A stretch of 64,000 bases of DNA from Microbacterium trichothecenolyticum (lineage in GTDB: Bacteria; Actinomycetota; Actinomycetes; Actinomycetales; Microbacteriaceae), in the NCBI RefSeq assembly GCF_030818955.1, contig NZ_JAUTBF010000001.1:1612001-1676000 (forward strand), read 5' to 3'. Made by a program: the position numbers and the translations under genes. The notes under the pieces were generated by a model that saw only the letters and a list, made by a program, of their open reading frames with translations, was not told where the DNA came from and ran no database searches. Shown here piece by piece: positions 1-64,000 of this stretch (position 1 is its first letter; each line of letters opens with the position of its first letter).

Positions 1-893
1 CGAAGGACAAGAACCATCCGCGCCTCGCGGACGTCGTCCCGATGCCGCCGAAGAAGATCCTCGTGACGGGCGCGAGCGGACAGCTCGGTCGGGCACTGCG
101 CGAGGAGTTCGGCACGCACCCGTGGATCGAGTACGCCTCGCGAGCCGAGCTCGATCTGACCTCCCCCGATCTCGCGACCGCGCGCCGCTGGCGCGACTAC
201 GGGGCCATCATCAACGCCGCCGCCTACACGAACGTCGACGTCGCCGAGACGCCCGAGGGGCGCGACGCCGCCTGGGCTGCGAACGTCACAGCGGTGGCTG
301 CGCTCGCCCGTATCGCCTCGGCAGAAGGCATCACCCTGGTCCATGTGTCGAGCGACTACGTCTTCGACGGCAGGAAGGATCTTCCGTACGCCGAAAGCGA
401 CCCGCTGACACCCCTCGGTGTGTACGGACAGTCCAAGGCTGCGGGGGAGGCCATCGTGTCTGTCGTTGCGCGTCACTACATCGTTCGCACGAGCTGGCTG
501 GTCGGCGACGGCGACAACTTCGTCCGGACGATGGCCAGGATGGCCACGCGCGGAGCGGACCCCCGCGTCGTCGACGACCAGTTCGGCCGTCTCACCTTCG
601 CGTCCGAGGTCGCCGCCGGCATCCGGCGCCTCTTGGAGACGCGTGCCCCCTACGGCATCCACAACCTCACCGGGGGCGGCGAACCGGCTTCTTGGTACGA
701 CGTCGCCAGAGAGGTCTTCCGGTTGACCGGACACGATCCCGATCGCGTCACCGCCATCAGCACCGACGAGTATGCCGCCGGCGCGCCCGGACCGGTCGCG
801 CCCCGCCCCCGCAACAGCGTGCTTCGAATGGCTGAGCTCGGCGCACCTTGGCAGCAGCACCTCGTCGAGTATCTCCGCGCTCTCACCGTGTAG
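1..893 (+). CDS. rmlD: RmlC-RmlD fusion (3' part): dTDP-4-dehydrorhamnose reductase
   Basis: The frame is open from base 3 and runs without a stop into the methionine at 42, so the window begins inside this gene. The residues before that methionine (KDKNHPRLADVVP) resemble the linker of actinobacterial proteins in which an RmlC-type 3,5-epimerase is fused to an RmlD-type reductase; the epimerase half would lie left of the window. The visible part is a complete NAD(P)-dependent short-chain dehydrogenase. Counted from the methionine, it has the Rossmann motif GASGQLG at 10-16, SSDYVFDG at 103-110 and the catalytic pair Tyr128/Lys132 in YGQSK. It makes dTDP-L-rhamnose from the 4-keto sugar in the cytoplasm, supplying the polysaccharide genes downstream. 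Reductase identity is firm; the fusion is inferred from a short linker. Confidence 0.85.
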   Translation, partial: KDKNHPRLADVVPMPPKKILVTGASGQLGRALREEFGTHPWIEYASRAELDLTSPDLATARRWRDYGAIINAAAYTNVDVAETPEGRDAAWAANVTAVAALARIASAEGITLVHVSSDYVFDGRKDLPYAESDPLTPLGVYGQSKAAGEAIVSVVARHYIVRTSWLVGDGDNFVRTMARMATRGADPRVVDDQFGRLTFASEVAAGIRRLLETRAPYGIHNLTGGGEPASWYDVAREVFRLTGHDPDRVTAISTDEYAAGAPGPVAPRPRNSVLRMAELGAPWQQHLVEYLRALTV

Positions 894-955
894 GGCATCT
901 CGGCGTCCGACCGCCCGCGCGGCTCCCCTCAGGCGACCCGTCGAGAGTCGCACGG

Positions 956-961
956 TAGGAT
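956..961 (+). promoter_or_regulatory. Leaderless-type -10 box (TAGGAT) of the Wzm gene
   Basis: TAGGAT ends 7 nt before the ATG at 969, so transcription should start at or next to the start codon. No ribosome binding site is present, which fits a leaderless mRNA. Confidence 0.6.
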
Positions 962-968
962 CGAAGCG

Positions 969-1880
969 ATGTCACGCGCACATGAAGAGGCTACGCTTCG
1001 CCTTCAGCGGCTTGCCGAGACCCCGCTCAAGCCCGTCGGAGCCGTCAACGGTCGCGGAGCGTGGTGGGGAGCGATCCGCGCCATCTTCTCGCACCGCGAG
1101 ATGCTGGGCCTCCTCGTCCGTCGCGACCTGAAGGCGCGGTACAAGGACTCCACGTTGGGCTTCTTCTGGTCGCTCATCCGTCCGCTGATCCAGCTGGCCG
1201 TCTACTTCGTCGTCATGGGGCAGTTCCTGCAGGCGGCGAAGAGCATCCCCGACTTCGCGGTCTACGTCTTCGCGGGCCTGTCGGCCATCGGTCTCTTCAC
1301 CGAGATCGTGGTCGGCGGAACGGCCTCGGTGCTCGCCAACGCCGGTCTGGTCAAGAAGGTTTACCTCCCGCGGGAGGTGTTCCCGCTTTCGAGTGTGGGA
1401 TCGGCGCTGTTCAACTTCGGCATCCAGTTGATCGTCCTGATCGGCGCGACCCTCCTCGTGGGTAAGCCCCCGCTGCACCCGCAGTTGGCGTACGCGATCC
1501 CCTCGATCACGCTCATCGTGATCTACGGGACGGCTTTCGCCCTGCTCTTCAGCGCGGTCAACGTCTATCTCCGCGATGTGCAGTACCTCGTGGAGGTCAT
1601 CACGATGCTGCTGTTCTGGGCGAGCCCGATCGTGTACTCCTGGCAGATGGCGAAGACTCTCATCCCCTCGTCGGTCGTTCTCGACATCTACACGAACAAT
1701 CCGCTCACCCTCGCCGTCCTCGGCTTCCAGCGTGCCTTCTGGGTCGCCGGCGACACGGCGGAATGGCCGGGCGATCTGCTCCTGCGCATGGGGATCGCCG
1801 GGGTCATCGGGCTCGCGCTGATGTTCGCCTGCCACCGCGTCTTCATCCGCCTGCAGGGCAACTTCGCCCAGGAACTCTGA
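969..1880 (+). CDS. wzm: ABC-2 type polysaccharide export permease (Wzm/TagG family)
   Basis: Membrane half of an ABC exporter that moves a lipid-linked polysaccharide or wall polymer across the membrane. The 303 residues begin with a cytoplasmic stretch that includes RDLKARYKDSTLGFFW (about 52-67), typical of ABC-2 permeases of the Wzm/TagG type, followed by about six hydrophobic segments. The ATPase partner starts 5 nt after the stop, so the two form one transcript. Start chosen at ATG 969 because a TAGGAT -10 box lies 7 nt upstream. The exported polymer cannot be named from sequence; neighbouring rhamnose and glycosyltransferase genes suggest a rhamnose-containing surface glycan. Confidence 0.9.
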   Translation: MSRAHEEATLRLQRLAETPLKPVGAVNGRGAWWGAIRAIFSHREMLGLLVRRDLKARYKDSTLGFFWSLIRPLIQLAVYFVVMGQFLQAAKSIPDFAVYVFAGLSAIGLFTEIVVGGTASVLANAGLVKKVYLPREVFPLSSVGSALFNFGIQLIVLIGATLLVGKPPLHPQLAYAIPSITLIVIYGTAFALLFSAVNVYLRDVQYLVEVITMLLFWASPIVYSWQMAKTLIPSSVVLDIYTNNPLTLAVLGFQRAFWVAGDTAEWPGDLLLRMGIAGVIGLALMFACHRVFIRLQGNFAQEL

Positions 1881-1885
1881 ACCTC

Positions 1886-3115
1886 ATGATGACTCCCCCC
1901 GTTCCTTTCTCCGAGGCTGCCCCTCGCCCCGAGGTTGCTCGCATGCGCGGCGTGTCGAAGAAGTTCACGATTCGCAAGGACTCCTCCATCAAGGAGCGCG
2001 TCGTCACGCTCGGTCGTGCCGGCCGGCGCCACAAGAAGGAGTTCTGGGCGCTGCGCGACGTCGACCTCGACATCTATGCCGGCGAAACGATCGGGTTGAT
2101 CGGCCACAACGGTTCCGGCAAGAGCACCCTGCTCAAAGTCATCGGCGGCATCGTCGACCCGACCTCCGGTTCCGTGGAGGAACGGGGACGACTTGCCGCC
2201 CTGCTGGAGCTGGGCGCGGGTTTCCACCCCGACCTCACGGGCCGCGAGAACGTGTTCCTGAACGCCTCCGTGCTCGGGCTCAGCCGGGAAGAGACCGAAG
2301 CGCAGTTCGATGACATCGTCGCGTTCGCGTCGATCGGCGACTTCATCGACACACAGGTGAAGTTCTACTCCTCGGGGATGTACGTGCGCCTCGCTTTCGC
2401 CGTCGCCGTGCACACCGATCCCGACGTCCTGCTCGTGGACGAGGTTCTCGCCGTGGGCGACGAGGCGTTCCAGCGCAAGTGCATGGACCGCATCCGCGAT
2501 TTCCAGAAGGAGGGACGCACGATCATCCTGGTCACGCACTCCCTCGATCAAGTCGTGGAGCTGTGCGGCCGCGCCGTTCTGCTTCATCAGGGCGAGGTGC
2601 TCTTCGACGGCAAGCCCTCCACCGCCGTTGCCCGATTCCGCGATCTGCTCGAGGAGCGACGGGTCGCAGAGCGTGATGCAGCCGACCCTCATACCCCGCG
2701 CGTGCAAGGATCTGTCGAGAGCGTCAGCGCGGTCGTGGTCGGACGGGCTCCTGGCGAACCGCTGCAGCCCGGCGACGATCTCGAGATCCGCCTCACCCTC
2801 GCGTCGGCGCGTCTGGACGAGTGGGGATGCCGTGTGCAGATCGACGACCACATGGGGCACAAGATGTTCGTCACCGGCACGGACTGGCTCAAGACTCCCG
2901 TCGACCCGATGAAGGGCCGGGCGGAAGTATCGTTCGTCTTGAAGGATCCGCCCCTCGCGGGCGGCAAGTACTTCATCAACGCCACCCTCATCGACGGCCA
3001 CGGCAATGACCTGCACAACATCATGCAGGCAACCTCCTTCAACGTGGAGTTCGATCCCCGAGCCACCGGATACATGCGTATCGACGTCGTGGGCTCCGCG
3101 ACCGGCGGTCACTGA
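1886..3115 (+). CDS. wzt: ABC exporter ATP-binding protein with Wzt-type C-terminal domain
   Basis: ATPase of the polysaccharide exporter encoded just upstream. Of 410 residues, the first ~260 form the nucleotide-binding domain: Walker A GHNGSGKST (73-81), signature YSSGM (161-165) and Walker B VLLVDE (181-186). Residues ~275-410 form an extra beta-rich domain like the Wzt C-terminal domain, which in O-antigen exporters recognises the non-reducing end of the finished chain. That tail suggests chain length or capping is read by the exporter, unlike the simpler TagH type. Two ATGs (1886, 1889) sit right after the wzm stop; a longer in-frame start at 1763 is rejected because it would overlap wzm and encodes unrelated residues. 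Confidence 0.9.
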   Translation: MMTPPVPFSEAAPRPEVARMRGVSKKFTIRKDSSIKERVVTLGRAGRRHKKEFWALRDVDLDIYAGETIGLIGHNGSGKSTLLKVIGGIVDPTSGSVEERGRLAALLELGAGFHPDLTGRENVFLNASVLGLSREETEAQFDDIVAFASIGDFIDTQVKFYSSGMYVRLAFAVAVHTDPDVLLVDEVLAVGDEAFQRKCMDRIRDFQKEGRTIILVTHSLDQVVELCGRAVLLHQGEVLFDGKPSTAVARFRDLLEERRVAERDAADPHTPRVQGSVESVSAVVVGRAPGEPLQPGDDLEIRLTLASARLDEWGCRVQIDDHMGHKMFVTGTDWLKTPVDPMKGRAEVSFVLKDPPLAGGKYFINATLIDGHGNDLHNIMQATSFNVEFDPRATGYMRIDVVGSATGGH

Positions 3116-3119
3116 ACGA

Positions 3120-3167
3120 CACGGGGCTCCAGGAGAGCGCCAGTACGTCAGGCGCGCGGGCCCCGTG
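3120..3167. terminator. Possible bidirectional terminator between convergent genes
   Basis: CACGGGGC at 3120-3127 can pair with GCCCCGTG at 3160-3167, but the loop is about 32 nt and there is no T-run. It lies between the convergent wzt and epimerase genes. Weak evidence. Confidence 0.3.
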
Positions 3168-3229
3168 CCCCCGCCGCACCGCTCTCGCTGCAGCGCACGC
3201 CCGGCACCGGGTCGGGCCGGCCTCTCTCC

Positions 3230-4093
3230 TCAGGAGCGCGCGGCGAACGGCGACCGCGCCATGAGGTCCGCGATAGCCGTCGCGTCCGCCCAGATGCCGG
3301 GGGAATCGTACGGTCGATCGGGGAACGCCCCGTAGCGCAGGGCAATGTCGAGACCGTTCTCGGCGATGAAGCGCTCGACGCGGCTCGCGAGCGACTCCGG
3401 CTCCCCCGATGCCACGTTCACGATCCCGGTGAAGCCGTCCGCGGTCGCCGCCACCGCGATCTGACGACCGAGCTCGCCGACGTCGATGAAGTCGTACAGG
3501 GTGCGTCCCGTGGTGAAGGGAAACGCCGTCTCCCCCCGATCGGTGGCCTCGAGGATCTTGGCGAAGATCGACCGGTTGCGGCGGTCATCTCCGAGGATGT
3601 AGTAGGCGCGCAACCAGACGAACTGCGCGCGCTCGCCGATGCTCAACATCGCCGAGCGCCGCAGGGCATCTTTCGCGATGCCGTACAGGGTGATCGGGTT
3701 CGTCGGCGTGTCCGCCGTCACCGCCCCCTCCCAGTAACCGATCTCATGCATCGACCCGAGCGCCGCAACACGCGTCACTCCGGCCGCAACCAGCCCGGTG
3801 AGGAACCGGTAGTGATCCGACAGACGCTCGAGGTGAGAGGGAGCGTTGTGCACGAACCCGTCCTGCCACGCCAGGTGGATGACAGCCGCAATGCGGTCGG
3901 TGGGGGCGATGCTCGAGATCTCGAACGCCGGGTCGAGCACATCTGCCTCGACGACCCGGACCGCATCGTCGAAGTCGCCCCCGCGGCGCTGCCGGACCAC
4001 CGCCACGGGCGCGTATCCGAGCTCGGAGACCGCGCGGATGACATGTCGGCCGACATAACCGCCGGCACCGGTGACGACCACGATCTCGTTCAC
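3230..4093 (-). CDS. NAD-dependent epimerase/dehydratase (SDR family)
   Basis: Extended short-chain dehydrogenase of 287 residues that probably makes or modifies a nucleotide sugar. The N-terminus has the dinucleotide motif GAGGYVG (about 9-15) and the catalytic Tyr/Lys appears in LYGIAK. The substrate cannot be told from sequence; families with this layout include dTDP-4-dehydro-6-deoxyhexose reductases and UDP-glucose 4-epimerases. Start set at GTG 4093 because AGGAGG lies 6 nt upstream on the minus strand; an upstream in-frame ATG gives a serine/arginine-rich leader without homology features. It begins 16 nt after the acyltransferase stop and is the last gene of a run that starts with the coiled-coil gene at 6732. 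Confidence 0.82.
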   Translation of the reverse strand: MNEIVVVTGAGGYVGRHVIRAVSELGYAPVAVVRQRRGGDFDDAVRVVEADVLDPAFEISSIAPTDRIAAVIHLAWQDGFVHNAPSHLERLSDHYRFLTGLVAAGVTRVAALGSMHEIGYWEGAVTADTPTNPITLYGIAKDALRRSAMLSIGERAQFVWLRAYYILGDDRRNRSIFAKILEATDRGETAFPFTTGRTLYDFIDVGELGRQIAVAATADGFTGIVNVASGEPESLASRVERFIAENGLDIALRYGAFPDRPYDSPGIWADATAIADLMARSPFAARS

Positions 4094-4109
4094 GACGACC
4101 TCCTGCGTT

Positions 4110-5345
4110 CTACCGTACGACGCCGACGACGACGAGAACCGCCGTGACGATGAGCAGGAGTACGAGCGGGATGAAGCGCGTGCGCGCCAGGATGCCCGTT
4201 CCCCCACCGCTCGGGACCACGGGATCGACGCGGAGAATCCGCGCCAGCCAGCGTGGCATCCAGTTCTTCAGATCGAGCGCGGGCTTCTCGATGAGCATGT
4301 AGCTGAGGTAGGCGTAGATGTGCACGAGCACGATGACCACCAGCAGATACACGAAGCCGCCGGCGCGCTCGGGCAGGCCGTACTCGGCGAGGAGGAACAT
4401 CACCGGCCAACCGGCGATGTAGATGCCGTACGAGAGGTCTGCGTGACGATCCCAGCGCCACAGCGCCGTGACCCGCGTGCCGAACCAGATGAGCCCGTAC
4501 GCGAACGCATACTGCCCGAACAGGAACCATCCCCCGCGCCACCAGCACAGTGCCGCGATGAGGAGCATCGCGATCCCGAGCCTGTCGTCGAACGGAACCT
4601 TGTCGATATAGAGCTGCACGAGGGTGCCGAATGCGAACGGCGCCACCAACTGCAGCACCTGCGGGTTCGAGAACGTCTGGACGACGGAGCCGAGGTCGCC
4701 GATGTGCAGGGCCTGGAACGTGCTGAGCAGAAGCAGGCCTCCCGCCACGACCGCACCCACGATCCGCGCGCGCAGCGCCCCGATGACCCCGAGGGCCAGG
4801 ATGCCGAGGTAGCAGGCGAACTCGTACATCAGGGTCCATGCCGACCCGTTCCACGTGTCGTACCCCAGCTGCACAGCGTGCGTGCTCGCGCCCGTACCGG
4901 CGATCCCCCACTGCTTCAGCACCAGCGTGAAGTTGTTCGCGACGTACGTCAATGGCGAGTTGTCAGGGAAGGAGAGGTAGCCCTGGAAGGTTCCCTGGGA
5001 GTGATGCCACGCGAGCGGGGCGAGCAGGAACGCGGTCACCACGAGGATGAGGAACCAGGCTGGGTAGATGCGCGCCACGCGATGCCATAGATAGCGGAAC
5101 GGTGAGCGCGAGCGCACCATGCTCCGCGTGATCAGCATCCCGGAGAGGAAGAAGAACCCCGTGACGGCCACACCTCCTAGAGAGGTCTCGGCGCCCCACT
5201 GCGCACCGATGTCGACGCCACCGAAGATGCCCGCGATGGGGCCGGCGTGCGAGAAGATGACCATGAAGGCCATCGCCCATCGGAGGAACCCGATCGAGTT
5301 GTGACGAGGGTCGAACACCTCACCCAGGCTGCGCACCGCGATCAC
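4110..5345 (-). CDS. Acyltransferase family 3 membrane protein
   Basis: Integral membrane O-acyltransferase of 411 residues, expected to add acetyl or another acyl group to a sugar of the surface polymer at the membrane. Near the N-terminus it has the family's conserved histidine in VIFSHAG (His33) and the FFFLSG motif at about 60-65, followed by some ten hydrophobic segments. The GTG start at 5345 overlaps the TGA of the upstream glycosyltransferase as GTGA, so translation is probably coupled. A longer ORF starting at 5507 reads arginine/histidine-rich shadow sequence inside the upstream gene and is rejected. Which sugar is acylated is unknown. Confidence 0.88.
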   Translation of the reverse strand: MIAVRSLGEVFDPRHNSIGFLRWAMAFMVIFSHAGPIAGIFGGVDIGAQWGAETSLGGVAVTGFFFLSGMLITRSMVRSRSPFRYLWHRVARIYPAWFLILVVTAFLLAPLAWHHSQGTFQGYLSFPDNSPLTYVANNFTLVLKQWGIAGTGASTHAVQLGYDTWNGSAWTLMYEFACYLGILALGVIGALRARIVGAVVAGGLLLLSTFQALHIGDLGSVVQTFSNPQVLQLVAPFAFGTLVQLYIDKVPFDDRLGIAMLLIAALCWWRGGWFLFGQYAFAYGLIWFGTRVTALWRWDRHADLSYGIYIAGWPVMFLLAEYGLPERAGGFVYLLVVIVLVHIYAYLSYMLIEKPALDLKNWMPRWLARILRVDPVVPSGGGTGILARTRFIPLVLLLIVTAVLVVVGVVR

Positions 5346-6469
5346 ACGCCGAGGGGATAGCCGAACTCTTCGGCGCCCTCCCACGTCGCGGCGGGGATGT
5401 TCGTGGAGAGCGGCTCGGCACCACCGAAGTAGTCGCGAATGGCGCCCAGCACATCGATGGTGTCGGTGTCGATCTCGACGGTGAAACCGCACCACGTCGC
5501 CGTGCACATCTCGTTTGCCTGTGATCGGATGGCGACGGACACCACCTTCTCGTCAGCATCTTCCCAGTCCCGCGCACCGTCGATCACGACGTAGCCCCAC
5601 CGGGCCGCCGCGGCGACGAGGAGCAGGCGCGCAGCGGCGATCTGCGCCTCCTCGAGCACGTGCGAGCGCAAGAACCCGTCGACGGCCCACCGGAACATCG
5701 GCGAGCGATGGTTGACGATGTGCTGGTTGCTCCAGTCGGCGATGTCGGCCTGCGAGACCACCCCGGCGGCGAGCGTCGAGCCCCGACCCGCGTGGTAGAC
5801 GAATGACCCTAGCGCCAGCAGGTGCTCGTAGCCCGCGTTGGTGGCCCGGGCCGACCAGTCGGACTCCTCGCCGTAACCGCGGCCGAAGACGGGGTCCATC
5901 AGTCCGACGGTCGGGAGCACCGCGACGGGAACGATCATCGCGAACGAGATACCCGCCGGGATGCGAAGCGCCTCGGCCCCGAAGCCATCGCTGAGAGCCT
6001 CGCCGATCGCGTCGGCGACCTCCTGGGTCTCGATGTACATCTCGGTACCGTTGGGCAGCGAGTAGGGGTCGACATTGGTCGACCACGCCGTCGCGGAGGC
6101 GGCCGACGGAGACGACGAGATCACGTTGAAGAGGACCTTCACCGCGTTCTGGGAGTAGATGACGTCGGAGTTGGAGATGATGACGTAGTCGTAGCCGAGC
6201 TTCTGCGCCGTCGCCAGACCGAGGTTGACGTTGCGCGGAATGCCCAGGTTGCGCGGCGAGCGGTAGTACAGCGCGCCGAACTCGCGCGAGACCTCATCGA
6301 GGTAGTCGCTGAAACCCGGCTCAGGGCTGCAGTCGTCGAGGACGAGCACGTCGAGTTCAAAGCCCGTACGATCCAGGCGCGCGATGGACTCGAGTGTCCG
6401 ACGAGCGAAGTCACGACCGTTGTAGAACGTAACGGCGAGCAGGATTCGCGGGGTGGTCGCCGGGGTCAC
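5342..6469 (-). CDS. Glycosyltransferase family 2
   Basis: GT-A fold glycosyltransferase of 375 residues that transfers a sugar from a nucleotide donor onto the growing glycan in the cytoplasm. It starts with the characteristic beta strand LLAVTFYNGRD (about 10-20) and has the nucleotide-contacting acidic motif VLDDCSPE (about 43-50), with a second acidic pair (NSD) further on. The C-terminal ~130 residues have no motif I recognise. The GTG start at 6469 overlaps the stop of the 88-residue coiled-coil gene (GTGA), and its own stop overlaps the acyltransferase start, so the three genes are read as one coupled unit. Donor and acceptor sugars cannot be told. Confidence 0.87.
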   Translation of the reverse strand: MTPATTPRILLAVTFYNGRDFARRTLESIARLDRTGFELDVLVLDDCSPEPGFSDYLDEVSREFGALYYRSPRNLGIPRNVNLGLATAQKLGYDYVIISNSDVIYSQNAVKVLFNVISSSPSAASATAWSTNVDPYSLPNGTEMYIETQEVADAIGEALSDGFGAEALRIPAGISFAMIVPVAVLPTVGLMDPVFGRGYGEESDWSARATNAGYEHLLALGSFVYHAGRGSTLAAGVVSQADIADWSNQHIVNHRSPMFRWAVDGFLRSHVLEEAQIAAARLLLVAAAARWGYVVIDGARDWEDADEKVVSVAIRSQANEMCTATWCGFTVEIDTDTIDVLGAIRDYFGGAEPLSTNIPAATWEGAEEFGYPLGV

Positions 6470-6732
6470 CGGCCCATCATCCTTCGTGCTCGGCGTGCCA
6501 TGACGTAGAGAGCGTGGTTCTTGCGGAACACGTGCTCCACCTTGCGGCGGGGATCCATCAGCTGCTTCAGCGACACGATCTCGATCTGCAGCTTCTCGAT
6601 CTGCGCTTCACGCTCGAGCAGTCCCCGGGTGAGCTCGATCACGCGCTTGTTGGCGACCTCGGCGTCCTGGAGCGCCCGTTCGAGGGACACCCCGTCCACG
6701 ACCTTCGTCGTCAAACCTTCACCACGCGCCAT
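6466..6732 (-). CDS. Small coiled-coil protein of unknown function
   Basis: An 88-residue protein. Residues ~17-58 are rich in Leu, Ile, Glu and Lys with roughly heptad spacing (LERALQDAEV, LLEREAQIEKLQIEI), predicting a coiled coil; the C-terminal 28 residues are strongly basic and end in MARRARRMMGR. I do not recognise the family. Its stop overlaps the GTG of the family 2 glycosyltransferase, so it is likely made together with that enzyme and may scaffold it or measure chain length. ATG 6732 is chosen because GAAAGG lies about 10 nt upstream; the long ORF extending to 8019 is an antisense shadow of the LGFP gene. Confidence 0.7.
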   Translation of the reverse strand: MARGEGLTTKVVDGVSLERALQDAEVANKRVIELTRGLLEREAQIEKLQIEIVSLKQLMDPRRKVEHVFRKNHALYVMARRARRMMGR

Positions 6733-6925
6733 CGACACGTACCTTTCTCGTTTGTGCTTCACGCGCGGACGGCACCCGACACCCACTTCGAGAACGGAAC
6801 CCGCCCACCGGATGTACGGTCTTGTCGAACCACGCGACGTCTCCCGCAGTACGGCGACGGACGGGAAGAGGCGGTGAAGGCGTGCCCCCTGAGGGGCCGC
6901 GCGACGTTCCCGCCCCGTGCGCCCC

Positions 6926-6931
6926 AGATTA
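6926..6931 (-). promoter_or_regulatory. Possible -10 box (TAATCT) for the coiled-coil/GT2 operon
   Basis: TAATCT on the minus strand within the 290-base gap between the LGFP gene and the coiled-coil gene. A transcript from it would carry a leader of about 190 nt. No clear -35 box is visible. Confidence 0.35.
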
Positions 6932-6955
6932 CCATCCCGTGTCGCGGCATCTTTC

Positions 6956-6975
6956 GGCGCCGCCGCCGCGGCGCC
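6956..6975 (-). terminator. GC-rich hairpin after the LGFP-repeat gene
   Basis: GGCGCCGC (6956-6963) pairs perfectly with GCGGCGCC (6968-6975) around a 4-nt loop, 48 nt past the stop of the LGFP gene. There is no U-run in the minus-strand transcript, so termination efficiency is uncertain. Confidence 0.45.
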
Positions 6976-7022
6976 CTCGCGGACCGCCCGGGCCGACGGC
7001 CGGCGGGCGCCGAACACGTCCG

Positions 7023-9722
7023 TCACCCTGCTGCGGTGATGTTTCCACGCTCGAACGCTTGCGTGATCGTCTTCCCGCTGCGGGTGGCACCGCTCAGCGG
7101 AAGGCCGTACCGCCCACTGACACCGCCGGCCGCCTGCCAGGCGTCGAACACCGGAGGTGCGACCGTGATGGCTCCGCGCGCGGACGTCCAGACGACGATT
7201 CCCCGCTGGAAGCTGATCGAGCAACTGTTCCCGTCGCACGAATCCGCGCCCGTCGGCAGACCCAGCGACCCCTTCTCGCCACCCGACGCCTTCCACGCAT
7301 CCAGATACGCGCCGAACACCGCCACCACGCCCGCAGACGGAGTGCCCACCAGCACACCGCCCTGGAAACGCTGCGAACACGTCAGCGACGAGCACGACGC
7401 ATTCGCCGTGGGAGCGCCCAACAGACCCGACGTCGCCCCCTTCGCCTGCCACGGCGACAAGAACCAGCTCGACACCGTCAGCACACCACGCGCCGGCGTC
7501 CACACCAGCACTCCGCGCTGGAACGCCTGCGAACAACTCTTCCCGTCGCACGAATCCGCGCCCGTCGGCAGACCCAACGAGCCCTTCTCGCCACCCGACG
7601 CCTTCCACGCATCCAGATACGCACCGAACACCGCCACCACACCCGCAGACGGAGTGCCCACCAGCACACCGCCCTGGAAACGCTGCGAACACGTCAGCGA
7701 CGAGCACGACGCATTCGCCGTGGGAGCGCCCAACAGACCCGACGTCGCCCCCTTCGCCTGCCACGGCGACAAGAACCAGCTCGACACCGTCAGCACACCA
7801 CGCGCCGGCGTCCACACCAGCACTCCGCGCTGGAACGCCTGCGAACAACTCTTCCGGTCGCACGAATCCGCGCCCGTCGGCAGACCCAACGAGCCCTTCT
7901 CGCCACCCGACGCCTTCCACGCATCCAGATACGCACCGAACACCGCCACCACGCCCGCAGACGGAGTGCCCACCAGCACACCGCCCTCGAACGGCTGCGA
8001 ACACGTCAATGACGAGCACGACGCGTCCGACATCGGACGTCGCAGCAGGCCCTTCTCGAAACCGGACGCCGCCCAGGTGTCGAGGAAGCCCTTCGTCGTG
8101 GCGACCGCGGCACGGTCAGGGAAGGTGTCGATCCGCGCGTCGTCGAACAGCTGCGAGCACGAAGTCGACGAGGAGCACGTCGCCGCACTCACCGGGGCTC
8201 CGGTGGTCGCCAGCCCTCCGATGGCGGTGAACTTCGCGGCGATCGGCAACGGCACCGGCTGGGCTCGGTCACCCGACGAGACGATCAGCCCACCGCTGAA
8301 AGTCTGCGTGCACCCTGCCGAGGTGCACACCGCGTTCGCGGTGGGAAAGCCCGAGGGGCCGTTCGACATCCCCGCGGCGCTCCACGCGGTGAAGATCGCT
8401 CCCGTCACGGAGAGCACCCGTTTGGCGGAGGAGTAGAAGGCCGCGCGGGCGAACAGCTGGGCGCAGTCGGTCCCGTTCGAGCACAACTCTGGGCCACGCG
8501 CGCCGCCCAGAGCCACCCCGCCGGCGGCGAGCCACGCATCCTCGACATGCCGGCCCACCAGCGAGCCTCCGCTCGAGTCGGCGGCGATGACGCCGCCGTC
8601 GAAGGACTGCGCACACGTGCCATCGGCGGCGCAGACGACCACGCCCGTGGGGAAACCGGGCGCGCCGTCGATGAAGCCGAGGTTGCGCCACATCGTCTCG
8701 ACGACCGTCGGGACGCCGAAGACGCCCCGACCGGGGAACCAGAAGATAGTCCCGCCGCGGAACGACTGTTGGCAGTAACGGCTGGCGACGCAGACCACGT
8801 CGCTGGTCGGCGAGCCGAGGACGCCGCTGGAGCCGCCGAGCGCCTGCCACACCGCGGCGTACTCCCCCGTGACCCGGTCGCCCACGGGGTTGCCGAACCA
8901 GTCGGTGTAGAGCCGCCAGAAGTTCCTGTTCCCGTACGCGGAGCAGAAGTCGCCCGTGCCGTACAGGTTGTCGAGCGCGGCCTGGTTGGGCGTGTACGGC
9001 GTGTAGACGTACAGCGCGCGCGTCGCGTCGTTCTGGATGAAGACCCTCTTCGTCCCACACCGCCCTGAGGTGTCGGGCGGCGAGGCCTGGTAGAGGATGT
9101 TGTTCCAGCCGAGCTGGTAGCTGAAGGACTTCGGGAACTTGAGGTAGATCTGGAACTGCCGCGCCGCGCCGTAGATCTGGTAGAAGAAGCCGGCGAATGC
9201 GGGATCGCAACCGACGCCCCCATCGGGACAGCCCTGCCCGAGCGCCGCGCTGTACTGCCCACGCGACGGCGAGGTGTCGGTGATCAGCCCCTGCTCCTTC
9301 TGCAGCATGACGAGGATGACCTTGGGACTGATGCCGCACACCTGCGAGACGGTGACGATGAGACGCGCGGCGCTCATCGTTCCGCCGGGGAAGGCGGAGC
9401 AGTACGAGTTGGCAGCAAGGGACGGTGTCGACTGCGCGACGTAGTCCTTCAGACACGGCATGCCGTCGTTGGCCCGGCACGTCGGCACCTGCGCATTGAG
9501 GAACGACTGCACCTCGTCGACGGTCAGCGAACCCGAGTCGAGGAAGTTACGATCTGAGATCAAGTACCCGTCCTGGAAATCTGCGGCGTTCGCCGCCGAG
9601 GCCGGCGACGGCACCGCGGGAGCGACGGCCACGAGCAGACCCGAGAGCAGGGCGACGAGCGCCACGACCACGACGCCGATGCGCCGGTCCACCGCGGGCG
9701 GTCTGCGCGACGCGACGCTCAC
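7023..9722 (-). CDS. Secreted LGFP-repeat surface protein
   Basis: An exported protein of 899 residues. Residues 1-43 form a signal peptide (basic start, hydrophobic core, cleavage after about ASA). Residues ~45-300 are a cysteine-containing domain found in actinobacterial proteins often labelled hemagglutinin; the segment LVMLQKEQGLI places a Glu on a helix much as in lysozyme-like enzymes, so cell-wall binding or cleavage is possible but unproven. Residues ~300-899 hold about 12 LGFP-type repeats of ~52 residues, each with the pattern W..GG..G.LG.P....C....C.Q.F.GG and usually two cysteines. LGFP repeats are associated with cell-wall attachment in corynebacterial relatives. The GTG start at 9722 overlaps the upstream lipoprotein stop (GTGA). 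The 3' repeats are nearly identical at DNA level. Confidence 0.88.
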   Translation of the reverse strand: MSVASRRPPAVDRRIGVVVVALVALLSGLLVAVAPAVPSPASAANAADFQDGYLISDRNFLDSGSLTVDEVQSFLNAQVPTCRANDGMPCLKDYVAQSTPSLAANSYCSAFPGGTMSAARLIVTVSQVCGISPKVILVMLQKEQGLITDTSPSRGQYSAALGQGCPDGGVGCDPAFAGFFYQIYGAARQFQIYLKFPKSFSYQLGWNNILYQASPPDTSGRCGTKRVFIQNDATRALYVYTPYTPNQAALDNLYGTGDFCSAYGNRNFWRLYTDWFGNPVGDRVTGEYAAVWQALGGSSGVLGSPTSDVVCVASRYCQQSFRGGTIFWFPGRGVFGVPTVVETMWRNLGFIDGAPGFPTGVVVCAADGTCAQSFDGGVIAADSSGGSLVGRHVEDAWLAAGGVALGGARGPELCSNGTDCAQLFARAAFYSSAKRVLSVTGAIFTAWSAAGMSNGPSGFPTANAVCTSAGCTQTFSGGLIVSSGDRAQPVPLPIAAKFTAIGGLATTGAPVSAATCSSSTSCSQLFDDARIDTFPDRAAVATTKGFLDTWAASGFEKGLLRRPMSDASCSSLTCSQPFEGGVLVGTPSAGVVAVFGAYLDAWKASGGEKGSLGLPTGADSCDRKSCSQAFQRGVLVWTPARGVLTVSSWFLSPWQAKGATSGLLGAPTANASCSSLTCSQRFQGGVLVGTPSAGVVAVFGAYLDAWKASGGEKGSLGLPTGADSCDGKSCSQAFQRGVLVWTPARGVLTVSSWFLSPWQAKGATSGLLGAPTANASCSSLTCSQRFQGGVLVGTPSAGVVAVFGAYLDAWKASGGEKGSLGLPTGADSCDGNSCSISFQRGIVVWTSARGAITVAPPVFDAWQAAGGVSGRYGLPLSGATRSGKTITQAFERGNITAAG
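7357..7980 (-). repeat. Two 312-bp tandem repeats inside the LGFP gene
   Basis: Units 7357-7668 and 7669-7980 differ at only about two positions by eye. A partial copy precedes them (about 7217-7356) and a diverging one follows (from 7981). Each unit encodes 104 residues, i.e. two LGFP repeats. Confidence 0.9.
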
Positions 9723-10270
9723 TGCTGTCGCACCGTGGCGGGCTCGGAGTCGAAGCGCGTCGAACCCGTCTCGTACGTGAGCATGAGCGTCCAGGCGCCG
9801 GCCGGTGCGGCGATCTCGATCAGGCCGCAGTTGATCGCGGCGGGTGTGGATTGTGCCTCCGTCTGAGCGCGCAGCACGGTGTCCGCCGCAGTGGCGGTCA
9901 ACGTGCACGTCCCGCCCGGAGCCACACCGCCCGTGACCAGTCCAGAGGCGTAGATGCTCTGGCCGTCGGCTCCCGAGCTCACGATCGTCACCTTCGCCTC
10001 CCCCTCCGAGGTCGGCGACGGATCGGGCAGAGCGGGGTCGGTGGGCAGCGGCGAAGGCTCCGCATCCGTCGGAACCGGAGAGGGCGAGACGCTCGAGGGG
10101 GAAGTAGCGGTGACTTCATCGCTGGGTGACGGGCTCATCGTCGCCCCACCGGGGCGCGTCGCGCATCCGGCGAGCACGAGCACAAGGGCAGACGTCGCAA
10201 GGACTGCGGACGCCGGAGAGAGTCGATGCCCACGGCGCGATCGACCGATCATCCTTGCACTGTTACCCAT
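9719..10270 (-). CDS. Small lipoprotein with Ser/Thr/Pro-rich linker
   Basis: A 183-residue predicted lipoprotein of unknown function. After a basic N-terminus comes a hydrophobic segment ending in the lipobox LAGC (Cys36, the lipidated residue). Residues ~40-90 are almost entirely Ser, Thr, Pro, Asp and Glu, a flexible linker of the kind that spans the wall. The last ~90 residues are beta-rich with two cysteines (GTCTL and INCGL) that could form a disulfide. Its stop overlaps the start of the LGFP protein gene (GTGA), so the two are translated together and may act together at the surface. ATG 10270 is used; ATG 10252 six codons inside is an alternative. Confidence 0.75.
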   Translation of the reverse strand: MGNSARMIGRSRRGHRLSPASAVLATSALVLVLAGCATRPGGATMSPSPSDEVTATSPSSVSPSPVPTDAEPSPLPTDPALPDPSPTSEGEAKVTIVSSGADGQSIYASGLVTGGVAPGGTCTLTATAADTVLRAQTEAQSTPAAINCGLIEIAAPAGAWTLMLTYETGSTRFDSEPATVRQQ

Positions 10271-10354
10271 GGTTTCAGTATCGAGGTAAACAGGGCGACC
10301 GCATACAGCGACACGATGCTGATTGCAGAGGCCTCTCACAGCCCGATGGCCGCC

Positions 10355-12130
10355 TCACTCTCCCGAGGGCTGGACATCCGCGACCGTCAGGGCGTCGACG
10401 CACAGCGTGCCTCCCTGCGGGTTGACGGCGAGGTCGCCATCGATGACGTTCGGCAGGTACACGACGACGCGACCGCTGCCCGCGGGCTTGTCGATGGTCG
10501 TCCATCCCCCCGTGTAGTGGAAGGTCACGATGTCGGCCGTCGACTGCGAGTAATCCAGAACGAGGAAGGTGCGGCCCCCCGTTCGCACCTCGGGCAGGGA
10601 CACGAAGGTGCTCCCGTCCGTGCACCTCTCCCCGGCGAACTGGACATCGGGCGAGGCCAGCGTCGCGGGCCCGGCTCGTCCGTCCTGCCCGACGACCCAC
10701 GCCCCTTCGAGAACGTTCGTCGTCCGCACGTCGGTCCAGCCGAGGCTCGGCAGCAGCGGCGCGACCATGTCGTACGGGTGCAGTTCCGGTATGGCGAACT
10801 GTGTGGGAAGAGGCGAGTCGATCAGCGGCGCGGGCGAGGATCGCGGGAGCGTCTCGGAAAGTTCACCCACCCATTCACGCGCGGCGTGCCCTCCGCTCGA
10901 GGTGATCGCACGGGTGACTCCCGCGGCCCACGACCAGGCGGAGAGCCCGACCACGACGACCGCGCCCGCACCGATCACGGCGCGCAGACGGCGGCGGCGC
11001 GCATCGGGCCGCCGTGCCCGACGCGTGGCGGGTGCGCCTCGCGACGCCGTCACCACCACGACCGTCACCACGCCGATCGCGAGCCACACCAGCGCGGAGC
11101 TTTCCAACAGGTACCTCAGCTGACGGCCCGCGGCGACGCCGACGAGGTCCGCCCGCCGCGACAGCACCGCCGCGTTGACAGTGGCCGCGACGAGGGCGAA
11201 GACCCACACGCCCGCCGTCGAGCGAACCCGCACGATCGTCCAGACCACGACGACGGCCACGAGGAGACACGTCGCCACCACGCGCGGATCGAGCAGGGAG
11301 GTCGTCTGATCGACCATGTCGACGCCGAAGAGCGACGGGATGAGCGCACCGACGACGTTGTGCAGCACGAATTCTGCCGATGTCGCCACACTCGGCGACG
11401 ACCCGGACTCCTCGACGTAGGGCCCTGCGAGGAAGGCGACGACATCGATCAGGGAGAGGACGCCGAGGCCCACCCATAGCGGCCAGGTGCGCAGCATGTC
11501 GACCAGGCGAGTACCAAGGGGACGACCGCGCCACACGACCAAAATGCACCATGCCGCGATGTGCACCGAGAACAAGAGGTTCTTCTCGCTCATCGTCAGA
11601 GCGAGGGCGTAGAGGAGCAGCGCCGCAGCGAGGTGTCGCGTCCGGCGCCGGACGACCCAGCGGGTCGCGCATCCCAGGACGGCCAGCCCCAGCGCGAGAG
11701 CGAGCATGTTGTTGAGCGTCGCCGCCCACCACAGCCGCACCATGATGGGGCCGAGCGACAACGAGAAGGCGATCCCGGCGAGGAGATTGAGGCGGACCGC
11801 GCCGACGACCTCGTCGAGGCAGCGCACCAGGGCCACGAAGGCACCGGTGTGGATGAGCGCCGTCAACGTGAGAGCGACGGGCCAGGAGAGACCGAAGAGT
11901 TTCAGCAGGACGATCACGCTCGCGATGTAGCCCGGCATGAGATGCCCGAACCACGACCGCACCAGTATCTCCGGCGTGGGAGGGTTGATCTGGAAGTACT
12001 CCGCGAAGAACAGGTCGTCGCGATCGAAGAACGACCCCGATGCGATCACGACCGTGATCAGTGCCACGACGACCGCAGCCCCGATGAGCTCGCGACGCGC
12101 ACGTATGGCCGTGCTGAATCGCACGATCAT
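10355..12130 (-). CDS. Polytopic membrane protein, possibly a GT-C type glycosyltransferase
   Basis: A 591-residue membrane protein I cannot assign to a named family. Residues ~1-420 contain about ten hydrophobic segments; the first extracytoplasmic loop is FFDRDDLFFAEYF, with paired acidic residues of the sort that form the active site in GT-C transferases. The last ~170 residues are soluble and probably outside the membrane. Its place in a polysaccharide region, upstream of the lipoprotein and LGFP genes on the same strand, fits a late glycan-modifying step. A purine-rich ribosome site (GGGAAGGGGC) precedes ATG 12130. The GT-C idea rests on topology and position only. Confidence 0.7.
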   Translation of the reverse strand: MIVRFSTAIRARRELIGAAVVVALITVVIASGSFFDRDDLFFAEYFQINPPTPEILVRSWFGHLMPGYIASVIVLLKLFGLSWPVALTLTALIHTGAFVALVRCLDEVVGAVRLNLLAGIAFSLSLGPIMVRLWWAATLNNMLALALGLAVLGCATRWVVRRRTRHLAAALLLYALALTMSEKNLLFSVHIAAWCILVVWRGRPLGTRLVDMLRTWPLWVGLGVLSLIDVVAFLAGPYVEESGSSPSVATSAEFVLHNVVGALIPSLFGVDMVDQTTSLLDPRVVATCLLVAVVVVWTIVRVRSTAGVWVFALVAATVNAAVLSRRADLVGVAAGRQLRYLLESSALVWLAIGVVTVVVVTASRGAPATRRARRPDARRRRLRAVIGAGAVVVVGLSAWSWAAGVTRAITSSGGHAAREWVGELSETLPRSSPAPLIDSPLPTQFAIPELHPYDMVAPLLPSLGWTDVRTTNVLEGAWVVGQDGRAGPATLASPDVQFAGERCTDGSTFVSLPEVRTGGRTFLVLDYSQSTADIVTFHYTGGWTTIDKPAGSGRVVVYLPNVIDGDLAVNPQGGTLCVDALTVADVQPSGE

Positions 12131-12210
12131 GCCCTGCCCCTTCCCTCGAAGAACGCTCCAGCTTAAACGGCTGCCGACGCCGCCCCCGCCGCCATCCGAG
12201 CGCCCACGGG

Positions 12211-12216
12211 TAGGCT
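12211..12216 (+). promoter_or_regulatory. Leaderless-type -10 box (TAGGCT) of the gmhB-like gene
   Basis: TAGGCT ends 6 nt before the ATG at 12223, with no ribosome binding site between. Confidence 0.6.
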
Positions 12217-12222
12217 CGACCC

Positions 12223-12810
12223 ATGCTGCCCACGACAGCTCCCGCCGCCGCCGATGCTCACGCCGGCACGAACTGGTGTCTCTTCCTCGACCGCGACGGC
12301 GTGATCAACACGCGCATCATGGGCGGGTACGTTCGCTCGTGGAGCGAGTTCACCTTCGTCCCGGGCGCCCTCGATGCCCTCGCTGCGCTGGCGACGTGGG
12401 CACCCCGGATCGTCGTGGTGACCAATCAGCAAGGCATCGGCAAGGCACTGATGAGCCTCGACGATCTCGTCGCGCTCCACGCACAAATGACCGAGGCCGT
12501 CGCCGCGGCCGGGGGACGCATCGACGCGATCGAGTTCTGCCCTCACCTCGACGCGGCGGGGTGCGTGTGCCGCAAACCGCGACCGGGCATGGCGACCCGC
12601 TACCTCGACGCCCACCCCGAGGTGGTCGGTGCCGCCTCTGTCATGGTGGGCGACACCGACTCCGACATCGAGATGGGACACCGACTCGCCGCCATCACGG
12701 GCGGATGCCACACCGTCCGGATCGGCGAAAAAGTGGACCAGCGCGCCGACGAGACCCACCCAGACCTCGCGGCCTTCGCGGCGTCGCTCGAGGCCGCCCG
12801 CCGGAGGTGA
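12223..12810 (+). CDS. gmhB: HAD-family phosphatase, probable D-glycero-heptose-1,7-bisphosphate 7-phosphatase
   Basis: HAD hydrolase (HAD-IIIA type) of 195 residues. Motif I is DRDGVIN (about 24-30) with the nucleophile Asp, motif II is VVVTNQQGIGKA, and GDTDSDIEMG near residue 145 supplies the Mg-binding acids; CRKPRPGM and its cysteines match the GmhB/histidinol-phosphatase group. In heptose synthesis this enzyme removes the 7-phosphate between the kinase and adenylyltransferase steps. Both of those activities (hldE) and the isomerase (gmhA) lie just downstream on the opposite strand, which supports the heptose role over histidinol phosphate. It converges with gmhA, only 13 nt apart. Confidence 0.85.
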   Translation: MLPTTAPAAADAHAGTNWCLFLDRDGVINTRIMGGYVRSWSEFTFVPGALDALAALATWAPRIVVVTNQQGIGKALMSLDDLVALHAQMTEAVAAAGGRIDAIEFCPHLDAAGCVCRKPRPGMATRYLDAHPEVVGAASVMVGDTDSDIEMGHRLAAITGGCHTVRIGEKVDQRADETHPDLAAFAASLEAARRR

Positions 12811-12823
12811 CGGGGAGCGGTCG

Positions 12824-13405
12824 TCACGGCGCGGAGTAGCCGAACCCGTCCTCGATCGCCTGCATGAGCGAGTGGATGACGACGAGCTCGGATTCCTGCA
12901 CGCGATCGGCCCACCGGCTCGAGCCGAGCGCGATCGTCACGTCGGCGACCTGGCCGAGCGGCGAGTCGGCGGTCGCCGAGGAGGCCACGACGACCCCGCC
13001 GGCCGCCTTCATCGCCTCGGCCGCGCGGAGCACGTTCGGCGACTTCCCACTCGTCGACAGGGCCAGGAGCACGTCGCCGGGACGGGCGAATGCCTCGACG
13101 AACTTCGAGAAGACGTACTCGTAGCCGTAGTCGTTGGCCACGCACGTCAGGTGCGACGGGTCGGAGATCGCCATGGCCCGCAGCGGCGGACGGTTGCCGC
13201 GGAAGCGTCCGGTGAGCTCCTCCGCGAAATGCTGCGCGTTGGTCATCGAGCCGCCGTTGCCGCACGCGAGCAGCGTGCCCCCCTGGCGCAGGGAGGTGAT
13301 CATCGCCTCCGCGGCGTGATCGAACGCAGCGCCGAACGCGGCGTCTTCGGCCAGCGCCGACATGCGCTGCACGTTCTCGAGCAGGTTCTCCTGCAGAACA
13401 CCCAT
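12824..13405 (-). CDS. gmhA: Sedoheptulose-7-phosphate isomerase (SIS domain)
   Basis: SIS-domain sugar isomerase of 193 residues, converting sedoheptulose 7-phosphate to D-glycero-D-manno-heptose 7-phosphate, the first step to ADP-heptose. The substrate-binding CGNGGSMTNAQHFAEEL (about 48-64) and the phosphate-contacting serines in LALSTSGKSPN (about 116-126) are intact, and the length is normal for GmhA. It follows hldE after 29 nt on the same strand. A ribosome binding site (GGAAGGAA) precedes ATG 13405. Actinobacteria can also carry DiaA-like SIS proteins of this size, but the heptose neighbours make GmhA the better call. Confidence 0.88.
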   Translation of the reverse strand: MGVLQENLLENVQRMSALAEDAAFGAAFDHAAEAMITSLRQGGTLLACGNGGSMTNAQHFAEELTGRFRGNRPPLRAMAISDPSHLTCVANDYGYEYVFSKFVEAFARPGDVLLALSTSGKSPNVLRAAEAMKAAGGVVVASSATADSPLGQVADVTIALGSSRWADRVQESELVVIHSLMQAIEDGFGYSAP

Positions 13406-13434
13406 GATGGTTCCTTCCTCCGGGCGCGCGGGCC

Positions 13435-14919
13435 TCAGCCCCGGCGCACCTGCTGGCCCTGCGACAGACGTGTCGTCGACACTCCGTCGAGCAGGTTCAC
13501 GATGTGGACGCGACCGCCCCAGGCTTTGGCATCCTCTCCGCCGACGACCTGGTCGGGACGGTAGTCGGAGCCCTTGACGATGACGTCGGGGCGGATCGTG
13601 CGGATGAGCTCGCGCGGCGTGTCCTCGCCGAACACCGTCACGAAGTCGACGTAGCGGACGGCCTCGAGCACGCTCATGCGATCCGCCTGGGGCTGCAGGG
13701 GACGCGTCGGGCCCTTCAGACGCGCGGTGGACTCATCCGAGTTCACGCCCACGACCAGGACGTCGCCGAGCGAACGCGCTTCGCGCAGCAGCGCGACGTG
13801 TCCCGCGTGCAGCAGGTCGAAGACGCCGTTGGCGAAGACGACCGTCTTGCCGGCCTCCTTCTCGACGGCCACGAGCTGCGCCAGCTCGTCCCAGTCCTCG
13901 ATGGTGCCGGGGCGCTCGTCCGGCGACGACGCGACGAGCAGCTCGTTCAGGAGGTCGGCGCTGGACACGACGGCCGTGCCGGGCCGTCCGCAGGCGATAC
14001 CGGCGGCCATGTTGCCCACCTGGACGGCCTGCAGCGTGGTGAGACCGGAGGCCAGTCCCGCGGCGATGCCCGCGATCATCGAGTCACCGGCCCCGGAGAC
14101 ATCGGAGACGAGCCTCGCCCGCGTGGGGATACGGGTGCGCGCGGAGGCCTCGATCACCTCGACGCCGACGGCGGAGAGCGAGACCGCGAGGGAGGCGATG
14201 CCGTCGACCAGCAGCCGCTCCGCGATCGTGTCGAGGGTCGCTTCGTCCGGCTGGTCGGCGCGCAGGCCCGACATCTGCAGGGCCTCGGCGAAGTTCGGCT
14301 TGACGATGGTGGCACCGCGGTACTTGCGGATGTCGGCGGACTTCGGGTCGACGACGACCGGGATGCCGTGGGCCCGCGCCAGATCGATCAGCCGGGCCAC
14401 GAGCTCGTCGGAGAGGAGGCCCTTGGCGTAGTCCGACACCACGAGGGCCGCGCGCGAGACGTCGTCGCCCAGGGCCGCGCGGACGGCTTCGAACGCGGCG
14501 TCGGCACCGGCGGCATCCAGGGGGGCGAGGTCCTCGCGGTCCACCCGGACGATCTGCTGTGTCCCTGCCACGACCCGCAGCTTCTCGATCGTGGGCGCCG
14601 TCCCACGCCGCACGGGCGACGCGGAGACCCCCGCGCCGGCGAGGAGCCGTTCGAGCTCACGCCCGGCCTCGTCTTCTGCCCACGCGGCCACGAGGGTGGT
14701 CTCGACCCCCAGGGCGGCGATGTTCATCGCGGCGTTGGCTGCGCCGCCGGCCACGCTGTGATCGCGGCGGACGCGGAGGACGGGGATGGGCGCCTCGGGC
14801 GAGATGCGATCGACGGCGCCCGCGACGTAGCGGTCCAGCATCGCGTCGCCGATGACGACCACCCGCGCGCCCTCGAAGCCGAGGATGTGCTGCGGGGTGA
14901 TCGACGGCAGTGCTGACAT
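13435..14919 (-). CDS. hldE: Bifunctional heptose-7-phosphate kinase / heptose-1-phosphate adenylyltransferase
   Basis: A 494-residue two-domain enzyme. The N-terminal ~330 residues are a PfkB-family kinase with IGDAMLDRY near the start, GGAANAAMN in the sugar pocket and the catalytic SGAGDS motif. The C-terminal ~150 residues are a nucleotidyltransferase with FANGVFDLLHAGHV, whose HAGH binds the nucleotide, and VKGSDY. It phosphorylates C1 of heptose 7-phosphate and, after the GmhB step, adds AMP to give ADP-heptose. No HldD epimerase is seen in the window, so the product may stay in the D,D form. A TACGCT -10 box about 50 nt upstream gives it its own leadered promoter. Confidence 0.9.
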   Translation of the reverse strand: MSALPSITPQHILGFEGARVVVIGDAMLDRYVAGAVDRISPEAPIPVLRVRRDHSVAGGAANAAMNIAALGVETTLVAAWAEDEAGRELERLLAGAGVSASPVRRGTAPTIEKLRVVAGTQQIVRVDREDLAPLDAAGADAAFEAVRAALGDDVSRAALVVSDYAKGLLSDELVARLIDLARAHGIPVVVDPKSADIRKYRGATIVKPNFAEALQMSGLRADQPDEATLDTIAERLLVDGIASLAVSLSAVGVEVIEASARTRIPTRARLVSDVSGAGDSMIAGIAAGLASGLTTLQAVQVGNMAAGIACGRPGTAVVSSADLLNELLVASSPDERPGTIEDWDELAQLVAVEKEAGKTVVFANGVFDLLHAGHVALLREARSLGDVLVVGVNSDESTARLKGPTRPLQPQADRMSVLEAVRYVDFVTVFGEDTPRELIRTIRPDVIVKGSDYRPDQVVGGEDAKAWGGRVHIVNLLDGVSTTRLSQGQQVRRG

Positions 14920-14970
14920 GGTGGCTTCCAGACGTGGGGCGAGCGAGCCGACGGGCGGCCGGACCGAACG

Positions 14971-14976
14971 AGCGTA
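14971..14976 (-). promoter_or_regulatory. -10 box (TACGCT) upstream of hldE
   Basis: TACGCT on the minus strand. Transcription about 7 nt downstream would give a leader of roughly 45 nt before the hldE ATG at 14919, where GGAAGCC could serve as ribosome site. Confidence 0.4.
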
Positions 14977-14982
14977 ACGGAC

Positions 14983-16221
14983 TCAGGCGACCGGTTCCCG
15001 GAGGAGCCCCTCGACGGCCTCGGTCACCTCGTCGGGGCGCACGGCGCGGATGCAGTGGGCCTCGCGCGCGATGCACTCCTCGGTGCACCCGTCGGCGGGA
15101 CGCGCGGGCTGGAGCAGGGCGCTGCGCTTCGACCACGGACCGAAGCGCTCGGGCGCGTTGTCGCTCCATGCAGAGCCGGTGGCGGGGTGGCACGTCACCA
15201 CGACCGTCGGCACCTCGAGGCTGCTCGAGATGTGCTGCAGGCCCGAGTCGTTGCCGATGAACAGGTCGCAGCGCGAGATGGCGGCTGCGCTCTCGCTCAG
15301 GCTGAGCTTTCCGGCGAGGTCGACGGCGGGGATGCCACGATCGCGGAGGAGGGCGACGAGCTGCTGCGCGCGCTCGGTGTCGACACCGCCACCGAGGATC
15401 TGGACGGCGACCTGGCGCTCGGCGGCCAGGCGCTGCATGACCTCGGCGAGGTCTTCGACGGGCCACTGCCGCTTCGCGTCGCGCGCGCCGATGCCGAGAC
15501 CGACCACGATCCCGGGGGTGTCGCCCAGGTCCGCCTTCTCGGTCGCCGCACGCAGGTCGGCGTCATCGAACAGGCCGGTGCCGATGGCGGGCAGACGGTG
15601 CTCGCGCCAGGGCAGTCCGAGGTACTCGGCCACACGCCGCAGCTGGCCCACGGTGAGGTGCGGGGTGGTCCCGCGCCAGATCACGTCGGTCAGCAGCTGG
15701 TCCTGCGGGCCGAACCACACGGGCTCGCGCTCCGGCACGGGGGCGAAACCGACGACGGACCGGGCACGCGAGGCGACCGCCAGGTAGCGGACCGGGGTGT
15801 CGTCGAAGTCCCATCGCGGCAGGATGGCGAGGTCGTATCCGCGCAGGCCGAAGCGCCGCAGGGCCTGACGCGCGGTGAGGATCTGGCGCTTGAGCGCGGA
15901 GCCCTCGGTCACGGGCGTCCACTCGATGACGCGGTCGACCGTGGGCGTCGCGTGGAACATCGTGGCGGGGCCGGGCTTGAGCACGAAGTGCACCGTCGCC
16001 TCGGGCCAGTGCTCGCGGATCGCGGCGAAGAGGGCGAGGCTCGTCGTGGTGTCGCCGATCTCATCGCTGCGCAGCACCACGATCCGACGCGGACGGACCG
16101 TCGGATCCCAGGAACGTCGGCGGCGCGCCCCGAAGAGGCGGACGAAGACAGCCGGGGACAGCGGGTCACGGTGGCGGATCGCGTTGATCTGCCAGACGAC
16201 CCGTCGGAGGAGAGAACGCAC
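14983..16221 (-). CDS. Glycosyltransferase family 9 (heptosyltransferase-like)
   Basis: ADP-heptose-type GT-B glycosyltransferase of 412 residues. The N-terminal domain opens with IVVLRSDEIGDTTTSLALF, the GT9 equivalent of the RfaF/WaaC nucleotide fold; the C-terminal domain has GLGIGARDAKRQWP and the donor-binding FIGNDSGLQHISS, in which the GNDSG-H pattern is diagnostic. It would move heptose from the ADP-heptose made by the adjacent enzymes onto a glycan. Start set at GTG 16221 because TAAGCT lies 7 nt upstream (leaderless pattern). A GTG at 16269 overlapping the previous stop is the alternative and would add 16 residues lacking family features. Confidence 0.87.
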   Translation of the reverse strand: MRSLLRRVVWQINAIRHRDPLSPAVFVRLFGARRRRSWDPTVRPRRIVVLRSDEIGDTTTSLALFAAIREHWPEATVHFVLKPGPATMFHATPTVDRVIEWTPVTEGSALKRQILTARQALRRFGLRGYDLAILPRWDFDDTPVRYLAVASRARSVVGFAPVPEREPVWFGPQDQLLTDVIWRGTTPHLTVGQLRRVAEYLGLPWREHRLPAIGTGLFDDADLRAATEKADLGDTPGIVVGLGIGARDAKRQWPVEDLAEVMQRLAAERQVAVQILGGGVDTERAQQLVALLRDRGIPAVDLAGKLSLSESAAAISRCDLFIGNDSGLQHISSSLEVPTVVVTCHPATGSAWSDNAPERFGPWSKRSALLQPARPADGCTEECIAREAHCIRAVRPDEVTEAVEGLLREPVA

Positions 16222-16228
16222 GGGATCG

Positions 16229-16234
16229 AGCTTA
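16229..16234 (-). promoter_or_regulatory. Leaderless-type -10 box (TAAGCT) of the GT9 gene
   Basis: TAAGCT on the minus strand ends 7 nt before GTG 16221. It lies inside the sequence the longer start at 16269 would translate, and so argues for the shorter protein. Confidence 0.5.
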
Positions 16235-16265
16235 GAGGGCCGTGCGGGGCACTCCCTGTGCGCGC

Positions 16266-17960
16266 TCACCCCGACGTCGCCGATCGCCCCGCGACCTCAC
16301 GGGCCGCGGCGTCGAGGACGGCGGCGCGCGCATCGAACGAGTGCTCGGCGCGGATGCGCTCCGCGATTCCCGCCAGAGCCGCGGTGTCGGGGAACAGCGT
16401 GTCGGGGTCGGCGCGGAGGAGCTCGACGAGATGCTCGGCGTCGCGGTAGGTGATGACCGCGCCGCCGAAGATCTCCTCGATGCCCTCGACCTGCTCCGAG
16501 ATCACCCGGCCGCCCACCGCGACGACGTCGAAGGGCCGCATCGCGATGAAGCCGTGACGGCGCATCGCCGGCCACTGATCGTTGAGGACGACGGAGGCGG
16601 ACTCGTAGCGACGGGGCAGGTCGGCGTGGGGCAGGGTACGCGCGGCGATCGCGGCCTGCGGGATGAACGGGCGCCAGTCCGGACCGTAGACCCGGACCGG
16701 GATGCCGGCCCGCAGCGGCGCCACCACGCTGGGGCGGGCGATGCCGCGCGCCGTCCCGACGAACACGATGTCGTCGGTCCGCGCGACGCCGGTGGGGTGG
16801 AACAGGTCTACGTCGGTGCCCTCCAGGAGCGGTCGGACGTCGATGCCCCACTTCTCGCGCACATTCCGCGACCAGCTCTCGGACGCGGCGAACACCCGGT
16901 CGAAGGACGCGAGCTCGGCCCGCGTGATCTGGTCGGGATGGCTGATGATCCACTGCAGGGTGATGCCCGTCTCGACCGGGTCGATGCGGTAGGGGCCGCG
17001 AACGACGACGCTCACGTCGTCCAGGACGGATGTCGGACGCGCCCGCGCGTCGAAGGCATCGATCACGACCGTGTGTCCGCGACGGCGCAGAGCCGACGCG
17101 AGACCGCGGGCGAAGTGCATGTCGCCCCACACCGCACCCTGGCGTCCCGCCGGTGCGCAGATCTTGATGGCCCACCGCTGCGCGTCCGGGTGGGGACGCC
17201 GCCAGCGCCGCACCGGCTCGACCGTTCCCGCCGCGTCGGGGCGCCACGAGACGACGTCGAAGCCGGCGGCGGTGACGATGTCCGCGGCTGTGGAGCGGTC
17301 GCGGGAAGATCCCGTCCCGGTGGCGCGGGGCTCGGCGAACACCAGGCGCGGCTCATCGAGCACGGGGCGCACGCTCGTGAGCACTCTCGCGTCCAGGCGC
17401 GCCCGCAGCGCCCGCGCGAACGCCGACGCCGATCGGGGGGCGTCGCCCTCCAGGACGTCGCGCAGCGCGGTGCGGCCGAGCGCGACGGTGAGTCCGTGCA
17501 CGAGCGGGACGGACAGGACGTCGTCGAGCGGGTCCAGGTCCTCCGCCGGGTGGTCCGCCAGGATCGGCCAGGGGGCAGGGCCCCCCGTCTCGGCCGCTCC
17601 GAGACCGGCGACCGTACCGTCCTGCGCGCGCTGGGCCGGGATCGCGGCGACGTCTCCCCGTGCGGACGCCACGAGGGCGTCGATCTCGGGGTCGGCGATC
17701 TCGGCGCGCGGGTCGACGGCCGCGACGATGTCAACCGGGAGATGCGTCGTCGCGTCGGCGAGCATGGCCGGCCACGACATCCGGGAACCGTACCCGCGCA
17801 GGCCGAGGGCGGGGACGAGATCGGCGAGCAGGTGCGCGGAGACCCACTGCGCGGCGTCCACGCCGACGAGGGCGACGACCACGCGGTCGGTACGCGTGCG
17901 CGCCGCGGCCTGCTCGAGCTTGCGCGCGTACCGTCGGTCGCGGGCCTGCAGCGGGCGCAC
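16266..17960 (-). CDS. C-terminal frame of the frameshifted glycosyltransferase
   Basis: The longer intact frame of the broken gene, 564 residues if read from GTG 17960; the same frame is open some distance further upstream. The first ~250 residues have no clear motif. Residues ~260-560 look like a family 1/4-type GT-B transferase: ASESWSRNVREKWGID, then LLEGTDVDLFHP and a donor-binding segment with RPFDVVAVGG and a Glu-rich loop (SEQVEGIEEIF). Such C-terminal domains bind the nucleotide sugar. Whether this part is translated alone is unknown; no ribosome site or promoter is visible at 17960, so it is best treated as part of the pseudogene entry. Confidence 0.6.
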   Translation of the reverse strand: MRPLQARDRRYARKLEQAAARTRTDRVVVALVGVDAAQWVSAHLLADLVPALGLRGYGSRMSWPAMLADATTHLPVDIVAAVDPRAEIADPEIDALVASARGDVAAIPAQRAQDGTVAGLGAAETGGPAPWPILADHPAEDLDPLDDVLSVPLVHGLTVALGRTALRDVLEGDAPRSASAFARALRARLDARVLTSVRPVLDEPRLVFAEPRATGTGSSRDRSTAADIVTAAGFDVVSWRPDAAGTVEPVRRWRRPHPDAQRWAIKICAPAGRQGAVWGDMHFARGLASALRRRGHTVVIDAFDARARPTSVLDDVSVVVRGPYRIDPVETGITLQWIISHPDQITRAELASFDRVFAASESWSRNVREKWGIDVRPLLEGTDVDLFHPTGVARTDDIVFVGTARGIARPSVVAPLRAGIPVRVYGPDWRPFIPQAAIAARTLPHADLPRRYESASVVLNDQWPAMRRHGFIAMRPFDVVAVGGRVISEQVEGIEEIFGGAVITYRDAEHLVELLRADPDTLFPDTAALAGIAERIRAEHSFDARAAVLDAAAREVAGRSATSG

Positions 17961-18513
17961 GAGGCCGACCTCTGCGGCGGGAGGTGTCCCCCGCCCGGGA
18001 TCCGCGGTGCCGACGCCAGCCGCGCGCGGCGACGATCGCGCGGCGGCGTACCTCCGCGACCGTCAGGTCGAGGGTGTGCCCCGCAGCCGACAGCTGCAGC
18101 TCGGCATCCGGGCGCGCCCAGGCGTGCTCGAGCCCGGCCTCACCGTGTGCACGTCCGTACGCGATGGCATCCCACCAGGGGTGGATGCGCACCGTCTCGC
18201 GCTCACTGAGCAGGTAGGCGTACAGGGCGGGCACCCGGAAGACCTCGGGGAGCTCCCCGCCCGCGACGATGTCGTCGAACAGGGGGTTCAGGCTCATCCC
18301 GCGGCGGAAGCCCCGCGCGACGTAGTGGGCGATCGCGAGGGGACGCGGCAGGCGCGGGATGCCGAGCTGGGCGGCGTAGTACGCGGCATCCACCAGCGGG
18401 GAGCGGTGGATGGTCCGCGCCCACCAGAGACGGTCCGCGCCTCGGACCAGCGGCCCGACCACGGGGAGATCTCGTGAACGACGGACACTCTCCCGGAGAC
18501 GACCAAGCCGCAT
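16266..18513 (-). pseudogene. Glycosyltransferase with a frameshift near 17985-18030
   Basis: Two minus-strand frames read as one protein of about 745 residues. The first, from ATG 18513, has an N-terminal domain common in multidomain glycosyltransferases (AAYYAAQLG, HYVARGFRRGMSLNPLFDD) and turns into Arg-rich nonsense after about EVRRRAIVAARG. The second frame takes over with sensible sequence (TPPAAEVGLVRPLQARDRR) into a GT-B domain. The switch lies in a GC-rich stretch with GCGCGCGG and a G5 run (CCCCC on the plus strand, 17988-17992). Either a real mutation or a sequencing error would explain it. TAGAAT 6 nt before ATG 18513 marks a leaderless promoter, so the gene's start is intact. Confidence 0.75.
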
Positions 18514-18519
18514 CCCTCG

Positions 18520-18525
18520 ATTCTA
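18520..18525 (-). promoter_or_regulatory. Leaderless-type -10 box (TAGAAT)
   Basis: TAGAAT on the minus strand, 6 nt before ATG 18513 of the frameshifted glycosyltransferase gene. Confidence 0.6.
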
Positions 18526-18536
18526 CGGGCGGCGGA

Positions 18537-19475
18537 TCAGCGGCTCAGGCGCCGCCGGAACCGTCGCAGCCGCGACAGCAGCGGCTGGTGCGCGTCGATC
18601 TCGCGGCGCAGGTCCTGGCGCAGGTCTTCGCGCAGCTCGTGGCGAAGCCGCCCGACGGCCTCATCGACGTGGGCGATCACCTCGGCCTGCAGCCGCGACA
18701 GGTACAGCGGCAGCCCCGGCCCCTCGCGGTGCACCCACTCGGCGAGGGCGCGGTCGCGGACGACGGCGTCGTCGCGCGCGTGTTCGACTGCGAGGCCGAA
18801 CATGCTGTTGGCGTCGACCCCCACCGAATCGGGGCGCTGCGTCCAGAAGGCCAGCGGCTCGCCGACGAGGAAACCGATCTCGTGGGAGCGCAGGATGCGC
18901 AGATACAGGTCCCAGTCCTCGACGGCGTCGAGGGTCTCGTCGTACCAGCCGACCTCGTCGTGCACCGCTCGCCGGTAGACCACCGAGATCGGCACGGCCC
19001 GGTTCACGCTGAGCATCTCGCTCAGCGAGATGCGTGTCATCCCCGCCCAGAAGGGGGCTCGACCGACCTCGACCCAGACGCCGCTGCGGTTCTCTTCGTA
19101 GACGATCTCGGTCGCCGCCGACACGGCCGCGTGCGCGGGATGCGCGTCGAGCCAGTCGATCGTGCGGGCGAGGAACTCGGGATGCCACCGGTCGTCGTCA
19201 TCGTGCAGAACGACGTACTCGGTGTCGAGGGCGCGCACGCCCGTGTTCGCGGCGATGCAGCGTCCCCCCTCGCCGGGGGCGATGTGCACGACGCTCGCGC
19301 GATCGTCGAGTCCCGCCGCGGCGACGATCGCGTCGACCTCGGCCGCGTCTCCCCCGTCGTCGACGACGACGACACGCCAACCGGGCGCGGTCTGCGCCGC
19401 GATGTCGGCCAGGGCACGGCGGAGGAAAGCGGGACGTTGACGGGTGCGGACGATGATCCCGACGCGTGCGGACAT
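18537..19475 (-). CDS. Glycosyltransferase family 2
   Basis: GT-A fold transferase of 312 residues. Typical motifs are GIIVRTRQRP at the start, VVVDDGGD (first acidic motif, about 35-42) and LHDDDDRWHPEF (the metal-binding DxD region, about 90-101), with EDWDLYLR near the catalytic base. The last ~45 residues are an amphipathic, strongly basic helix (LREDLRQDLRRE) that may bind the membrane or another transferase. ATG 19475 is preferred because TAAGCT lies 7 nt upstream; a GTG at 19505 overlapping the previous stop is the alternative. Donor and acceptor are unknown; it sits at the head of the heptose gene run. Confidence 0.85.
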   Translation of the reverse strand: MSARVGIIVRTRQRPAFLRRALADIAAQTAPGWRVVVVDDGGDAAEVDAIVAAAGLDDRASVVHIAPGEGGRCIAANTGVRALDTEYVVLHDDDDRWHPEFLARTIDWLDAHPAHAAVSAATEIVYEENRSGVWVEVGRAPFWAGMTRISLSEMLSVNRAVPISVVYRRAVHDEVGWYDETLDAVEDWDLYLRILRSHEIGFLVGEPLAFWTQRPDSVGVDANSMFGLAVEHARDDAVVRDRALAEWVHREGPGLPLYLSRLQAEVIAHVDEAVGRLRHELREDLRQDLRREIDAHQPLLSRLRRFRRRLSR

Positions 19476-19482
19476 GCGTCCG

Positions 19483-19488
19483 AGCTTA
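19483..19488 (-). promoter_or_regulatory. Leaderless-type -10 box (TAAGCT) of the GT2 gene
   Basis: TAAGCT on the minus strand, 7 nt before ATG 19475. It is the same hexamer as at 16229-16234. Confidence 0.5.
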
Positions 19489-19501
19489 GGGGCGGTTGCG
19501 C

Positions 19502-20605
19502 TCACAGCTCGGCGTGCAAGGCCCAGACCCGGTCGGCGCAGGCCTCCCAGGCGAACCCTTTCGCGCGGTCGCCGGCGAGAACTCGCAGGCGGTCGGCGTC
19601 ATCACCGAGGGCTCGCGCCACGGCGTCGCCGAGTTCGTCGGCCACGGCGAAGGCGGCGGCGTCGGCCAGCACCTCGCGGTGCACGGGGGTGTCGAGGGCG
19701 GCGATCGGCACGCCGAGGGCCAGTGCGTCGACCGCGCGCCAGGGCCAGTCGGTGCGCCCGCAGGCCGCGACGAACGCGCGCGCGTGCGACAGCACCGCAG
19801 CGCGGTCCCAGCGGTCGAGGAAGCCGCGCGCGTGCACGCGGGACTGCGCGAGTCCCGCCGCCGCGGCGACATCGGCGACGGCCGGCTCCTCGCCCTCCGG
19901 CACGTCGAGCACGACCACGTCGCCGTCCCAGCCCGCGGCGACGATCGCCGCAAAAGCATCGCCGAGAGCGTCCGAGGCGGCGGCACCGCCGGCGGCGGCG
20001 ACGAACGACGGAGGAAGATCGAGCGCACGCAGTCGGCCCACGGCATCCGTGGGGACGCGAAGACCCGCGGCCGGGGCGCCGCCGATCACCCGGACTTTCT
20101 GCACGAGCTTGTTCTTGGCCACCTGACCGAGGCGCTCCGCCATCGCGTGCGTGGGAACGATGACGGCGTCCGCGTGCTTGGCGATGCGCGACAGCAGGGC
20201 GCGGCTGCCCAGCGTCTCGGCGGTGGGGAGCTCGTCGGGGGTTTCCCACGCCCGCAGGTCCCACAGGGTCACGACGATCTGGTGCGTCTCGTTCACCCGG
20301 TCGTGTCGCACGAGCGGCGCGAGGGCCGTGGGGGAATGGATGAGACCCTTGCCGATGCCGGGCGCGACCCCGAGCTGCCAGGATGCCGCGAGCTCGCGGC
20401 GGCGCACGGACAGGCGCGTCTCCGACGTCAGGCCCGTGACGCCGACGTCGTCGGAGAGGCCGGGCGCCGGCACGATCGCCGCGACATCGCAACCGCGGGG
20501 CGCGGTGTCGACGAGGGCTTGGGCGAGGGATGCCGAGGCCTCGGCGAGATCGTTGGAGGTGGGCGCGACGAGTTGGTCGAGCACGACGCGCAGGGTGACG
20601 GTCAT
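19502..20605 (-). CDS. Glycosyltransferase (GT-B-like)
   Basis: A 367-residue protein that fits a family 4-like glycosyltransferase. The N-terminal half has ADAVIVPTHAMAERL, a Rossmann strand-helix common before the acceptor site, and the C-terminal half has PWRAVDALALGVPIAALDTPVHREV, where an E/D-x7-G-x-P pattern normally binds the donor nucleotide; here the usual Glu is replaced by Asp. ATG 20605 overlaps the LCP stop as ATGA, with GGAGGAACC as ribosome site, so it is coupled to the wall ligase. The long ORF running to 21961 in this frame is an antiparallel shadow before that ATG. Activity is inferred from fold motifs. Confidence 0.78.
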   Translation of the reverse strand: MTVTLRVVLDQLVAPTSNDLAEASASLAQALVDTAPRGCDVAAIVPAPGLSDDVGVTGLTSETRLSVRRRELAASWQLGVAPGIGKGLIHSPTALAPLVRHDRVNETHQIVVTLWDLRAWETPDELPTAETLGSRALLSRIAKHADAVIVPTHAMAERLGQVAKNKLVQKVRVIGGAPAAGLRVPTDAVGRLRALDLPPSFVAAAGGAAASDALGDAFAAIVAAGWDGDVVVLDVPEGEEPAVADVAAAAGLAQSRVHARGFLDRWDRAAVLSHARAFVAACGRTDWPWRAVDALALGVPIAALDTPVHREVLADAAAFAVADELGDAVARALGDDADRLRVLAGDRAKGFAWEACADRVWALHAEL

Positions 20606-22068
20606 GAGGAGGGTTCCTCCGTGGGGGTGGGCGGGTGGAGCTTGTCGCGCACCATCTGCTGCACCTGGGCGTAGTCGGGATCGTATTCGTCGACGCCGCC
20701 CTCGGGGGTGAGCTCGATCGTCGTGAGGGGCTGGTCCTTGGCCTTCAGCGCCAGATCGACCAGCGTGGGGGCGATGAGTCCCTGCGGCAGGTCTGTCTGC
20801 ACGATGCTCGTGGTGGATTGCGCCACTTGCTGGAAGCGCGTCAGGACGACCTGCGGGGTGAATTGCGCGAGGATCGCCTCCTGGAGTTCGCGCTGTCGGC
20901 GCATGCGGTCGAAGTCGCTCGTGGTGTACCGCGACCTCGCGTACCACTGCGCCGTATCGCCGTCCATGTGCTGCTGGCCCGGCTCGATCCAGCCGAAGGC
21001 CCAGTCGTCGACCGGCTGACCGTCGTAGGCCGGACCGCCCTTCGGCAGACGCTCCTGCACGTCGATGTCGACACCGCCGAGCGCGTCGACCACGTCGGCG
21101 AAGCCCTTCATGTCGATCAGCACGTAGTACGGGATCTGGATGCCGAGGATCCCCTCGGCCGCATCTTTGGTGGCCTCGATACCCGGCTCGGTGCCCCGCT
21201 CCTTCGTGCCGGGGTAGAGCAGGTTCCCGTCCTGGCAGACCTCGACCTCGGTGCGCAGCTGGTTGATGCCGCTCCCCCACCCGCAGGTGGCGTCGGCGTG
21301 GCCGGTGTGCCCGTCGGGATACTCGTCCTGCATGGGACCGGGCGCGAACGGGAAGTGCGGCATGTCGCGCGGGATGCCGGTGATCGTGGTCGCGCCCGTG
21401 TCGGCGTTGATGGAGACCACCGAGATGCTGTCGAAGCGCATGGAGTCGCGACCCTCGCCGGAATCCGCGCCGAGCAGGAGGATGTTGTAGTAGCCGTCCG
21501 ACGGCGGGACGACGGGCGCGGACTGGGCGAAGATGTCGGCGAACGCGTCGCGCGTGGTGCCCGCGGCCTGCGCCGCCCACACCGCACCCGATCCCGACAG
21601 CACGAGCAAGCCGATCGAGACGATGGTCATGGCCAGGCGCGCCAGCGGCCCGACCCTCACCAGGCGGACCAGGCGCAGGGTGTCGATGCTCAGCACGACC
21701 CAGAGCGCCACGTACCCGACGAGCACGATCTGCACGACGGTGAGCGGCAGTGGGCGCAACAACGACAGGAAATCGGGAATGAACGAGCCCGTCGCCAGGG
21801 TGAACAGCCCGCTCGGCCAGAGCAGGGCGCCGAGCGCCGCGAGCACCAGCACGGTCCACATGGCGAGGGTCGCCCCCAGACCGAAGCGCCCGAGGCGACG
21901 GTTGCCCGCGAGCACCTGCGCCGAGCCCGGCAGCAGGAAGTTCAACACGATGAGCCACCACCCGCGACGGGTCATGACCTCGACCGACGTCGCGTCGGGG
22001 GTGCGCAGGGGTCGCTGTTCGACGAGCGACGCGTGTGCGCGGGAGCGCGGCGGAGCCGCCACGCTCAC
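20602..22068 (-). CDS. LytR-CpsA-Psr family cell-wall glycopolymer ligase
   Basis: Membrane-anchored LCP enzyme of 488 residues that transfers a lipid-linked glycopolymer to peptidoglycan on the outer face. Residues ~30-180 hold four or five hydrophobic segments, more than the single anchor of classical LCP proteins. The LCP domain begins near [13 protein letters not shown] and has the catalytic region ITGIPRDMP plus [19 protein letters not shown], with the conserved Arg and Asp residues that bind the polyprenyl pyrophosphate. GTG 22068 overlaps the purE stop (GTGA), and its own stop overlaps the next glycosyltransferase. It probably attaches the polymer made by the upstream region. Confidence 0.92.
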
Positions 22069-22580
22069 AGGGAGTCCTTCAGGCGGCGGTTCTTCTCGTC
22101 GACCTGCGCCTCGAGGTCGCGGGCGTACGCCTCGACACGCTCGGCGAGGGCGGTGTCGGCGCTGCCGAGAATGCGGGCGGCGAGCAGCCCGGCATTCTTT
22201 GCACCGTTGATCGACACCGTCGCGACGGGGATCCCGGCCGGCATCTGGACGATGCTCAGCAGGGAGTCGAGCCCGTCGAGGGTGGCGAGTTGCACCGGGA
22301 CGCCGATGACAGGAAGCGCGGTGACCGATGCCAGCATGCCGGGCAGGTGCGCGGCACCACCGGCACCGGCGATGATCGCCCGCAGGCCCCTCCCCCGAGC
22401 CTCTCGGCCGTACCGGATGAGCTTGTCAGGGGTGCGGTGGGCCGAGACGACCTCGACCTCGTGCGGGATGCCGAACTCCGTCAGCACCTCGCTGGCCGCG
22501 TTCATCACGCGCCAGTCGGAGTCGGAGCCCATGACGACGCCGACCACGGGCGTCTCGGAAGAATGCAGCGGCCGGGTCAC
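22065..22580 (-). CDS. purE: N5-carboxyaminoimidazole ribonucleotide mutase
   Basis: Class I PurE of 171 residues. It moves the carboxyl group of N5-CAIR to give 4-carboxy-AIR in purine synthesis. [10 protein letters not shown] (about 14-23) is the CAIR-binding loop, AHRTPD (about 46-51) contains the catalytic His, and [11 protein letters not shown] (about 70-80) is conserved. It pairs with purK, which begins about 1.2 kb upstream on the same strand. The GTG start at 22580 has TAGCCT 6 nt upstream, so it also has its own leaderless promoter. The last ~15 residues are a charged helix. Confidence 0.95.
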
Positions 22581-22586
22581 CGCTCC

Positions 22587-22592
22587 AGGCTA
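22587..22592 (-). promoter_or_regulatory. Leaderless-type -10 box (TAGCCT) of purE
   Basis: TAGCCT on the minus strand, 6 nt before GTG 22580, in the 53-nt gap between purK and purE. Confidence 0.55.
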
Positions 22593-22633
22593 GGCGCGCT
22601 CGCTGGAAGATCGCGGAACGGCACGCGACATGC

Positions 22634-23767
22634 TCAGTCGAAGAACGACGCGGCGCCCCGGGCCTCGTAGACGATCTCGTCGAGATCGTCACCGATCACG
22701 TTCACGTGACCGACCTTGCGGCCGGGGCGGGGGGCCTTGCCATAGGTGTGGATCTTCGCCGACGGGTGAGCGGCCAGGGCGGGCGCGAAGCGCTCCTCGA
22801 GGCCGCCCTCGGCCGGGCCGCCCAACACGTTGATCATGACCGACCAGGGGGCGATGGCATCCGTCGATCCCAGGGGCAGATCGAGCACCGCCCGCACGTG
22901 CTGCTCGAACTGGCTGGTGACGGCGCCGTCCTGCGTCCAGTGACCGCTGTTGTGCGGCCGCATGGCGAGTTCGTTGATGAGGATGCGTTCGTCGGTCGTC
23001 TCGAACAGCTCGACCGCCAGCATGCCGGTCACCCCCAGTCCCTCCGCCACGGCGACGCCGATCTCTGCCGCGACGCGACGCACGCGGTCGTCGGCGCGCG
23101 GGGCGGGCGCGATGACCTCGGCGCAGACCCCGCCGCGCTGCACGGTCTCGACCAGGGGGTAGGCCCGCACCTCGCCCGACGGGCGTCGCGCGACCTGCTG
23201 GGCGAGCTCCCGCGTGAAGTCGACGAGCTCCTCCACGAGCAGCGCTCCGCCGCCTGCGTCTTCGGCGAGGGCGGCGAACCAGTCGTCGGCCTCGGTCGCC
23301 GCCGACACCACGCGCACACCCTTGCCGTCGTAGCCGCCCCGCGGGGTCTTCACGACCGCGCGCCCGCCGTGGACGTCGAGGAAGTCCTGCAGGGCGGAGG
23401 CGTCGGAGACGGCGGCCCAGTCGGGCTGCGGCAGACCGAGTTCGGCCATGCGGGCCCGCATGACGAGCTTGTCTTGGGCGACGCCGAGGGGGGCGGGCCC
23501 CGGGTGCACGGCGACATCGGCCTCGACGAGAGCGGCGAGCACGTCCTGCGGCACGTGTTCGTGATCGAAGGTGATGACGTCGACGTCGCGGGCGAAGGCG
23601 AGCACGGTCTCGGCGTCTCGGTAGTCGCCCACGGCGGTCGCGGCGAGCGCCGCCGACATCCCCTCCGCCTCGGCGAGGACGCGGATCTCGACCCCGAGCT
23701 CCACGGCGGGCGCGATCATCATCCGCGCCAGCTGTCCGCCACCGACCACTCCGACTCGCAGCGCCAT
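22634..23767 (-). CDS. purK: N5-carboxyaminoimidazole ribonucleotide synthase
   Basis: ATP-grasp enzyme of 377 residues that carboxylates AIR with bicarbonate and ATP, giving the substrate of PurE next door. The start RVGVVGGGQLARMM is the N-terminal dinucleotide-like fold; QDKLVMRARM and VVKTPRGGYDGKGVRVV are the ATP-binding strands and glycine loop; LLVEELVDF and ILINELAMRPHNSGHW carry the metal-binding acids. ATG 23767 is chosen because AAGGAG precedes it; the ATG at 23791 would add eight residues and has no promoter or ribosome site. A CAGAAT hexamer just upstream may be the -10 box. Confidence 0.94.
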   Translation of the reverse strand: MALRVGVVGGGQLARMMIAPAVELGVEIRVLAEAEGMSAALAATAVGDYRDAETVLAFARDVDVITFDHEHVPQDVLAALVEADVAVHPGPAPLGVAQDKLVMRARMAELGLPQPDWAAVSDASALQDFLDVHGGRAVVKTPRGGYDGKGVRVVSAATEADDWFAALAEDAGGGALLVEELVDFTRELAQQVARRPSGEVRAYPLVETVQRGGVCAEVIAPAPRADDRVRRVAAEIGVAVAEGLGVTGMLAVELFETTDERILINELAMRPHNSGHWTQDGAVTSQFEQHVRAVLDLPLGSTDAIAPWSVMINVLGGPAEGGLEERFAPALAAHPSAKIHTYGKAPRPGRKVGHVNVIGDDLDEIVYEARGAASFFD

Positions 23768-23855
23768 GCCGCTCCTTCCGTCGGCATCCATTCTGTCGGG
23801 CCGTCTTCACCGACGCGAGTCGGGAAGGTGCCCCGCCGACAGGGCCGCGGAGCGC

Positions 23856-24410
23856 TCAGACCTCGACCGCGCCCGAGCCGAACACCTGGGAGTCGCGGTG
23901 GGCCAGGATCTGGTTGACCTCGACCTGGTCGACGAGTGTCTCGTGCACCAGCACCGCGTGGGGAATGTTCTTCATGCGCAGCGGCGGCTCCACACCGTTG
24001 GAGAGCGACAGCGTCCCCGCCCCCCACAACCGCTGCAGGATGCCGCGGCGCATCTGGATCGCGTACCCGCGCACGTGCGAGATCTCGCGGCGGTTCGCGC
24101 CGAAAGGACCGGAGCGCTCGATGACGCGGCGCGTCGTGATCGTCCACGTGTGCGACAGCCAGACGAGGTACGGCACGACCACCAGCAGCAGCACGACGGA
24201 GCTCGCGGCCGTCACGAGCATCCAGTTCTCGAAGGGGGCCGGGAGATTGTCGTACAAGTACGGGGTCGCCCCGGCGACGGCGACGAGGATGAGCGCCGAC
24301 CACGTCAAGCGCCGCGCGTGCGAGCGGAGCCGGGCGATGCGCAGTTCGGGCGCGGCGGTGCCGGGCGCCGGGGTCCGCGGGCGCCCGATCGAACTCGTCG
24401 ACGGGGTCAC
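23856..24410 (-). CDS. PH domain-containing membrane protein
   Basis: A 184-residue protein with two hydrophobic segments (about 36-55 and 65-90) followed by a bacterial PH (bPH2-type) domain that begins at TWTITTRRVIERSG. The ending QVEVNQILAHRD is typical of these small proteins. Function is not established; the gene also sits between purK and birA in mycobacteria (Rv3278c by my memory), so its position is conserved, not accidental. GTG 24410 has the near-consensus -10 box CACAAT 6 nt upstream. Confidence 0.85.
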   Translation of the reverse strand: MTPSTSSIGRPRTPAPGTAAPELRIARLRSHARRLTWSALILVAVAGATPYLYDNLPAPFENWMLVTAASSVVLLLVVVPYLVWLSHTWTITTRRVIERSGPFGANRREISHVRGYAIQMRRGILQRLWGAGTLSLSNGVEPPLRMKNIPHAVLVHETLVDQVEVNQILAHRDSQVFGSGAVEV

Positions 24411-24464
24411 GTTCTCATTGTGCGACGCGCGCTGCCCCGTCGCGGTCGAACACGCGGGACGACC

Positions 24465-25247
24465 TCACCGCACGTGCACGACATCGCCGGCCGACACGGT
24501 GGTGCGGATCGTGCCCGACTCGACGACGAGGCGCCCGTCGTCGGCGAGTCCGGATGCGCGTCCCTGCACGCTCGTGCCGTCGGGGAGCGACACGGTCACC
24601 TCGCGTCCGACCGTCGCGCACAGCTCCTCGATGTCGCGGTGCACGCGCTCCACGTCGCCGGACGACAGACGCGACAACGTCGCATCGAGATGCTCGAGGT
24701 AGTCGGCCAGCAGCTCGTCGTCGTCGCAGTCGGCACCCATCGCCGCGAACGACGTGGCCGTGGTCACCGGCAGTTCGGCACGGGTCATGCGCGTGTTGAT
24801 CCCGGCCCCCACGACGACGGTGTCGAAGGTGCCCGGCACCGCCTCGGCCAGGATGCCGCAGATCTTGCCGCCCTCGACGAGCACGTCGTTCGGCCACTTC
24901 AGCTCCGCGGTACCTCCGTGACCGTGAAGCTGCCGACGCACGGCGCGCGTCATGGCCGCCCCCGCAGCGAGGGGGATCCAGCCGCGCAGCGCGAGCGGCA
25001 CCGTGGATGCATCGACCACCACCGAGACCGCGAGCGCCGTGCCGGGTGCCGCCGTCCACGAACGGTCGAGCCGACCTCGCCCGGCACGCTGGTCGTCGGT
25101 CACCAGCGCCGAGAGGTGCGGCCAGCCGGCGGGATCGGCCGCGACGGCGGCGACGACGTCGGCGTTGGTGGAGTCGGTGGTCTCGACCACCTGGACACGG
25201 GGGCTGCGGGCCGCGGTGCGCGGGTATCCGTTCGCGGGAATCGCCAT
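24465..25247 (-). CDS. birA: Biotin--[acetyl-CoA-carboxylase] ligase
   Basis: Biotin protein ligase of 260 residues. It activates biotin to biotinyl-AMP and attaches it to the BCCP lysine of the acyl-CoA carboxylase alpha subunit encoded at 32523. Motifs in order are [10 protein letters not shown] (adenylate site), [14 protein letters not shown] (the GRGRxxR biotin loop), KWPNDV and GAGINT. There is no N-terminal DNA-binding domain, so it is a class I ligase without the repressor role of E. coli BirA. ATG 25247 has TAGGGT 7 nt upstream and faces the carboxylase beta gene; the longer frame to 25532 is not used. Confidence 0.93.
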
Positions 25248-25254
25248 GATCCAC

Positions 25255-25260
25255 ACCCTA
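25255..25260 (-). promoter_or_regulatory. Leaderless-type -10 box (TAGGGT) of birA
   Basis: TAGGGT on the minus strand, 7 nt before ATG 25247. It is the same hexamer as in the divergent carboxylase promoter. Confidence 0.6.
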
Positions 25261-25391
25261 GGCACGCGAAGCATCCGGGGGTACCGCTTGCATCCCCGTT
25301 CGTCGCCATCCCCCCGGATGGTGTCCGGATACCACAGCGCTCCAGGGATTCGCTTGTGCGCACCCTCCAACGCCGGTGCCGGTGCGGTCGC

Positions 25392-25397
25392 TAGGGT
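25392..25397 (+). promoter_or_regulatory. Leaderless-type -10 box (TAGGGT) of the acyl-CoA carboxylase beta gene
   Basis: TAGGGT ends 7 nt before GTG 25405. A GGGGGTACC motif lies in the same divergent region at 25277-25285. Confidence 0.6.
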
Positions 25398-25404
25398 GGA
25401 AAGC

Positions 25405-26994
25405 GTGACCGACCAGCCCGATCTCTTCACCACCGCCGGCAAGATCGCGGACCTGCGCAACAGGTTCCAAGAGGCGGTCGTCGACGCCGAAGCCGCCGCC
25501 CGCACCAAGCAGCACGCGAAGGGCAAACTCACGGCCCGCGAGCGCCTGGAGATGCTGGTCGACCCGGGCTCGTTCGTCGAGCTCGACGAGTACGTCCGTC
25601 ACCGCACCACGGCCTTCGGTATGGACAAGTCGCGTCCCTACGGCGACTCCGTGGTCACGGGCACCGGCACGATCCACGGCCGCACGGTCGCGGTGTACGC
25701 GCAGGACTTCTCCACCTTCGGCGGCTCGCTCGGCGAGGTCGCCGGCGACAAGATCATCAAGGTCATGGAGCTGGCCCTCCGCAGCGGCATCCCGATCATC
25801 GGCATCCTGGACTCCGGTGGTGCCCGCATCCAGGAAGGCGTCGTGGCCCTCGGCAAGTACGGCGAGATCTTCCGCCTGAACACCGCCGCCTCGGGTGTCA
25901 TCCCGCAGATCTCGATCATCATGGGCCCCGCGGCCGGTGGCGCGGTGTACTCCCCCGCCCTCACCGACTTCGTCATCATGGTCGACAAGACCAGCCAGAT
26001 GTTCGTCACCGGCCCCGATGTCATCAAGACCGTCACCGGCGAAGACGTGGGCATGGAAGAGCTCGGCGGCGCGCTCACGCACAACACCCGCTCGGGCGTC
26101 GCGCACTACCTCGCCGACGACGAAGACGACGCGATCGACTACGCGCGCGGCCTCATCGGCTACCTGCCCGACAACAACCTCGCCGAGATCCCGGTCTACG
26201 ACACCCCGTTCGAGTTCGAGACGACCGATGCCGACCGCTCGCTGAACACGGTCATCCCCGACTCCCCGAACCAGCCGTACGACATCCACACCGTGATCGA
26301 GGGGATCGTCGACGCCGGCGACTTCCTCGAGGTGCAGCCCCTCTTCGCCCCGAACATCGTGATCGGCTTCGGCCGCATCGAGGGACGCACGGTGGGCATC
26401 ATCGCCAACCAGCCGTCGCAGATGGCCGGCACGCTCAACATCGACGCCGGCGAGAAGGCCAGCCGCTTCGTGCGTTTCTGCGACGCCTTCTCCATCCCGA
26501 TCGTGACCCTCGTCGACGTCCCCGGCTACCTGCCCGGGACCGACCAGGAGTGGACCGGTGTCATCCGCCGCGGCGCGAAGCTGCTGTACGCGTACGCCGA
26601 GGCGACCGTGCCGCTGGTCACCGTGATCCTGCGCAAGGCCTACGGCGGCGCCTACATCGTCATGGGCTCCAAGCAGCTCGGCGCCGACATCAACCTCGCC
26701 TGGCCCACCGCCGAGATCGCCGTCATGGGCGGCCAGGGAGCGGTCAACATCCTCTACCGCGGCGAGATCAAGCGCGCCGAGGAAGCGGGCGAAGACGTCG
26801 CCGCCGTGCGCACGCGTCTCGCGAACGAGTACACCTACAACGTGGCATCCCCCTTCCTCGCCGCCGAGCGCGGCGAGCTCGACGGGATCATCGAGCCCGC
26901 ACAGACGCGCGTGTCGATCGCCAAGGCCCTGCGGGCGCTGCGCAACAAGCGCGCGAGCCTGCCGGCCAAGAAGCACGGGAACATCCCGCTGTGA
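25405..26994 (+). CDS. accD: Acyl-CoA carboxylase beta subunit (carboxyltransferase)
   Basis: Carboxyltransferase of 529 residues that moves CO2 from carboxybiotin to acetyl- or propionyl-CoA, giving malonyl- or methylmalonyl-CoA. The two crotonase-like halves are clear: the first has [14 protein letters not shown] and [18 protein letters not shown], forming one oxyanion hole; the second has [13 protein letters not shown] and [13 protein letters not shown]. It works with the biotinylated alpha subunit (32523) and the epsilon subunit, whose GTG start overlaps its stop. Gene order birA, beta, epsilon, maf, alpha matches the AccD5/AccE5/AccA3 locus of mycobacteria, so propionyl-CoA is a likely substrate alongside acetyl-CoA. 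Confidence 0.94.
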
Positions 26995-27236
26995 GCCACG
27001 ATCACGCCGCCGAGACCGAGGCCGGGCAGCCGCCCGTCGTGGCCGAGGTCGTGCGGGGCACGCCCACGGAAGAGGAGCTGGCCGCGGCCGTCGTCGTGGT
27101 GAGCGAGGCGTACGCGCGCGAAGTCGAGGAGGCCACCGTTCCCGACACTCGCGCGCGCTCTCGATGGGAGATCTCGGCGCGCGGACTGCGGTCGCCGCTG
27201 GAGCGCGCCGCGGGGTGGAGCGGTTTCACCGGCTGA
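26991..27236 (+). CDS. accE: Acyl-CoA carboxylase epsilon subunit
   Basis: A small acidic protein of 81 residues. In actinobacteria the epsilon subunit holds alpha and beta together and raises activity. Features are the core [20 protein letters not shown] (about 13-32), a helix ([14 protein letters not shown]) and the C-terminal [13 protein letters not shown] before a Trp-containing tail, all usual for AccE. GTG 26991 overlaps the beta stop codon (GTGA), so the two subunits should be made in step. The gene is followed by three hairpins that separate it from convergent genes. Confidence 0.9.
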
Positions 27237-27301
27237 CCCGGGGATGTCCCCCGAAATACCTACAGACGCCGCGGCGCCGATGCCGAATACTGGAGGAGCT
27301 G

Positions 27302-27379
27302 GAACGCGTCACGCGTTCGGTCGGGCCGCTTCTTCGAGCCGGTTCCGGCCTTGCGAACGGTTTTCGGGTAACCGTTCGC
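27302..27379. other. Two perfect hairpins downstream of accE
   Basis: GAACGCG-TCA-CGCGTTC (27302-27318) and a 10-bp stem GCGAACGGTT/AACCGTTCGC with a 7-nt loop (27353-27379) precede the terminator at 27382. They may be processing or termination signals. Confidence 0.5.
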
Positions 27380-27381
27380 CT

Positions 27382-27416
27382 GGGTGAGGGGTCGGCGATC
27401 ACGCCGCCCCTCACCC
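27382..27416. terminator. Bidirectional terminator between accE and the sensor genes
   Basis: GGGTGAGGGG (27382-27391) pairs with CCCCTCACCC (27407-27416). CGGCG/CGCCG continues the stem around an ATCA loop. It lies between convergent genes and so can serve both. Confidence 0.75.
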
Positions 27417-27478
27417 CTCACTCCTCTCCGAGGCTCGCCCCGCGGCCCGCGCATCGGTGTGCTCCCGGTGGCGAATGC

Positions 27479-28525
27479 TCAGCGGGGTCGCCTGATCTCG
27501 CGCCACAGGTCGACCTGATCGTCGTCGCCGCTCGCGCCCTCGCCGCTGGAGCGGCCCACGATGGTGACCGCGACCTCGTGATGCGGCGAGGTGCGGACGA
27601 TGAGGCGCTCCGACACGGCGTCACGCAGGACGGATGCCAGCTCACCGCGGATGTCGACGAGGGCGGGCGTCGCGAGGCCCTCGAGACCGCCCTCGTCGAA
27701 GAGACTGACCGAAATCCCTCGACGGCGAGCCGCTTCGATCTCGGCACGCACCGCGTCGTCGAGCAGGCGAGGACCACGCAGCTCGTCGCGCAGACTCGCC
27801 TCGGCGTGGCGCGCGGCCGCCTTCTCGCTCGCGCGCAGATTGCCCCCGGTCTCGATGGTGCGCGCGAGGATCGGACCCGCGGCCTGCAGCGCACGCTGCA
27901 CGTGCAGTCGCCGTTCGCGCTGCCGCCCGCTCTGCGAGGCCTGCCACGCCGAGGCAGCCTGCTGCAGCTCCACGAGGTGATCGGCATCGCGCGCCGTACG
28001 ATCGAGGGCGACCATGAGCAGCTGCCCGGCCGCGACCCAGACGATCGAGCCCACGAGCCCCAGGCTGAGGGCGTCGAGCGGGCCGAGCCAGAACGCCGAC
28101 GAGAGCGCGAGGATCGCCATGCCGGTCCACGCCACGAGGGGACTTCGACGCACGACGACGATCGTCATGAGGGCACCGATCGCACCGATCACCCATGTCA
28201 CGAAGGGCTGCCCCCGACCGGCCTCGGTCACCGCCGAGAACGTCGCGGTGGGAACGACCACCGCCGCGAGCAGCGCCAGGGCCACGCCCCAGGTCGGCAT
28301 CTGTCGCATCGGTGCCACGGGCCCGGGGGCCGCCGCGCGCTCCGGCGCGGCACGCCCTCCGATCGCGAAGATCCACAGCCAGGTCACCGGCAGATAGAAC
28401 ACGAGTGCCGCGACGATCAGCCAGCCCCGCTCGACGGTCTCGGGCGATGTCCACAGCAACCCCCGCGCCGCCAGGTAGGCGGTGAACGCGAGCGCGATGC
28501 TCGACAGGACGAAGCGGACGGTCAC
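27479..28525 (-). CDS. Membrane protein with degenerate histidine-kinase-like domain
   Basis: A 348-residue protein with about six hydrophobic segments in residues 1-190, then a helical region (LVELQQAASAWQASQSGRQRERR) where a sensor kinase would have its dimerisation helices. The C-terminal ~130 residues resemble the fold of a kinase ATPase domain in order and length, but I find no phospho-acceptor His motif, no N-box and no DxGxG. It is probably a non-catalytic partner of the kinase just upstream. GTG 28525 overlaps the kinase stop (GTGA). A TTG at 28528 one codon earlier is possible but unlikely. Confidence 0.72.
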   Translation of the reverse strand: MTVRFVLSSIALAFTAYLAARGLLWTSPETVERGWLIVAALVFYLPVTWLWIFAIGGRAAPERAAAPGPVAPMRQMPTWGVALALLAAVVVPTATFSAVTEAGRGQPFVTWVIGAIGALMTIVVVRRSPLVAWTGMAILALSSAFWLGPLDALSLGLVGSIVWVAAGQLLMVALDRTARDADHLVELQQAASAWQASQSGRQRERRLHVQRALQAAGPILARTIETGGNLRASEKAAARHAEASLRDELRGPRLLDDAVRAEIEAARRRGISVSLFDEGGLEGLATPALVDIRGELASVLRDAVSERLIVRTSPHHEVAVTIVGRSSGEGASGDDDQVDLWREIRRPR

Positions 28526-29778
28526 CAACGGTCACCGCTCTCCCACTCGAGCGTCACCGTCGTGCCGGCCGCACCCGAGTCGATGTCGCTGCGGCCGCCC
28601 ACGGCGCTCACGCGGGCGATGATCGACCCACGGATGCCGAGACGGTCGGCGGGGATCGCATCCACGTCGAACCCGGCCCCGGCGTCGCGTACGCGCACCG
28701 CGATGCTGCCGGGGGCCGCGTACCCGGCCAACTGCACCGACAGCCCCTGCGCGTCGGCATGCTGGACCGCGTTGGCCACGGCCTGCATCGACGCCAACAC
28801 GAGCGCCCGCGCGACCCGGCCCGGCACCCGCGGCGTGCCGTCCTCGACACGGCGTGCCACCTCGAGGTCGACGCCGAGGTCGCGGGCCGCGATTTCGATG
28901 TCGTCAGCCAGACGGGTGGCGGGCACCGGCTCGTCGCTGCCCTCGAGAGCGTCTTTCTCGGCGTTGGCGAGGCGAGTGAGCGCCTCGCGCGCCATGCTCA
29001 CCGCGAGGGTCCGCTCACGCGGCGTCGTCGCGCGCTCCGCGGCCAGGAGGGCTCCCAGCACGCTGTCGTGCATGAGCGCGGCCACCGCGACCCGCTCGTG
29101 TTCGCTCGCGGCAGCGGCGGCCGCCGCCGCGTAGCTCGACACCGCGAGGGTGCGCGTCTGGTCGACGTTGACGGCGACCGAGCGGTACATCCACGCCAGC
29201 GTCAGCAACACGCTGCCCAGGATGAGCGCGAACGACACGTCGAGCAGGACGGGCAGCACGAAATCGGGATCGCCTCCGGCCTGCAGCAGCCGAACGCCCC
29301 CGAAGAGGAGGGGTGCCGCCACCGTCCACGCGATCTGTGCCGGGAGGGGGAAGGCCACCACCGCCGCCAACGTGGCGATGTTGATGAGGTAGAAGATCCA
29401 CGGGTTCTCGGTGGGGACCGGGGGCGGTCCGCCGGCGGTCGCCAGCGGCCACAGTGCCAGGGCGACGAGGAAGACAACCGCGAAGAGGCCGGCGAACATG
29501 CGCGCCAACCGCCCGACGGCGCAGGCGATGATCATCGCGACGAGCGGAAGGAACACGCCCAGCGTCATCGGCAGATGCCAGCCGGGAGCCTCGTCGCCGG
29601 TCCCGAAGGCGGCGGCGAAGGCCTGCGCACCCAGGACGAGCGCACCCGGTCCGACGAGGAGCGTGAGGACGCGCTCGATCCGCGTCTGCGTGAACGACCC
29701 CGAATCGCCCTGCGTCTCGCGGGAGTGAGGGATGCGGCCCCAGGCGTCGTCCAGGACCGATCGGGGGGTGTCAGCCAT
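28522..29778 (-). CDS. Sensor histidine kinase (NarL-partner type)
   Basis: A 418-residue membrane kinase. Residues ~45-230 have about six hydrophobic segments; then comes ALMHDSVLGALLAAE, whose His-Asp is the phospho-acceptor of HisKA_3-like kinases, and an ATPase domain with VANAVQHA (N-box) and RDAGAGFD (G1 box). It would phosphorylate the response regulator encoded upstream. ATG 29778 lies 8 nt inside the end of the regulator gene, and its own stop overlaps the degenerate partner, so the three form one unit. A run of eight alanines (about 240-247) lies just before the kinase core. The signal sensed is unknown. Confidence 0.85.
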   Translation of the reverse strand: MADTPRSVLDDAWGRIPHSRETQGDSGSFTQTRIERVLTLLVGPGALVLGAQAFAAAFGTGDEAPGWHLPMTLGVFLPLVAMIIACAVGRLARMFAGLFAVVFLVALALWPLATAGGPPPVPTENPWIFYLINIATLAAVVAFPLPAQIAWTVAAPLLFGGVRLLQAGGDPDFVLPVLLDVSFALILGSVLLTLAWMYRSVAVNVDQTRTLAVSSYAAAAAAAASEHERVAVAALMHDSVLGALLAAERATTPRERTLAVSMAREALTRLANAEKDALEGSDEPVPATRLADDIEIAARDLGVDLEVARRVEDGTPRVPGRVARALVLASMQAVANAVQHADAQGLSVQLAGYAAPGSIAVRVRDAGAGFDVDAIPADRLGIRGSIIARVSAVGGRSDIDSGAAGTTVTLEWESGDRW

Positions 29779-30439
29779 GGCCCACGGCGGCATCGGGCGC
29801 GTCGTGGAGGATGCCGTCCTCCATCGCGCGCCGCAGCAGATCGACCTTCGTGGGGGCCGGGCGGCCGACCTCGACGTACTTGACCCGCACGCGGGTGATG
29901 TTCTCTTTGGCGGTCGAGTACGCCACACCGAGGCGCTCGGCCACGGCTTTGAGCGGCAGACCCGCCGCATACAGCCGGAGCACCTCGCGCTCGCGCGCCG
30001 ACAGCTGCGCATCGGCGAACTCGCGGTCGCCCTCGACCGCGCTCGCCCATTCGACGTTGTCGAGCAGCTCACCGCGCGCCACGACGTCGATCGCGCCCAG
30101 CACCTCGTGCGTGGGCGAGGACTTGCTGACGATCCCCGCTGCCCCCGCCGCCAGAGCCTCGCGCACCGCCGCCGCGCGATCGGCCACGCTGTGGATGATG
30201 ACGCTGGAGCCGTCGCGGACGACACGGTCGACGTTCTCGGACACCGTGGTGCCATCGCCGAGCGTGAGATCGAGCACCACGACGTCGGCCGGCGATGTGG
30301 CGCCTGCCCGTCGCCAGTCAAGGTAGGCGGCGACGTTGGCGCCGGAGAAGACCACCTCGGTGGCGCCGGTCCCCGTCAACGCCGCCTCGAGACCGAGCCG
30401 AACGGACTCGTGATCATCGATGAGGGCGACACGCGTCAT
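29771..30439 (-). CDS. NarL/LuxR-family response regulator
   Basis: Two-domain regulator of 222 residues. The receiver domain has the acidic pair in ALIDDHESV (about 5-13), the phosphorylation Asp in VVVLDLTLGDG (about 57) and a conserved Lys in IVSKSSP. The C-terminal helix-turn-helix has LSAREREVLRLYAAGLPLK and AYSTAKENI, the LuxR-type DNA-binding helices. It is activated by the kinase encoded immediately downstream. ATG 30439 has TACGAT 6 nt upstream, so it leads a leaderless three-gene operon. Target genes cannot be told from the window. Confidence 0.9.
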   Translation of the reverse strand: MTRVALIDDHESVRLGLEAALTGTGATEVVFSGANVAAYLDWRRAGATSPADVVVLDLTLGDGTTVSENVDRVVRDGSSVIIHSVADRAAAVREALAAGAAGIVSKSSPTHEVLGAIDVVARGELLDNVEWASAVEGDREFADAQLSAREREVLRLYAAGLPLKAVAERLGVAYSTAKENITRVRVKYVEVGRPAPTKVDLLRRAMEDGILHDAPDAAVGHG

Positions 30440-30445
30440 TGGTTC

Positions 30446-30451
30446 ATCGTA
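30446..30451 (-). promoter_or_regulatory. Leaderless-type -10 box (TACGAT) of the response regulator operon
   Basis: TACGAT on the minus strand, 6 nt before ATG 30439. Confidence 0.55.
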
Positions 30452-30486
30452 TCGATCCGCCCCTGCCCGGGCAGAGGTTGTGCCCC

Positions 30487-31740
30487 TCACCGACGCAAAA
30501 CGGCCACTGCCTCGACATGGTGCGAATTCGGGAACAGGTCCACGCCGCGGATACCGCGGTCGGCGCGATAGCCCAGATCCGAGAACGTCGCCAGGTCACG
30601 CGCGAGCGCCACCGGGTCGCAGGCCACGTAGACGACGGTCGAGGAGGTCAGCGCGGCGATCCCCTCGACGACCTCACGTCCCGCGCCGGCGCGCGGCGGA
30701 TCGAGCAGCACGACACCGCGGGCGAGACGCTCGCGCTCTCGCGCGGAGGCGTCGGCGACCAGCTTCGCCACGAAGCGGTCGGCTCGGGCCGTCTCGGCAC
30801 GAGCCCCGACCCATTCCGCCAGATTCTCCCCCGCGTGCTCGGTGGCCCGGGGATCGGATTCGACGCTGACGACACGGGTGGACGCACCGCCGAGATCGGC
30901 GATCGTCGCGGCGAACAGTCCCACTCCCCCGTAGAGATCGAGGTGCAGCGCCTCGGGGTCGAGGGCTCCGATGGCCTCGATCTCGTCGGCGACGAGCGCG
31001 GTGAGCGTCTGCGCGGCGAGCCGGTGCACCTGCCAGAAGCCACCGGCATCCACGCGGAACGTGCGGTCGCCGACACGTTCCTCGACGACCTCGGGGGCGG
31101 GGTGGGTACGCACACCGTCGGGCCGCGGGAGCACGCGCACGCGGCCGTCGGCGGGCTGCACGAGATCGATGCGGCCGGGCTCGCTCCCGCGGATCTCCGC
31201 GGCGGCATCGGCGACACCCGCGGTGGCCAACGGCAGATCGGGCGTCTCGATGACCCGGTGCGAGCGCGCGGCGTACGCCCCCACGCGCCCCCGGTCGTCG
31301 ACGTGCAGGCTCACCCGGGTGCGCCACCGCGTGCCGTCGTCGGTCTCGGGCGCACTCGCGTCTCCGGCGGGGCTCACGTCGACCGGCAGATCGAGGCGAC
31401 CCACCCGCTGCAGGGACTCGCGCACCACCCGCTCCTTGAGGGCGCGCTGGTGCCCCAGCACGATGTGACCGAACTCCGCACCGCCCGGACGCTGGGCGGG
31501 ATCGATGTCGATGTCGGCCGCACGCCAGACGTGCGGGCGACGCTCGGGAGCGGCTTCGAGCACCTCGACCGCGTCGGCTCGCCAGAACGCCTTCTTGCGC
31601 GTGTCGGTGAGGCGAGCGCGCACCCGCTCCCCGGGCAGGGTGTCGGCAACGAACACCACGCGCCCCTCGTGCCGACCGACGAAGACGCCGCCGTGGGCGA
31701 TGCCCGTGATATCGAGTTCGATCAGATCGCCGTCGCGCAT
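30487..31740 (-). CDS. TrmA/RlmD-type RNA uracil-5 methyltransferase
   Basis: SAM-dependent RNA methyltransferase of 417 residues. Residues ~1-60 form a TRAM RNA-binding domain (GDLIELDITGIAHGG). The catalytic domain has the SAM loop DLYGGVGLFAATIADLGG, VLLDPPRAG and the nucleophile in VYVACDPVALARD, followed by GVDLFPNSHHVE. The N-terminal Cys cluster that binds an Fe-S cluster in RlmD/RlmCD is absent here (RRPHVWRAADIDIDPAQRPGG). It would methylate a uracil in tRNA or 23S rRNA; the exact target is open. CAGGCT lies 6 nt before ATG 31740. Confidence 0.87.
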   Translation of the reverse strand: MRDGDLIELDITGIAHGGVFVGRHEGRVVFVADTLPGERVRARLTDTRKKAFWRADAVEVLEAAPERRPHVWRAADIDIDPAQRPGGAEFGHIVLGHQRALKERVVRESLQRVGRLDLPVDVSPAGDASAPETDDGTRWRTRVSLHVDDRGRVGAYAARSHRVIETPDLPLATAGVADAAAEIRGSEPGRIDLVQPADGRVRVLPRPDGVRTHPAPEVVEERVGDRTFRVDAGGFWQVHRLAAQTLTALVADEIEAIGALDPEALHLDLYGGVGLFAATIADLGGASTRVVSVESDPRATEHAGENLAEWVGARAETARADRFVAKLVADASARERERLARGVVLLDPPRAGAGREVVEGIAALTSSTVVYVACDPVALARDLATFSDLGYRADRGIRGVDLFPNSHHVEAVAVLRR

Positions 31741-31785
31741 CCTCCGAGCCTGTCACATGCCGCCGACACCGGTCCGTCGGGTCGG

Positions 31786-31791
31786 TAGCGT
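31786..31791 (+). promoter_or_regulatory. Leaderless-type -10 box (TAGCGT) of maf
   Basis: TAGCGT ends 6 nt before ATG 31798. Confidence 0.55.
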
Positions 31792-31797
31792 TATCGC

Positions 31798-32445
31798 ATG
31801 CGCGTGTGCTTGGCATCCACTTCTCCCGCCCGACTGATGCTGCTGCGCCAAGCGGGCATCGAGCCCGAGGCGCGCGCACCCCGGGTCGACGAAGAGGCCG
31901 TGATCGCCGAGGTCGAAGCCGCCGAGAGGCGCCGCCTGCCCGCCGACGAGCACGTGCTGCTGCTCGCGCGCCGCAAGGCGGCCGACGTCGCACACCGCCT
32001 GCACGCGGAGGAACCGGCCTTCGACGGGTTCGTGATCGGCGGCGACTCGATGTTCGCCCTGGGCGATGAGATCCTCGGAAAGCCCTATACGGCCGAGGCG
32101 GCCACCGCCCGCTGGCTCGACATGCGGGGCCGCACCGGTGTGCTGCACTCGGGCCACAGCGTGTTCCGCGTCTCGCCCGACGCGGAACCGCGCGAAGCGT
32201 ACGCGGTCGCCGAGGCGTCGGTGACGTTCGCCGCCGACGTCGACGCCGACGAGATCGCCGCGTACGTCGCGAGCGGGGAGCCGCTCCTGGTGGCCGGCGC
32301 CTTCACGGTCGACAGCCTGGGCGGGGCGTTCATCGAGCGCGTCGATGGCGACCCCTCCACCGTGGTCGGCATGTCGCTGTCGACCGTGCGACGCCTCGTG
32401 CGCGAGCTCGGCGGCGCGTGGACGCAGCTCTGGAACCGTTCGTAG
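31798..32445 (+). CDS. maf: Maf-family nucleoside triphosphate pyrophosphatase
   Basis: A 215-residue Maf protein, which hydrolyses non-canonical or m5U/UTP-type nucleotides to monophosphates. Conserved pieces are LASTSPARLMLLRQAGI at the start, FVIGGDSMFALGDEILGKPYT in the middle (the catalytic acid lies in GGDS) and VAGAFTVDSLGGAFIERVDGDPSTVVGMSL near the end. In this clade the usual D-T-V of the catalytic motif reads GGDSMF. The gene stands between the epsilon and alpha subunits of the acyl-CoA carboxylase, as in mycobacteria. It has its own leaderless -10 box. Confidence 0.92.
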   Translation: MRVCLASTSPARLMLLRQAGIEPEARAPRVDEEAVIAEVEAAERRRLPADEHVLLLARRKAADVAHRLHAEEPAFDGFVIGGDSMFALGDEILGKPYTAEAATARWLDMRGRTGVLHSGHSVFRVSPDAEPREAYAVAEASVTFAADVDADEIAAYVASGEPLLVAGAFTVDSLGGAFIERVDGDPSTVVGMSLSTVRRLVRELGGAWTQLWNRS

Positions 32446-32494
32446 ACTCCCGCACACGTTTTCCGGCGTTTCTTGTCGAGGAGGCTCAAAAGGC

Positions 32495-32506
32495 GGGGGT
32501 ACCCCC
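32495..32506 (+). promoter_or_regulatory. Palindromic GGGGGTACCCCC in the alpha-subunit promoter
   Basis: A perfect 12-bp palindrome lying 4 nt upstream of the -10 box of the carboxylase alpha gene, well placed to block RNA polymerase. The half GGGGGTACC recurs at 25277-25285 in the birA/accD divergent promoter. Operator function is inferred. Confidence 0.4.
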
Positions 32507-32510
32507 TCGC

Positions 32511-32516
32511 TAGGCT
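32511..32516 (+). promoter_or_regulatory. Leaderless-type -10 box (TAGGCT) of the alpha-subunit gene
   Basis: TAGGCT ends 6 nt before ATG 32523. The GGGAGG between them could also act as a short ribosome site if transcription starts further upstream. Confidence 0.6.
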
Positions 32517-32522
32517 GGGAGG

Positions 32523-34289
32523 ATGCCGAAGATCGCCAAGGTCCTTGTCGCCAACCGCGGCGAGATCGCCGTCCGAGTCATCCGCGCCGCCCGAGATGCG
32601 GGGAAGGCCTCCGTCGCCGTCTACGCCGACCAGGACCGCGACGCCCTGCACACCCGCCTCGCCGACGAGGCGTACGCGCTCGACGGTGCCACCAGCGCCG
32701 ACACCTACCTCTCGATCGAGAAGATCCTCTCGGTAGCCCGCCGCTCCGGCGCCGACGCCGTGCACCCCGGCTACGGCTTCCTCGCCGAGAACGCCGACTT
32801 CGCGCGTGCCGTCATCGGTGCCGGTCTCGTGTGGATCGGCCCCCCACCCGAGGCCATCGAGGCTCTGGGCGACAAGGTCACCGCGCGTCACGTCGCCGAG
32901 AAGGTCGGCGCGCCTCTGGCCCCCGGCACCCCCGGTCCGGTCTCGGGCGCCGACGAGGTCATCGCCTTCGCCGAGGAGGTGGGTCTGCCGATCGCCATCA
33001 AGGCCGCATACGGCGGCGGCGGACGCGGCCTCAAGGTCGCGCGCGAGCTCGACGAGGTCGCCGAGATGTTCGAGTCGGCCACCCGCGAGGCGGTCGCGGC
33101 GTTCGGCCGCGGCGAGTGCTTCGTCGAGAAGTACCTCGACAAGCCGCGCCACGTCGAGACGCAGTGCCTGGCGGATGCGAGCGGCAACGTCGTCGTCGTC
33201 TCCACCCGCGACTGCTCGCTGCAGCGTCGTCACCAGAAGCTGGTCGAAGAGGCACCGGCCCCCTTCCTCAGCGACGAGCAGAACGCGGTGCTGTACGCGG
33301 CATCCAAGGCCATCCTGAAAGAGGTCGGCTACGTCGGTGCGGGCACGTGCGAGTTCCTCATCGGCGCCGACGGCACCATCTCGTTCCTCGAGGTCAACAC
33401 GCGCCTGCAGGTCGAGCACCCCGTGTCCGAGGAGGTCACCGGCCTCGACCTCGTCCGCGAGCAGTTCCGTCTCGCGGAGGGCGAAGAGCTCGGCTACGAC
33501 GACCCCGCGCCGACCGGTCACTCGATCGAGTTCCGCATCAACGGCGAGGACCCGGGCCGAGGCTTCCTGCCCCAGCCGGGTCCCATCCACGTCTTCAAGA
33601 CGTTCGGCGGTCCCGGGATCCGGCTCGACTCCGGCGTCACCGCGGGCGACAGCGTCTCGGGCGCCTTCGACTCGCTGCTGGCCAAGATCATCGTCACCGG
33701 CCGTGACCGCGCCGAGGCGCTGGAGCGCTCGCGCCGAGCCCTCGACGAGTTCGAGGTCGCCGGCATGCCGACGGTGCTGCCCTTCCACCGCAAGGTCGTG
33801 CGCGACCCCGCGTTCACGGCGGAGAACGGCGAGTTCGGCGTCTTCACCCGCTGGATCGAGACCGAGTTCGTCAACGACATCCCCGCGTGGGACGGCGAGC
33901 TCGAGGCCCCCGCCGCGGCGCCCGGCCGCCACACGGTCGTCGTCGAGGTCGGCGGTAAGCGCCTCGAGGTGAGCCTGCCCGACCGCATCACCGCTGCCGC
34001 CCCCCAGATCGGCCGCCCCGCCGCCGCTCCCCCGTCCCGTCGCTCGCACGCGGCCTCGCCCGCCGCCGGTGCCACCGGCGACGCGGTGAAGTCGCCGATG
34101 CAGGCCACGATCGTCAAGGTCGCGGTCGAGGAGGGCCAGCAGGTCGTCAAGGGCGACCTCGTGGTCGTGCTCGAGGCGATGAAGATGGAACAGCCCCTGC
34201 AGGCGCACAAGGACGGCACGGTGACGGGGATCGACGCCACCCCCGGCGCCACGGTCTCGGCCGGCCACCAGCTGCTCGTCATCAGCTGA
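32523..34289 (+). CDS. accA: Acyl-CoA carboxylase alpha subunit (biotin carboxylase + BCCP)
   Basis: A 588-residue fusion of biotin carboxylase and biotin carrier domains. Residues 1-450 are the ATP-grasp carboxylase: [18 protein letters not shown], the glycine loop [27 protein letters not shown] and [17 protein letters not shown] with metal-binding acids. A Pro/Ala-rich linker (about 500-515) leads to the carrier domain with VLEAMKMEQ, whose Lys554 is biotinylated by BirA. It carboxylates biotin and passes CO2 to the beta subunit. The arrangement and position match AccA3, the shared alpha subunit of mycobacterial acyl-CoA carboxylases. A TAGGCT box 6 nt upstream supports ATG 32523. Confidence 0.95.
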
Positions 34290-34293
34290 GCGC

Positions 34294-35085
34294 GTGGCGC
34301 TGGAGTCGCTGCGTCCGCGCGACGTGGCACCCGACTACCGGTCGCCGTACGGCATCCGTTTCGAGGTCCCCGAGGTCGACCGCCTCGCGGGCCTCGACGC
34401 GTTCCCCTGGAACGACGCCTCCGCGCAGGCCGTGCTCGCGGCGTCGGACTGGTACGCCCCCGAGACCGAGCAACGCTATGGGTCGTGGGGGCCTCGAGCG
34501 CGGCGTTATCCCGCCCCGACGGTGACAATGGATGCCGCGACGGCGCGCGAACGCGTCGTCGCGGTCGCCGCCGCGTTGATCGGGCTGGACTATCAGCACC
34601 ACCACGTGCCGGCCTGGGAGCCACCGCCCTGGTGGCGGCACAAGACCGTGCGTTCCGGGCGGCAGGGCGCGGGCGTGGACTGCAGCAACTTCCTGGCCTT
34701 CGTCTTCTCGTACGCGCTCGGCGTCGACCTCCCCACCGCTATCCGGGAGCAGGCCGCGCTGCACCGCGCCCCGGTCGAGGGGCGCCTCTGGTCGTCGCGC
34801 GTCGAGCTGATCGAGGGCGATTACGACACCCTCCTCGCCCGGCTTCAGCCCGCCGACCTCGTGTACGTGCGCTCCGATGCCGGGCCCATCTCGCACGTCG
34901 TGCTGTGGCTGGGCTCGTGCGGCACCGGGCCGAGCCCGACGCCCCTCGTGATCGACGCGCACGGCGAGGGCGTGCTCGACGCCGACCGGGTCGAGATCCC
35001 CGCGGGCATCCGCATCCGTCCCTATCGCCGAGCCGGCTGGTACGGACGCCGCACCGCCTTCGCGCACCGCATCGTCACGGACTGA
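34294..35085 (+). CDS. NlpC/P60-like cysteine peptidase or amidase fold protein, no signal peptide
   Basis: A 263-residue protein. The C-terminal half has the order Cys-His-polar expected of the NlpC/P60 fold: DCSNFLAFVFSYALG (Cys about 129), PISHVVLWLG (His about 200) and IDAHGEGVLD. In secreted family members such sites cut cell-wall peptides, but this protein has no signal peptide or membrane segment and the residues before the Cys (WWRHKTVRSGRQGAG) are unusual. It starts only 4 nt after the carboxylase alpha stop, at GTG 34294 with no clear ribosome site, so it depends on that transcript. Function is unknown; the fold call is from motif order. Confidence 0.65.
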   Translation: MALESLRPRDVAPDYRSPYGIRFEVPEVDRLAGLDAFPWNDASAQAVLAASDWYAPETEQRYGSWGPRARRYPAPTVTMDAATARERVVAVAAALIGLDYQHHHVPAWEPPPWWRHKTVRSGRQGAGVDCSNFLAFVFSYALGVDLPTAIREQAALHRAPVEGRLWSSRVELIEGDYDTLLARLQPADLVYVRSDAGPISHVVLWLGSCGTGPSPTPLVIDAHGEGVLDADRVEIPAGIRIRPYRRAGWYGRRTAFAHRIVTD

Positions 35086-35124
35086 GCGGGCGGGCGACGC
35101 CGGCGCTGCTCCCCGCACCCCCAC

Positions 35125-35191
35125 GCATAAACGCGATCCGCGCGCATAAACGCGCTCTCCCCGCGTTTATGCGAGCAAACAGCGTTTATGC
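35125..35191. repeat. Structured repeat: two direct plus two inverted GCATAAACGCG copies
   Basis: GCATAAACGCG occurs at 35125 and 35144 (19 nt apart). Its reverse complement occurs at 35162 and, with one base changed (A for C at 35181), at 35181, again 19 nt apart. The inner pair closes on a 7-nt loop. The layout is that of the repeats flanking the nuclease gene at 39476, but the core sequence is different. It lies between convergent genes and could also terminate both. Confidence 0.8.
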
Positions 35192-35216
35192 GTGAGATGT
35201 GGGGCGACGGGGGCGC

Positions 35217-36668
35217 TCAGTCCTCGCCCGGGTCGTCGCGATCGACGATGTGCATGGCGCGGGCGGCGTCGGTGATGCTCGAGGTCAGCGACGGGTACAC
35301 CGCGAACACCCGCGCGACCTGGTCGACGGTCAGGCGACGCTCCACCGCGATCGCGATGGGGTAGATGAGCTCCGACGCCTTGGGACCGACGATGACACCG
35401 CCCATGACCGTGCCGCTGCCCTTGCGGGCGATGAGCTTGACGAACCCGTCGGTGATGCCCTGCATCTTCGCCCGGGGGTTGGCCGAGAGGGGGAGCTTCT
35501 TCACGACACCGGCGATCTTGCCGTCGATGACGTCCTGCTCGCTGAAACCGACCGTGGCGATCTCGGGAGCGGTGAAGATGTTGGCCGTGATGCGGCGGGT
35601 CTCGAGCGGGATGACGATGTCGCCGAGCGCGTGGAAGACGGCCTGGCGTCCCTGCATGGATGCCACGGATGCCAGGGGGAAGAAGTTCGTGCAATCGCCC
35701 GCGGCGTAGATGTTGGGGACCGACGTACGCGCCACGCGATTCACGCGGATGTGGCCCGAGGGAGTCATCTGCACCCCGGCCTGCTCGAGGCCGATGCCCG
35801 CGGTGTTGGGGATGGAGCCGACCGCCATGAGGCAGTGGCTGCCCTCGATGGTGCGACCGTCGGCGAGGGTCACGACGACCTGCTCGCCGGTGTTCACGAC
35901 CGACTCGGCGCGCGCCTTCGCCAGCAGCGTCATGCCGCCCCGCTGGAACACGCGCTCCAGAACCGCTGCGGCATCCTGGTCCTCACCCGGGAGCACCTGG
36001 TCGCGGCTGGAGACCAGCGTCACCTTCGCGCCGAGGTTCATGTACGCCGAGGCGAACTCGGCCCCGGTGACACCCGAGCCCACCACGATCAGGTGCGTCG
36101 GCACCGACTTCATGTTGTACAGCTGCGTCCACGTGAGGATGCGCTCACCGTCAGGCTGCGCCGAGGGCAGCTCGCGCGGCGACGCCCCGACCGAGACGAC
36201 CAGCGTCTCGGCCTCGATACGGTCGAAGTCGGTGCCCCCGGCCTCGGTCGAGACGACGACGGCGCCCGAACCGTCGAGGCGGCCGTGCCCCGCGATGATG
36301 CGGACGCCCGCCTCGAGCAGCGACGCACGCATGTCGTCGGACTGCTGCCGCGCGAGCGACAGCAGCCGCTGATTGACCGCGGCGAGGTTGATCGCGACTT
36401 CGGGGGCGAGGGGCTTGCCGCGGTCGTCCTTGGCGAACAGCTGGACGCCCAGATCTCCGGCGTTGCGGATCGCCACGGCCGCGTCGGCGGTGGCGATGAG
36501 GGTCTTCGAGGGCACGACGTCGGTGATGACGGCAGAGCCCCCCACGCCCGCGCGTTCCACGAGGGTCACGTCGGCGCCGAGCTGCGCGGCCGAGAGCGCC
36601 GCCTCGTAGCCGCCGGGGCCTCCACCGACGATCGCGACGGACTGCTTGCGCTCGAAGCTCTGCACCAT
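35217..36668 (-). CDS. lpdA: NAD(P)H-quinone dehydrogenase (LpdA-type flavoprotein)
   Basis: Flavoprotein of 483 residues from the dihydrolipoamide dehydrogenase superfamily. FAD-binding GGGPGGYEAA (about 14-23), NAD-binding VGSGVTGAEFASAY and the second FAD motif NIYAAGDCTNF are intact. The redox-active CxxxxC pair is missing: that site reads GVGGSAVITDVVPSKTL with no cysteine, and the C-terminal catalytic His is replaced in FAVYPSLTSS. That is the pattern of mycobacterial LpdA (Rv3303c), a quinone reductase and not a lipoamide dehydrogenase. ATG 36668 is preferred because CAGAAT lies 7 nt upstream. It is divergent from the nucleoside phosphorylase gene, as in mycobacteria. Confidence 0.88.
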   Translation of the reverse strand: MVQSFERKQSVAIVGGGPGGYEAALSAAQLGADVTLVERAGVGGSAVITDVVPSKTLIATADAAVAIRNAGDLGVQLFAKDDRGKPLAPEVAINLAAVNQRLLSLARQQSDDMRASLLEAGVRIIAGHGRLDGSGAVVVSTEAGGTDFDRIEAETLVVSVGASPRELPSAQPDGERILTWTQLYNMKSVPTHLIVVGSGVTGAEFASAYMNLGAKVTLVSSRDQVLPGEDQDAAAVLERVFQRGGMTLLAKARAESVVNTGEQVVVTLADGRTIEGSHCLMAVGSIPNTAGIGLEQAGVQMTPSGHIRVNRVARTSVPNIYAAGDCTNFFPLASVASMQGRQAVFHALGDIVIPLETRRITANIFTAPEIATVGFSEQDVIDGKIAGVVKKLPLSANPRAKMQGITDGFVKLIARKGSGTVMGGVIVGPKASELIYPIAIAVERRLTVDQVARVFAVYPSLTSSITDAARAMHIVDRDDPGED

Positions 36669-36675
36669 GGCATCC

Positions 36676-36681
36676 ATTCTG
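36676..36681 (-). promoter_or_regulatory. Leaderless-type -10 box (CAGAAT) of lpdA
   Basis: CAGAAT on the minus strand, 7 nt before ATG 36668. It favours that start over the ATG five bases upstream at 36673. Confidence 0.45.
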
Positions 36682-36752
36682 TCAGCGACGGAGAGGCGGC
36701 CGACACGCGGGCTCCCGGCGGCGGGTGCCTGGCCCGCGAGGTCGACGCTTCC

Positions 36753-36758
36753 TAGAGT
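36753..36758 (+). promoter_or_regulatory. Leaderless-type -10 box (TAGAGT) of the nucleoside phosphorylase gene
   Basis: TAGAGT ends 6 nt before ATG 36765. Confidence 0.6.
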
Positions 36759-36764
36759 GGGGGC

Positions 36765-37598
36765 ATGTCCAACAGCACTTCTCACCCGCTCGACGACCCC
36801 GCGGTCGACCCGTTCGAGATCGCCGCGACCGCAGCGGACGACATCGCCCGCCTGACCGGCGTCGAGCACCACGACATCGCCGTCACCCTCGGTTCGGGCT
36901 GGGGGCGCGCCGCCGAGCTCATCGGGGACGAGACGGCGTCGTTCTCCGCGACCGAGGTGACCGGCTTCAGCAAGCCCGCCCTCGAGGGCCACGTCGGAAC
37001 CCTGCGTAGCGTGCGCACCCCCGGCGGCAAGAACGTGCTGGTCATCGGCGCCCGCACGCACTACTACGAGGGCCACGGCGTGCGCCGGGTCGTGCACAGC
37101 GTCCGCACGGCCGCCGCGACCGGGGCGAAGACCATGATCCTGACCAACGGCGCGGGCGGCATCCGCGAGACGTGGAAGCCCGGCCAGCCGGTGCTCATCA
37201 GCGACCACATCAACCTCACCGCAGACTCTCCCCTGGAGGGCGCGACCTTCATCGACCTCACCGACCTGTACTCGTCGCGCCTGCGCGAGATCGCGCGTGG
37301 CATCGACCCGTCGCTCGACGAGGGCGTGTACTGCCAGTTCCGCGGTCCGCACTACGAGACCCCGGCAGAGGTACAGATGGCAAAGGCCATCGGCGGGCAC
37401 ATCGTCGGCATGTCGACCGCTCTCGAAGCCATCGCCGCGCGCCAGGCGGGCATGGAGATCCTCGGCTTCTCGCTCATCACGAACCTGGCAGCAGGCATCC
37501 AGCAGACACCGCTCAGCCACGAAGAGGTGCTCGAGGCCGGTCGCGACGCCGAACCCGTCATCTCGGCACTGCTCGCGCGCGTGATCGGCGCACTGTGA
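36765..37598 (+). CDS. punA: Purine-nucleoside phosphorylase (trimeric type)
   Basis: A 277-residue purine nucleoside phosphorylase, which splits inosine or guanosine with phosphate into base and ribose 1-phosphate. Type-specific motifs are TLGSGWG (phosphate loop, about 41-47), the phosphate-binding His in RTHYYEGH, LTNGAGGI, the base-contacting FRGPHYETPAE and MSTALEAIAARQAG. Length and motifs fit the trimeric class, not the hexameric DeoD class. The downstream mutase overlaps its stop (GTGA). That order repeats mycobacterial deoD-pmmB. Confidence 0.93.
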   Translation: MSNSTSHPLDDPAVDPFEIAATAADDIARLTGVEHHDIAVTLGSGWGRAAELIGDETASFSATEVTGFSKPALEGHVGTLRSVRTPGGKNVLVIGARTHYYEGHGVRRVVHSVRTAAATGAKTMILTNGAGGIRETWKPGQPVLISDHINLTADSPLEGATFIDLTDLYSSRLREIARGIDPSLDEGVYCQFRGPHYETPAEVQMAKAIGGHIVGMSTALEAIAARQAGMEILGFSLITNLAAGIQQTPLSHEEVLEAGRDAEPVISALLARVIGAL

Positions 37599-39262
37599 GC
37601 GCGTACGTCGCCGCCGCGCGGGCCTGGCTCGCGCAGGACCCGGATGCCGTGACCCGCGACGAGCTGTCGGCGCTCATCGCCCGTGTGGAGGAGGGGGATG
37701 CCGAAGCTGCGGCCGACCTCGAGGATCGCTTCTCGACACGGCTGGCGTTCGGCACCGCGGGTCTGCGCGGAACGCTCGGCGCGGGCTCCAACCGCATGAA
37801 CCGCGTGCTCGTCGCCCAAGCCGCCGCCGGGTTCGCGGCGTACCTGCGCGAGCGATCCTCCGGCACGCCGACCGTCGTGGTCGGCTACGACGGACGCCGC
37901 AACTCCGATGTGTTCGCGCGCGACTCCGCCGAGATCTTCGTCGGCGCGGGACTCGACGTCATCCTGCTCCCCCGGATGCTGCCCACGCCCGTGCTCGCGT
38001 TCGCCGTGCGCCACCTCGGTGCCGACGCCGGCGTCATGGTCACCGCGAGCCACAACCCGCCCGACGACAACGGCTACAAGGTCTACCTCGGCGGTGCCGA
38101 CGCGGGTGCGCAGATCGTCTCGCCCGCCGACGCGGAGATCGCCGCGCACATCCAGCGCGTGGCCGATGCGGGCGACATCACCGTGCTGCCCCGCTCGGTC
38201 GGATACTGCAATGCGCCCGAATCGGTCGTCGACGCGTACGTCGCCGCGACCGCCGCCGTCGCGCCCGCCCCGGCCGGAGCCGAGGGCCTGCGCTGGGTCT
38301 ACACCGCCCTGCACGGCGTGGGATGGGAGACGTTCTCGCGCGTGCTGACGGAGGCCGGCTACCCCGCGCCCGCTCTCGTCGAGGCGCAGATCCAGCCCGA
38401 CGGCCGCTTCCCCACCGTCGCGTTCCCCAACCCCGAAGAACCCGGCGCGATGGACCTGGCGTTCGAGACCGGGCGCACGGTCGACGCCGAGCTCGTGGTC
38501 GCCAACGATCCGGATGCCGATCGCCTCGCGGTCGCCGTGCCCGATGCCGAAGCGCCCGGCGGATGGCGCCGCCTGACCGGCAACGAGATCGGGCTGCTGC
38601 TGGGGTGGCGCGCCGCCCGAGCCGCCGCGGCGGCGGGGACGGACGGCTCGCTCGCGTGCTCGCTGGTGTCGTCGCCGGGGTTGCAGGCGGTGGCCGAGCA
38701 TTACGGCCTCGCCTTCCACTCCACCCTCACCGGGTTCAAGTGGATCTCGCGGGCCCCCGGCATCGTCTTCGGCTTCGAGGAGGCGCTCGGCTACCTCGTG
38801 AACCCCGACACGGTCCGCGACAAAGACGGCATCTCCGCGGCCGTCGCGCTGCTGGGCATGGCGACGGAGGCTCGCGCACACGGGCGTACCGTCGCCGACC
38901 TGCTGCGGGAGTTCCGCGAGTTGTTCGGCGCGTTCGCGAGCGACCAGATCTCGATCCGCGTCACCGACGTGAGCGAGATCGCCGGGATCATGGCATCCCT
39001 GCGCGCACAGCCGCCGGCTGCGCTCGGTGAGGTCGGGGTGGCGCGCATCGACGACCTGCTCGAGGGCGCCGACGGCCTGCCCCCGGGAGACGTGCTGCGC
39101 GTCTGGCTCGACGACGGTTCGCGCCTCATCGTGCGCCCCAGCGGCACCGAGCCCAAGCTCAAGCTGTACCTCGACGTGCGCGCCTCCTCGGCCAAGAAGG
39201 CCGCGCGGCGCCTGGCCGCGCTGCGCGCCAGCGCCGAGGCGCTGCTGGCGTCCATCCGCTGA
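37595..39262 (+). CDS. pmmB: Phospho-sugar mutase (phosphomannomutase/phosphopentomutase family)
   Basis: Alpha-D-phosphohexomutase family enzyme of 555 residues. The phosphoserine loop reads VTASHNPPDDNGYKVY (Ser about 151), metal binding is in NDPDADRLAV, the sugar-binding loop is FGFEEALGYL and the phosphate-binding loop is RPSGTEPKLKLY near the C-terminus. It moves phosphate between C1 and C6 (hexoses) or C1 and C5 (pentoses). Coupling to the nucleoside phosphorylase (GTGA overlap) suggests it handles the ribose 1-phosphate that enzyme releases, as seen for family members in other bacteria; mannose or glucose use is equally possible. Confidence 0.9.
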   Translation: MSAYVAAARAWLAQDPDAVTRDELSALIARVEEGDAEAAADLEDRFSTRLAFGTAGLRGTLGAGSNRMNRVLVAQAAAGFAAYLRERSSGTPTVVVGYDGRRNSDVFARDSAEIFVGAGLDVILLPRMLPTPVLAFAVRHLGADAGVMVTASHNPPDDNGYKVYLGGADAGAQIVSPADAEIAAHIQRVADAGDITVLPRSVGYCNAPESVVDAYVAATAAVAPAPAGAEGLRWVYTALHGVGWETFSRVLTEAGYPAPALVEAQIQPDGRFPTVAFPNPEEPGAMDLAFETGRTVDAELVVANDPDADRLAVAVPDAEAPGGWRRLTGNEIGLLLGWRAARAAAAAGTDGSLACSLVSSPGLQAVAEHYGLAFHSTLTGFKWISRAPGIVFGFEEALGYLVNPDTVRDKDGISAAVALLGMATEARAHGRTVADLLREFRELFGAFASDQISIRVTDVSEIAGIMASLRAQPPAALGEVGVARIDDLLEGADGLPPGDVLRVWLDDGSRLIVRPSGTEPKLKLYLDVRASSAKKAARRLAALRASAEALLASIR

Positions 39263-39306
39263 CCCCTCCCCCCTCCCCCCTCCCCCCTCCCCCCTCCCCC
39301 TCCCCT
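39263..39306 (+). repeat. CCCCCCT heptamer microsatellite
   Basis: About six copies of a C-rich heptamer begin right after the mutase stop codon. The minus strand carries runs of five or six G separated by A and could form a G-quadruplex. The tract abuts the structured repeat at 39308. Confidence 0.85.
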
Positions 39307-39307
39307 T

Positions 39308-39375
39308 GTTTGGGGCGCGATCCTCCGTGTGGGGCGCGGAATTGGCCGCCCCAAACGGAAAGGTGTGCCCCAAAC
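39308..39375. repeat. Structured repeat upstream of the DUF559 gene (TTTGGGGCGCG family)
   Basis: GTTTGGGGCGCG at 39308 and GTGTGGGGCGCG at 39327 are 19 nt apart; CGCCCCAAAC at 39347 and TGCCCCAAAC at 39366 are also 19 nt apart and inverted. The outer copies pair over 9 bp. The inner copies pair around a 10-nt loop. Confidence 0.85.
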
Positions 39376-39415
39376 GCGGAGCGACAGCCCTCCACATCGT
39401 GAGCTGTGGCGTGGG

Positions 39416-39425
39416 TTGTCCACAA
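39416..39425 (+). promoter_or_regulatory. TTGTCCACAA motif upstream of the DUF559 gene
   Basis: Its TGTCCAC core lies 59 nt before ATG 39476. The same core is 58 nt before the start of the related gene at 49598. It resembles an actinobacterial DnaA box, but shared spacing suggests a regulator or replication-linked site of this gene family. Confidence 0.45.
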
Positions 39426-39463
39426 TGCGGGGCGGAGGGGCGGGGCGGACGGTTCGCGTGGGT

Positions 39464-39469
39464 CAGGGT
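39464..39469 (+). promoter_or_regulatory. Leaderless-type -10 box (CAGGGT) of the DUF559 gene
   Basis: CAGGGT ends 6 nt before ATG 39476. Confidence 0.4.
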
Positions 39470-39475
39470 GAGGAG

Positions 39476-40429
39476 ATGTCACCCCTCGACATCCCGCTCC
39501 TGCACCGTGCAGACCTCCTCGCGCAGGGAACCGACCATCACGGTCTCGACCGGCGCCTGCGCGCCGGGACGCTCGCGCGTGTGCGGCCCGGCGTCTACAT
39601 CGACCCGCGGCGAGCGGCGTCGTTCCGCCCCGAGGAGTGGATCATCGTGCGCGCCCGTGCGCTCGCCCGGGCGTGTTCTCGGCCGACCGTCTTCTCGCAC
39701 CAGACGGCCGCGGCCCTCCACGGTCTACCGGTGCTTCATCCCGGCGAGCGCGTACACATCACCCTCGACGAGCGTCGCCGGGGATCCGTGGCGGGCGCGG
39801 TGAGGCACCGGGGAGAGCTCTCCACGGATGACGTCGTGTCACGGTGCGGGCTGCACACGACGAGCCTCGCGCGAACGGTGGCGGACATCGCACGGACGGC
39901 TCCCTTCGATGAGGCGGTGTGCGCGCTCGACGGTGCCCTTCGCCAGGTGGCGGTCAGGGCGATCGGGTCGTACGACGAGACCGCGGCGGGCGCTTTCACG
40001 GCGGAATCCCTCGCCCTCGTGGAGCGTTCGTCCCACGGCAGGGCGAGGGCACGCAGAGCGATCGCCTTCGCGGATGGTCGGGCCCAGCTTCCCGGCGAGA
40101 GCATCAGCCGTATCCGCCTGCACGAGCTCGGATTCCGCGCCGTGCGCCTGCAGGTCGCGGTGACCGGTCCGTCGGCGAGCACGTACTTCGTGGACTTCGG
40201 CATCGACGAAGCGAAGGTCTGGGGCGAGTTCGACGGACGCACCAAGTACCTCGACGACGAGATGCGCGCGGGGCGCTCGACGGCCGACGTGCTGCTGACG
40301 GAGAAACGGCGCGAGGACTGGATCCGTGGCGTGACCGGACGCCCCGTCGTCCGCTGGGGCTGGGCGGACCTCCGTGACGCCGCCACGCTCGGAGCGCGTC
40401 TGTCGTCGTTCCACGTCGCGCTGCCGTGA
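39476..40429 (+). CDS. AbiEi-like / DUF559 (Vsr-fold) putative nuclease, copy A
   Basis: A 317-residue protein in two parts. Residues ~5-50 form a winged-helix of the AbiEi antitoxin type (HRADLLAQG, LRAGTLARVRPGVYID). Residues ~210-310 match the DUF559 layout, a Vsr/PD-(D/E)XK nuclease fold: GESISRIRLHELGF, TYFVDFGIDEAKVWGEFDG with the Asp and Glu expected to bind metal, then RTKYLDDE with a Lys. No AbiEii toxin gene is adjacent, so an abortive-infection pair is unlikely. The gene is bracketed by near-identical structured repeats (39308-39375 and 40438-40503), with G-rich tracts outside them. Nuclease activity is inferred from fold; the partner of the repeats is a hypothesis. Confidence 0.75.
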   Translation: MSPLDIPLLHRADLLAQGTDHHGLDRRLRAGTLARVRPGVYIDPRRAASFRPEEWIIVRARALARACSRPTVFSHQTAAALHGLPVLHPGERVHITLDERRRGSVAGAVRHRGELSTDDVVSRCGLHTTSLARTVADIARTAPFDEAVCALDGALRQVAVRAIGSYDETAAGAFTAESLALVERSSHGRARARRAIAFADGRAQLPGESISRIRLHELGFRAVRLQVAVTGPSASTYFVDFGIDEAKVWGEFDGRTKYLDDEMRAGRSTADVLLTEKRREDWIRGVTGRPVVRWGWADLRDAATLGARLSSFHVALP

Positions 40430-40437
40430 CGCCGCCG

Positions 40438-40503
40438 CTTGGGGCGCGCGATTCCGTTCGGGGCGCGGCATTCCCCGCCCCGAACGGACGATCACGCCCC
40501 AAC
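40438..40503. repeat. Structured repeat downstream of the DUF559 gene (TTTGGGGCGCG family)
   Basis: TTGGGGCGCG at 40439 and TTCGGGGCGCG at 40457 are followed by inverted GCCCCGAAC at 40477 and GCCCCAAC at 40496, 19 nt apart. The inner pair forms a 12-bp stem (CCGTTCGGGGCG/CGCCCCGAACGG) around a 10-nt loop. It is the same family as 39308-39375. Confidence 0.85.
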
Positions 40504-40506
40504 CCC

Positions 40507-40574
40507 GGGCGGGTGGGACGGGCGGGACGGGCGGGCGGGTGGGCGGGTGGGTGGGAGGGACGGGGAGGGAGGGG
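40507..40574 (+). repeat. G-rich tract next to the downstream structured repeat
   Basis: A run of GGGC, GGGT and GGGA units, so the plus strand could form a G-quadruplex. It mirrors the C-rich tract on the other side of copy A and ends just before the regulator gene stop. Confidence 0.75.
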
Positions 40575-40576
40575 CG

Positions 40577-42505
40577 TCAGCCGTCGATCACGGCCACCAG
40601 CTCGTCGAGGAACGCGGCGAAGTCGGTGCCGCGGCGCACGATCCGCTGCACGCTGTCGCGCTCGCTGAACACTTCCACGAACTGCTCGAACACCGTCTGG
40701 AACGCCTCGCGGTCGGTCTCGCTGAACGCCACGAGCGCCACGACCTGCACGCGACCCTCGCCCCAGGTGATCGAGGGGTCGGCGATGCCGATGGCGATGC
40801 GCGTCTGCGTCGCGGTCATGCCCATCGCGTGCGGCACGGCGAGCGCGTCCGTGAACGCCGTCGACGAGATCGCCTCGCGCTCCACGGCGCGAGCGACGTA
40901 ATCCTCATCGATGACGCCCTGCCGCCGCAGCAGCGCCCCCAGATCGCGGATGACGCCGGCCTCGCCGTCGGTGGCATCCACGCCTCGCACGAAGGCGTCG
41001 GGCGAGAAGTACCGCTCGAGCTCGGCGCGGAGGCGCGCGAGGCGCCTGCCGCGCCGCACTCGTCCGGCCGCGGCCCGCACCCGTTCGACGTCGGCCTCGG
41101 TGAGGAACGGCTGGATCCGCACGAATCGGTCCCCCGCGCGCGGCGGGTCGATGGTCGTGAGCACGAGGTCGGTGTCGATCCCCTCCCACGCCGGGTCTAT
41201 GCGCGTCTCGACGCCGACGACCTCGATCGCCTGCCCGAGCGAACGGTCGACGCTCGAGCGCAGCAGCTCGTGGAGCTCGTAGTACCCCGGGCACACGATC
41301 GTGGCCGTGAGCAGCTGATCGGCGCGGCGACTGCGTTCGAGGCGCCCGCCGACGTGCATCGCGACGTAGGCGATCTCGTCGTCGAGGATGGGGATACCGA
41401 GCGACTCCTGCAGCCCGGTGCAGATGTACACCGCCACCTCGAAGATCATCGGGTACGTCGACTTCAGCGACCGGGTCAGCGGATTGCGCGACCACGCCTG
41501 TTCCCGCGCGCGGTGCAGCAGGTTCTGCACGTGCAGCGCGAGTCGGAGGATGAAGTCGTCGTGCGCGATGTCGACGAGGAACTGGGATGCCGCGGCCTCG
41601 ACGATCGCGCGGACGGCGGCCTCCACATCGGGTGAGAGGCGCGCGCGCACGTCGTCGGCCGCGGGGGCGCCCGGGGCGACGATGCGCGTCAACACCAGCG
41701 TGGCGAGGTGGCGGAGGTCGCCCTGCCCGAGCTGGACGCCGATGTGCTTCAGGGTCAGGCGGTCCAGCAGCTCCGCGACGGCGGCGGTCGCGTCGGAGAC
41801 GTCGGACCCGGTCGAGCCGAGAGCGCGGTCGCGCGTGGTGCGGTCGGCCGCGATCGCGATGTGCATCACGACGTCGCCGATGCCGATCTCGTTGACGAAG
41901 TAGCCGAGGGCACCGAGCTCGGCGACCAGCTCGGCCTTGAACGGTCCGAAGGCCCGGGCTCCCACCGACCTCTCGCCGAGCGTGCGCCGCAGCGCGTCGA
42001 GGTCGAAGTGTCCGGCATCCATCTCGTCGTGCGCGAGCTTGGACAGCAGGCGTCGCTGCGCGACCTCGGTCCCGCGGAGACGGGCGAGGGATGCCGAGCG
42101 CTCGAGGGTCAGCTCGGTGCCGCCGAGCAGTCCCCGCACGCGTGACAGGTCGGCTTCGACCGTCGCGGCGCTCACGTGCAGCGCGTCGGCCGTGTCGTAT
42201 ACGTCGATGCCGTCGGCGGAATCGAGCAGGCGCCGTACGAGAGTGTGCAGGCGATCGCGCGGGGTGCCGGCATCCGAGGCTCCGGCGGCGCGCAGGGCGG
42301 CTGCGGCATCGCTTCCCGCGCGGTAGCCGAGGGGGCCCGACTCGATCGCCGTCCCGCCCGTGACGCGCGCATTGATCGCGGTGACGTAGGAGCGGACGCT
42401 GCGCGGCGTCACGCCCAGAGCATCGGCGAGGGATGCGGCCGTCGACCACTCCCCATCGCGCAGCAGCAGGGCCAGCAGGCGATCTTGGCGAGCTTTCGTC
42501 GTCAC
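40577..42505 (-). CDS. mtlR: PRD-containing PTS regulator (MtlR/BglG-like)
   Basis: A 642-residue regulator read divergently from the mannitol genes. Order: N-terminal DNA-binding helix-turn-helix (LLALLLRDGEWSTAASLADALGV and a second wing), two PTS regulation domains with conserved histidines (LALHVQNLLHR and AYVAMHVGG in the second), an EIIB-like domain with Cys in IVCPGYYEL, and an EIIA-like domain with His in ALAVPHAMGM. Phosphorylation at these sites by HPr and the mannitol EII proteins would set its activity. The DNA-binding N-terminus makes it a DNA-binding MtlR-type activator, not an RNA antiterminator. GTG 42505 follows GGAGG by 7 nt. Confidence 0.88.
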   Translation of the reverse strand: MTTKARQDRLLALLLRDGEWSTAASLADALGVTPRSVRSYVTAINARVTGGTAIESGPLGYRAGSDAAAALRAAGASDAGTPRDRLHTLVRRLLDSADGIDVYDTADALHVSAATVEADLSRVRGLLGGTELTLERSASLARLRGTEVAQRRLLSKLAHDEMDAGHFDLDALRRTLGERSVGARAFGPFKAELVAELGALGYFVNEIGIGDVVMHIAIAADRTTRDRALGSTGSDVSDATAAVAELLDRLTLKHIGVQLGQGDLRHLATLVLTRIVAPGAPAADDVRARLSPDVEAAVRAIVEAAASQFLVDIAHDDFILRLALHVQNLLHRAREQAWSRNPLTRSLKSTYPMIFEVAVYICTGLQESLGIPILDDEIAYVAMHVGGRLERSRRADQLLTATIVCPGYYELHELLRSSVDRSLGQAIEVVGVETRIDPAWEGIDTDLVLTTIDPPRAGDRFVRIQPFLTEADVERVRAAAGRVRRGRRLARLRAELERYFSPDAFVRGVDATDGEAGVIRDLGALLRRQGVIDEDYVARAVEREAISSTAFTDALAVPHAMGMTATQTRIAIGIADPSITWGEGRVQVVALVAFSETDREAFQTVFEQFVEVFSERDSVQRIVRRGTDFAAFLDELVAVIDG

Positions 42506-42671
42506 GATCCGTCCTCCGCGTCGCTCCCGGGATGGCGGCGCTGCTTCCATCCAACCACGCCATCGCCGTGGCAGCGCGGGCCCCGGCATCCGCGTTCCGG
42601 GGGGTGGGAAACGAACCTGGTTGTCCGCTGAGAACGCGGTGCGGACAATCGAGAGGAAGAAAGGCCGGTCG

Positions 42672-42998
42672 ATGAGGATCCTCGTGGTGTGTGGAGCGGG
42701 TGCGTCGAGCACGTTCGTCGCGCAACGCGTCCGTCGTGCTGCGCACGAACAGGGCCTGGACTACGCCGCATCGGCGGGGACCGTGCGATCGCTTCCGATC
42801 GACCTCGACGAAGCCGACGTCGTTCTCGTCGGACCCCACCTGGCCAATGAACTCCCGCGTATCGAGCACGAAGCTGTGGCCCGCGACGTCGCGGTCGTCC
42901 TGCTGCCCGCCGACGTCTTCACCGACCGCGATGGCATCCGCACGCTCGCCCTCGTCCACGAGGCGCTCCGCGCCCGCCAGCCCGCCGACAGCGTCTGA
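42672..42998 (+). CDS. Stand-alone PTS EIIB-like protein
   Basis: A 108-residue protein resembling a lactose/cellobiose-type EIIB, the domain that passes phosphate from EIIA to the sugar. The phosphorylated Cys is in VVCGAGASST (Cys8), the same P-loop layout as EIIB enzymes. No matching EIIC of that family is present; the mannitol permease has its own EIIB domain. It may shuttle phosphate to the PRD regulator or act as a sensor. ATG 42672 follows AAAGG; an upstream ATG at 42621 gives an unrelated leader. First gene of the operon, 166 nt from the divergent regulator. Confidence 0.8.
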   Translation: MRILVVCGAGASSTFVAQRVRRAAHEQGLDYAASAGTVRSLPIDLDEADVVLVGPHLANELPRIEHEAVARDVAVVLLPADVFTDRDGIRTLALVHEALRARQPADSV

Positions 42999-43019
42999 CC
43001 CGCGAGAAAGACCACGCCC

Positions 43020-43295
43020 ATGCCCCAGATCACACGAACGGTCCGCATCGGATCGTCGCACGGCCTGCACGCCCGCCCCGCGAAGCTCTTCGCGCAGGCC
43101 GCCAAAGAGTCCGGCATCCCCGTGACCGTCGCCAAAGACGCAGGTGGACCGGTGAACGCGGCCAGCATCCTGGGCATCATCGCGCTGGGTCTCGAGTACG
43201 GCGACTACGTCACCCTCACCGCCGACGGCGACAACGCCGAGGCCACCATCGATCGCCTCAGCGAACTGCTGACCACCGACCACGACGCCGAGTGA
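43020..43295 (+). CDS. ptsH: Phosphocarrier protein HPr
   Basis: HPr of 91 residues. His16 in SSHGLHARPA accepts phosphate from EI, and the Ser in NAASILGI (about 48) is the site HPr kinase would use in Firmicutes; no such kinase is in view. It passes phosphate to EIIA (46960) and, through the PRDs, to the regulator. Normally ptsH stands with ptsI away from sugar genes; here both are inside the mannitol operon between the EIIB-like gene and the permease. Confidence 0.95.
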   Translation: MPQITRTVRIGSSHGLHARPAKLFAQAAKESGIPVTVAKDAGGPVNAASILGIIALGLEYGDYVTLTADGDNAEATIDRLSELLTTDHDAE

Positions 43296-43349
43296 AGAAG
43301 CCGCGTGAAAACGTCGGCCGATGAGCCCCCGCACAGAAAGAACATCATC

Positions 43350-45050
43350 ATGACGGAACTCCGTGGAGTCGGAATCGGACTGGGCGTCGCCCAGGGACCC
43401 ATCGCGCGCATGGCCGAGCCACTGCCCGCCCCGAAGGATGCCAAGAGCGAGCTGTCGATCGACGACGAGACCGCCCGCGTGCGCGAGGCCATCGGCGCCG
43501 TCGCCCGCGAACTCGAGGCACGGGGAGCGCAGGCCGGCGGCGCCGCGCGCGACGTGCTCGAGGCACAGGCCATGATCGCCGAGGACCCGACCCTCGAGGC
43601 CGAGGTCGACAGCCGCCTCGCGGCCGGCAAGACGGGCGAGTTCGCGGTGCACGACGCCTTCGCGTCCTTCCGCGAGCAGCTGGTCGCCCTCGGCGGCTAC
43701 CTCGGCGAGCGCGCCGCCGACCTCGACGACGTCGCCCAGCGCGTCATCGCGCGCCTCCGCGGCGTCGCGGCCCCCGGCATCCCCGACCCCGGGTATCCGT
43801 TCGTGCTGGTCGCGAAGGACCTGGCGCCCGCCGACACCGCACTGCTCGACCTCGACAAGGTGCTGGCCCTGGTCACCACCGAGGGCGGCCCCACCTCGCA
43901 CACCGCGATCCTCGCCCGCGAGAAGTCCATCGTCGCCGTCGTCGGCGCGAGCGGCGCGAAAGACCTGGTCGACGGTCAGACGGTGATCGTGGATGCCGCC
44001 GCCGGCGTCGTCACGGTCGACCCGAGCGACGACGACCTCGCGCGCGCCCAGCACCGTGCCGACGCGCGGGCCGCCGCGGCATCCGCTCCCCTCACCGACG
44101 GCGCCCTCGCCGACGGCACGAAGGTGCCGCTGCTGGCCAACCTCGGCAAGCCCGGCGGCGCCGCCGAGGCCGTCGAGCTGGGCGCGGAGGGCGTGGGCCT
44201 GTTCCGCACCGAGTTCCTCTTCCTCAGCTCCAGCTCCGCCCCCACCGTCGAGGAGCAGCGCGACGCCTACCTCGAACTGCTGAGCGCCTTCCCCGGCAAG
44301 AAGGTCGTCGTGCGCATGCTCGACGCCGGCGCCGACAAGCCCCTGCCCTTCCTCAACGACGCGCACGAGGAGAACCCGGCCCTCGGCCTGCGTGGCCTGC
44401 GTGCGCTGCGGGCCAGCGAAGACATCCTGCGCGAGCAGCTGACGGCTCTCGCCGAAGCGGATGCCGCGACGCGCAAGACCGAGGCGGGCCCCGCCGACCT
44501 GTGGGTCATGGCACCGATGGTGTCCACGGTCGAGGAGACCCGCTACTTCACGGAGCTCGCCCGCGACTACGGCTTGAAGACCACGGGCGTCATGGTCGAG
44601 GTCCCCTCCTCCGCGCTGCTGGCCGACCGGATCCTCACGATCGCGGACTTCGTCTCGATCGGAACGAACGACCTGACCCAGTACACCCTGGCGGCCGACC
44701 GCCTGCTGGGTTCGGTCGCCTCGTTCCAGGACCCGTGGCACCCCGCCGTCCTCCGCCTCATCCGCGAGGTGGGGGCCGCCGGTCGCGTCAACGGCAAGCC
44801 CGTCGGCATCTGCGGCGAGGCGGCGGCCGATCCGCTGCTCGCCGTCGTGCTCGTGGGCCTGGGCGCCACCACGCTGTCGATGGCCCCCACGGCCCTCGCC
44901 GACGTGCGCGCGACCCTGCTGCAGCACACCTTCGACGACGCCGTGCGCCTCGCCGAAGCCGCTCTCGCGGCCGACGACGCGGCATCCGCCCGGGAGGCCG
45001 CTCAGGCCGCCTCCTCGACCGCACGGGAGGCTGCACTCGCCACTTCGTGA
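43350..45050 (+). CDS. ptsI: PTS enzyme I
   Basis: Phosphoenolpyruvate-protein phosphotransferase of 566 residues that moves phosphate from PEP to HPr. The swivelling domain has the active His in GGPTSHTAI (about 189). The PEP-binding barrel has GAEGVGLFRTEFLFL, RMLDAGADKPLPFL, EVPSSALLADRI, SIGTNDLTQYTLAADR and the active-site CGEAA near residue 490. ATG 43350 follows GAAAG by 9 nt; an ATG-like extension to 43305 has no ribosome site. Its transcript then meets two hairpins before mtlA. Confidence 0.95.
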   Translation: MTELRGVGIGLGVAQGPIARMAEPLPAPKDAKSELSIDDETARVREAIGAVARELEARGAQAGGAARDVLEAQAMIAEDPTLEAEVDSRLAAGKTGEFAVHDAFASFREQLVALGGYLGERAADLDDVAQRVIARLRGVAAPGIPDPGYPFVLVAKDLAPADTALLDLDKVLALVTTEGGPTSHTAILAREKSIVAVVGASGAKDLVDGQTVIVDAAAGVVTVDPSDDDLARAQHRADARAAAASAPLTDGALADGTKVPLLANLGKPGGAAEAVELGAEGVGLFRTEFLFLSSSSAPTVEEQRDAYLELLSAFPGKKVVVRMLDAGADKPLPFLNDAHEENPALGLRGLRALRASEDILREQLTALAEADAATRKTEAGPADLWVMAPMVSTVEETRYFTELARDYGLKTTGVMVEVPSSALLADRILTIADFVSIGTNDLTQYTLAADRLLGSVASFQDPWHPAVLRLIREVGAAGRVNGKPVGICGEAAADPLLAVVLVGLGATTLSMAPTALADVRATLLQHTFDDAVRLAEAALAADDAASAREAAQAASSTAREAALATS

Positions 45051-45056
45051 ACGCGC

Positions 45057-45083
45057 GGGGAGGCGGCGAGACACCGCCTCCCC
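45057..45083 (+). terminator. First of two hairpins between ptsI and mtlA
   Basis: A perfect 10-bp stem GGGGAGGCGG/CCGCCTCCCC with loop CGAGACA. The loop is complementary to the loop of the next hairpin. It probably partly terminates after ptsI. Confidence 0.65.
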
Positions 45084-45089
45084 TCACGG

Positions 45090-45119
45090 TTCGGGGGTGG
45101 TGTCTCGTCGCCCCCCGAA
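45090..45119 (+). other. Second hairpin, loop-complementary to the first
   Basis: TTCGGGGG (45090-45097) pairs with CCCCCGAA (45112-45119). Its loop holds TGTCTCG (45101-45107), the exact complement of CGAGACA at 45067-45073, so the loops can kiss. Confidence 0.55.
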
Positions 45120-45187
45120 TCACGCGGCGTAAGCCGTTTCCCCCCACCCGCACGGTCCCGCCGTGCACCACTCAAGGAGACACAGCA

Positions 45188-46858
45188 ATGACGACGACGT
45201 CACCCACCACGAAGCCGGGAGGCGCTCGGGTCGCGGTACAGCGACTCGGCACGTTCCTCTCGGGCATGATCATGCCGAACATCGCGGCCTTCATCGCCTG
45301 GGGCTTCATCACCATGCTCTTCATCCCGAAGGGCTTCTTCGGGGCGGAGAGCCCGTTCGGCGCCGCCTGGCACTGGGCCCCGGTCGCCGAGATCCTCGGC
45401 GGCGGCGGCGACGCCGCCACGATCGGCTGGCCCGGCGCCATGACCGCCCTCGGCGCGACCGAGGACGGCACGACCTACCAGGGATACGTCGGCCTGGTCA
45501 GCGTCATGATCACCTACCTGCTGCCCCTGCTCATCGCCAACACCGGCGGACGCATCGTCTACGGTGCCCGCGGCGGCGTCGTCGCGACGATCGCGGTCAT
45601 GGGCGTCATCGCCGGTACCGACATCCCGATGTTCCTCGGCGCGATGATCATGGGGCCGCTCGCGGCCTGGATCACCAAGCAGATGGACAAGCTGTGGGAC
45701 GGCAAGATCCGCCCCGGCTTCGAGATGCTCGTGAACAACTTCTCGGCCGGCATCCTCGGCATGATCCTCGCGATCGTCGGCTTCTTCGCCTTCGGCCCCG
45801 TGTTCCTGGGCATCAGCACCGTCCTCGGCGGTGTCGTCGCCTTCCTCGTGCAGTTCAACCTGCTCCCGATCCTGTCGATCATCGTCGAGCCCGCCAAGGT
45901 GCTGTTCCTCAACAACGCCATCAACCACGGCGTGTTCACCCCGCTCGGCATCGAGCAGGTCGCCGATTCGGGCAAGTCGATCCTGTTCCTCATCGAGGCC
46001 AACCCCGGCCCCGGCCTGGGTCTGCTGCTCGCCTTCACGTTCTTCGGTGTCGGCGCCGCCAAGGCCTCGGCCCCGGGCGCGATCGTCATCCAGTTCCTCG
46101 GTGGCATCCACGAGATCTACTTCCCGTACGCCCTCGCCAAGCCCATGACGATCCTCGCCCTCATCGCCGGTGGCGCCTCGGGGGTCGCCGTGAACATGAT
46201 CTTCGGCGGCGGTCTGGTCTTCCCGGCCGCTCCCGGCAGCATCATCGCGATCACGGCGGCAGCCGCCGGTGGCGGTGTGGGCAACGTGCTGGTGGTCTAC
46301 CTCTCGGTGGTCGTCGCGGCGGTCGTGACGTTCCTCATCGCGGGCATCATCCTGCGTGCCTCGCGCAAGCGCGACGCCGAGGCCCAGGGCGACAGCTTCG
46401 CCGCAGCCATCGACCAGACCGCGGCGAACAAGGGCAAGGAGTCGTCGACCCTCGGCGCGCTCCGCACCCGCGCCGCCGGTACCGCCGGCTCGGGCACCAC
46501 CGAGACGGCGGACCGCGACGTCGAGGGCACCCTGGGCGGCCTCGAGGGCGGCGTGGCGACCAAGCAGGTGAACACCATCGTGTTCGCCTGCGACGCCGGC
46601 ATGGGCTCGTCCGCGATGGGAGCGAGCGTGCTGCGCAACAAGATCAAGAAGGCCGGCATCGAGGGCGTGACCGTCACCAACCAGGCGATCGCGAACCTCG
46701 ACGGCTCGGCCGACCTGATCATCACGCAGAACCAGCTGACCGACCGCGCGAAGGCGCAGTCGCCCGACGCGGTGCACGTGTCGGTGGACAACTTCATGAA
46801 CTCGCCGAAGTACGACGAGGTCGTGGAGATGGTCCGCACCCAGCACGGCGCGAAGTAA
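45188..46858 (+). CDS. mtlA: PTS mannitol transporter EIICB
   Basis: A 556-residue mannitol permease. Residues ~15-380 are the EIIC membrane domain (start FLSGMIMPNIAAFIAWG, then TPLGIEQVADSGKS and GGIHEIYFPYAL, as in E. coli MtlA). A polar linker (about 390-450) leads to the EIIB domain with IVFACDAGMGSSAMGA, whose Cys passes phosphate to mannitol. EIIA is a separate protein (46960), unlike the single-chain E. coli enzyme. AAGGAG lies 8 nt before ATG 45188. Imported mannitol becomes mannitol 1-phosphate for MtlD. Confidence 0.94.
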   Translation: MTTTSPTTKPGGARVAVQRLGTFLSGMIMPNIAAFIAWGFITMLFIPKGFFGAESPFGAAWHWAPVAEILGGGGDAATIGWPGAMTALGATEDGTTYQGYVGLVSVMITYLLPLLIANTGGRIVYGARGGVVATIAVMGVIAGTDIPMFLGAMIMGPLAAWITKQMDKLWDGKIRPGFEMLVNNFSAGILGMILAIVGFFAFGPVFLGISTVLGGVVAFLVQFNLLPILSIIVEPAKVLFLNNAINHGVFTPLGIEQVADSGKSILFLIEANPGPGLGLLLAFTFFGVGAAKASAPGAIVIQFLGGIHEIYFPYALAKPMTILALIAGGASGVAVNMIFGGGLVFPAAPGSIIAITAAAAGGGVGNVLVVYLSVVVAAVVTFLIAGIILRASRKRDAEAQGDSFAAAIDQTAANKGKESSTLGALRTRAAGTAGSGTTETADRDVEGTLGGLEGGVATKQVNTIVFACDAGMGSSAMGASVLRNKIKKAGIEGVTVTNQAIANLDGSADLIITQNQLTDRAKAQSPDAVHVSVDNFMNSPKYDEVVEMVRTQHGAK

Positions 46859-46871
46859 ACCCCACCACGGA

Positions 46872-46896
46872 GGGGCCGGGACGAAACCCCGGCCCC
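46872..46896 (+). terminator. Hairpin between mtlA and mtlF
   Basis: GGGGCCGGG (46872-46880) pairs with CCCGGCCCC (46888-46896), followed by a pyrimidine-rich TTCGTCTTCC. It probably lowers readthrough into mtlF, which may start from its own promoter. Confidence 0.65.
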
Positions 46897-46959
46897 TTCG
46901 TCTTCCCGTCCGGCCCGCGGTTTGCGAGGCTGGACAGCACGACGAGAAAGGCGAGAACC

Positions 46960-47397
46960 ATGTCGAACGTCCTCCGCATCGAATCCGTCCGCATCCACCC
47001 CGGAAGCGCCACCCGCGAGGAGGCGATGAAGGAAGCGGCCGATCTGCTCCAGGCCGCGGGTTCGGTCACCCCCGACTACTTCGCCGCCATGCAGCAGCGC
47101 GAGGAGACCGTGTCCACGTACATGGGCAACGAGCTCGCGATCCCCCACGGCACCAACGAGACCAAGCAGGCGATCCTCGAATCCGGCCTGTCGGTCGTGC
47201 GCTACGACGGCGGCGTCGACTGGGGCGGGGAGCCCGTGACCTTCGTGATCGGCATCGCCGGCAAGGGTGACGAGCACCTCGAGATCCTGTCCCAGATCGC
47301 CATCCTCTTCTCCGAGGAGGACGACGTCGCACGTCTGAAGGCCGTCTCCTCCCCCGAGGAGCTCTTCGAGGCGCTGTCCGGATCCGTCAACGCATGA
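46960..47397 (+). CDS. mtlF: PTS mannitol EIIA
   Basis: A 145-residue EIIA of the mannitol/fructose family. It takes phosphate from HPr on the His in ELAIPHGTNETK (about 64) and gives it to the EIIB domain of MtlA. The C-terminus keeps IGIAGKGDEHLEILSQIAILF, typical for the family. GAAAGG lies 8 nt before ATG 46960. Its TGA overlaps the mtlD ATG as ATGA, linking uptake with the first catabolic step. Confidence 0.93.
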   Translation: MSNVLRIESVRIHPGSATREEAMKEAADLLQAAGSVTPDYFAAMQQREETVSTYMGNELAIPHGTNETKQAILESGLSVVRYDGGVDWGGEPVTFVIGIAGKGDEHLEILSQIAILFSEEDDVARLKAVSSPEELFEALSGSVNA

Positions 47398-48545
47398 AGG
47401 CCGTCCACTTCGGCGCCGGTAACATCGGCCGCGGCTTCGTCGGTCTGCTCCTGCACGAGGGCGGCTACGACCTCGTCTTCTCCGACGTGTCGGCGGCACT
47501 CGTCGACGCCATCAACTCCGCGTCGTCGTACACCGTCCACGAAGTGGGCGAGGGCGGCGTCGACAAAGAGGTGACGGGCTTCCGCGCGATCGACAGTTCC
47601 GTGGATGCCGAGGCGCTCGTCGACGAGATCGCGACCGCCGACGTGGTCACCACCGCCGTCGGACCGACCATCCTGACCTTCGTCGCCCCGCACATCGTGG
47701 CGGGTCTCGCCCTGCGCGACCCCTCGCTCGCGCCCCTGCAGATCATGGCGTGCGAGAACGCCATCGGCGCGACCGACCAGCTGCGCGAGCACGTGGTCGA
47801 GCTCGCCGGGGAGTCCTGGGACGCCCTGGCATCCCGTGCCGTGTTCGCCAACACCGCGGTCGACCGCATCGTCCCCGCCCAGGCCGGGGGCGGCGTCGAC
47901 GTCACGGTCGAACCGTTCTACGAGTGGGCGATCGAGCGAGCACCGTTCGGTGACACCCCGCCGCACATCCCCGGTGCGCACTTCGTCGACGACCTCGAGC
48001 CGTACATCGAGCGCAAGCTCTTCACGGTCAACACCGGTCACGCGACGACGGCGTACTTCGGTGCCCGCGCGGGCATCGAGCGCATCTCCGACGCGCTCGC
48101 CGATCCGACGATCGCCGCCGAGGTCGAGGCGGTGCTCGAGGAGACCAGCGCCCTGCTGGTCGAGAAGCACGAGCTCGACGCCGACGTGCAGGGCGAGTAC
48201 CGGGCGACGATCCTGCGCCGATTCCGCAACCCCGCCCTCCCCGACACGGTGTGGCGCGTCGGCCGCCAGCCGCTGCGCAAGCTCTCGCGCCACGAGCGCT
48301 TCGTGGGCCCGGCCGCCGAGGCGATCGAGCGCGGGCTGCCCGTCGGCGCGCTGGTGTCGGCCATGGCCGCCGCCCTGGAGTTCTCGGATGCCGAGGACAC
48401 CCAGGCCATCGAGCTGCAGCGCATGCTGCGTGAGCTCGACGCCAACGCCTTCACGGCGGAGGTGACCGGGCTGACTCCCGAGCACCCGCTGTACCCGCGG
48501 ATCGTCGAGATCGTCGCGGCACGTCAGGCCGCGCTGTCCGCCTGA
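47394..48545 (+). CDS. mtlD: Mannitol-1-phosphate 5-dehydrogenase
   Basis: Long-chain polyol dehydrogenase of 383 residues that oxidises mannitol 1-phosphate to fructose 6-phosphate with NAD. The nucleotide motif FGAGNIGRGFVG (about 6-17) opens the protein, MACENAIGATDQL contacts cofactor and substrate, and the catalytic segment is KLFTVNTGHATTAYFGA (Lys about 206). Length is normal for MtlD. Last gene of the operon, closed by the hairpin at 48552. Confidence 0.95.
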   Translation: MKAVHFGAGNIGRGFVGLLLHEGGYDLVFSDVSAALVDAINSASSYTVHEVGEGGVDKEVTGFRAIDSSVDAEALVDEIATADVVTTAVGPTILTFVAPHIVAGLALRDPSLAPLQIMACENAIGATDQLREHVVELAGESWDALASRAVFANTAVDRIVPAQAGGGVDVTVEPFYEWAIERAPFGDTPPHIPGAHFVDDLEPYIERKLFTVNTGHATTAYFGARAGIERISDALADPTIAAEVEAVLEETSALLVEKHELDADVQGEYRATILRRFRNPALPDTVWRVGRQPLRKLSRHERFVGPAAEAIERGLPVGALVSAMAAALEFSDAEDTQAIELQRMLRELDANAFTAEVTGLTPEHPLYPRIVEIVAARQAALSA

Positions 48546-48551
48546 GCGCTC

Positions 48552-48588
48552 CGCCGCCCGTCCGCCGAACCACGGGGGACGGGCGGCG
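48552..48588 (+). terminator. Terminator of the mannitol operon
   Basis: A perfect 12-bp stem CGCCGCCCGTCC (48552-48563) / GGACGGGCGGCG (48577-48588) with a 13-nt loop, directly after mtlD and one base before the next -10 box. Confidence 0.7.
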
Positions 48589-48589
48589 T

Positions 48590-48595
48590 TACGCT
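48590..48595 (+). promoter_or_regulatory. Leaderless-type -10 box (TACGCT) of the hydrolase gene
   Basis: TACGCT ends 6 nt before GTG 48602. Confidence 0.55.
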
Positions 48596-48601
48596 CGGAA
48601 C

Positions 48602-49363
48602 GTGAACGAGACCGCATCCGAGCCGCGTCCGCGACGCCGCCGCTGGCTGCGCTGGACCCTCGCGGGCCTCGGCACGGTCATCGTCCTTCTCGTCGTCGGC
48701 ATCCTGATCTACAGCCAGGTGGGTGTCATGGGGCCCGAACCCGACCCCCTGGCCGAGGCCGAGGCGAACCCGGGCCTGTCGATCGTCGATGACGGCGCGG
48801 GCATCGTGCTCTCCCCCACCGCGGGCGCGACGGGCCAGGGGCTCGTGTTCATCCCGGGTGCGAAGGTGCAGGCGGAGGGCTACATCGCGACCTTCGCCGA
48901 CACGGTGGTCGACGACGGCGTGACCGTCGTCATCACGCGCCCCTGGCTGAACCTCGCGTTCTTCGACCCGCGCCCGCTGTCGACGTTCACCGACCTGGCG
49001 CCCGCGGTCTCCACGTGGGCCGTGGGCGGGCACTCTCTCGGCGGTGTCCGGGCCTGCCAGCTGGCGAGCGACGCCGATGCGCTCGTGCTCTTCGCGTCGT
49101 ACTGCGCGAACGACCTGTCGGCATCCGGCATCCCGGTCCTCAGCCTCTCAGGCTCCGAGGACGGCCTCAGCACCCCGCAGAAGATCGCGGATGCCAAGGG
49201 CGAACTGCCCGCGGACGCCACCTTCGTCGAGATTCCCGGCGCCTCCCACGCGTCGTTCGGCGCGTACGGTCCTCAGGCGGGCGACGGCACACCCACGGCG
49301 GATCCCGCCGAGGTCGACCGCGTGATCGCCGAGCAGTTGGCGGGGTTCCTTCCGCGGCGGTGA
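48602..49363 (+). CDS. Membrane-anchored alpha/beta hydrolase
   Basis: A 253-residue protein with an N-terminal basic stretch and one hydrophobic anchor (about 18-38), so the hydrolase domain faces outward. The nucleophile elbow is VGGHSLGGVRA (Ser about 143). Likely catalytic acid and base are in SGSEDGLSTP (Asp about 183) and PGASHASFGAYG (His about 217), the last matching dienelactone-hydrolase-like proteins with an extra loop. The substrate is unknown. It is a single-gene unit between the mannitol operon and the second DUF559 locus. Confidence 0.82.
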   Translation: MNETASEPRPRRRRWLRWTLAGLGTVIVLLVVGILIYSQVGVMGPEPDPLAEAEANPGLSIVDDGAGIVLSPTAGATGQGLVFIPGAKVQAEGYIATFADTVVDDGVTVVITRPWLNLAFFDPRPLSTFTDLAPAVSTWAVGGHSLGGVRACQLASDADALVLFASYCANDLSASGIPVLSLSGSEDGLSTPQKIADAKGELPADATFVEIPGASHASFGAYGPQAGDGTPTADPAEVDRVIAEQLAGFLPRR

Positions 49364-49374
49364 GGCGGCGGCTG

Positions 49375-49410
<36 letters not shown>

Positions 49411-49494
49411 GTCCCGCGTTCCGGACGAGCGTGACAACATGCGGTCGGCGGGACCCGATCCTGCGGGGATCGGCAGGAGGTATCCGGAGCGCGG
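49411..49494. repeat. Long-loop inverted repeat, unit 1 (GTCCCGCGCTCCGGA family)
   Basis: Left arm GTCCCGCGTTCCGGA (49411-49425), right arm TCCGGAGCGCGG (49483-49494), loop of 57 nt. The loop holds a 7-bp hairpin CCGATCC/GGATCGG (49455-49473). Confidence 0.8.
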
Positions 49495-49539
49495 CACACG
49501 GCGACGCGAACGCTCACTCCTTCTGCACAGGCTCGGAAC

Positions 49540-49546
49540 TGTCCAC
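49540..49546 (+). promoter_or_regulatory. TGTCCAC motif upstream of DUF559 gene copy B
   Basis: It lies 58 nt before ATG 49598. Copy A has the same core 59 nt before its ATG. Confidence 0.4.
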
Positions 49547-49597
49547 TGCTTCTCGACGCAGAGTCGGCAAGACCTCATGTCCGACGACCCTGGACGG

Positions 49598-50488
49598 ATG
49601 CAAACCCGTTCCCCCCTCCCGGAAGCTCTTTCGACAAGCGCCCTGAGAGAGGCGGGCCTCACCAGGCGAGACATCTCGAACGCCGTGAGGCAGGGCCGCC
49701 TCATCCGCCTTCGTCTGGGGCGATACGCCCCCGAACACACCCCGGAAATCTTCGTCGACGCCGCACGGTGGGGCGGTCGCGTCGACTGCATCTCGTTGCT
49801 GGCACACCTCGGAGTCTTCGTTCACACGCATGACGGTCCGCACGTCCAGATCGATCGGCACGCGACGCGTTTGCCGCCGCGGCCCGCCCGCGTTCGTTGC
49901 CACTGGCGAACGTCGTCTGCGCCCGCCACGTCGCTGGCTGTCGAGGTGGAGGAGGCGTTGGCACAGGCGGTCCTGTGCCAACCGGCGCGGCATGCCATCG
50001 CCACGCTCGACAGCGCCTGGCATCTCGGCGTGGTGGATGTCGACGGCATCAACGAGGTGTTCCGGCGTCTGCCGCGCACGTTCCAGGTGCTGCGGACGCT
50101 GCTGGACCCTCGCAGTGAAGCAGGAGTCGAGACGCTCGTCAGACTGATCCTGCGCACGCTCGGTCATCGAGCCGAGTTGCAGGTCGTCATCGAGGGAGTG
50201 GGCAGGGTCGACCTCCTGGTGGACGGTTGGCTCATCGTGGAGTGCGACAGCCGACAGTTCCACTCCGGCTGGGAGTCTCACGTTCGCGACCGGCGCCGCG
50301 ACGCCGCGGCCCTGGCGCAGGGCTACTGCACGGTCCGCCTCCTCGCGGTAGACGTCCTCTCGCGCCCTGACGCCGTCCGCCTCCAGCTCCAGGACATCCT
50401 CGACCGCGGCCCGGCCGTCCCGCGCTCCGGAGGATCGGGGCGTCGTCCGCGAATCGACGCACGACCACGCCGCCCTACTTGGCTTTGA
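49598..50488 (+). CDS. AbiEi-like / DUF559 (Vsr-fold) putative nuclease, copy B
   Basis: A 296-residue relative of copy A. Residues ~10-45 are a winged-helix (LSTSALREAGLTRRDI, VRQGRLIRLRLGRYAP). Residues ~180-275 are the DUF559 nuclease region: VETLVRLILR, VGRVDLLVDGWLIVECDSRQFH with Asp and Glu as likely metal ligands, and RDRRRDAALAQG. The gene's 3' end runs into an inverted-repeat arm, so the last ~25 residues (PRSGGSGRRPR) are repeat-encoded and not conserved protein. ATG 49598 is preferred over ATG 49577 because GACCCT lies 6 nt upstream and TGTCCAC then sits as in copy A. No toxin partner is adjacent. Confidence 0.72.
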   Translation: MQTRSPLPEALSTSALREAGLTRRDISNAVRQGRLIRLRLGRYAPEHTPEIFVDAARWGGRVDCISLLAHLGVFVHTHDGPHVQIDRHATRLPPRPARVRCHWRTSSAPATSLAVEVEEALAQAVLCQPARHAIATLDSAWHLGVVDVDGINEVFRRLPRTFQVLRTLLDPRSEAGVETLVRLILRTLGHRAELQVVIEGVGRVDLLVDGWLIVECDSRQFHSGWESHVRDRRRDAAALAQGYCTVRLLAVDVLSRPDAVRLQLQDILDRGPAVPRSGGSGRRPRIDARPRRPTWL

Positions 50489-50502
50489 TCCGGAGCGCGG
50501 AC
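50417..50502. repeat. Long-loop inverted repeat, unit 2
   Basis: Left arm GTCCCGCGCTCCGGA (50417-50431) inside the end of DUF559 copy B, right arm TCCGGAGCGCGGAC (50489-50502), loop of 57 nt. A GCGTCG/CGACGC hairpin lies within the loop. Confidence 0.85.
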
Positions 50503-50567
50503 CGCCCGCAGCGCGCAACGACACGCGACGCACCGCCAGACCTGCTCGGGGGCCAGCTCACGCGGGC

Positions 50568-50655
50568 GGTCCCGCGCTCCGGAAGAACGCGGGCTCGCAG
50601 ACCCCTCACGCAAGACCCAAGCCGTTCAAGCGGTCGAGATCCGGAGCGCGGGACC
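50568..50655. repeat. Long-loop inverted repeat, unit 3
   Basis: A perfect 16-nt pair: GGTCCCGCGCTCCGGA (50568-50583) and TCCGGAGCGCGGGACC (50640-50655), loop of 56 nt. Same arms and loop length as units 1 and 2. It ends 33 nt before the adenosine deaminase stop. Confidence 0.9.
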
Positions 50656-50688
50656 AAGAGACGCGGGAACCACCGCGCGCCCGGCCGG

Positions 50689-51795
50689 TCAGCGCTGGAA
50701 GCCCTCCGAGATGATCTCGATGAGCTCCTCGCGCTCCTCCACCGGCAGGAACGCACCCGCGGCGGCGTTGAGCTGGAACGCCTCGAGGTCGTCGAGGCCG
50801 TAGTCGAACGCCTGGGCCAGCAGGCCCAGCTCCCGCGTGAGGGTGGTGGCGCTCATGAGCCGGTTGTCGACGTTCACCGTCACCGAGAAGTCGAGCTGGT
50901 ACAGCAGGTCGAAGGGGTGGGCGTCCATCGTGTCGCCCCACGCCGTGACCGCACCGCTCTGCAGGTTCGACGTCGGCGACAGCTCGAGCGTGATCTCCCG
51001 GTCGCGCACCCAGCGCGCCAGGTCACCGAACGTGACCTGCACCTCCTCGCCCTCGCGCGAGACGACATCGAGGTCGTTGGCGATGCGCACGCCGTGGCCG
51101 AGGCGGAGCGCCCGTCCATCGAGAAGCGCCGAGCGGATGGATGCCAGACCCGCCCCCTCGCCGGCGTGCACGGTCGTGGGGAAGAACTGCTCGGCGAGAT
51201 AGTCGAACGCCGCGCGGTGGCGAGACGGCAGGAAGCCGTCCTCGGCCCCGGCGAGGTCGAAGCCGACCACGCCGCGGCCGCGCCACGAGACGGCCAGCTC
51301 GGCGATCTCGCGCGATTTGTCGGTGTGGCGCATGGCGGTCAGCAACTGCCCCACCCGGATGTCATGCCCGCGGGCGTCGGCGGCGTCCTCGCCCTCTTCG
51401 ATGCCCTCCTGCACGGCATCCACGACCTCGTCGAGGCTCAGTCCTCGCGTGAGGTGCTGCTCGGGCGCCCAGCGCACCTCGCCGTACACGACGCCGTCGG
51501 CGGCGAGGTCTTCGACGAACTCCTTGGCGACGCGCACGAGGCCCTCGCGGGTCTGCATGACCCCCACCGTGACGTCGAACTTCGCGAGGTAGTCCTCGAG
51601 CGACCCGCCGTCGATGTGGTCGGAGAACCAGGCCTCGAGCCCCTTCGCGTCGTCGGCGGGCAGGTCGAGGTCGATCTCGTCGGCCAGCTCGAGCACCGTC
51701 TGCGGACGCAGGCCGCCGTCGAGGTGGTCGTGCAGCGACACCTTGGGCAGGTTCTTCACCTTCACGCCCTCGATGCGGAAATCGTCGGTGGCCAT
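50689..51795 (-). CDS. add: Adenosine deaminase
   Basis: A 368-residue adenosine deaminase, giving inosine and ammonia. Zinc-binding and catalytic motifs are in order: SLHDHLDGGLRP (His-x-His), the third zinc His and catalytic Glu in VHAGEGAG, LRLGHGVRI, ELSPTSNLQ and VNVDNRLMS with the last zinc acid. ATG 51795 follows AAAGGAG by 4 nt; the longer frame to 51882 has an unrelated leader. Last gene of the nucleoside operon. Inosine can then be split by the phosphorylase at 36765. Confidence 0.94.
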   Translation of the reverse strand: MATDDFRIEGVKVKNLPKVSLHDHLDGGLRPQTVLELADEIDLDLPADDAKGLEAWFSDHIDGGSLEDYLAKFDVTVGVMQTREGLVRVAKEFVEDLAADGVVYGEVRWAPEQHLTRGLSLDEVVDAVQEGIEEGEDAADARGHDIRVGQLLTAMRHTDKSREIAELAVSWRGRGVVGFDLAGAEDGFLPSRHRAAFDYLAEQFFPTTVHAGEGAGLASIRSALLDGRALRLGHGVRIANDLDVVSREGEEVQVTFGDLARWVRDREITLELSPTSNLQSGAVTAWGDTMDAHPFDLLYQLDFSVTVNVDNRLMSATTLTRELGLLAQAFDYGLDDLEAFQLNAAAGAFLPVEEREELIEIISEGFQR

Positions 51796-51818
51796 GGTGC
51801 TCCTTTTTCCGGATGCCA

Positions 51819-53105
51819 TCACGCGGTGATGCGTTCGCGTACGAGGCGGGATGCCTCGGGGGCGGTGTCGCCGATCTCCCATGCCCCGTCGACGGCGTCG
51901 AGCGCGCGCGCGAAGCGCGTCTCATCATCGGCCGACAGGGTGAACAGCGGCTGACCGGCCGTCACCGCTTGGCCGACCGTGACGTGCAGGTCGATGCCCG
52001 CGGCGTGCACGACGGCGTCCTCGGCCCGCGCGCGGCCGGCGCCCAGGCGCCACGCCCCGATGCCGAAGGGCAGCGCCTCGACGCGCGTCACGACGCCGGA
52101 GCGGTCGGCGACGACCGTGTGCGTCTCGCGCGGCGTGGGCAGAGCGGCATCCGGGTCGCCGTCCTGCGCGCGGATCATGCGCTTCCACACATCCATCGCG
52201 CGGCCGTCGGCGAGCGCCGCCTCGACGTCGGCGTCGGGCTGACCGGCGAGGGTCAGCATCTCGCGCGCGAGGGCGACGGTGAGCTCGACGACATCGGCGG
52301 GGCCGCCGCCGGCGAGCACCTCGACCGACTCGCGCACCTCGTTGGCATTGCCGATCGCGAGGCCGAGCGGGGTGTTCATGTCGGTCAGCAGAGCCGTGGT
52401 GTTCACGCCCGAGTCGGTGCCGAGCGCCACCATCGTCTCGGCGAGCTCACGCGCGCGGTCGATGTCCTGCATGAACGCGCCGGAGCCGAACTTCACGTCG
52501 AGCACGAGCGAGTCGGTTCCCTCGGCGATCTTCTTCGACATGATGCTCGACGCGATCAGCGGGATGGCCTCGACCGTGCCCGTGACATCGCGCAACGCGT
52601 ACAGCTTCTTGTCGGCGGGGGCCAGGCCCGTGCCGGCGGCGCAGATCACCGCACCCACGTCGCGCAACTGCGCCATGATCTCATCGTTCGACAGGGCGGC
52701 GCGCCATCCCGGGATCGACTCGAGCTTGTCCAGCGTGCCACCGGTGTGGCCGAGGCCACGACCCGACAGCTGCGGCACGGCGACCCCGAACGACGCCACG
52801 AGCGGCGCGAGGGGCAGCGTGATCTTGTCGCCCACGCCTCCGGTGGAGTGCTTGTCGACGGTGACCTTGCCGAGGGAGGAGAAGTCCATGCGCTCGCCCG
52901 AGGCGATCATCGCGTCGGTGAGCACGCGGATCTGGTCCCGCCCGAGTCCGTTCAGCAGCACCGCCATGGTGAACGCCGACATCTGCGCGTCCATGACGTA
53001 GCCGCGCGTGTACGCGTCCACCAGCCAGCGGATCTCGCCCTCGGTGATCGGGCGTCCGTCGCGCTGCGCGCGGATGATGTCGACCGCGTCGAACTGTTCC
53101 GTCAT
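51819..53105 (-). CDS. deoA: Thymidine phosphorylase
   Basis: Pyrimidine nucleoside phosphorylase of 428 residues that splits thymidine or deoxyuridine into base and deoxyribose 1-phosphate. The phosphate site is VDKHSTGGVGD (about 81-91), the fold-defining start is LVDAYTRGYVMDAQMSAF, and SGRGLGHTGGTLDKLESIPG plus the helical KFGSGAFM segment match the family. ATG 53105 overlaps the cdd stop as ATGA, so deaminated pyrimidine nucleosides pass straight to it. Confidence 0.95.
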   Translation of the reverse strand: MTEQFDAVDIIRAQRDGRPITEGEIRWLVDAYTRGYVMDAQMSAFTMAVLLNGLGRDQIRVLTDAMIASGERMDFSSLGKVTVDKHSTGGVGDKITLPLAPLVASFGVAVPQLSGRGLGHTGGTLDKLESIPGWRAALSNDEIMAQLRDVGAVICAAGTGLAPADKKLYALRDVTGTVEAIPLIASSIMSKKIAEGTDSLVLDVKFGSGAFMQDIDRARELAETMVALGTDSGVNTTALLTDMNTPLGLAIGNANEVRESVEVLAGGGPADVVELTVALAREMLTLAGQPDADVEAALADGRAMDVWKRMIRAQDGDPDAALPTPRETHTVVADRSGVVTRVEALPFGIGAWRLGAGRARAEDAVVHAAGIDLHVTVGQAVTAGQPLFTLSADDETRFARALDAVDGAWEIGDTAPEASRLVRERITA

Positions 53106-53503
53106 CGCGCGGCCTCCTCGAGGTCACGGGGTCCGAACGCGTCGGGCAGCACCTCGTCGATGGTGCGGATGCCGCTGACGGTCTCGAGCAGCATCCCCGG
53201 GATCGCGTGCTCGAACAGCAGCTGACGGCAGCGTCCGCAGGGCATGAGCGTGCGCCCCTCGCCGTCGACGCAGACGAACGCGACCAGCTGGCCCCCGCCC
53301 GACATGTGCAGCTCGGACACCAGCCCGCACTCGGCGCACAGCCCCACCCCGTACGAGGCGTTCTCGACGTTGCATCCCGAGACGATGCGCCCGTCGGCGA
53401 CGAGAGCGGCGGCACCCACCTTGAAACGTGAGTAGGGCGCGTACGCGCGGTGCATGGCGTCGGTGGCGGCGACGCGGAGTTCGTCCCAATCGATGTCGGT
53501 CAT
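53102..53503 (-). CDS. cdd: Cytidine deaminase
   Basis: Tetrameric-type cytidine deaminase of 133 residues, turning cytidine or deoxycytidine into uridine forms. AYAPYSRFKVGAA (about 20-32) precedes the zinc site: CAECG with catalytic Glu (about 57) and PCGRCRQLL with two zinc cysteines (about 90-98). It lies 42 nt after the permease stop and leads the cdd-deoA-add salvage set fed by the transporter upstream. Confidence 0.95.
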   Translation of the reverse strand: MTDIDWDELRVAATDAMHRAYAPYSRFKVGAAALVADGRIVSGCNVENASYGVGLCAECGLVSELHMSGGGQLVAFVCVDGEGRTLMPCGRCRQLLFEHAIPGMLLETVSGIRTIDEVLPDAFGPRDLEEAAR

Positions 53504-53545
53504 CGTGGAGCAGGGGGTCCTCTCGTGAAGGGGAAGCGGGCCGGA

Positions 53546-54835
53546 TCAGCCCTTGATATAAGGTTTGCCGGCGGCCGCGGGTCCGCGGACCTTTCCGACC
53601 AGACCGGCGACGGCGAAGATCGTCACCACGTACGGCAGCATGAGCATGAACTCGCTCGGCACGGGCGACCCGATGACGCCGAGGGTGTTCTGCAGGTTCG
53701 AGGCGAAGCCGAACAGCAGCGCCGCGAGGGTCGCGCGGATGGGATCCCACTGACCGAAGATCACGGCCGCGAGGGCGATGTACCCGGCGCCGGCCGTCAT
53801 CTCTTTGTTGAAGGCGCCGACGGAGCCCAGGGTGAAGAACGCACCCCCGAGTCCGGCGATCGCGCCGCCGAGCGAGACGTTCCAGAAGCGCGTCTTGGCG
53901 ATGTTGATGCCGACGGTGTCGGCCGCCTGCGGATGCTCGCCCACGGCACGCAGCCGCAGACCCCAACGCGTGTGGAACAGCCCCACGTAGACAGCCGCGA
54001 CCGTGACGTACATCAGATAGACGATGACGGTCTGGTTGAACAGCATCGGCCCGATCACCGGGATGTCCGCGAGCACGGGGATCGGCAAGCGAGGAAAGCG
54101 CGGCGGCGAGTTGAGCGTCTCGGCGTGCGGGGCGAGCAGTTGCGAGAACAGGAAGCTCGTCAGACCGACCACCAGCACGTTCAGCACGACGCCGACGATG
54201 ACCTGGTCGACGAAGTACTTGATCGCGAACGCGGCGAGCACGAACGACACCAGCACCCCTGAGACGCCCGCCGCGAGCAGGCCGATGAACGAGTTGCCGG
54301 TCGCGGTGGCGACGATCGCCGAGGTGAAGGCGCCCGCGAGCAGCTGGCCCTCGATCGCGATGTTCACGACGCCGACGCGCTCACTGAGCACCCCGGCCAT
54401 GGCGCCGAAGATGAGCGGGACCGACAGACTCAGGCCGCCCGCGAGCAGGCCCGTCAGCGGGATGACGGCGGTGGTGGCGCCTGCCGCAGCCCAGGTGAGG
54501 AAGCCGACCATGAACACGACGGCGAACACCACGGCCAGCCAGAGCGACGGACGACGGTGCGCGCGCACCAGCAGCACGCTCGCCACCGTGATGAGAGCGA
54601 GCAGCACCGTGCACACGGCACCGGTCACGACACCACCGAGCACGACCTCGGGCAGCTGGATGAACTCGCCCGGGCTGGAGATGCGGAACACCGCGTCACC
54701 GTCCTGACGGGCGACGACGAACAGCACGGCGGCCAGCACCGTGATGACGCCGTAGACGATGGGTGCCTTCCAGCTGACGACGACGGCCGTGTCGAGGGCC
54801 TCCGGCGCCTCGTGCTGCGCGGCAGTGGTGCTCAC
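53546..54835 (-). CDS. BMP-type nucleoside ABC transporter permease 2
   Basis: Branched-chain-like permease of 429 residues with about ten hydrophobic segments. It belongs to the family of nucleoside importers of the BmpA/NupQ type: VPLIFGAMAGVLSERVGVVNIAIEGQLL is diagnostic, and GLRLRAVGEHPQAADTVGIN is the ATPase contact loop. The N-terminal ~110 residues are longer than in close relatives and add two or three segments. GTG 54835 overlaps the stop of the first permease (GTGA); the longer ORF to 56017 is a shadow of that gene. Confidence 0.9.
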   Translation of the reverse strand: MSTTAAQHEAPEALDTAVVVSWKAPIVYGVITVLAAVLFVVARQDGDAVFRISSPGEFIQLPEVVLGGVVTGAVCTVLLALITVASVLLVRAHRRPSLWLAVVFAVVFMVGFLTWAAAGATTAVIPLTGLLAGGLSLSVPLIFGAMAGVLSERVGVVNIAIEGQLLAGAFTSAIVATATGNSFIGLLAAGVSGVLVSFVLAAFAIKYFVDQVIVGVVLNVLVVGLTSFLFSQLLAPHAETLNSPPRFPRLPIPVLADIPVIGPMLFNQTVIVYLMYVTVAAVYVGLFHTRWGLRLRAVGEHPQAADTVGINIAKTRFWNVSLGGAIAGLGGAFFTLGSVGAFNKEMTAGAGYIALAAVIFGQWDPIRATLAALLFGFASNLQNTLGVIGSPVPSEFMLMLPYVVTIFAVAGLVGKVRGPAAAGKPYIKG

Positions 54836-56184
54836 CGGGCCGCCTCCTTCTTCTTGGCGGTGCGGGGCGCGCCCGGGGCGGGTAGACGGAAGATCGCGCG
54901 AACGAGCGGCGGGGCGGCGATGAACAGCACGATGAGCGACTGCACGACGAGCACGATGTCGATGGGCACACCGTTGGCGGCCTGCATCGCGAACCCGCCC
55001 GCTTTGAACGCTCCGAACAGGATGCCGGCGACGAGCACGCCGACCGGGGTGGAGCGCCCGAGCAGCGCGACGGTGATGGCGTCGAAGCCGATGCCCGCGT
55101 CGATCCCACTGGAGAATCCGGTGGTCACCGTGCCGAGCACCTGGTCGACGCCGGCGAGACCGACGAGGCCGCCCGAGATGAGCATGGCGTAGACGTACAT
55201 CGACTTCACGTTGATGCCGGCCGCGCGTGCCGCGTGGGGGTTGAGTCCCACGGCGCGGAAGCGGAAGCCGAGCGCGGAGCGTTCGAGGATCCACCAGACG
55301 ACGACGACCGACACGATCGACAGGATGAAACCGAAGTGCAGGTTGTATCCCGAGCCCAGCAGGTCGGGGAACACCGCGGTGTCCTTCATCGGCGGGGTCG
55401 TGGGGTTGTTCGACCCCGGCGCCTGCAGCAGACCGGGCGTACGCAGCAGGTAGTACACGATGTAGAACGCGACGTAGTTCAGCATGATCGTCACGATGAC
55501 CTCGTGCGCGCCGGTCCGGGCCTTCAGCACGCCCGCGATGCCGGCCCACACCGCTCCGGCGGCGACGCCGGCGACGAGGGCGACCAGCATGTGGATGCCC
55601 CAGGGCAGGTCGAACGCGAAGGCGACCCAGCCGCCCGCCGCGGCGGCGACGAGCATCTGGCCGCGACCGCCGATGTTGAACATGCCGACGCGGAACGCGA
55701 GCGCCACGCCGAGACCGGCCGCGATGAGCGGCGTGGCGAACGTGAGCGTCTCGGTCAGGGGACGGATGCCGGTGGCGAATTCCGGGCGGCGGAAGTTGTA
55801 GATCGCGCCCTGGAAGAACGACGAGTACGCGCCGGACACGGACTGCCAGATGGCGGCGAGGAGGTCGCCGGGACGGGCGAAGAAGTACCCGGCCGCCGTC
55901 TGGACGCTCTCGTCGGTCGCCGCGATCATGATCGCGCCGACGAGGAGGGCCAGGATGACCGCCAGCACCGAGATGATGGCGTTGCCCGTGGCGATCTCGC
56001 GGAACGCGCGGCGCCACCGGTTCTCGTCGTCGGCGGGTGCCGGTGCGACGACGCGCGCGCCGGCGGCCGGGTCGACGGCCGAGGCGCCCTCCAGGGCGAT
56101 GTCGGCCTGGCCCGCCCCGGTGACCTCGGCGGCCCGATCGGCGCGGGAGACGTTCGGGTCGTGCGGGCTGTGCGGATCGCTCAC
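54832..56184 (-). CDS. BMP-type nucleoside ABC transporter permease 1
   Basis: Permease of 450 residues with an Asp/Ala-rich polar N-terminus (about 1-50) and about nine hydrophobic segments. TPLIAAGLGVALAFRVGMFNIGGRGQMLV is the family signature, and GFRFRAVGLNPHAARAAGIN is the loop touching the ATPase. Together with the second permease it forms the channel. GTG 56184 overlaps the ATPase stop (GTGA), so ATPase and both permeases are translationally coupled in order. Confidence 0.9.
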   Translation of the reverse strand: MSDPHSPHDPNVSRADRAAEVTGAGQADIALEGASAVDPAAGARVVAPAPADDENRWRRAFREIATGNAIISVLAVILALLVGAIMIAATDESVQTAAGYFFARPGDLLAAIWQSVSGAYSSFFQGAIYNFRRPEFATGIRPLTETLTFATPLIAAGLGVALAFRVGMFNIGGRGQMLVAAAAGGWVAFAFDLPWGIHMLVALVAGVAAGAVWAGIAGVLKARTGAHEVIVTIMLNYVAFYIVYYLLRTPGLLQAPGSNNPTTPPMKDTAVFPDLLGSGYNLHFGFILSIVSVVVVWWILERSALGFRFRAVGLNPHAARAAGINVKSMYVYAMLISGGLVGLAGVDQVLGTVTTGFSSGIDAGIGFDAITVALLGRSTPVGVLVAGILFGAFKAGGFAMQAANGVPIDIVLVVQSLIVLFIAAPPLVRAIFRLPAPGAPRTAKKKEAAR

Positions 56185-57701
56185 GCGGCGACTCCTTCGT
56201 TCTGGGGCGCTTCGCCGGCCATCATGAGGCCGAGGACGTCGCGCGAGGTGTCGCCGGGCACGATGCCCACGACGCGACCGCGGTACATGACCATGATGCG
56301 GTCGGCCAGGGCGGTGACCTCGTCGAGCTCGGTGGAGACGACGATCACGGGCACGCCGCTGTCGCGCGTCTCGATGACCCGCTTGTGGATGAATTCGATG
56401 GAACCCACATCGACGCCGCGCGTGGGCTGGGCGGCGACGAAGAGACGGAGGTCGCGGCTGAGCTCGCGGGCGAGCACGACCTTCTGCTGGTTTCCGCCGG
56501 ACAGGCGACCGACCGGGGTCTCGATCGACGGCGTGCGCACGTCGAACTCGCTCACCTTCTCGCGCGCGAACGCCGCGAGGGTGGACAACTGGATGGCACC
56601 GCCTCTGACGAACGGCGCACCGTCGGCACGGTCGAGCATGAGGTTCTCGGCGATCGAGAACTCCCCCACCAGGCCGTCTTCCTTGCGGTCCTCGGGAACG
56701 AACCCGACACCGGCGTCGAGAACGGCGCGGACGCTCCGGCCGTTCAGTTCGGCACCGTCGAGAACGATGGAGCCTTCGACGCGGTCCTGGAGCCCGAGCA
56801 GCGCCTCGGTGAGCTCGGTCTGCCCGTTGCCCTGCACACCGGCGATGGCAAGCACCTCACCGCGGCGCACGTCGAAGCTGACGTCGTTGACGACGAGCTG
56901 ACCGATCGCGTCGACGACGGTGAGGTTCGACACGGCGAGACCCACCTCACCGAGCATCGGCTGCTCCTTCTGCACGGTGAGCTCGACGGCGCGGCCGACC
57001 ATGAGCGAGGCGAGCTCGGCATTGGAGGCGCGCGGATCGGCCTCGCCGACGACCTTGCCGAGGCGGATGACGGTGATGCGGTCGGCGACCTCGCGCACCT
57101 CGCGGAGCTTGTGCGTGATGAAGACGATCGAGGTCCCCGATGCCTTGAGCTGGCGCATGATCGCCATGAGCTCGTCGGTCTCCTGCGGGGTGAGCACGGC
57201 CGTGGGCTCGTCGAACACGAGCACCTTGGCATCCCGCGAGAGGGCCTTGATGATCTCGACGCGCTGCTGCACGCCGACCGGCAGGTCGTCGACGAGAGCG
57301 TCGGGATCGACGTCGAAGCCGAAGCGGTTGGAGATCTCCGTGACCTTCGCGCGGGCGGCGGCGAGATCGAGGCGGCCGCCGAAACGCGTGGGCTCGTGAC
57401 CGAGCATCACGTTCTCGGCGACGGTGAAGACGGGGATGAGCATGAAGTGCTGGTGCACCATGCCGATACCGGCGCGCATCGCGTCGCCGGGGCCGGAGAA
57501 ATGCTGGACGACGTCGTCGAGCAGGATCTCCCCGCCGTCGGCCTGATACAGGCCGTACAGGACGTTCATCAGGGTGGACTTGCCGGCACCGTTCTCGCCG
57601 AGCAGGCAGTGGATCTCTCCGGCCTCGACGGTGAGGTCGATGTGATCGTTCGCCACCAGGGATCCGAAGGTTTTCGTGATCCCGCGGAGTTCGAGCTTCA
57701 T
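56181..57701 (-). CDS. BMP-type nucleoside ABC transporter ATP-binding protein
   Basis: Double-NBD ATPase of 506 residues. The first domain has Walker A GENGAGKST (about 34-42), signature VGVQQRVEI and Walker B VLVFDEPT. The second has a degenerate Walker A (GVQGNGQTEL), LSGGNQQKVVLARE and VAAQPTRGVDVGS, so only the first site probably cleaves ATP efficiently. This is the usual pattern of sugar/nucleoside importers. ATG 57701 has TAGGAT 7 nt upstream, giving the ATPase-permease-salvage genes a leaderless promoter separate from the lipoprotein. The frame to 57842 is not used. Confidence 0.92.
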   Translation of the reverse strand: MKLELRGITKTFGSLVANDHIDLTVEAGEIHCLLGENGAGKSTLMNVLYGLYQADGGEILLDDVVQHFSGPGDAMRAGIGMVHQHFMLIPVFTVAENVMLGHEPTRFGGRLDLAAARAKVTEISNRFGFDVDPDALVDDLPVGVQQRVEIIKALSRDAKVLVFDEPTAVLTPQETDELMAIMRQLKASGTSIVFITHKLREVREVADRITVIRLGKVVGEADPRASNAELASLMVGRAVELTVQKEQPMLGEVGLAVSNLTVVDAIGQLVVNDVSFDVRRGEVLAIAGVQGNGQTELTEALLGLQDRVEGSIVLDGAELNGRSVRAVLDAGVGFVPEDRKEDGLVGEFSIAENLMLDRADGAPFVRGGAIQLSTLAAFAREKVSEFDVRTPSIETPVGRLSGGNQQKVVLARELSRDLRLFVAAQPTRGVDVGSIEFIHKRVIETRDSGVPVIVVSTELDEVTALADRIMVMYRGRVVGIVPGDTSRDVLGLMMAGEAPQNEGVAA

Positions 57702-57708
57702 GTTCCCG

Positions 57709-57714
57709 ATCCTA
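57709..57714 (-). promoter_or_regulatory. Leaderless-type -10 box (TAGGAT) of the nucleoside transporter ATPase
   Basis: TAGGAT on the minus strand, 7 nt before ATG 57701. Confidence 0.6.
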
Positions 57715-57848
57715 GGTTCTGCGGCGCCGGAGGCGGCAGGCATCCGGCGGGACGACCCGCTTCGTGGGCGGGGCGGTACGAGCGGAGGCGGCGCAACGAG
57801 CCACCGTGGTGCGAGGACGGACGCGGATACCCGCCCCGCCATAAGGGA

Positions 57849-57877
57849 GGGGAGGCCGGCGCGATGCCGGCCTCCCC
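57849..57877 (-). terminator. Terminator after the BMP lipoprotein gene
   Basis: A perfect 12-bp stem GGGGAGGCCGGC/GCCGGCCTCCCC with loop GCGAT, 17 nt past the stop. It would limit readthrough from the abundant binding protein into the ATPase gene. Confidence 0.75.
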
Positions 57878-57893
57878 GGGGGAGTGCGAAGAC

Positions 57894-58994
57894 TCAGCCG
57901 GCGAGGTAGGACTCGACGATGATCTTGCCGCTGATGATGTCGGCCTTGAGGGCGTCGATCTTGCTCGTCAGCTCAGCGGGAACACGGTCGGACCAGTCGT
58001 GGTACGGCGCGATGCCGACGCCGTCGTTCTCGAGCGTGCCGACGAAGGGCGCGACGTCGAAGTTGCCCTGGCCGGCGGCGACGATGGCGTCCTTGGTGCC
58101 CACGTCGATGCCCTTGAGGATCGAGGTCAGCAGCAGGGAGCCGATCGAGGGGTCGGTCTCGAACACGTCGGCGTCGACGCCGACGAGAGCGATCTCGCGA
58201 CCGGCGTCCTGGATGGCGACGGCGGCCGACTGGTAGATCGGGCCGCCGACCGGCAGCAGCACGTCGACGTTCTGGTCGATGATCGCCTGAGCGGTCTGGC
58301 GCGCGGTGTCGTTCGCCTCGAAGCCACCGGTGAACGAACCGTCCTTGGCGGCGCGGTCCCAACCGACCACGCGCACCGAGGTGCCGTTGTCGGCGTTGTA
58401 CTTCTCGACGCCCTGCGCGAAGCCGTCCATGAAGATCGTGACGGTGGGGATGTTCATGCCACCGAAGGTGCCGACGACGCCGGTCTTCGAGGTGCCCGCG
58501 GCGAGGTAGCCGGCGAGGTAGGCCGCCTGAGCGGTGTCGAAGATGATGGGCTTGATGTTGGGCGCATCGGTCTTGCCGTCGAAGTCCTGGTCGACCGTGT
58601 CGTCGATCGAGACGTACTCGACCTCGGGGTTGGCCTTGGCGGACTCCAGGGCCGCGGGGGCGAGGAGGAACCCGACGGTGATGATGGTGTTGCAGCCCTG
58701 GTCGACGAGGTTCTGCAGGTTGGAAGCGAAGTCGGTCTCGGCCTGCGACTGCACCTCGATGGGCTTCTTCGAGCCGAGCTCGGCGGCGGCCGCGTCGAGG
58801 CCCTCCTTGCCGAGCTGGTTGAACGACTTGTCGTCGAACCCGCCCGAGTCCGACACCATGCAGGGCAGGTAGTCGCTGGCGCCGGCGCCGGCCGATGCAC
58901 CGGTGCTCTCGGGTGCGGCGCCGCAGCCGGCGAGCAGCACGGCCGTGCCGATCATCGCGAGGCCGCTGATGACGGCCTTCTTCGTGGTCTTCAC
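57894..58994 (-). CDS. BMP-family nucleoside-binding lipoprotein
   Basis: Substrate-binding lipoprotein of 366 residues for the importer encoded downstream. The signal peptide ends in LLAGC (lipidated Cys about 25), then a Gly/Ala/Ser-rich linker. The mature protein fits the Bmp/PnrA fold: MVSDSGGFDDKSFNQLGKEGL near the start binds the nucleoside, and GTFGGMNIPTVTIFMDGFAQGV and LPVGGPIYQSAA follow. Relatives bind purine or pyrimidine nucleosides, matching cdd, deoA and add. GTG 58994 follows GGAGG by 7 nt. Confidence 0.92.
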   Translation of the reverse strand: MKTTKKAVISGLAMIGTAVLLAGCGAAPESTGASAGAGASDYLPCMVSDSGGFDDKSFNQLGKEGLDAAAAELGSKKPIEVQSQAETDFASNLQNLVDQGCNTIITVGFLLAPAALESAKANPEVEYVSIDDTVDQDFDGKTDAPNIKPIIFDTAQAAYLAGYLAAGTSKTGVVGTFGGMNIPTVTIFMDGFAQGVEKYNADNGTSVRVVGWDRAAKDGSFTGGFEANDTARQTAQAIIDQNVDVLLPVGGPIYQSAAVAIQDAGREIALVGVDADVFETDPSIGSLLLTSILKGIDVGTKDAIVAAGQGNFDVAPFVGTLENDGVGIAPYHDWSDRVPAELTSKIDALKADIISGKIIVESYLAG

Positions 58995-59224
58995 GAATGG
59001 TCCTCCAAGACGGATGCCCCCAACGGTTTCGGGGGACGATCCCGTCACGTTACCTAGTGTGACGAACGCCTCACGACCGCCGGGGCACCCCACGCAGCAA
59101 TGGTTACAAAGCCGCAATCTCGTTCACGTGCCGGCAACAGCGCGCCACACCGTCGCCACACACACGGGGGCGCGGAAGAGACCGGATGCCACGACCTCCG
59201 GCATCCAATCTCACAGAACGCCGA

Positions 59225-60340
59225 TCAGAGGACGTCGCCGCGACCCGTCAGCTTGAGCGCATCGACGACGCCCTTCACCCGCTGGGCGTTCTCGGCCGTC
59301 GTGACGAGCAGGGCATCGGGGGTGTCGACCACGACGATGTCACGCACCCCGATGAGGCTGATCACGCGCTTGGTCTGTGTGACGACGATGCCACTGGAGG
59401 CGTCGGCGAGCACCCGCGCATCCTCACCGAGGATGGCGAGCTCGTTACGACCGTGGGAGTTGAGCTTGGACAGGCTGGCGAAGTCACCCACGTCGTCCCA
59501 GTCGAAGTGGCCGGGGATGACGGCCAGGCGCCCCTTCTCGGCGGCCGGCTCGGCAACCGAGTAGTCGATGGCGATCTTCTTCAGGCTCGGCCAGAGGCGG
59601 TCGACGGCGGGGCCGCGGCGGTCACGGTCGTCCCACGCCTCGGCGAGCTCGAGCAGCCCCGCGTGCAGTTCCGGCTCGTTGACGGCGAGCTCGGCGAGCA
59701 GCACGTCGGCGCGCGTGATGAACATGCCCGCGTTCCAGAGGTAGGCGCGATCCTCGAAGTACTGCTTGGCGGTGTCGAGGTCGGGCTTTTCGACGAAGCG
59801 CTCCACCATGTACGCCTCGGGGGCGCCGTCGACGATGAGCTCACCGGCCTGCTTGATGTAGCCGAAGCCGACCGAGGCCTCGCTCGGCTGGATGCCGATC
59901 GTGCAGATGTACCCCTCGCGCGCGACGGCGACCGCTTGACGCACCGCGAACTCGAACTGCCGCGTCTGGCGGATGACGTGGTCCGCGGCGAACGACCCGA
60001 TGATGACGTCGGGCTCGCGGCGCACGAGGATGGCCGCGGCCAGGCCGATCGCGGCCGACGAATCGCGCGGCTCCGATTCGAGGAAGACGTTGTGGTCGGG
60101 AACGCCCGGCAACTCGCGCTCGACGGCGGCGCGGTGCGCACGCCCTGTCACGACGGCGATGCGTTCCTCGCCCGACAGCGGGGCGAGGCGGTCCCAGGTG
60201 TCGCGCAGCAGGGTCTGCCCCGACCCCGTCAGGTCGTGCAGGAACTTCGGCGCGTCGGCGCGCGAGAGCGGCCAGAGGCGGCTGCCGATCCCTCCGGCAG
60301 GAATCACGGCGTAGAAATCGTCGATAGCGGAGTCGGCCAT
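59225..60340 (-). CDS. manC: Mannose-1-phosphate guanylyltransferase
   Basis: A 371-residue nucleotidyltransferase making GDP-mannose from mannose 1-phosphate and GTP. The N-terminus has AVIPAGGIGSRLWPLSR (the G-G-x-G-x-R-L-W-P pyrophosphorylase loop), then FVEKPDLDTA and AGMFITRADVLL, typical of GMP-type enzymes. There is no isomerase domain, so it is the single-function form. GDP-mannose feeds glycans such as mannosylated lipids or the surface polymer. ATG 60340 has TATGGT 7 nt upstream; the longer frame to 60427 is not used. Confidence 0.93.
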   Translation of the reverse strand: MADSAIDDFYAVIPAGGIGSRLWPLSRADAPKFLHDLTGSGQTLLRDTWDRLAPLSGEERIAVVTGRAHRAAVERELPGVPDHNVFLESEPRDSSAAIGLAAAILVRREPDVIIGSFAADHVIRQTRQFEFAVRQAVAVAREGYICTIGIQPSEASVGFGYIKQAGELIVDGAPEAYMVERFVEKPDLDTAKQYFEDRAYLWNAGMFITRADVLLAELAVNEPELHAGLLELAEAWDDRDRRGPAVDRLWPSLKKIAIDYSVAEPAAEKGRLAVIPGHFDWDDVGDFASLSKLNSHGRNELAILGEDARVLADASSGIVVTQTKRVISLIGVRDIVVVDTPDALLVTTAENAQRVKGVVDALKLTGRGDVL

Positions 60341-60347
60341 GGCTCCG

Positions 60348-60353
60348 ACCATA
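60348..60353 (-). promoter_or_regulatory. Leaderless-type -10 box (TATGGT) of manC
   Basis: TATGGT on the minus strand, 7 nt before ATG 60340. Confidence 0.55.
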
Positions 60354-60448
60354 GTGGGCGCGGGCCGCATCGCCCGTACGGAAGAGGGATGCCACCGAGC
60401 GGGTGAACGGGAGGCGGCCCACGGCATCGGATCCCGGCATCCGATTTA

Positions 60449-60462
60449 TCTCGACGTCGAGA
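60449..60462. promoter_or_regulatory. 14-bp palindrome TCTCGACGTCGAGA in the manC/sdhC intergenic region
   Basis: A perfect palindrome of the size and style used by MarR-type repressors. It lies 43 bp upstream of the TAGTAT box and about 115 bp upstream of the sdhC start. The bound protein is not identifiable from the window. Confidence 0.5.
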
Positions 60463-60505
60463 GAGTGTTAGGCGCCCCTAATCCCCGCCGTTCATAGGCC
60501 GGACG

Positions 60506-60511
60506 TAGTAT
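60506..60511 (+). promoter_or_regulatory. -10 box (TAGTAT) of the sdh operon
   Basis: TAGTAT lies 66 nt before the sdhC start, so this transcript has a leader and uses the GGGAGGAC ribosome site. A clear -35 box is not visible. Confidence 0.5.
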
Positions 60512-60577
60512 TCAGTGGCGCCCGTGTGACGCTCGGGGCCTGGCGCCCCACACCGTGTTCGATCAGGGAGGACGACC

Positions 60578-61012
60578 GTGTCAGCACCAGCACGTGCCAC
60601 GCCGTCGGTGAAAGAGACCACCTCGAAGAGACCTCGCGGCACGCTGTACCGTGGTCGCGAGGGAATGTGGTCATGGGTGCTTCACCGCATCACCGGGGTG
60701 GCCATCTTCTTCTTCCTTCTCGTGCACGTCCTCGACACGGCGCTCATCCGCGTCTCGCCCGAGGCGTACGACGCCGTCATCGGCACGTACAAGAACCCCG
60801 TGATGGGACTCGGCGAGGTCGCTCTGGTCGGAGCGATCGCTTATCACGCCTTCAACGGCCTGCGCATCATCCTCGTGGACTTCTGGCCCTGGGCCACCCG
60901 TCACCAGCGTCAGCTGTGGTGGGGCGTGCTGGGACTCTGGGTCGTCACGATGGCCGGGTTCACCCCGCGCCACCTCATCAACGTCTTCAGCGCCGTCACC
61001 GGGAGCCACTGA
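60578..61012 (+). CDS. sdhC: Succinate dehydrogenase cytochrome b subunit
   Basis: Membrane anchor subunit of 144 residues with three hydrophobic helices. HRITGVAIFFFLLVHVLD (about 36-53) carries the His residues that bind heme b, and YHAFNGLRIILVD holds another likely heme ligand, matching the SdhC family. GTG 60578 follows GGGAGGACGACC. It passes electrons from the iron-sulfur subunit to menaquinone. The sdhD start overlaps its stop (TGATG). Confidence 0.93.
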   Translation: MSAPARATPSVKETTSKRPRGTLYRGREGMWSWVLHRITGVAIFFFLLVHVLDTALIRVSPEAYDAVIGTYKNPVMGLGEVALVGAIAYHAFNGLRIILVDFWPWATRHQRQLWWGVLGLWVVTMAGFTPRHLINVFSAVTGSH

Positions 61013-61470
61013 TGTCCGTCGCACAGGATGCCGCCACGATTCCCGCCCCGCGCACGCCGAGCGTGCGGAAGAAGGGCTCCAACCTCGAAAAGTGGGGCTG
61101 GATCTACATGCGCGCCTCCGGCGTGCTGCTGATCGTCCTGATCTTCGGCCACCTGTTCGTCAACCTGATGACGGGCGACGGCATCCACCAGATCGACTTC
61201 GCCTTCGTCGCGGGCAAGCTCGCTTCACCCTTCTGGCAGTGGTGGGACGTGCTGATGCTGTGGCTGGCCCTCATCCACGGCGCCAACGGCATGCGCACGA
61301 TCGTGAACGACTACGTCACGAACGCCACGATCCGCAAAGTCCTCGTGTGGTCGCTGTGGCTGTCGGCCGGGTTCCTCATCCTGCTCGGCACCCTCGTGGT
61401 CTTCACGTTCGACCCCTGCCTCGGCGTGACCGAGAGCAGCAGCCTGTGGGACGTGTGCCAGGCGGCGTAA
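61012..61470 (+). CDS. sdhD: Succinate dehydrogenase membrane anchor subunit
   Basis: Second anchor subunit of 152 residues with three hydrophobic helices. [20 protein letters not shown] (about 29-48) places a His toward the heme, as does [12 protein letters not shown]. The C-terminus carries two cysteines (DPCLG and DVCQAA) of unknown role. ATG 61012 shares its A with the sdhC stop (TGATG), so the two anchors are coupled. It holds SdhA/SdhB at the membrane and forms part of the quinone site. Confidence 0.92.
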
Positions 61471-61516
61471 GCCCGCGGCATCCCTTCTCTCCCCTGACAC
61501 CAGAGGTATCGCACAC

Positions 61517-63346
61517 GTGAGCACTCAGACTTCCTCGGACTCGATCGTCAAGGACGGCGTCCACTACCACCAGTTCGACGTCGTGATCGTCGGCGCCGGC
61601 GGCGCGGGCATGCGCGCGGCGATCGAGGCCGGCCCCGGCGCGAAGACCGCCGTGATCTCGAAGCTCTACCCCACCCGCTCGCACACCGGTGCGGCGCAGG
61701 GCGGCATGGCGGCGGCCCTCGCCAACGTGGAAGAGGACTCGTGGGAGTGGCACACCTTCGACACCATCAAGGGCGGCGACTACCTCGTCGACCAGGATGC
61801 CGCGGAGATCCTCGCCAAAGAGGCCATCGACGCCGTGATCGACCTCGAGAACATGGGCCTGCCGTTCAACCGCACGCCCGAGGGCAAGATCGACCAGCGC
61901 CGTTTCGGCGGCCACACGGCCGATCACGGCAAGACCCCCGTGCGCCGCGCGTGCTACGCCGCCGACCGCACGGGCCACATGATCCTGCAGACGCTGTTCC
62001 AGAACTGCGTCAAGCTCGGCATCAACTTCTTCAACGAGTTCTACGTGCTCGACCTCATCACGGTGAAGGATGCCGCGGGCAAGACGCAGGTCGCCGGCGT
62101 CGTCGCCTACGACCTCGCCACCGGCGAGCTGCACGTGTTCCAGTCCAAGGCCGTGATCTTCGCCACCGGCGGCTTCGGCAAGATCTTCAAGACCACCTCC
62201 AACGCCCACACCCTCACCGGTGACGGCGTCGGCATCGTGTGGCGCAAGGGCCTCCCCCTGGAGGACATGGAGTTCTTCCAGTTCCACCCCACCGGCCTCG
62301 CCGGTCTCGGCATCCTGCTCACCGAGGGCGCCCGCGGTGAGGGCGCGATCCTGCGCAACGCCAGCGGTGAGCGCTTCATGGAGCGCTACGCCCCCACCAT
62401 CAAAGACCTCGCGCCTCGCGACATCGTCGCCCGCTGCATGGTGCAGGAGGTGGCCGAGGGCCGCGGCGCCGGTCCCCACCGCGATTACGTGCTGCTGGAC
62501 TGCACGCACCTGGGCGCCGAGGTGCTCGAGACCAAGCTCCCCGACATCACCGAGTTCGCGCGCACCTACCTGGGTGTCGACCCGGTCGTCGAGCCCGTGC
62601 CGGTCATGCCGACCGCGCACTACGCGATGGGCGGCATCCCCACCAACATCAAGGCCGAGGTGCTCGCCGACAACGACACCGTCGTTCCGGGCCTGTACGC
62701 CGCCGGTGAGTGCGCGTGCGTCTCGGTGCACGGCTCGAACCGCCTGGGCACCAACTCGCTGCTCGACATCAACGTCTTCGGCAAGCGCGCCGGCCGCAAC
62801 GCCGTCGAGTACGTCAAGACCGCCGACTTCGTGCCGCTGCCCGAAGACCCCGCCGCCGAGGTGCGCGGCCTCATCGAGGGCCTGCGCAACAACAGCGGCA
62901 CCGAGCGCATCGCGGTGCTGCGCAAGACCCTGCAGGACGAGATGGACAAGGGCGCGCAGGTGTTCCGCACGCACGAGTCCCTCGCCCACGTCATGGACGT
63001 GATCGCGGACCTGCGCGAGCGCTACAAGAACATCCACGTCGACGACAAGGGCAAGCGGTTCAACACCGACCTGCTCGAGGCCGTCGAACTCGGCTTCCTG
63101 CTCGACCTCGCCGAGGTCGTCGTCTACTCGGCGCAGAACCGCGAAGAGAGCCGTGGTGGTCACATGCGCGACGACTTCCCGACGCGCGACGACGAGAAGT
63201 ACATGCAGCACACCATGGCGTACCTGTCGGGCGACCCCCACTCGTCGCACCCGGCCGATCACATCGAGCTCGGCTGGAAGCCCGTGGTGTTCACCAAGAA
63301 CGAGGCCGGGGAGCTGCGCTACCCGCCGCTGGAGAGGAAGTACTGA
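61517..63346 (+). CDS. sdhA: Succinate dehydrogenase flavoprotein subunit
   Basis: Catalytic subunit of 609 residues that oxidises succinate to fumarate. The FAD fold starts at [14 protein letters not shown] (about 24-37), and [11 protein letters not shown] (about 54-64) contains the His that binds FAD covalently. Substrate residues appear in [16 protein letters not shown] and [10 protein letters not shown], and [12 protein letters not shown] is conserved near the end of the FAD domain. GTG 61517 follows AGAGG by about 10 nt. The sdhB ATG lies 1 nt after its stop. Confidence 0.95.
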
Positions 63347-63347
63347 G

Positions 63348-64000
63348 ATGGCATCCACCGTTCTCGACACCACCGACGTCTCCGACGAGGTCGAGCAGAC
63401 CCCGGAGGACACCGGCATCCAGTCGTTCCTCGTCACCTTCAACATCCGCCGTTTCGACCCCGAGGTCGACGACGAGCCGCGCTGGGTCGACTACGACGTG
63501 GAGCTGTACTCCACAGACCGCGTGCTCGACGCGCTGCACAAGATCAAGTGGGAGACCGACGGCTCGCTGTCGTTCCGCCGCTCGTGCGCGCACGGCATCT
63601 GCGGATCGGATGCCATGCGCATCAACGGCCGCAACCGCCTGGCCTGCAAGACGCTGATCAAGGATCTCGACATCTCGCAGCCGATCTACGTCGAGGCGAT
63701 CAAGGGCCTGCCGCTCGAGAAGGACCTCATCGTCGACATGGAGCCGTTCTTCGCCTCCTACCGCGAGGTGCAGCCCTTCCTCATCTCGAACTCGAAGCCC
63801 GAGCCGGGCAAGGAGCGCATCCAGTCGATCGTCGACCGCGAGGTGTTCGACGACACCACCAAGTGCATCCTGTGCGCCGCATGCACCTCGTCGTGCCCGG
63901 TGTTCTGGACCGACGGGCAGTACTTCGGCCCCGCCGCGATCGTCAACGCGCACCGCTTCATCTTCGACTCGCGTGACGACGCCGGAGATGTGCGCCTCGA
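63348..64000 (+). CDS. sdhB: Succinate dehydrogenase iron-sulfur subunit (5' part)
   Basis: The first 217 codons of the iron-sulfur subunit; the window ends inside the gene. The ferredoxin-like N-terminal domain binds [2Fe-2S] through SCAHGICGSDAM and NRLACKT. The C-terminal domain begins with CILCAACTSSCPVFW, cysteines of the [4Fe-4S] and [3Fe-4S] centres. A further cysteine group is expected beyond the edge. It relays electrons from the flavin to the heme subunits. GAGAGG lies 9 nt before ATG 63348. Confidence 0.95.
   Translation, partial: MASTVLDTTDVSDEVEQTPEDTGIQSFLVTFNIRRFDPEVDDEPRWVDYDVELYSTDRVLDALHKIKWETDGSLSFRRSCAHGICGSDAMRINGRNRLACKTLIKDLDISQPIYVEAIKGLPLEKDLIVDMEPFFASYREVQPFLISNSKPEPGKERIQSIVDREVFDDTTKCILCAACTSSCPVFWTDGQYFGPAAIVNAHRFIFDSRDDAGDVRL

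Follow-up and report, generated by a model that had tools for sequence, protein, structure and literature searches.

The window analysed here, a stretch of 64,000 nucleotides from Microbacterium trichothecenolyticum, carries on its forward strand a gene (gene A, 39476..40429) for a protein of 317 aa, flanked by genes for a phosphomannomutase and, in convergent orientation, a PRD/EIIA PTS regulator. The frame ends at 40429, and the ATG at 39476 was chosen as its start after alignment of the protein family; the longest frame opens at 39329, within a repeat element upstream of the gene. As proposed in the initial annotation, gene A lies between two matching elements of ~66 nt, one upstream (39308..39377) and one downstream (40436..40505). 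The two match at 80% over 50 nt without gaps, and each is an imperfect palindrome with a layout that we call GGGGC-type: four boxes, two per arm at a 19-nt period, followed by the same pair inverted in the other arm. Between the end of the upstream element and the start codon of gene A lie 98 nt. The G-rich tracts described outside both elements, on opposite strands, are also present, namely an outer upstream tract at 39263..39304 (C-rich on the forward strand, hence G-rich on the reverse strand) and an outer downstream tract at 40507..40573 (G-rich on the forward strand).

Folded as single-stranded DNA, the upstream element reaches -25.7 kcal/mol (z -5.15) and the downstream one -28.3 kcal/mol (z -5.24), and none of 200 shuffles was equally stable. 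A comparison of 13 GGGGC-type copies from this genome, two of which flank gene A, revealed invariant boxes and variable spacers, with a palindromic consensus that starts GTTTGGGGCGCG. Pairing covariation within the palindrome does not clearly exceed that of column shuffles, 57/500 of which reach the score; hence, conservation concerns the boxes and not the hairpin. Quadruplex-like tracts are over-represented near the genes of this family: they occur on the G strand of the right flank at 36/137 loci (3/343 control positions) and, on the left flank, on the C strand at 26/137 (4/343) and on the G strand also at 26/137 (9/343), with hardly any outside the genus (2/57).

Residues ~1–200 of protein A comprise a winged-helix DNA-binding domain and a second domain, together resembling AbiEi antitoxins, while residues ~203–317 adopt, in the predicted fold (AlphaFold2, pLDDT 92), the structure of a Vsr-type PD-(D/E)XK nuclease. 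This second half has the restriction-like fold and the conserved acidic/basic active site expected of this type, and the putative catalytic residues are kept in nearly all of 133 family proteins. The first half matches a PADLOC AbiEi-fold antitoxin (E 5.7e-18) and the structures of S. agalactiae AbiEi (6y8q; E 1.8e-5) and M. tuberculosis Rv2827c (1zel); sequence profiles, conserved residues and fold matches all describe an AbiEi-Vsr fusion. The earlier label of gene A as “DUF559-type” therefore stands by the predicted fold only: in Pfam the protein yields AbiEi_4 below the cut-off, CSD at E 0.072 and nothing else, with neither DUF559 (PF04480) nor MTES_1575 matching at E up to 1. No transposase was found in the Pfam, PADLOC and NCBIfam scans of gene A, and neither of its two neighboring genes at locus A encodes an AbiEii/DUF1814 toxin or a mismatch-repair protein.

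A distant paralogue, gene B (49577..50488, forward strand, start assumed), is 24% identical to A and combines AbiEi_4 with a MTES_1575/DUF559-like nuclease, all Pfam scores being below the cut-off (for DUF559, 15.1 bits versus 20.6 required). It probably starts at 49577; the longest possible frame, from 49409, would take in the first of the B-type elements. The repeats around this gene had been described as a matching pair different from that at locus A. The element is indeed a different one, with inverted TCCGGAGCGCG-like boxes at its two ends, separated by ~68 nt, and a middle that is not conserved, but there are three copies rather than two (49415..49493, 50421..50499 and 50573..50650), the second of which extends over the final codons of gene B. 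An orthologue of gene B in another genome (G015), 88% identical, is likewise bracketed by B-type elements, and the B gene is absent at three other B-type element sites that were fetched.

A family HMM search of the M. trichothecenolyticum genome gave 10 matches, that is, A, B and several further paralogues, the four weakest of which were kept out of the statistics; there is no near-identical second copy of gene A in the genome, the other matches being at most 35% identical to it. One of these paralogues (L004) passes the DUF559 (PF04480) gathering cut-off with 25.8 bits. The paralogue at C1:3413835-3414857 is bracketed by elements of a third family, built from CATAAACGC boxes, the half-elements of which have 31 forward and 26 reverse matches genome-wide. 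A solo element of this third family, with CATAAACGC boxes at the 19-nt period, lies in the window at 35126..35190 (G000:C1:1647126-1647190), its cognate paralogue being located elsewhere in the genome. Moreover, GTTGAGTGTCC elements stand at the flanks of a paralogue near C1:3300941, and no convincing flank match was found at three weaker paralogues, L030, L032 and L033 (scores 19, 12 and 12).

We examined bracketing in a set of 155 loci with 137 distinct proteins, which joined a search of 59 Microbacterium genomes, the paralogues of the own genome and 80 named loci; the 59-genome search gave 84 places, of which 30 entered as loci, 41 were covered by 40 fetched regions and 13 were left out. 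With a flank match defined as a Smith-Waterman score of at least 20 between left and right, the flanks match at 105/136 scorable distinct loci, nearly all from Microbacterium, compared with 21/596 mismatched pairs, a rate that is too high rather than too low since the mismatched pairs include pairs from the same repeat clade. Within the 49 loci for which 20 kb of sequence or more was available, 42/49 genes are bracketed and 0/490 same-sized control positions of the same loci are, which refutes the alternative that the same repeats bracket unrelated genes equally often; these control positions are probably mostly coding, so the mismatched pairs, being of the same flank type, are the fairer null. 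Both direct and inverted flank matches occur, because the elements are palindromic. The box spacing is common to most of the set: exact 9-mer direct pairs at 19 nt were found at 92/137 loci and at 0.9% of 343 control positions, with 27/137 loci having such pairs at 20 nt. Among the 83 GGGGCG-poor loci, 8-mer pairs occur at 19 nt in 61, at 18 nt in 12 and at 20 nt in 19.

The family extends beyond the genus, with a member at E 1e-25 or better in 105/196 genomes sampled across the class, which we take to be Actinomycetes from the known taxonomy of Microbacterium. Matching flanks occur at 46/57 loci outside the genus, which were hand-chosen, one per genome and high scores first, rather than at random, compared with 5/300 mismatched pairs. 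The 19-nt spacing is weak there (8/57 at 19 nt and 10/57 at 20 nt). When one flank copy was folded at the 26 displayed loci outside the genus, most, although not all, formed a long hairpin. Five of the loci outside the genus (L253, L254, L258, L262 and L263) have an inverted flank match and a common ATGATCACGTTC-like motif that resembles a conserved element end.

The initial annotation had suggested that every one of these proteins is paired with a repeat of its own, co-diverging with it as REP and RAYT do, and that repeat families should follow protein clades. In a tree of 133 proteins, 82 of which are boxed on both sides, automatically derived boxes group by clade, with GGGGC in the clade of gene A (the A clade) and GAGCGGGCAC, CGAGTGCACG, CGAGACCCC, CGAGATGACC and others elsewhere. 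Parsimony on the 66 proteins that belong to repeat clusters of at least two required 14 changes for 9 repeat types, versus 30–40 in 200 shuffles, with single linkage having joined some unlike CGAG-type boxes (one cluster of 25). The fraction of protein pairs with a common box is 0–2% at 20–50% identity and 44–74% at 50–80%, the jump falling between 40–50% (2%) and 50–60% (44%). Repeat family thus tracks protein clade, and the sequences support cognate, co-diverging pairs as suggested, the protein itself not being a transposase. Many of the non-GGGGC boxes in L026–L184 seem to begin with CGAG or CGAA, followed by a variable remainder; since the box labelling orients towards CGA, this apparent common start is only a lead.

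Genes and repeats also co-occur across the same 59 genomes, where the repeat counts include gene-flanking copies and the Fisher tests ignore relatedness. Of the 18 genomes that carry an A-clade gene (a broken one, assigned by identity, in G004), 15 contain the GGGGC-type repeat, as do 6 of the 41 that lack the gene (Fisher 7e-7); in the other three gene-bearing genomes (G024, G030 and G051) the strict pattern gives no match. One genome in which the A-clade gene was not detected, G057, has 38 strict GGGGC-type matches, possibly repeats that survived gene loss. Orthologues of the C1:3413835-3414857 paralogue with an identity of 56% or more are found in 11 genomes, to which all nine genomes with the CATAAACGC repeat belong (Fisher 4e-9), and the CATAAACGC box stands on both sides of 8/10 whole orthologues versus 0/19 more distant relatives. 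The two exceptions are G015 and G057, where no CATAAACGC box lies within 400 nt of the orthologue although the genomes carry a few repeats; in G052 the gene is accompanied by the boxes, and a strict double box is absent. The GAGCGGGCAC repeat is confined to the three genomes in which it brackets the gene, and all three have additional copies elsewhere. The CGAGTGCACG repeat is present in 4/5 genomes with a gene so flanked versus 6/54 without (Fisher 0.002); G017 has the gene and no strict repeat, while G004, where this gene was not detected, has 16 half-elements. Hence, CGAGTGCACG- and GGGGC-type repeats in genomes without a detected gene indicate that orphan repeat families exist. REPINs, too, are described, in part of PMC8049555, from E. 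coli genomes without a RAYT.

On each strand of the own genome the strict four-box GGGGC-type pattern has 15 matches, where the reversed control pattern has 0, and matches in 21/59 Microbacterium genomes, reaching up to 57 on one strand elsewhere; over all 59 genomes the reversed control gives zero, apart from one match each in two genomes. Copies inspected away from family genes are solo or tandem. By a strict reading-frame heuristic 0/13 own copies are coding, though this heuristic misses gene A itself, and with looser settings 5 or 7 of the 13 are called coding. Solo elements are present at some sites and absent at others: the one at L129:863 is absent at five orthologous sites, and another GGGGC-type copy is common to L113 and L114, with L112 and L200 carrying an unrelated repeat there. 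In the latter two, a palindromic repeat, GGTCGTTGAGCGAGCGAGGAACGAGCGAGACGAAACG..., occupies this site, which follows the phosphomannomutase gene. In L190 and L191, BIME-like tandem GGGGC-type arrays with periods of ~75–79 nt adjoin the A-type gene on its downstream side, 1.1–1.5 kb past the phosphomannomutase gene.

For 33 dispersed copies from five genomes, we compared the spacer letters that the search pattern does not fix, leaving out genomes without listed gene-flanking copies or with an incomplete copy list. The best match was a flanking copy of the own genome for 27/33 dispersed copies, and spacer identity was 0.63 to the own genome's gene-flanking copies versus 0.41 to those of other genomes, a value reached in 0/5000 permutations. 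One genome, G050, is an exception, with dispersed copies slightly nearer to the flanking copies of G000 (0.62) than to its own (0.58). This within-genome likeness fits copying or conversion of the elements, while common descent could explain part or all of it.

Gene A itself follows the phosphomannomutase gene directly in G000, G019, G023 and G026 and, by coordinates, also in G049; in the other 13/18 A-clade genomes it lies 0.9–12.3 kb from it. With protein A as the query, two plasmid records and no phage record matched. The conserved position near the phosphomannomutase gene, together with these searches, points to a chromosomal and largely vertically inherited gene in the A clade.

Given these observations, we consider gene A to be a member of a large AbiEi-Vsr fusion family of Actinomycetes, with clade-specific boxes and dispersed elements, that works by a mechanism resembling that of the RAYT/REPIN systems, and we assign this reading a probability of about 55%. 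The likeness to RAYT/REP(IN) lies in a gene enclosed by palindromic repeats that are also dispersed and partly tandem, in a repeat type that follows the protein phylogeny, and in a conserved locus hardly found on plasmids; the corresponding layout, dispersal, co-divergence, conserved locus and rarity on plasmids are reported for RAYT and REP in sections of PMC2817692 and PMC8049555. Unlike RAYTs, the proteins described here have an AbiEi-like binder and a predicted Vsr-type PD-(D/E)XK nuclease instead of an IS200/IS605-type tyrosine transposase. The repeats differ as well: in most Microbacterium-type loci the boxes recur at a 19-nt period, and strict patterns detect at most tens of copies in a genome, while the abstract of PMC2817692 gives more than 100 as usual for REPs. 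Most REPs are marked terminally by a tag, GTAG or CGTC, on one side, as stated in part of PMC3733652, and no such tag was found in the consensus of the 13 own-genome copies of the gene A element.

Gene A also stands apart from the known relatives of its two halves. In contrast to AbiEi type IV antitoxins (6y8q, Rv2827c 1zel), it is fused to a nuclease, lacks a toxin gene beside it and is accompanied by dispersed repeats. Compared with Vsr, DUF559 and MTES_1575 endonucleases and with the homing endonuclease I-Bth0305I, it appears to be tied to cognate palindromes, and it differs from the Vsr/DUF559/MTES_1575 enzymes further in having no DUF559 or MTES_1575 match in Pfam and no mismatch-repair neighbors. 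It is therefore not a RAYT, and at locus A it does not form part of an AbiE toxin-antitoxin pair. In open-access PMC, among the matches listed, we found no report that links dispersed palindromes to DUF559, AbiEi-nuclease fusions or Microbacterium, which suggests that this nuclease-repeat partnership is new, one that would work much like RAYT/REP.

In our best reading, a private palindrome family is maintained, and probably spread, by the nuclease itself. Every clade of these proteins would recognize its own short DNA box, the putative box of protein A being GGGGCGCG and that of the C1:3413835-3414857 paralogue CATAAACGC. The AbiEi module, acting as dimers, would bind paired boxes, and the Vsr-type nuclease might nick or cut the element or DNA close to it, perhaps while a replication fork lets it extrude as a hairpin. 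Repair would then copy or convert the element at other sites, so that a population of elements could persist and co-evolve with the largely vertically inherited gene. Box binding, cutting and copying are steps that we infer from sequence patterns. Since the enzyme differs from RAYT, the chemistry must differ too. We tentatively propose, with slightly less than even confidence, that AbiEi-Vsr nucleases copy private palindromes via break- or nick-induced repair and represent an independently evolved, transposase-free counterpart of REPIN/RAYT whose specificity is still changing.

Other explanations of the locus have to be weighed against this one. Both AbiEi and Rv2827c, the structures matched by the first half of protein A, autoregulate via inverted repeats in their promoters, as described in part of PMC7319586, and the upstream element stops 98 nt short of the start codon; gene A might thus encode an AbiEi-like autoregulator, with the upstream element as its operator, the downstream one as a hairpin terminator or second operator, the dispersed copies as sites of a regulon, and the nuclease serving defence or repair. 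Such an arrangement seems unlikely to us, as elements stand on both sides of the gene and in tandem downstream of it (L190 and L191), solo copies vary between species, and the putative nuclease residues are kept in nearly all of the 133 proteins. We also doubt, and rather strongly, that the gene and its flanking elements form a classical mobile unit, with the elements as its ends and the solo copies as MITE-like derivatives: in 18/18 sampled genomes that have the A-clade gene, its distance to the phosphomannomutase gene does not exceed ~12 kb, the genome has no near-identical second copy of gene A (35% identity at most), and protein A retrieves two plasmid records and no phage.

The same conserved position in the A clade, along with the strong hairpins, would suit elements that serve the host as REPs may do (in supercoiling, at mRNA ends or in repair), the nuclease then being a structure-specific repair or processing enzyme that spreads nothing. 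This is improbable, because the repeats diverge so fast that clades have different families and because, by strict pattern, most sampled genomes of the genus lack any given family. Finally, the genome has a high GC content and simple G/C tracts adjoin the elements, which could raise the suspicion of an artefact of chance or composition; mismatched flank pairs, the empty control positions (0/490) and the reversed patterns (0 in all genomes but for two single matches) rule this out, and the family with the AT-rich CATAAACGC box behaves alike, leaving it a negligible chance. Maintenance and probable spread of a private palindrome family by the nuclease thus remains the reading that we prefer.

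To our knowledge, RAYT transposases are the only known partner for the spread or persistence of short palindromic bacterial repeats. An unrelated, nuclease-bearing family with the same signature would mean that such repeat-partner systems have arisen at least twice. A function could then also be assigned to a great number of proteins whose present annotation is AbiEi antitoxin or hypothetical protein. The 19-nt box spacing makes the proposed binding directly testable, and the many natural protein-box pairs could serve as a source for learning rules of DNA recognition. As a minor observation, specificity-like alignment columns were found between two clades of the family.
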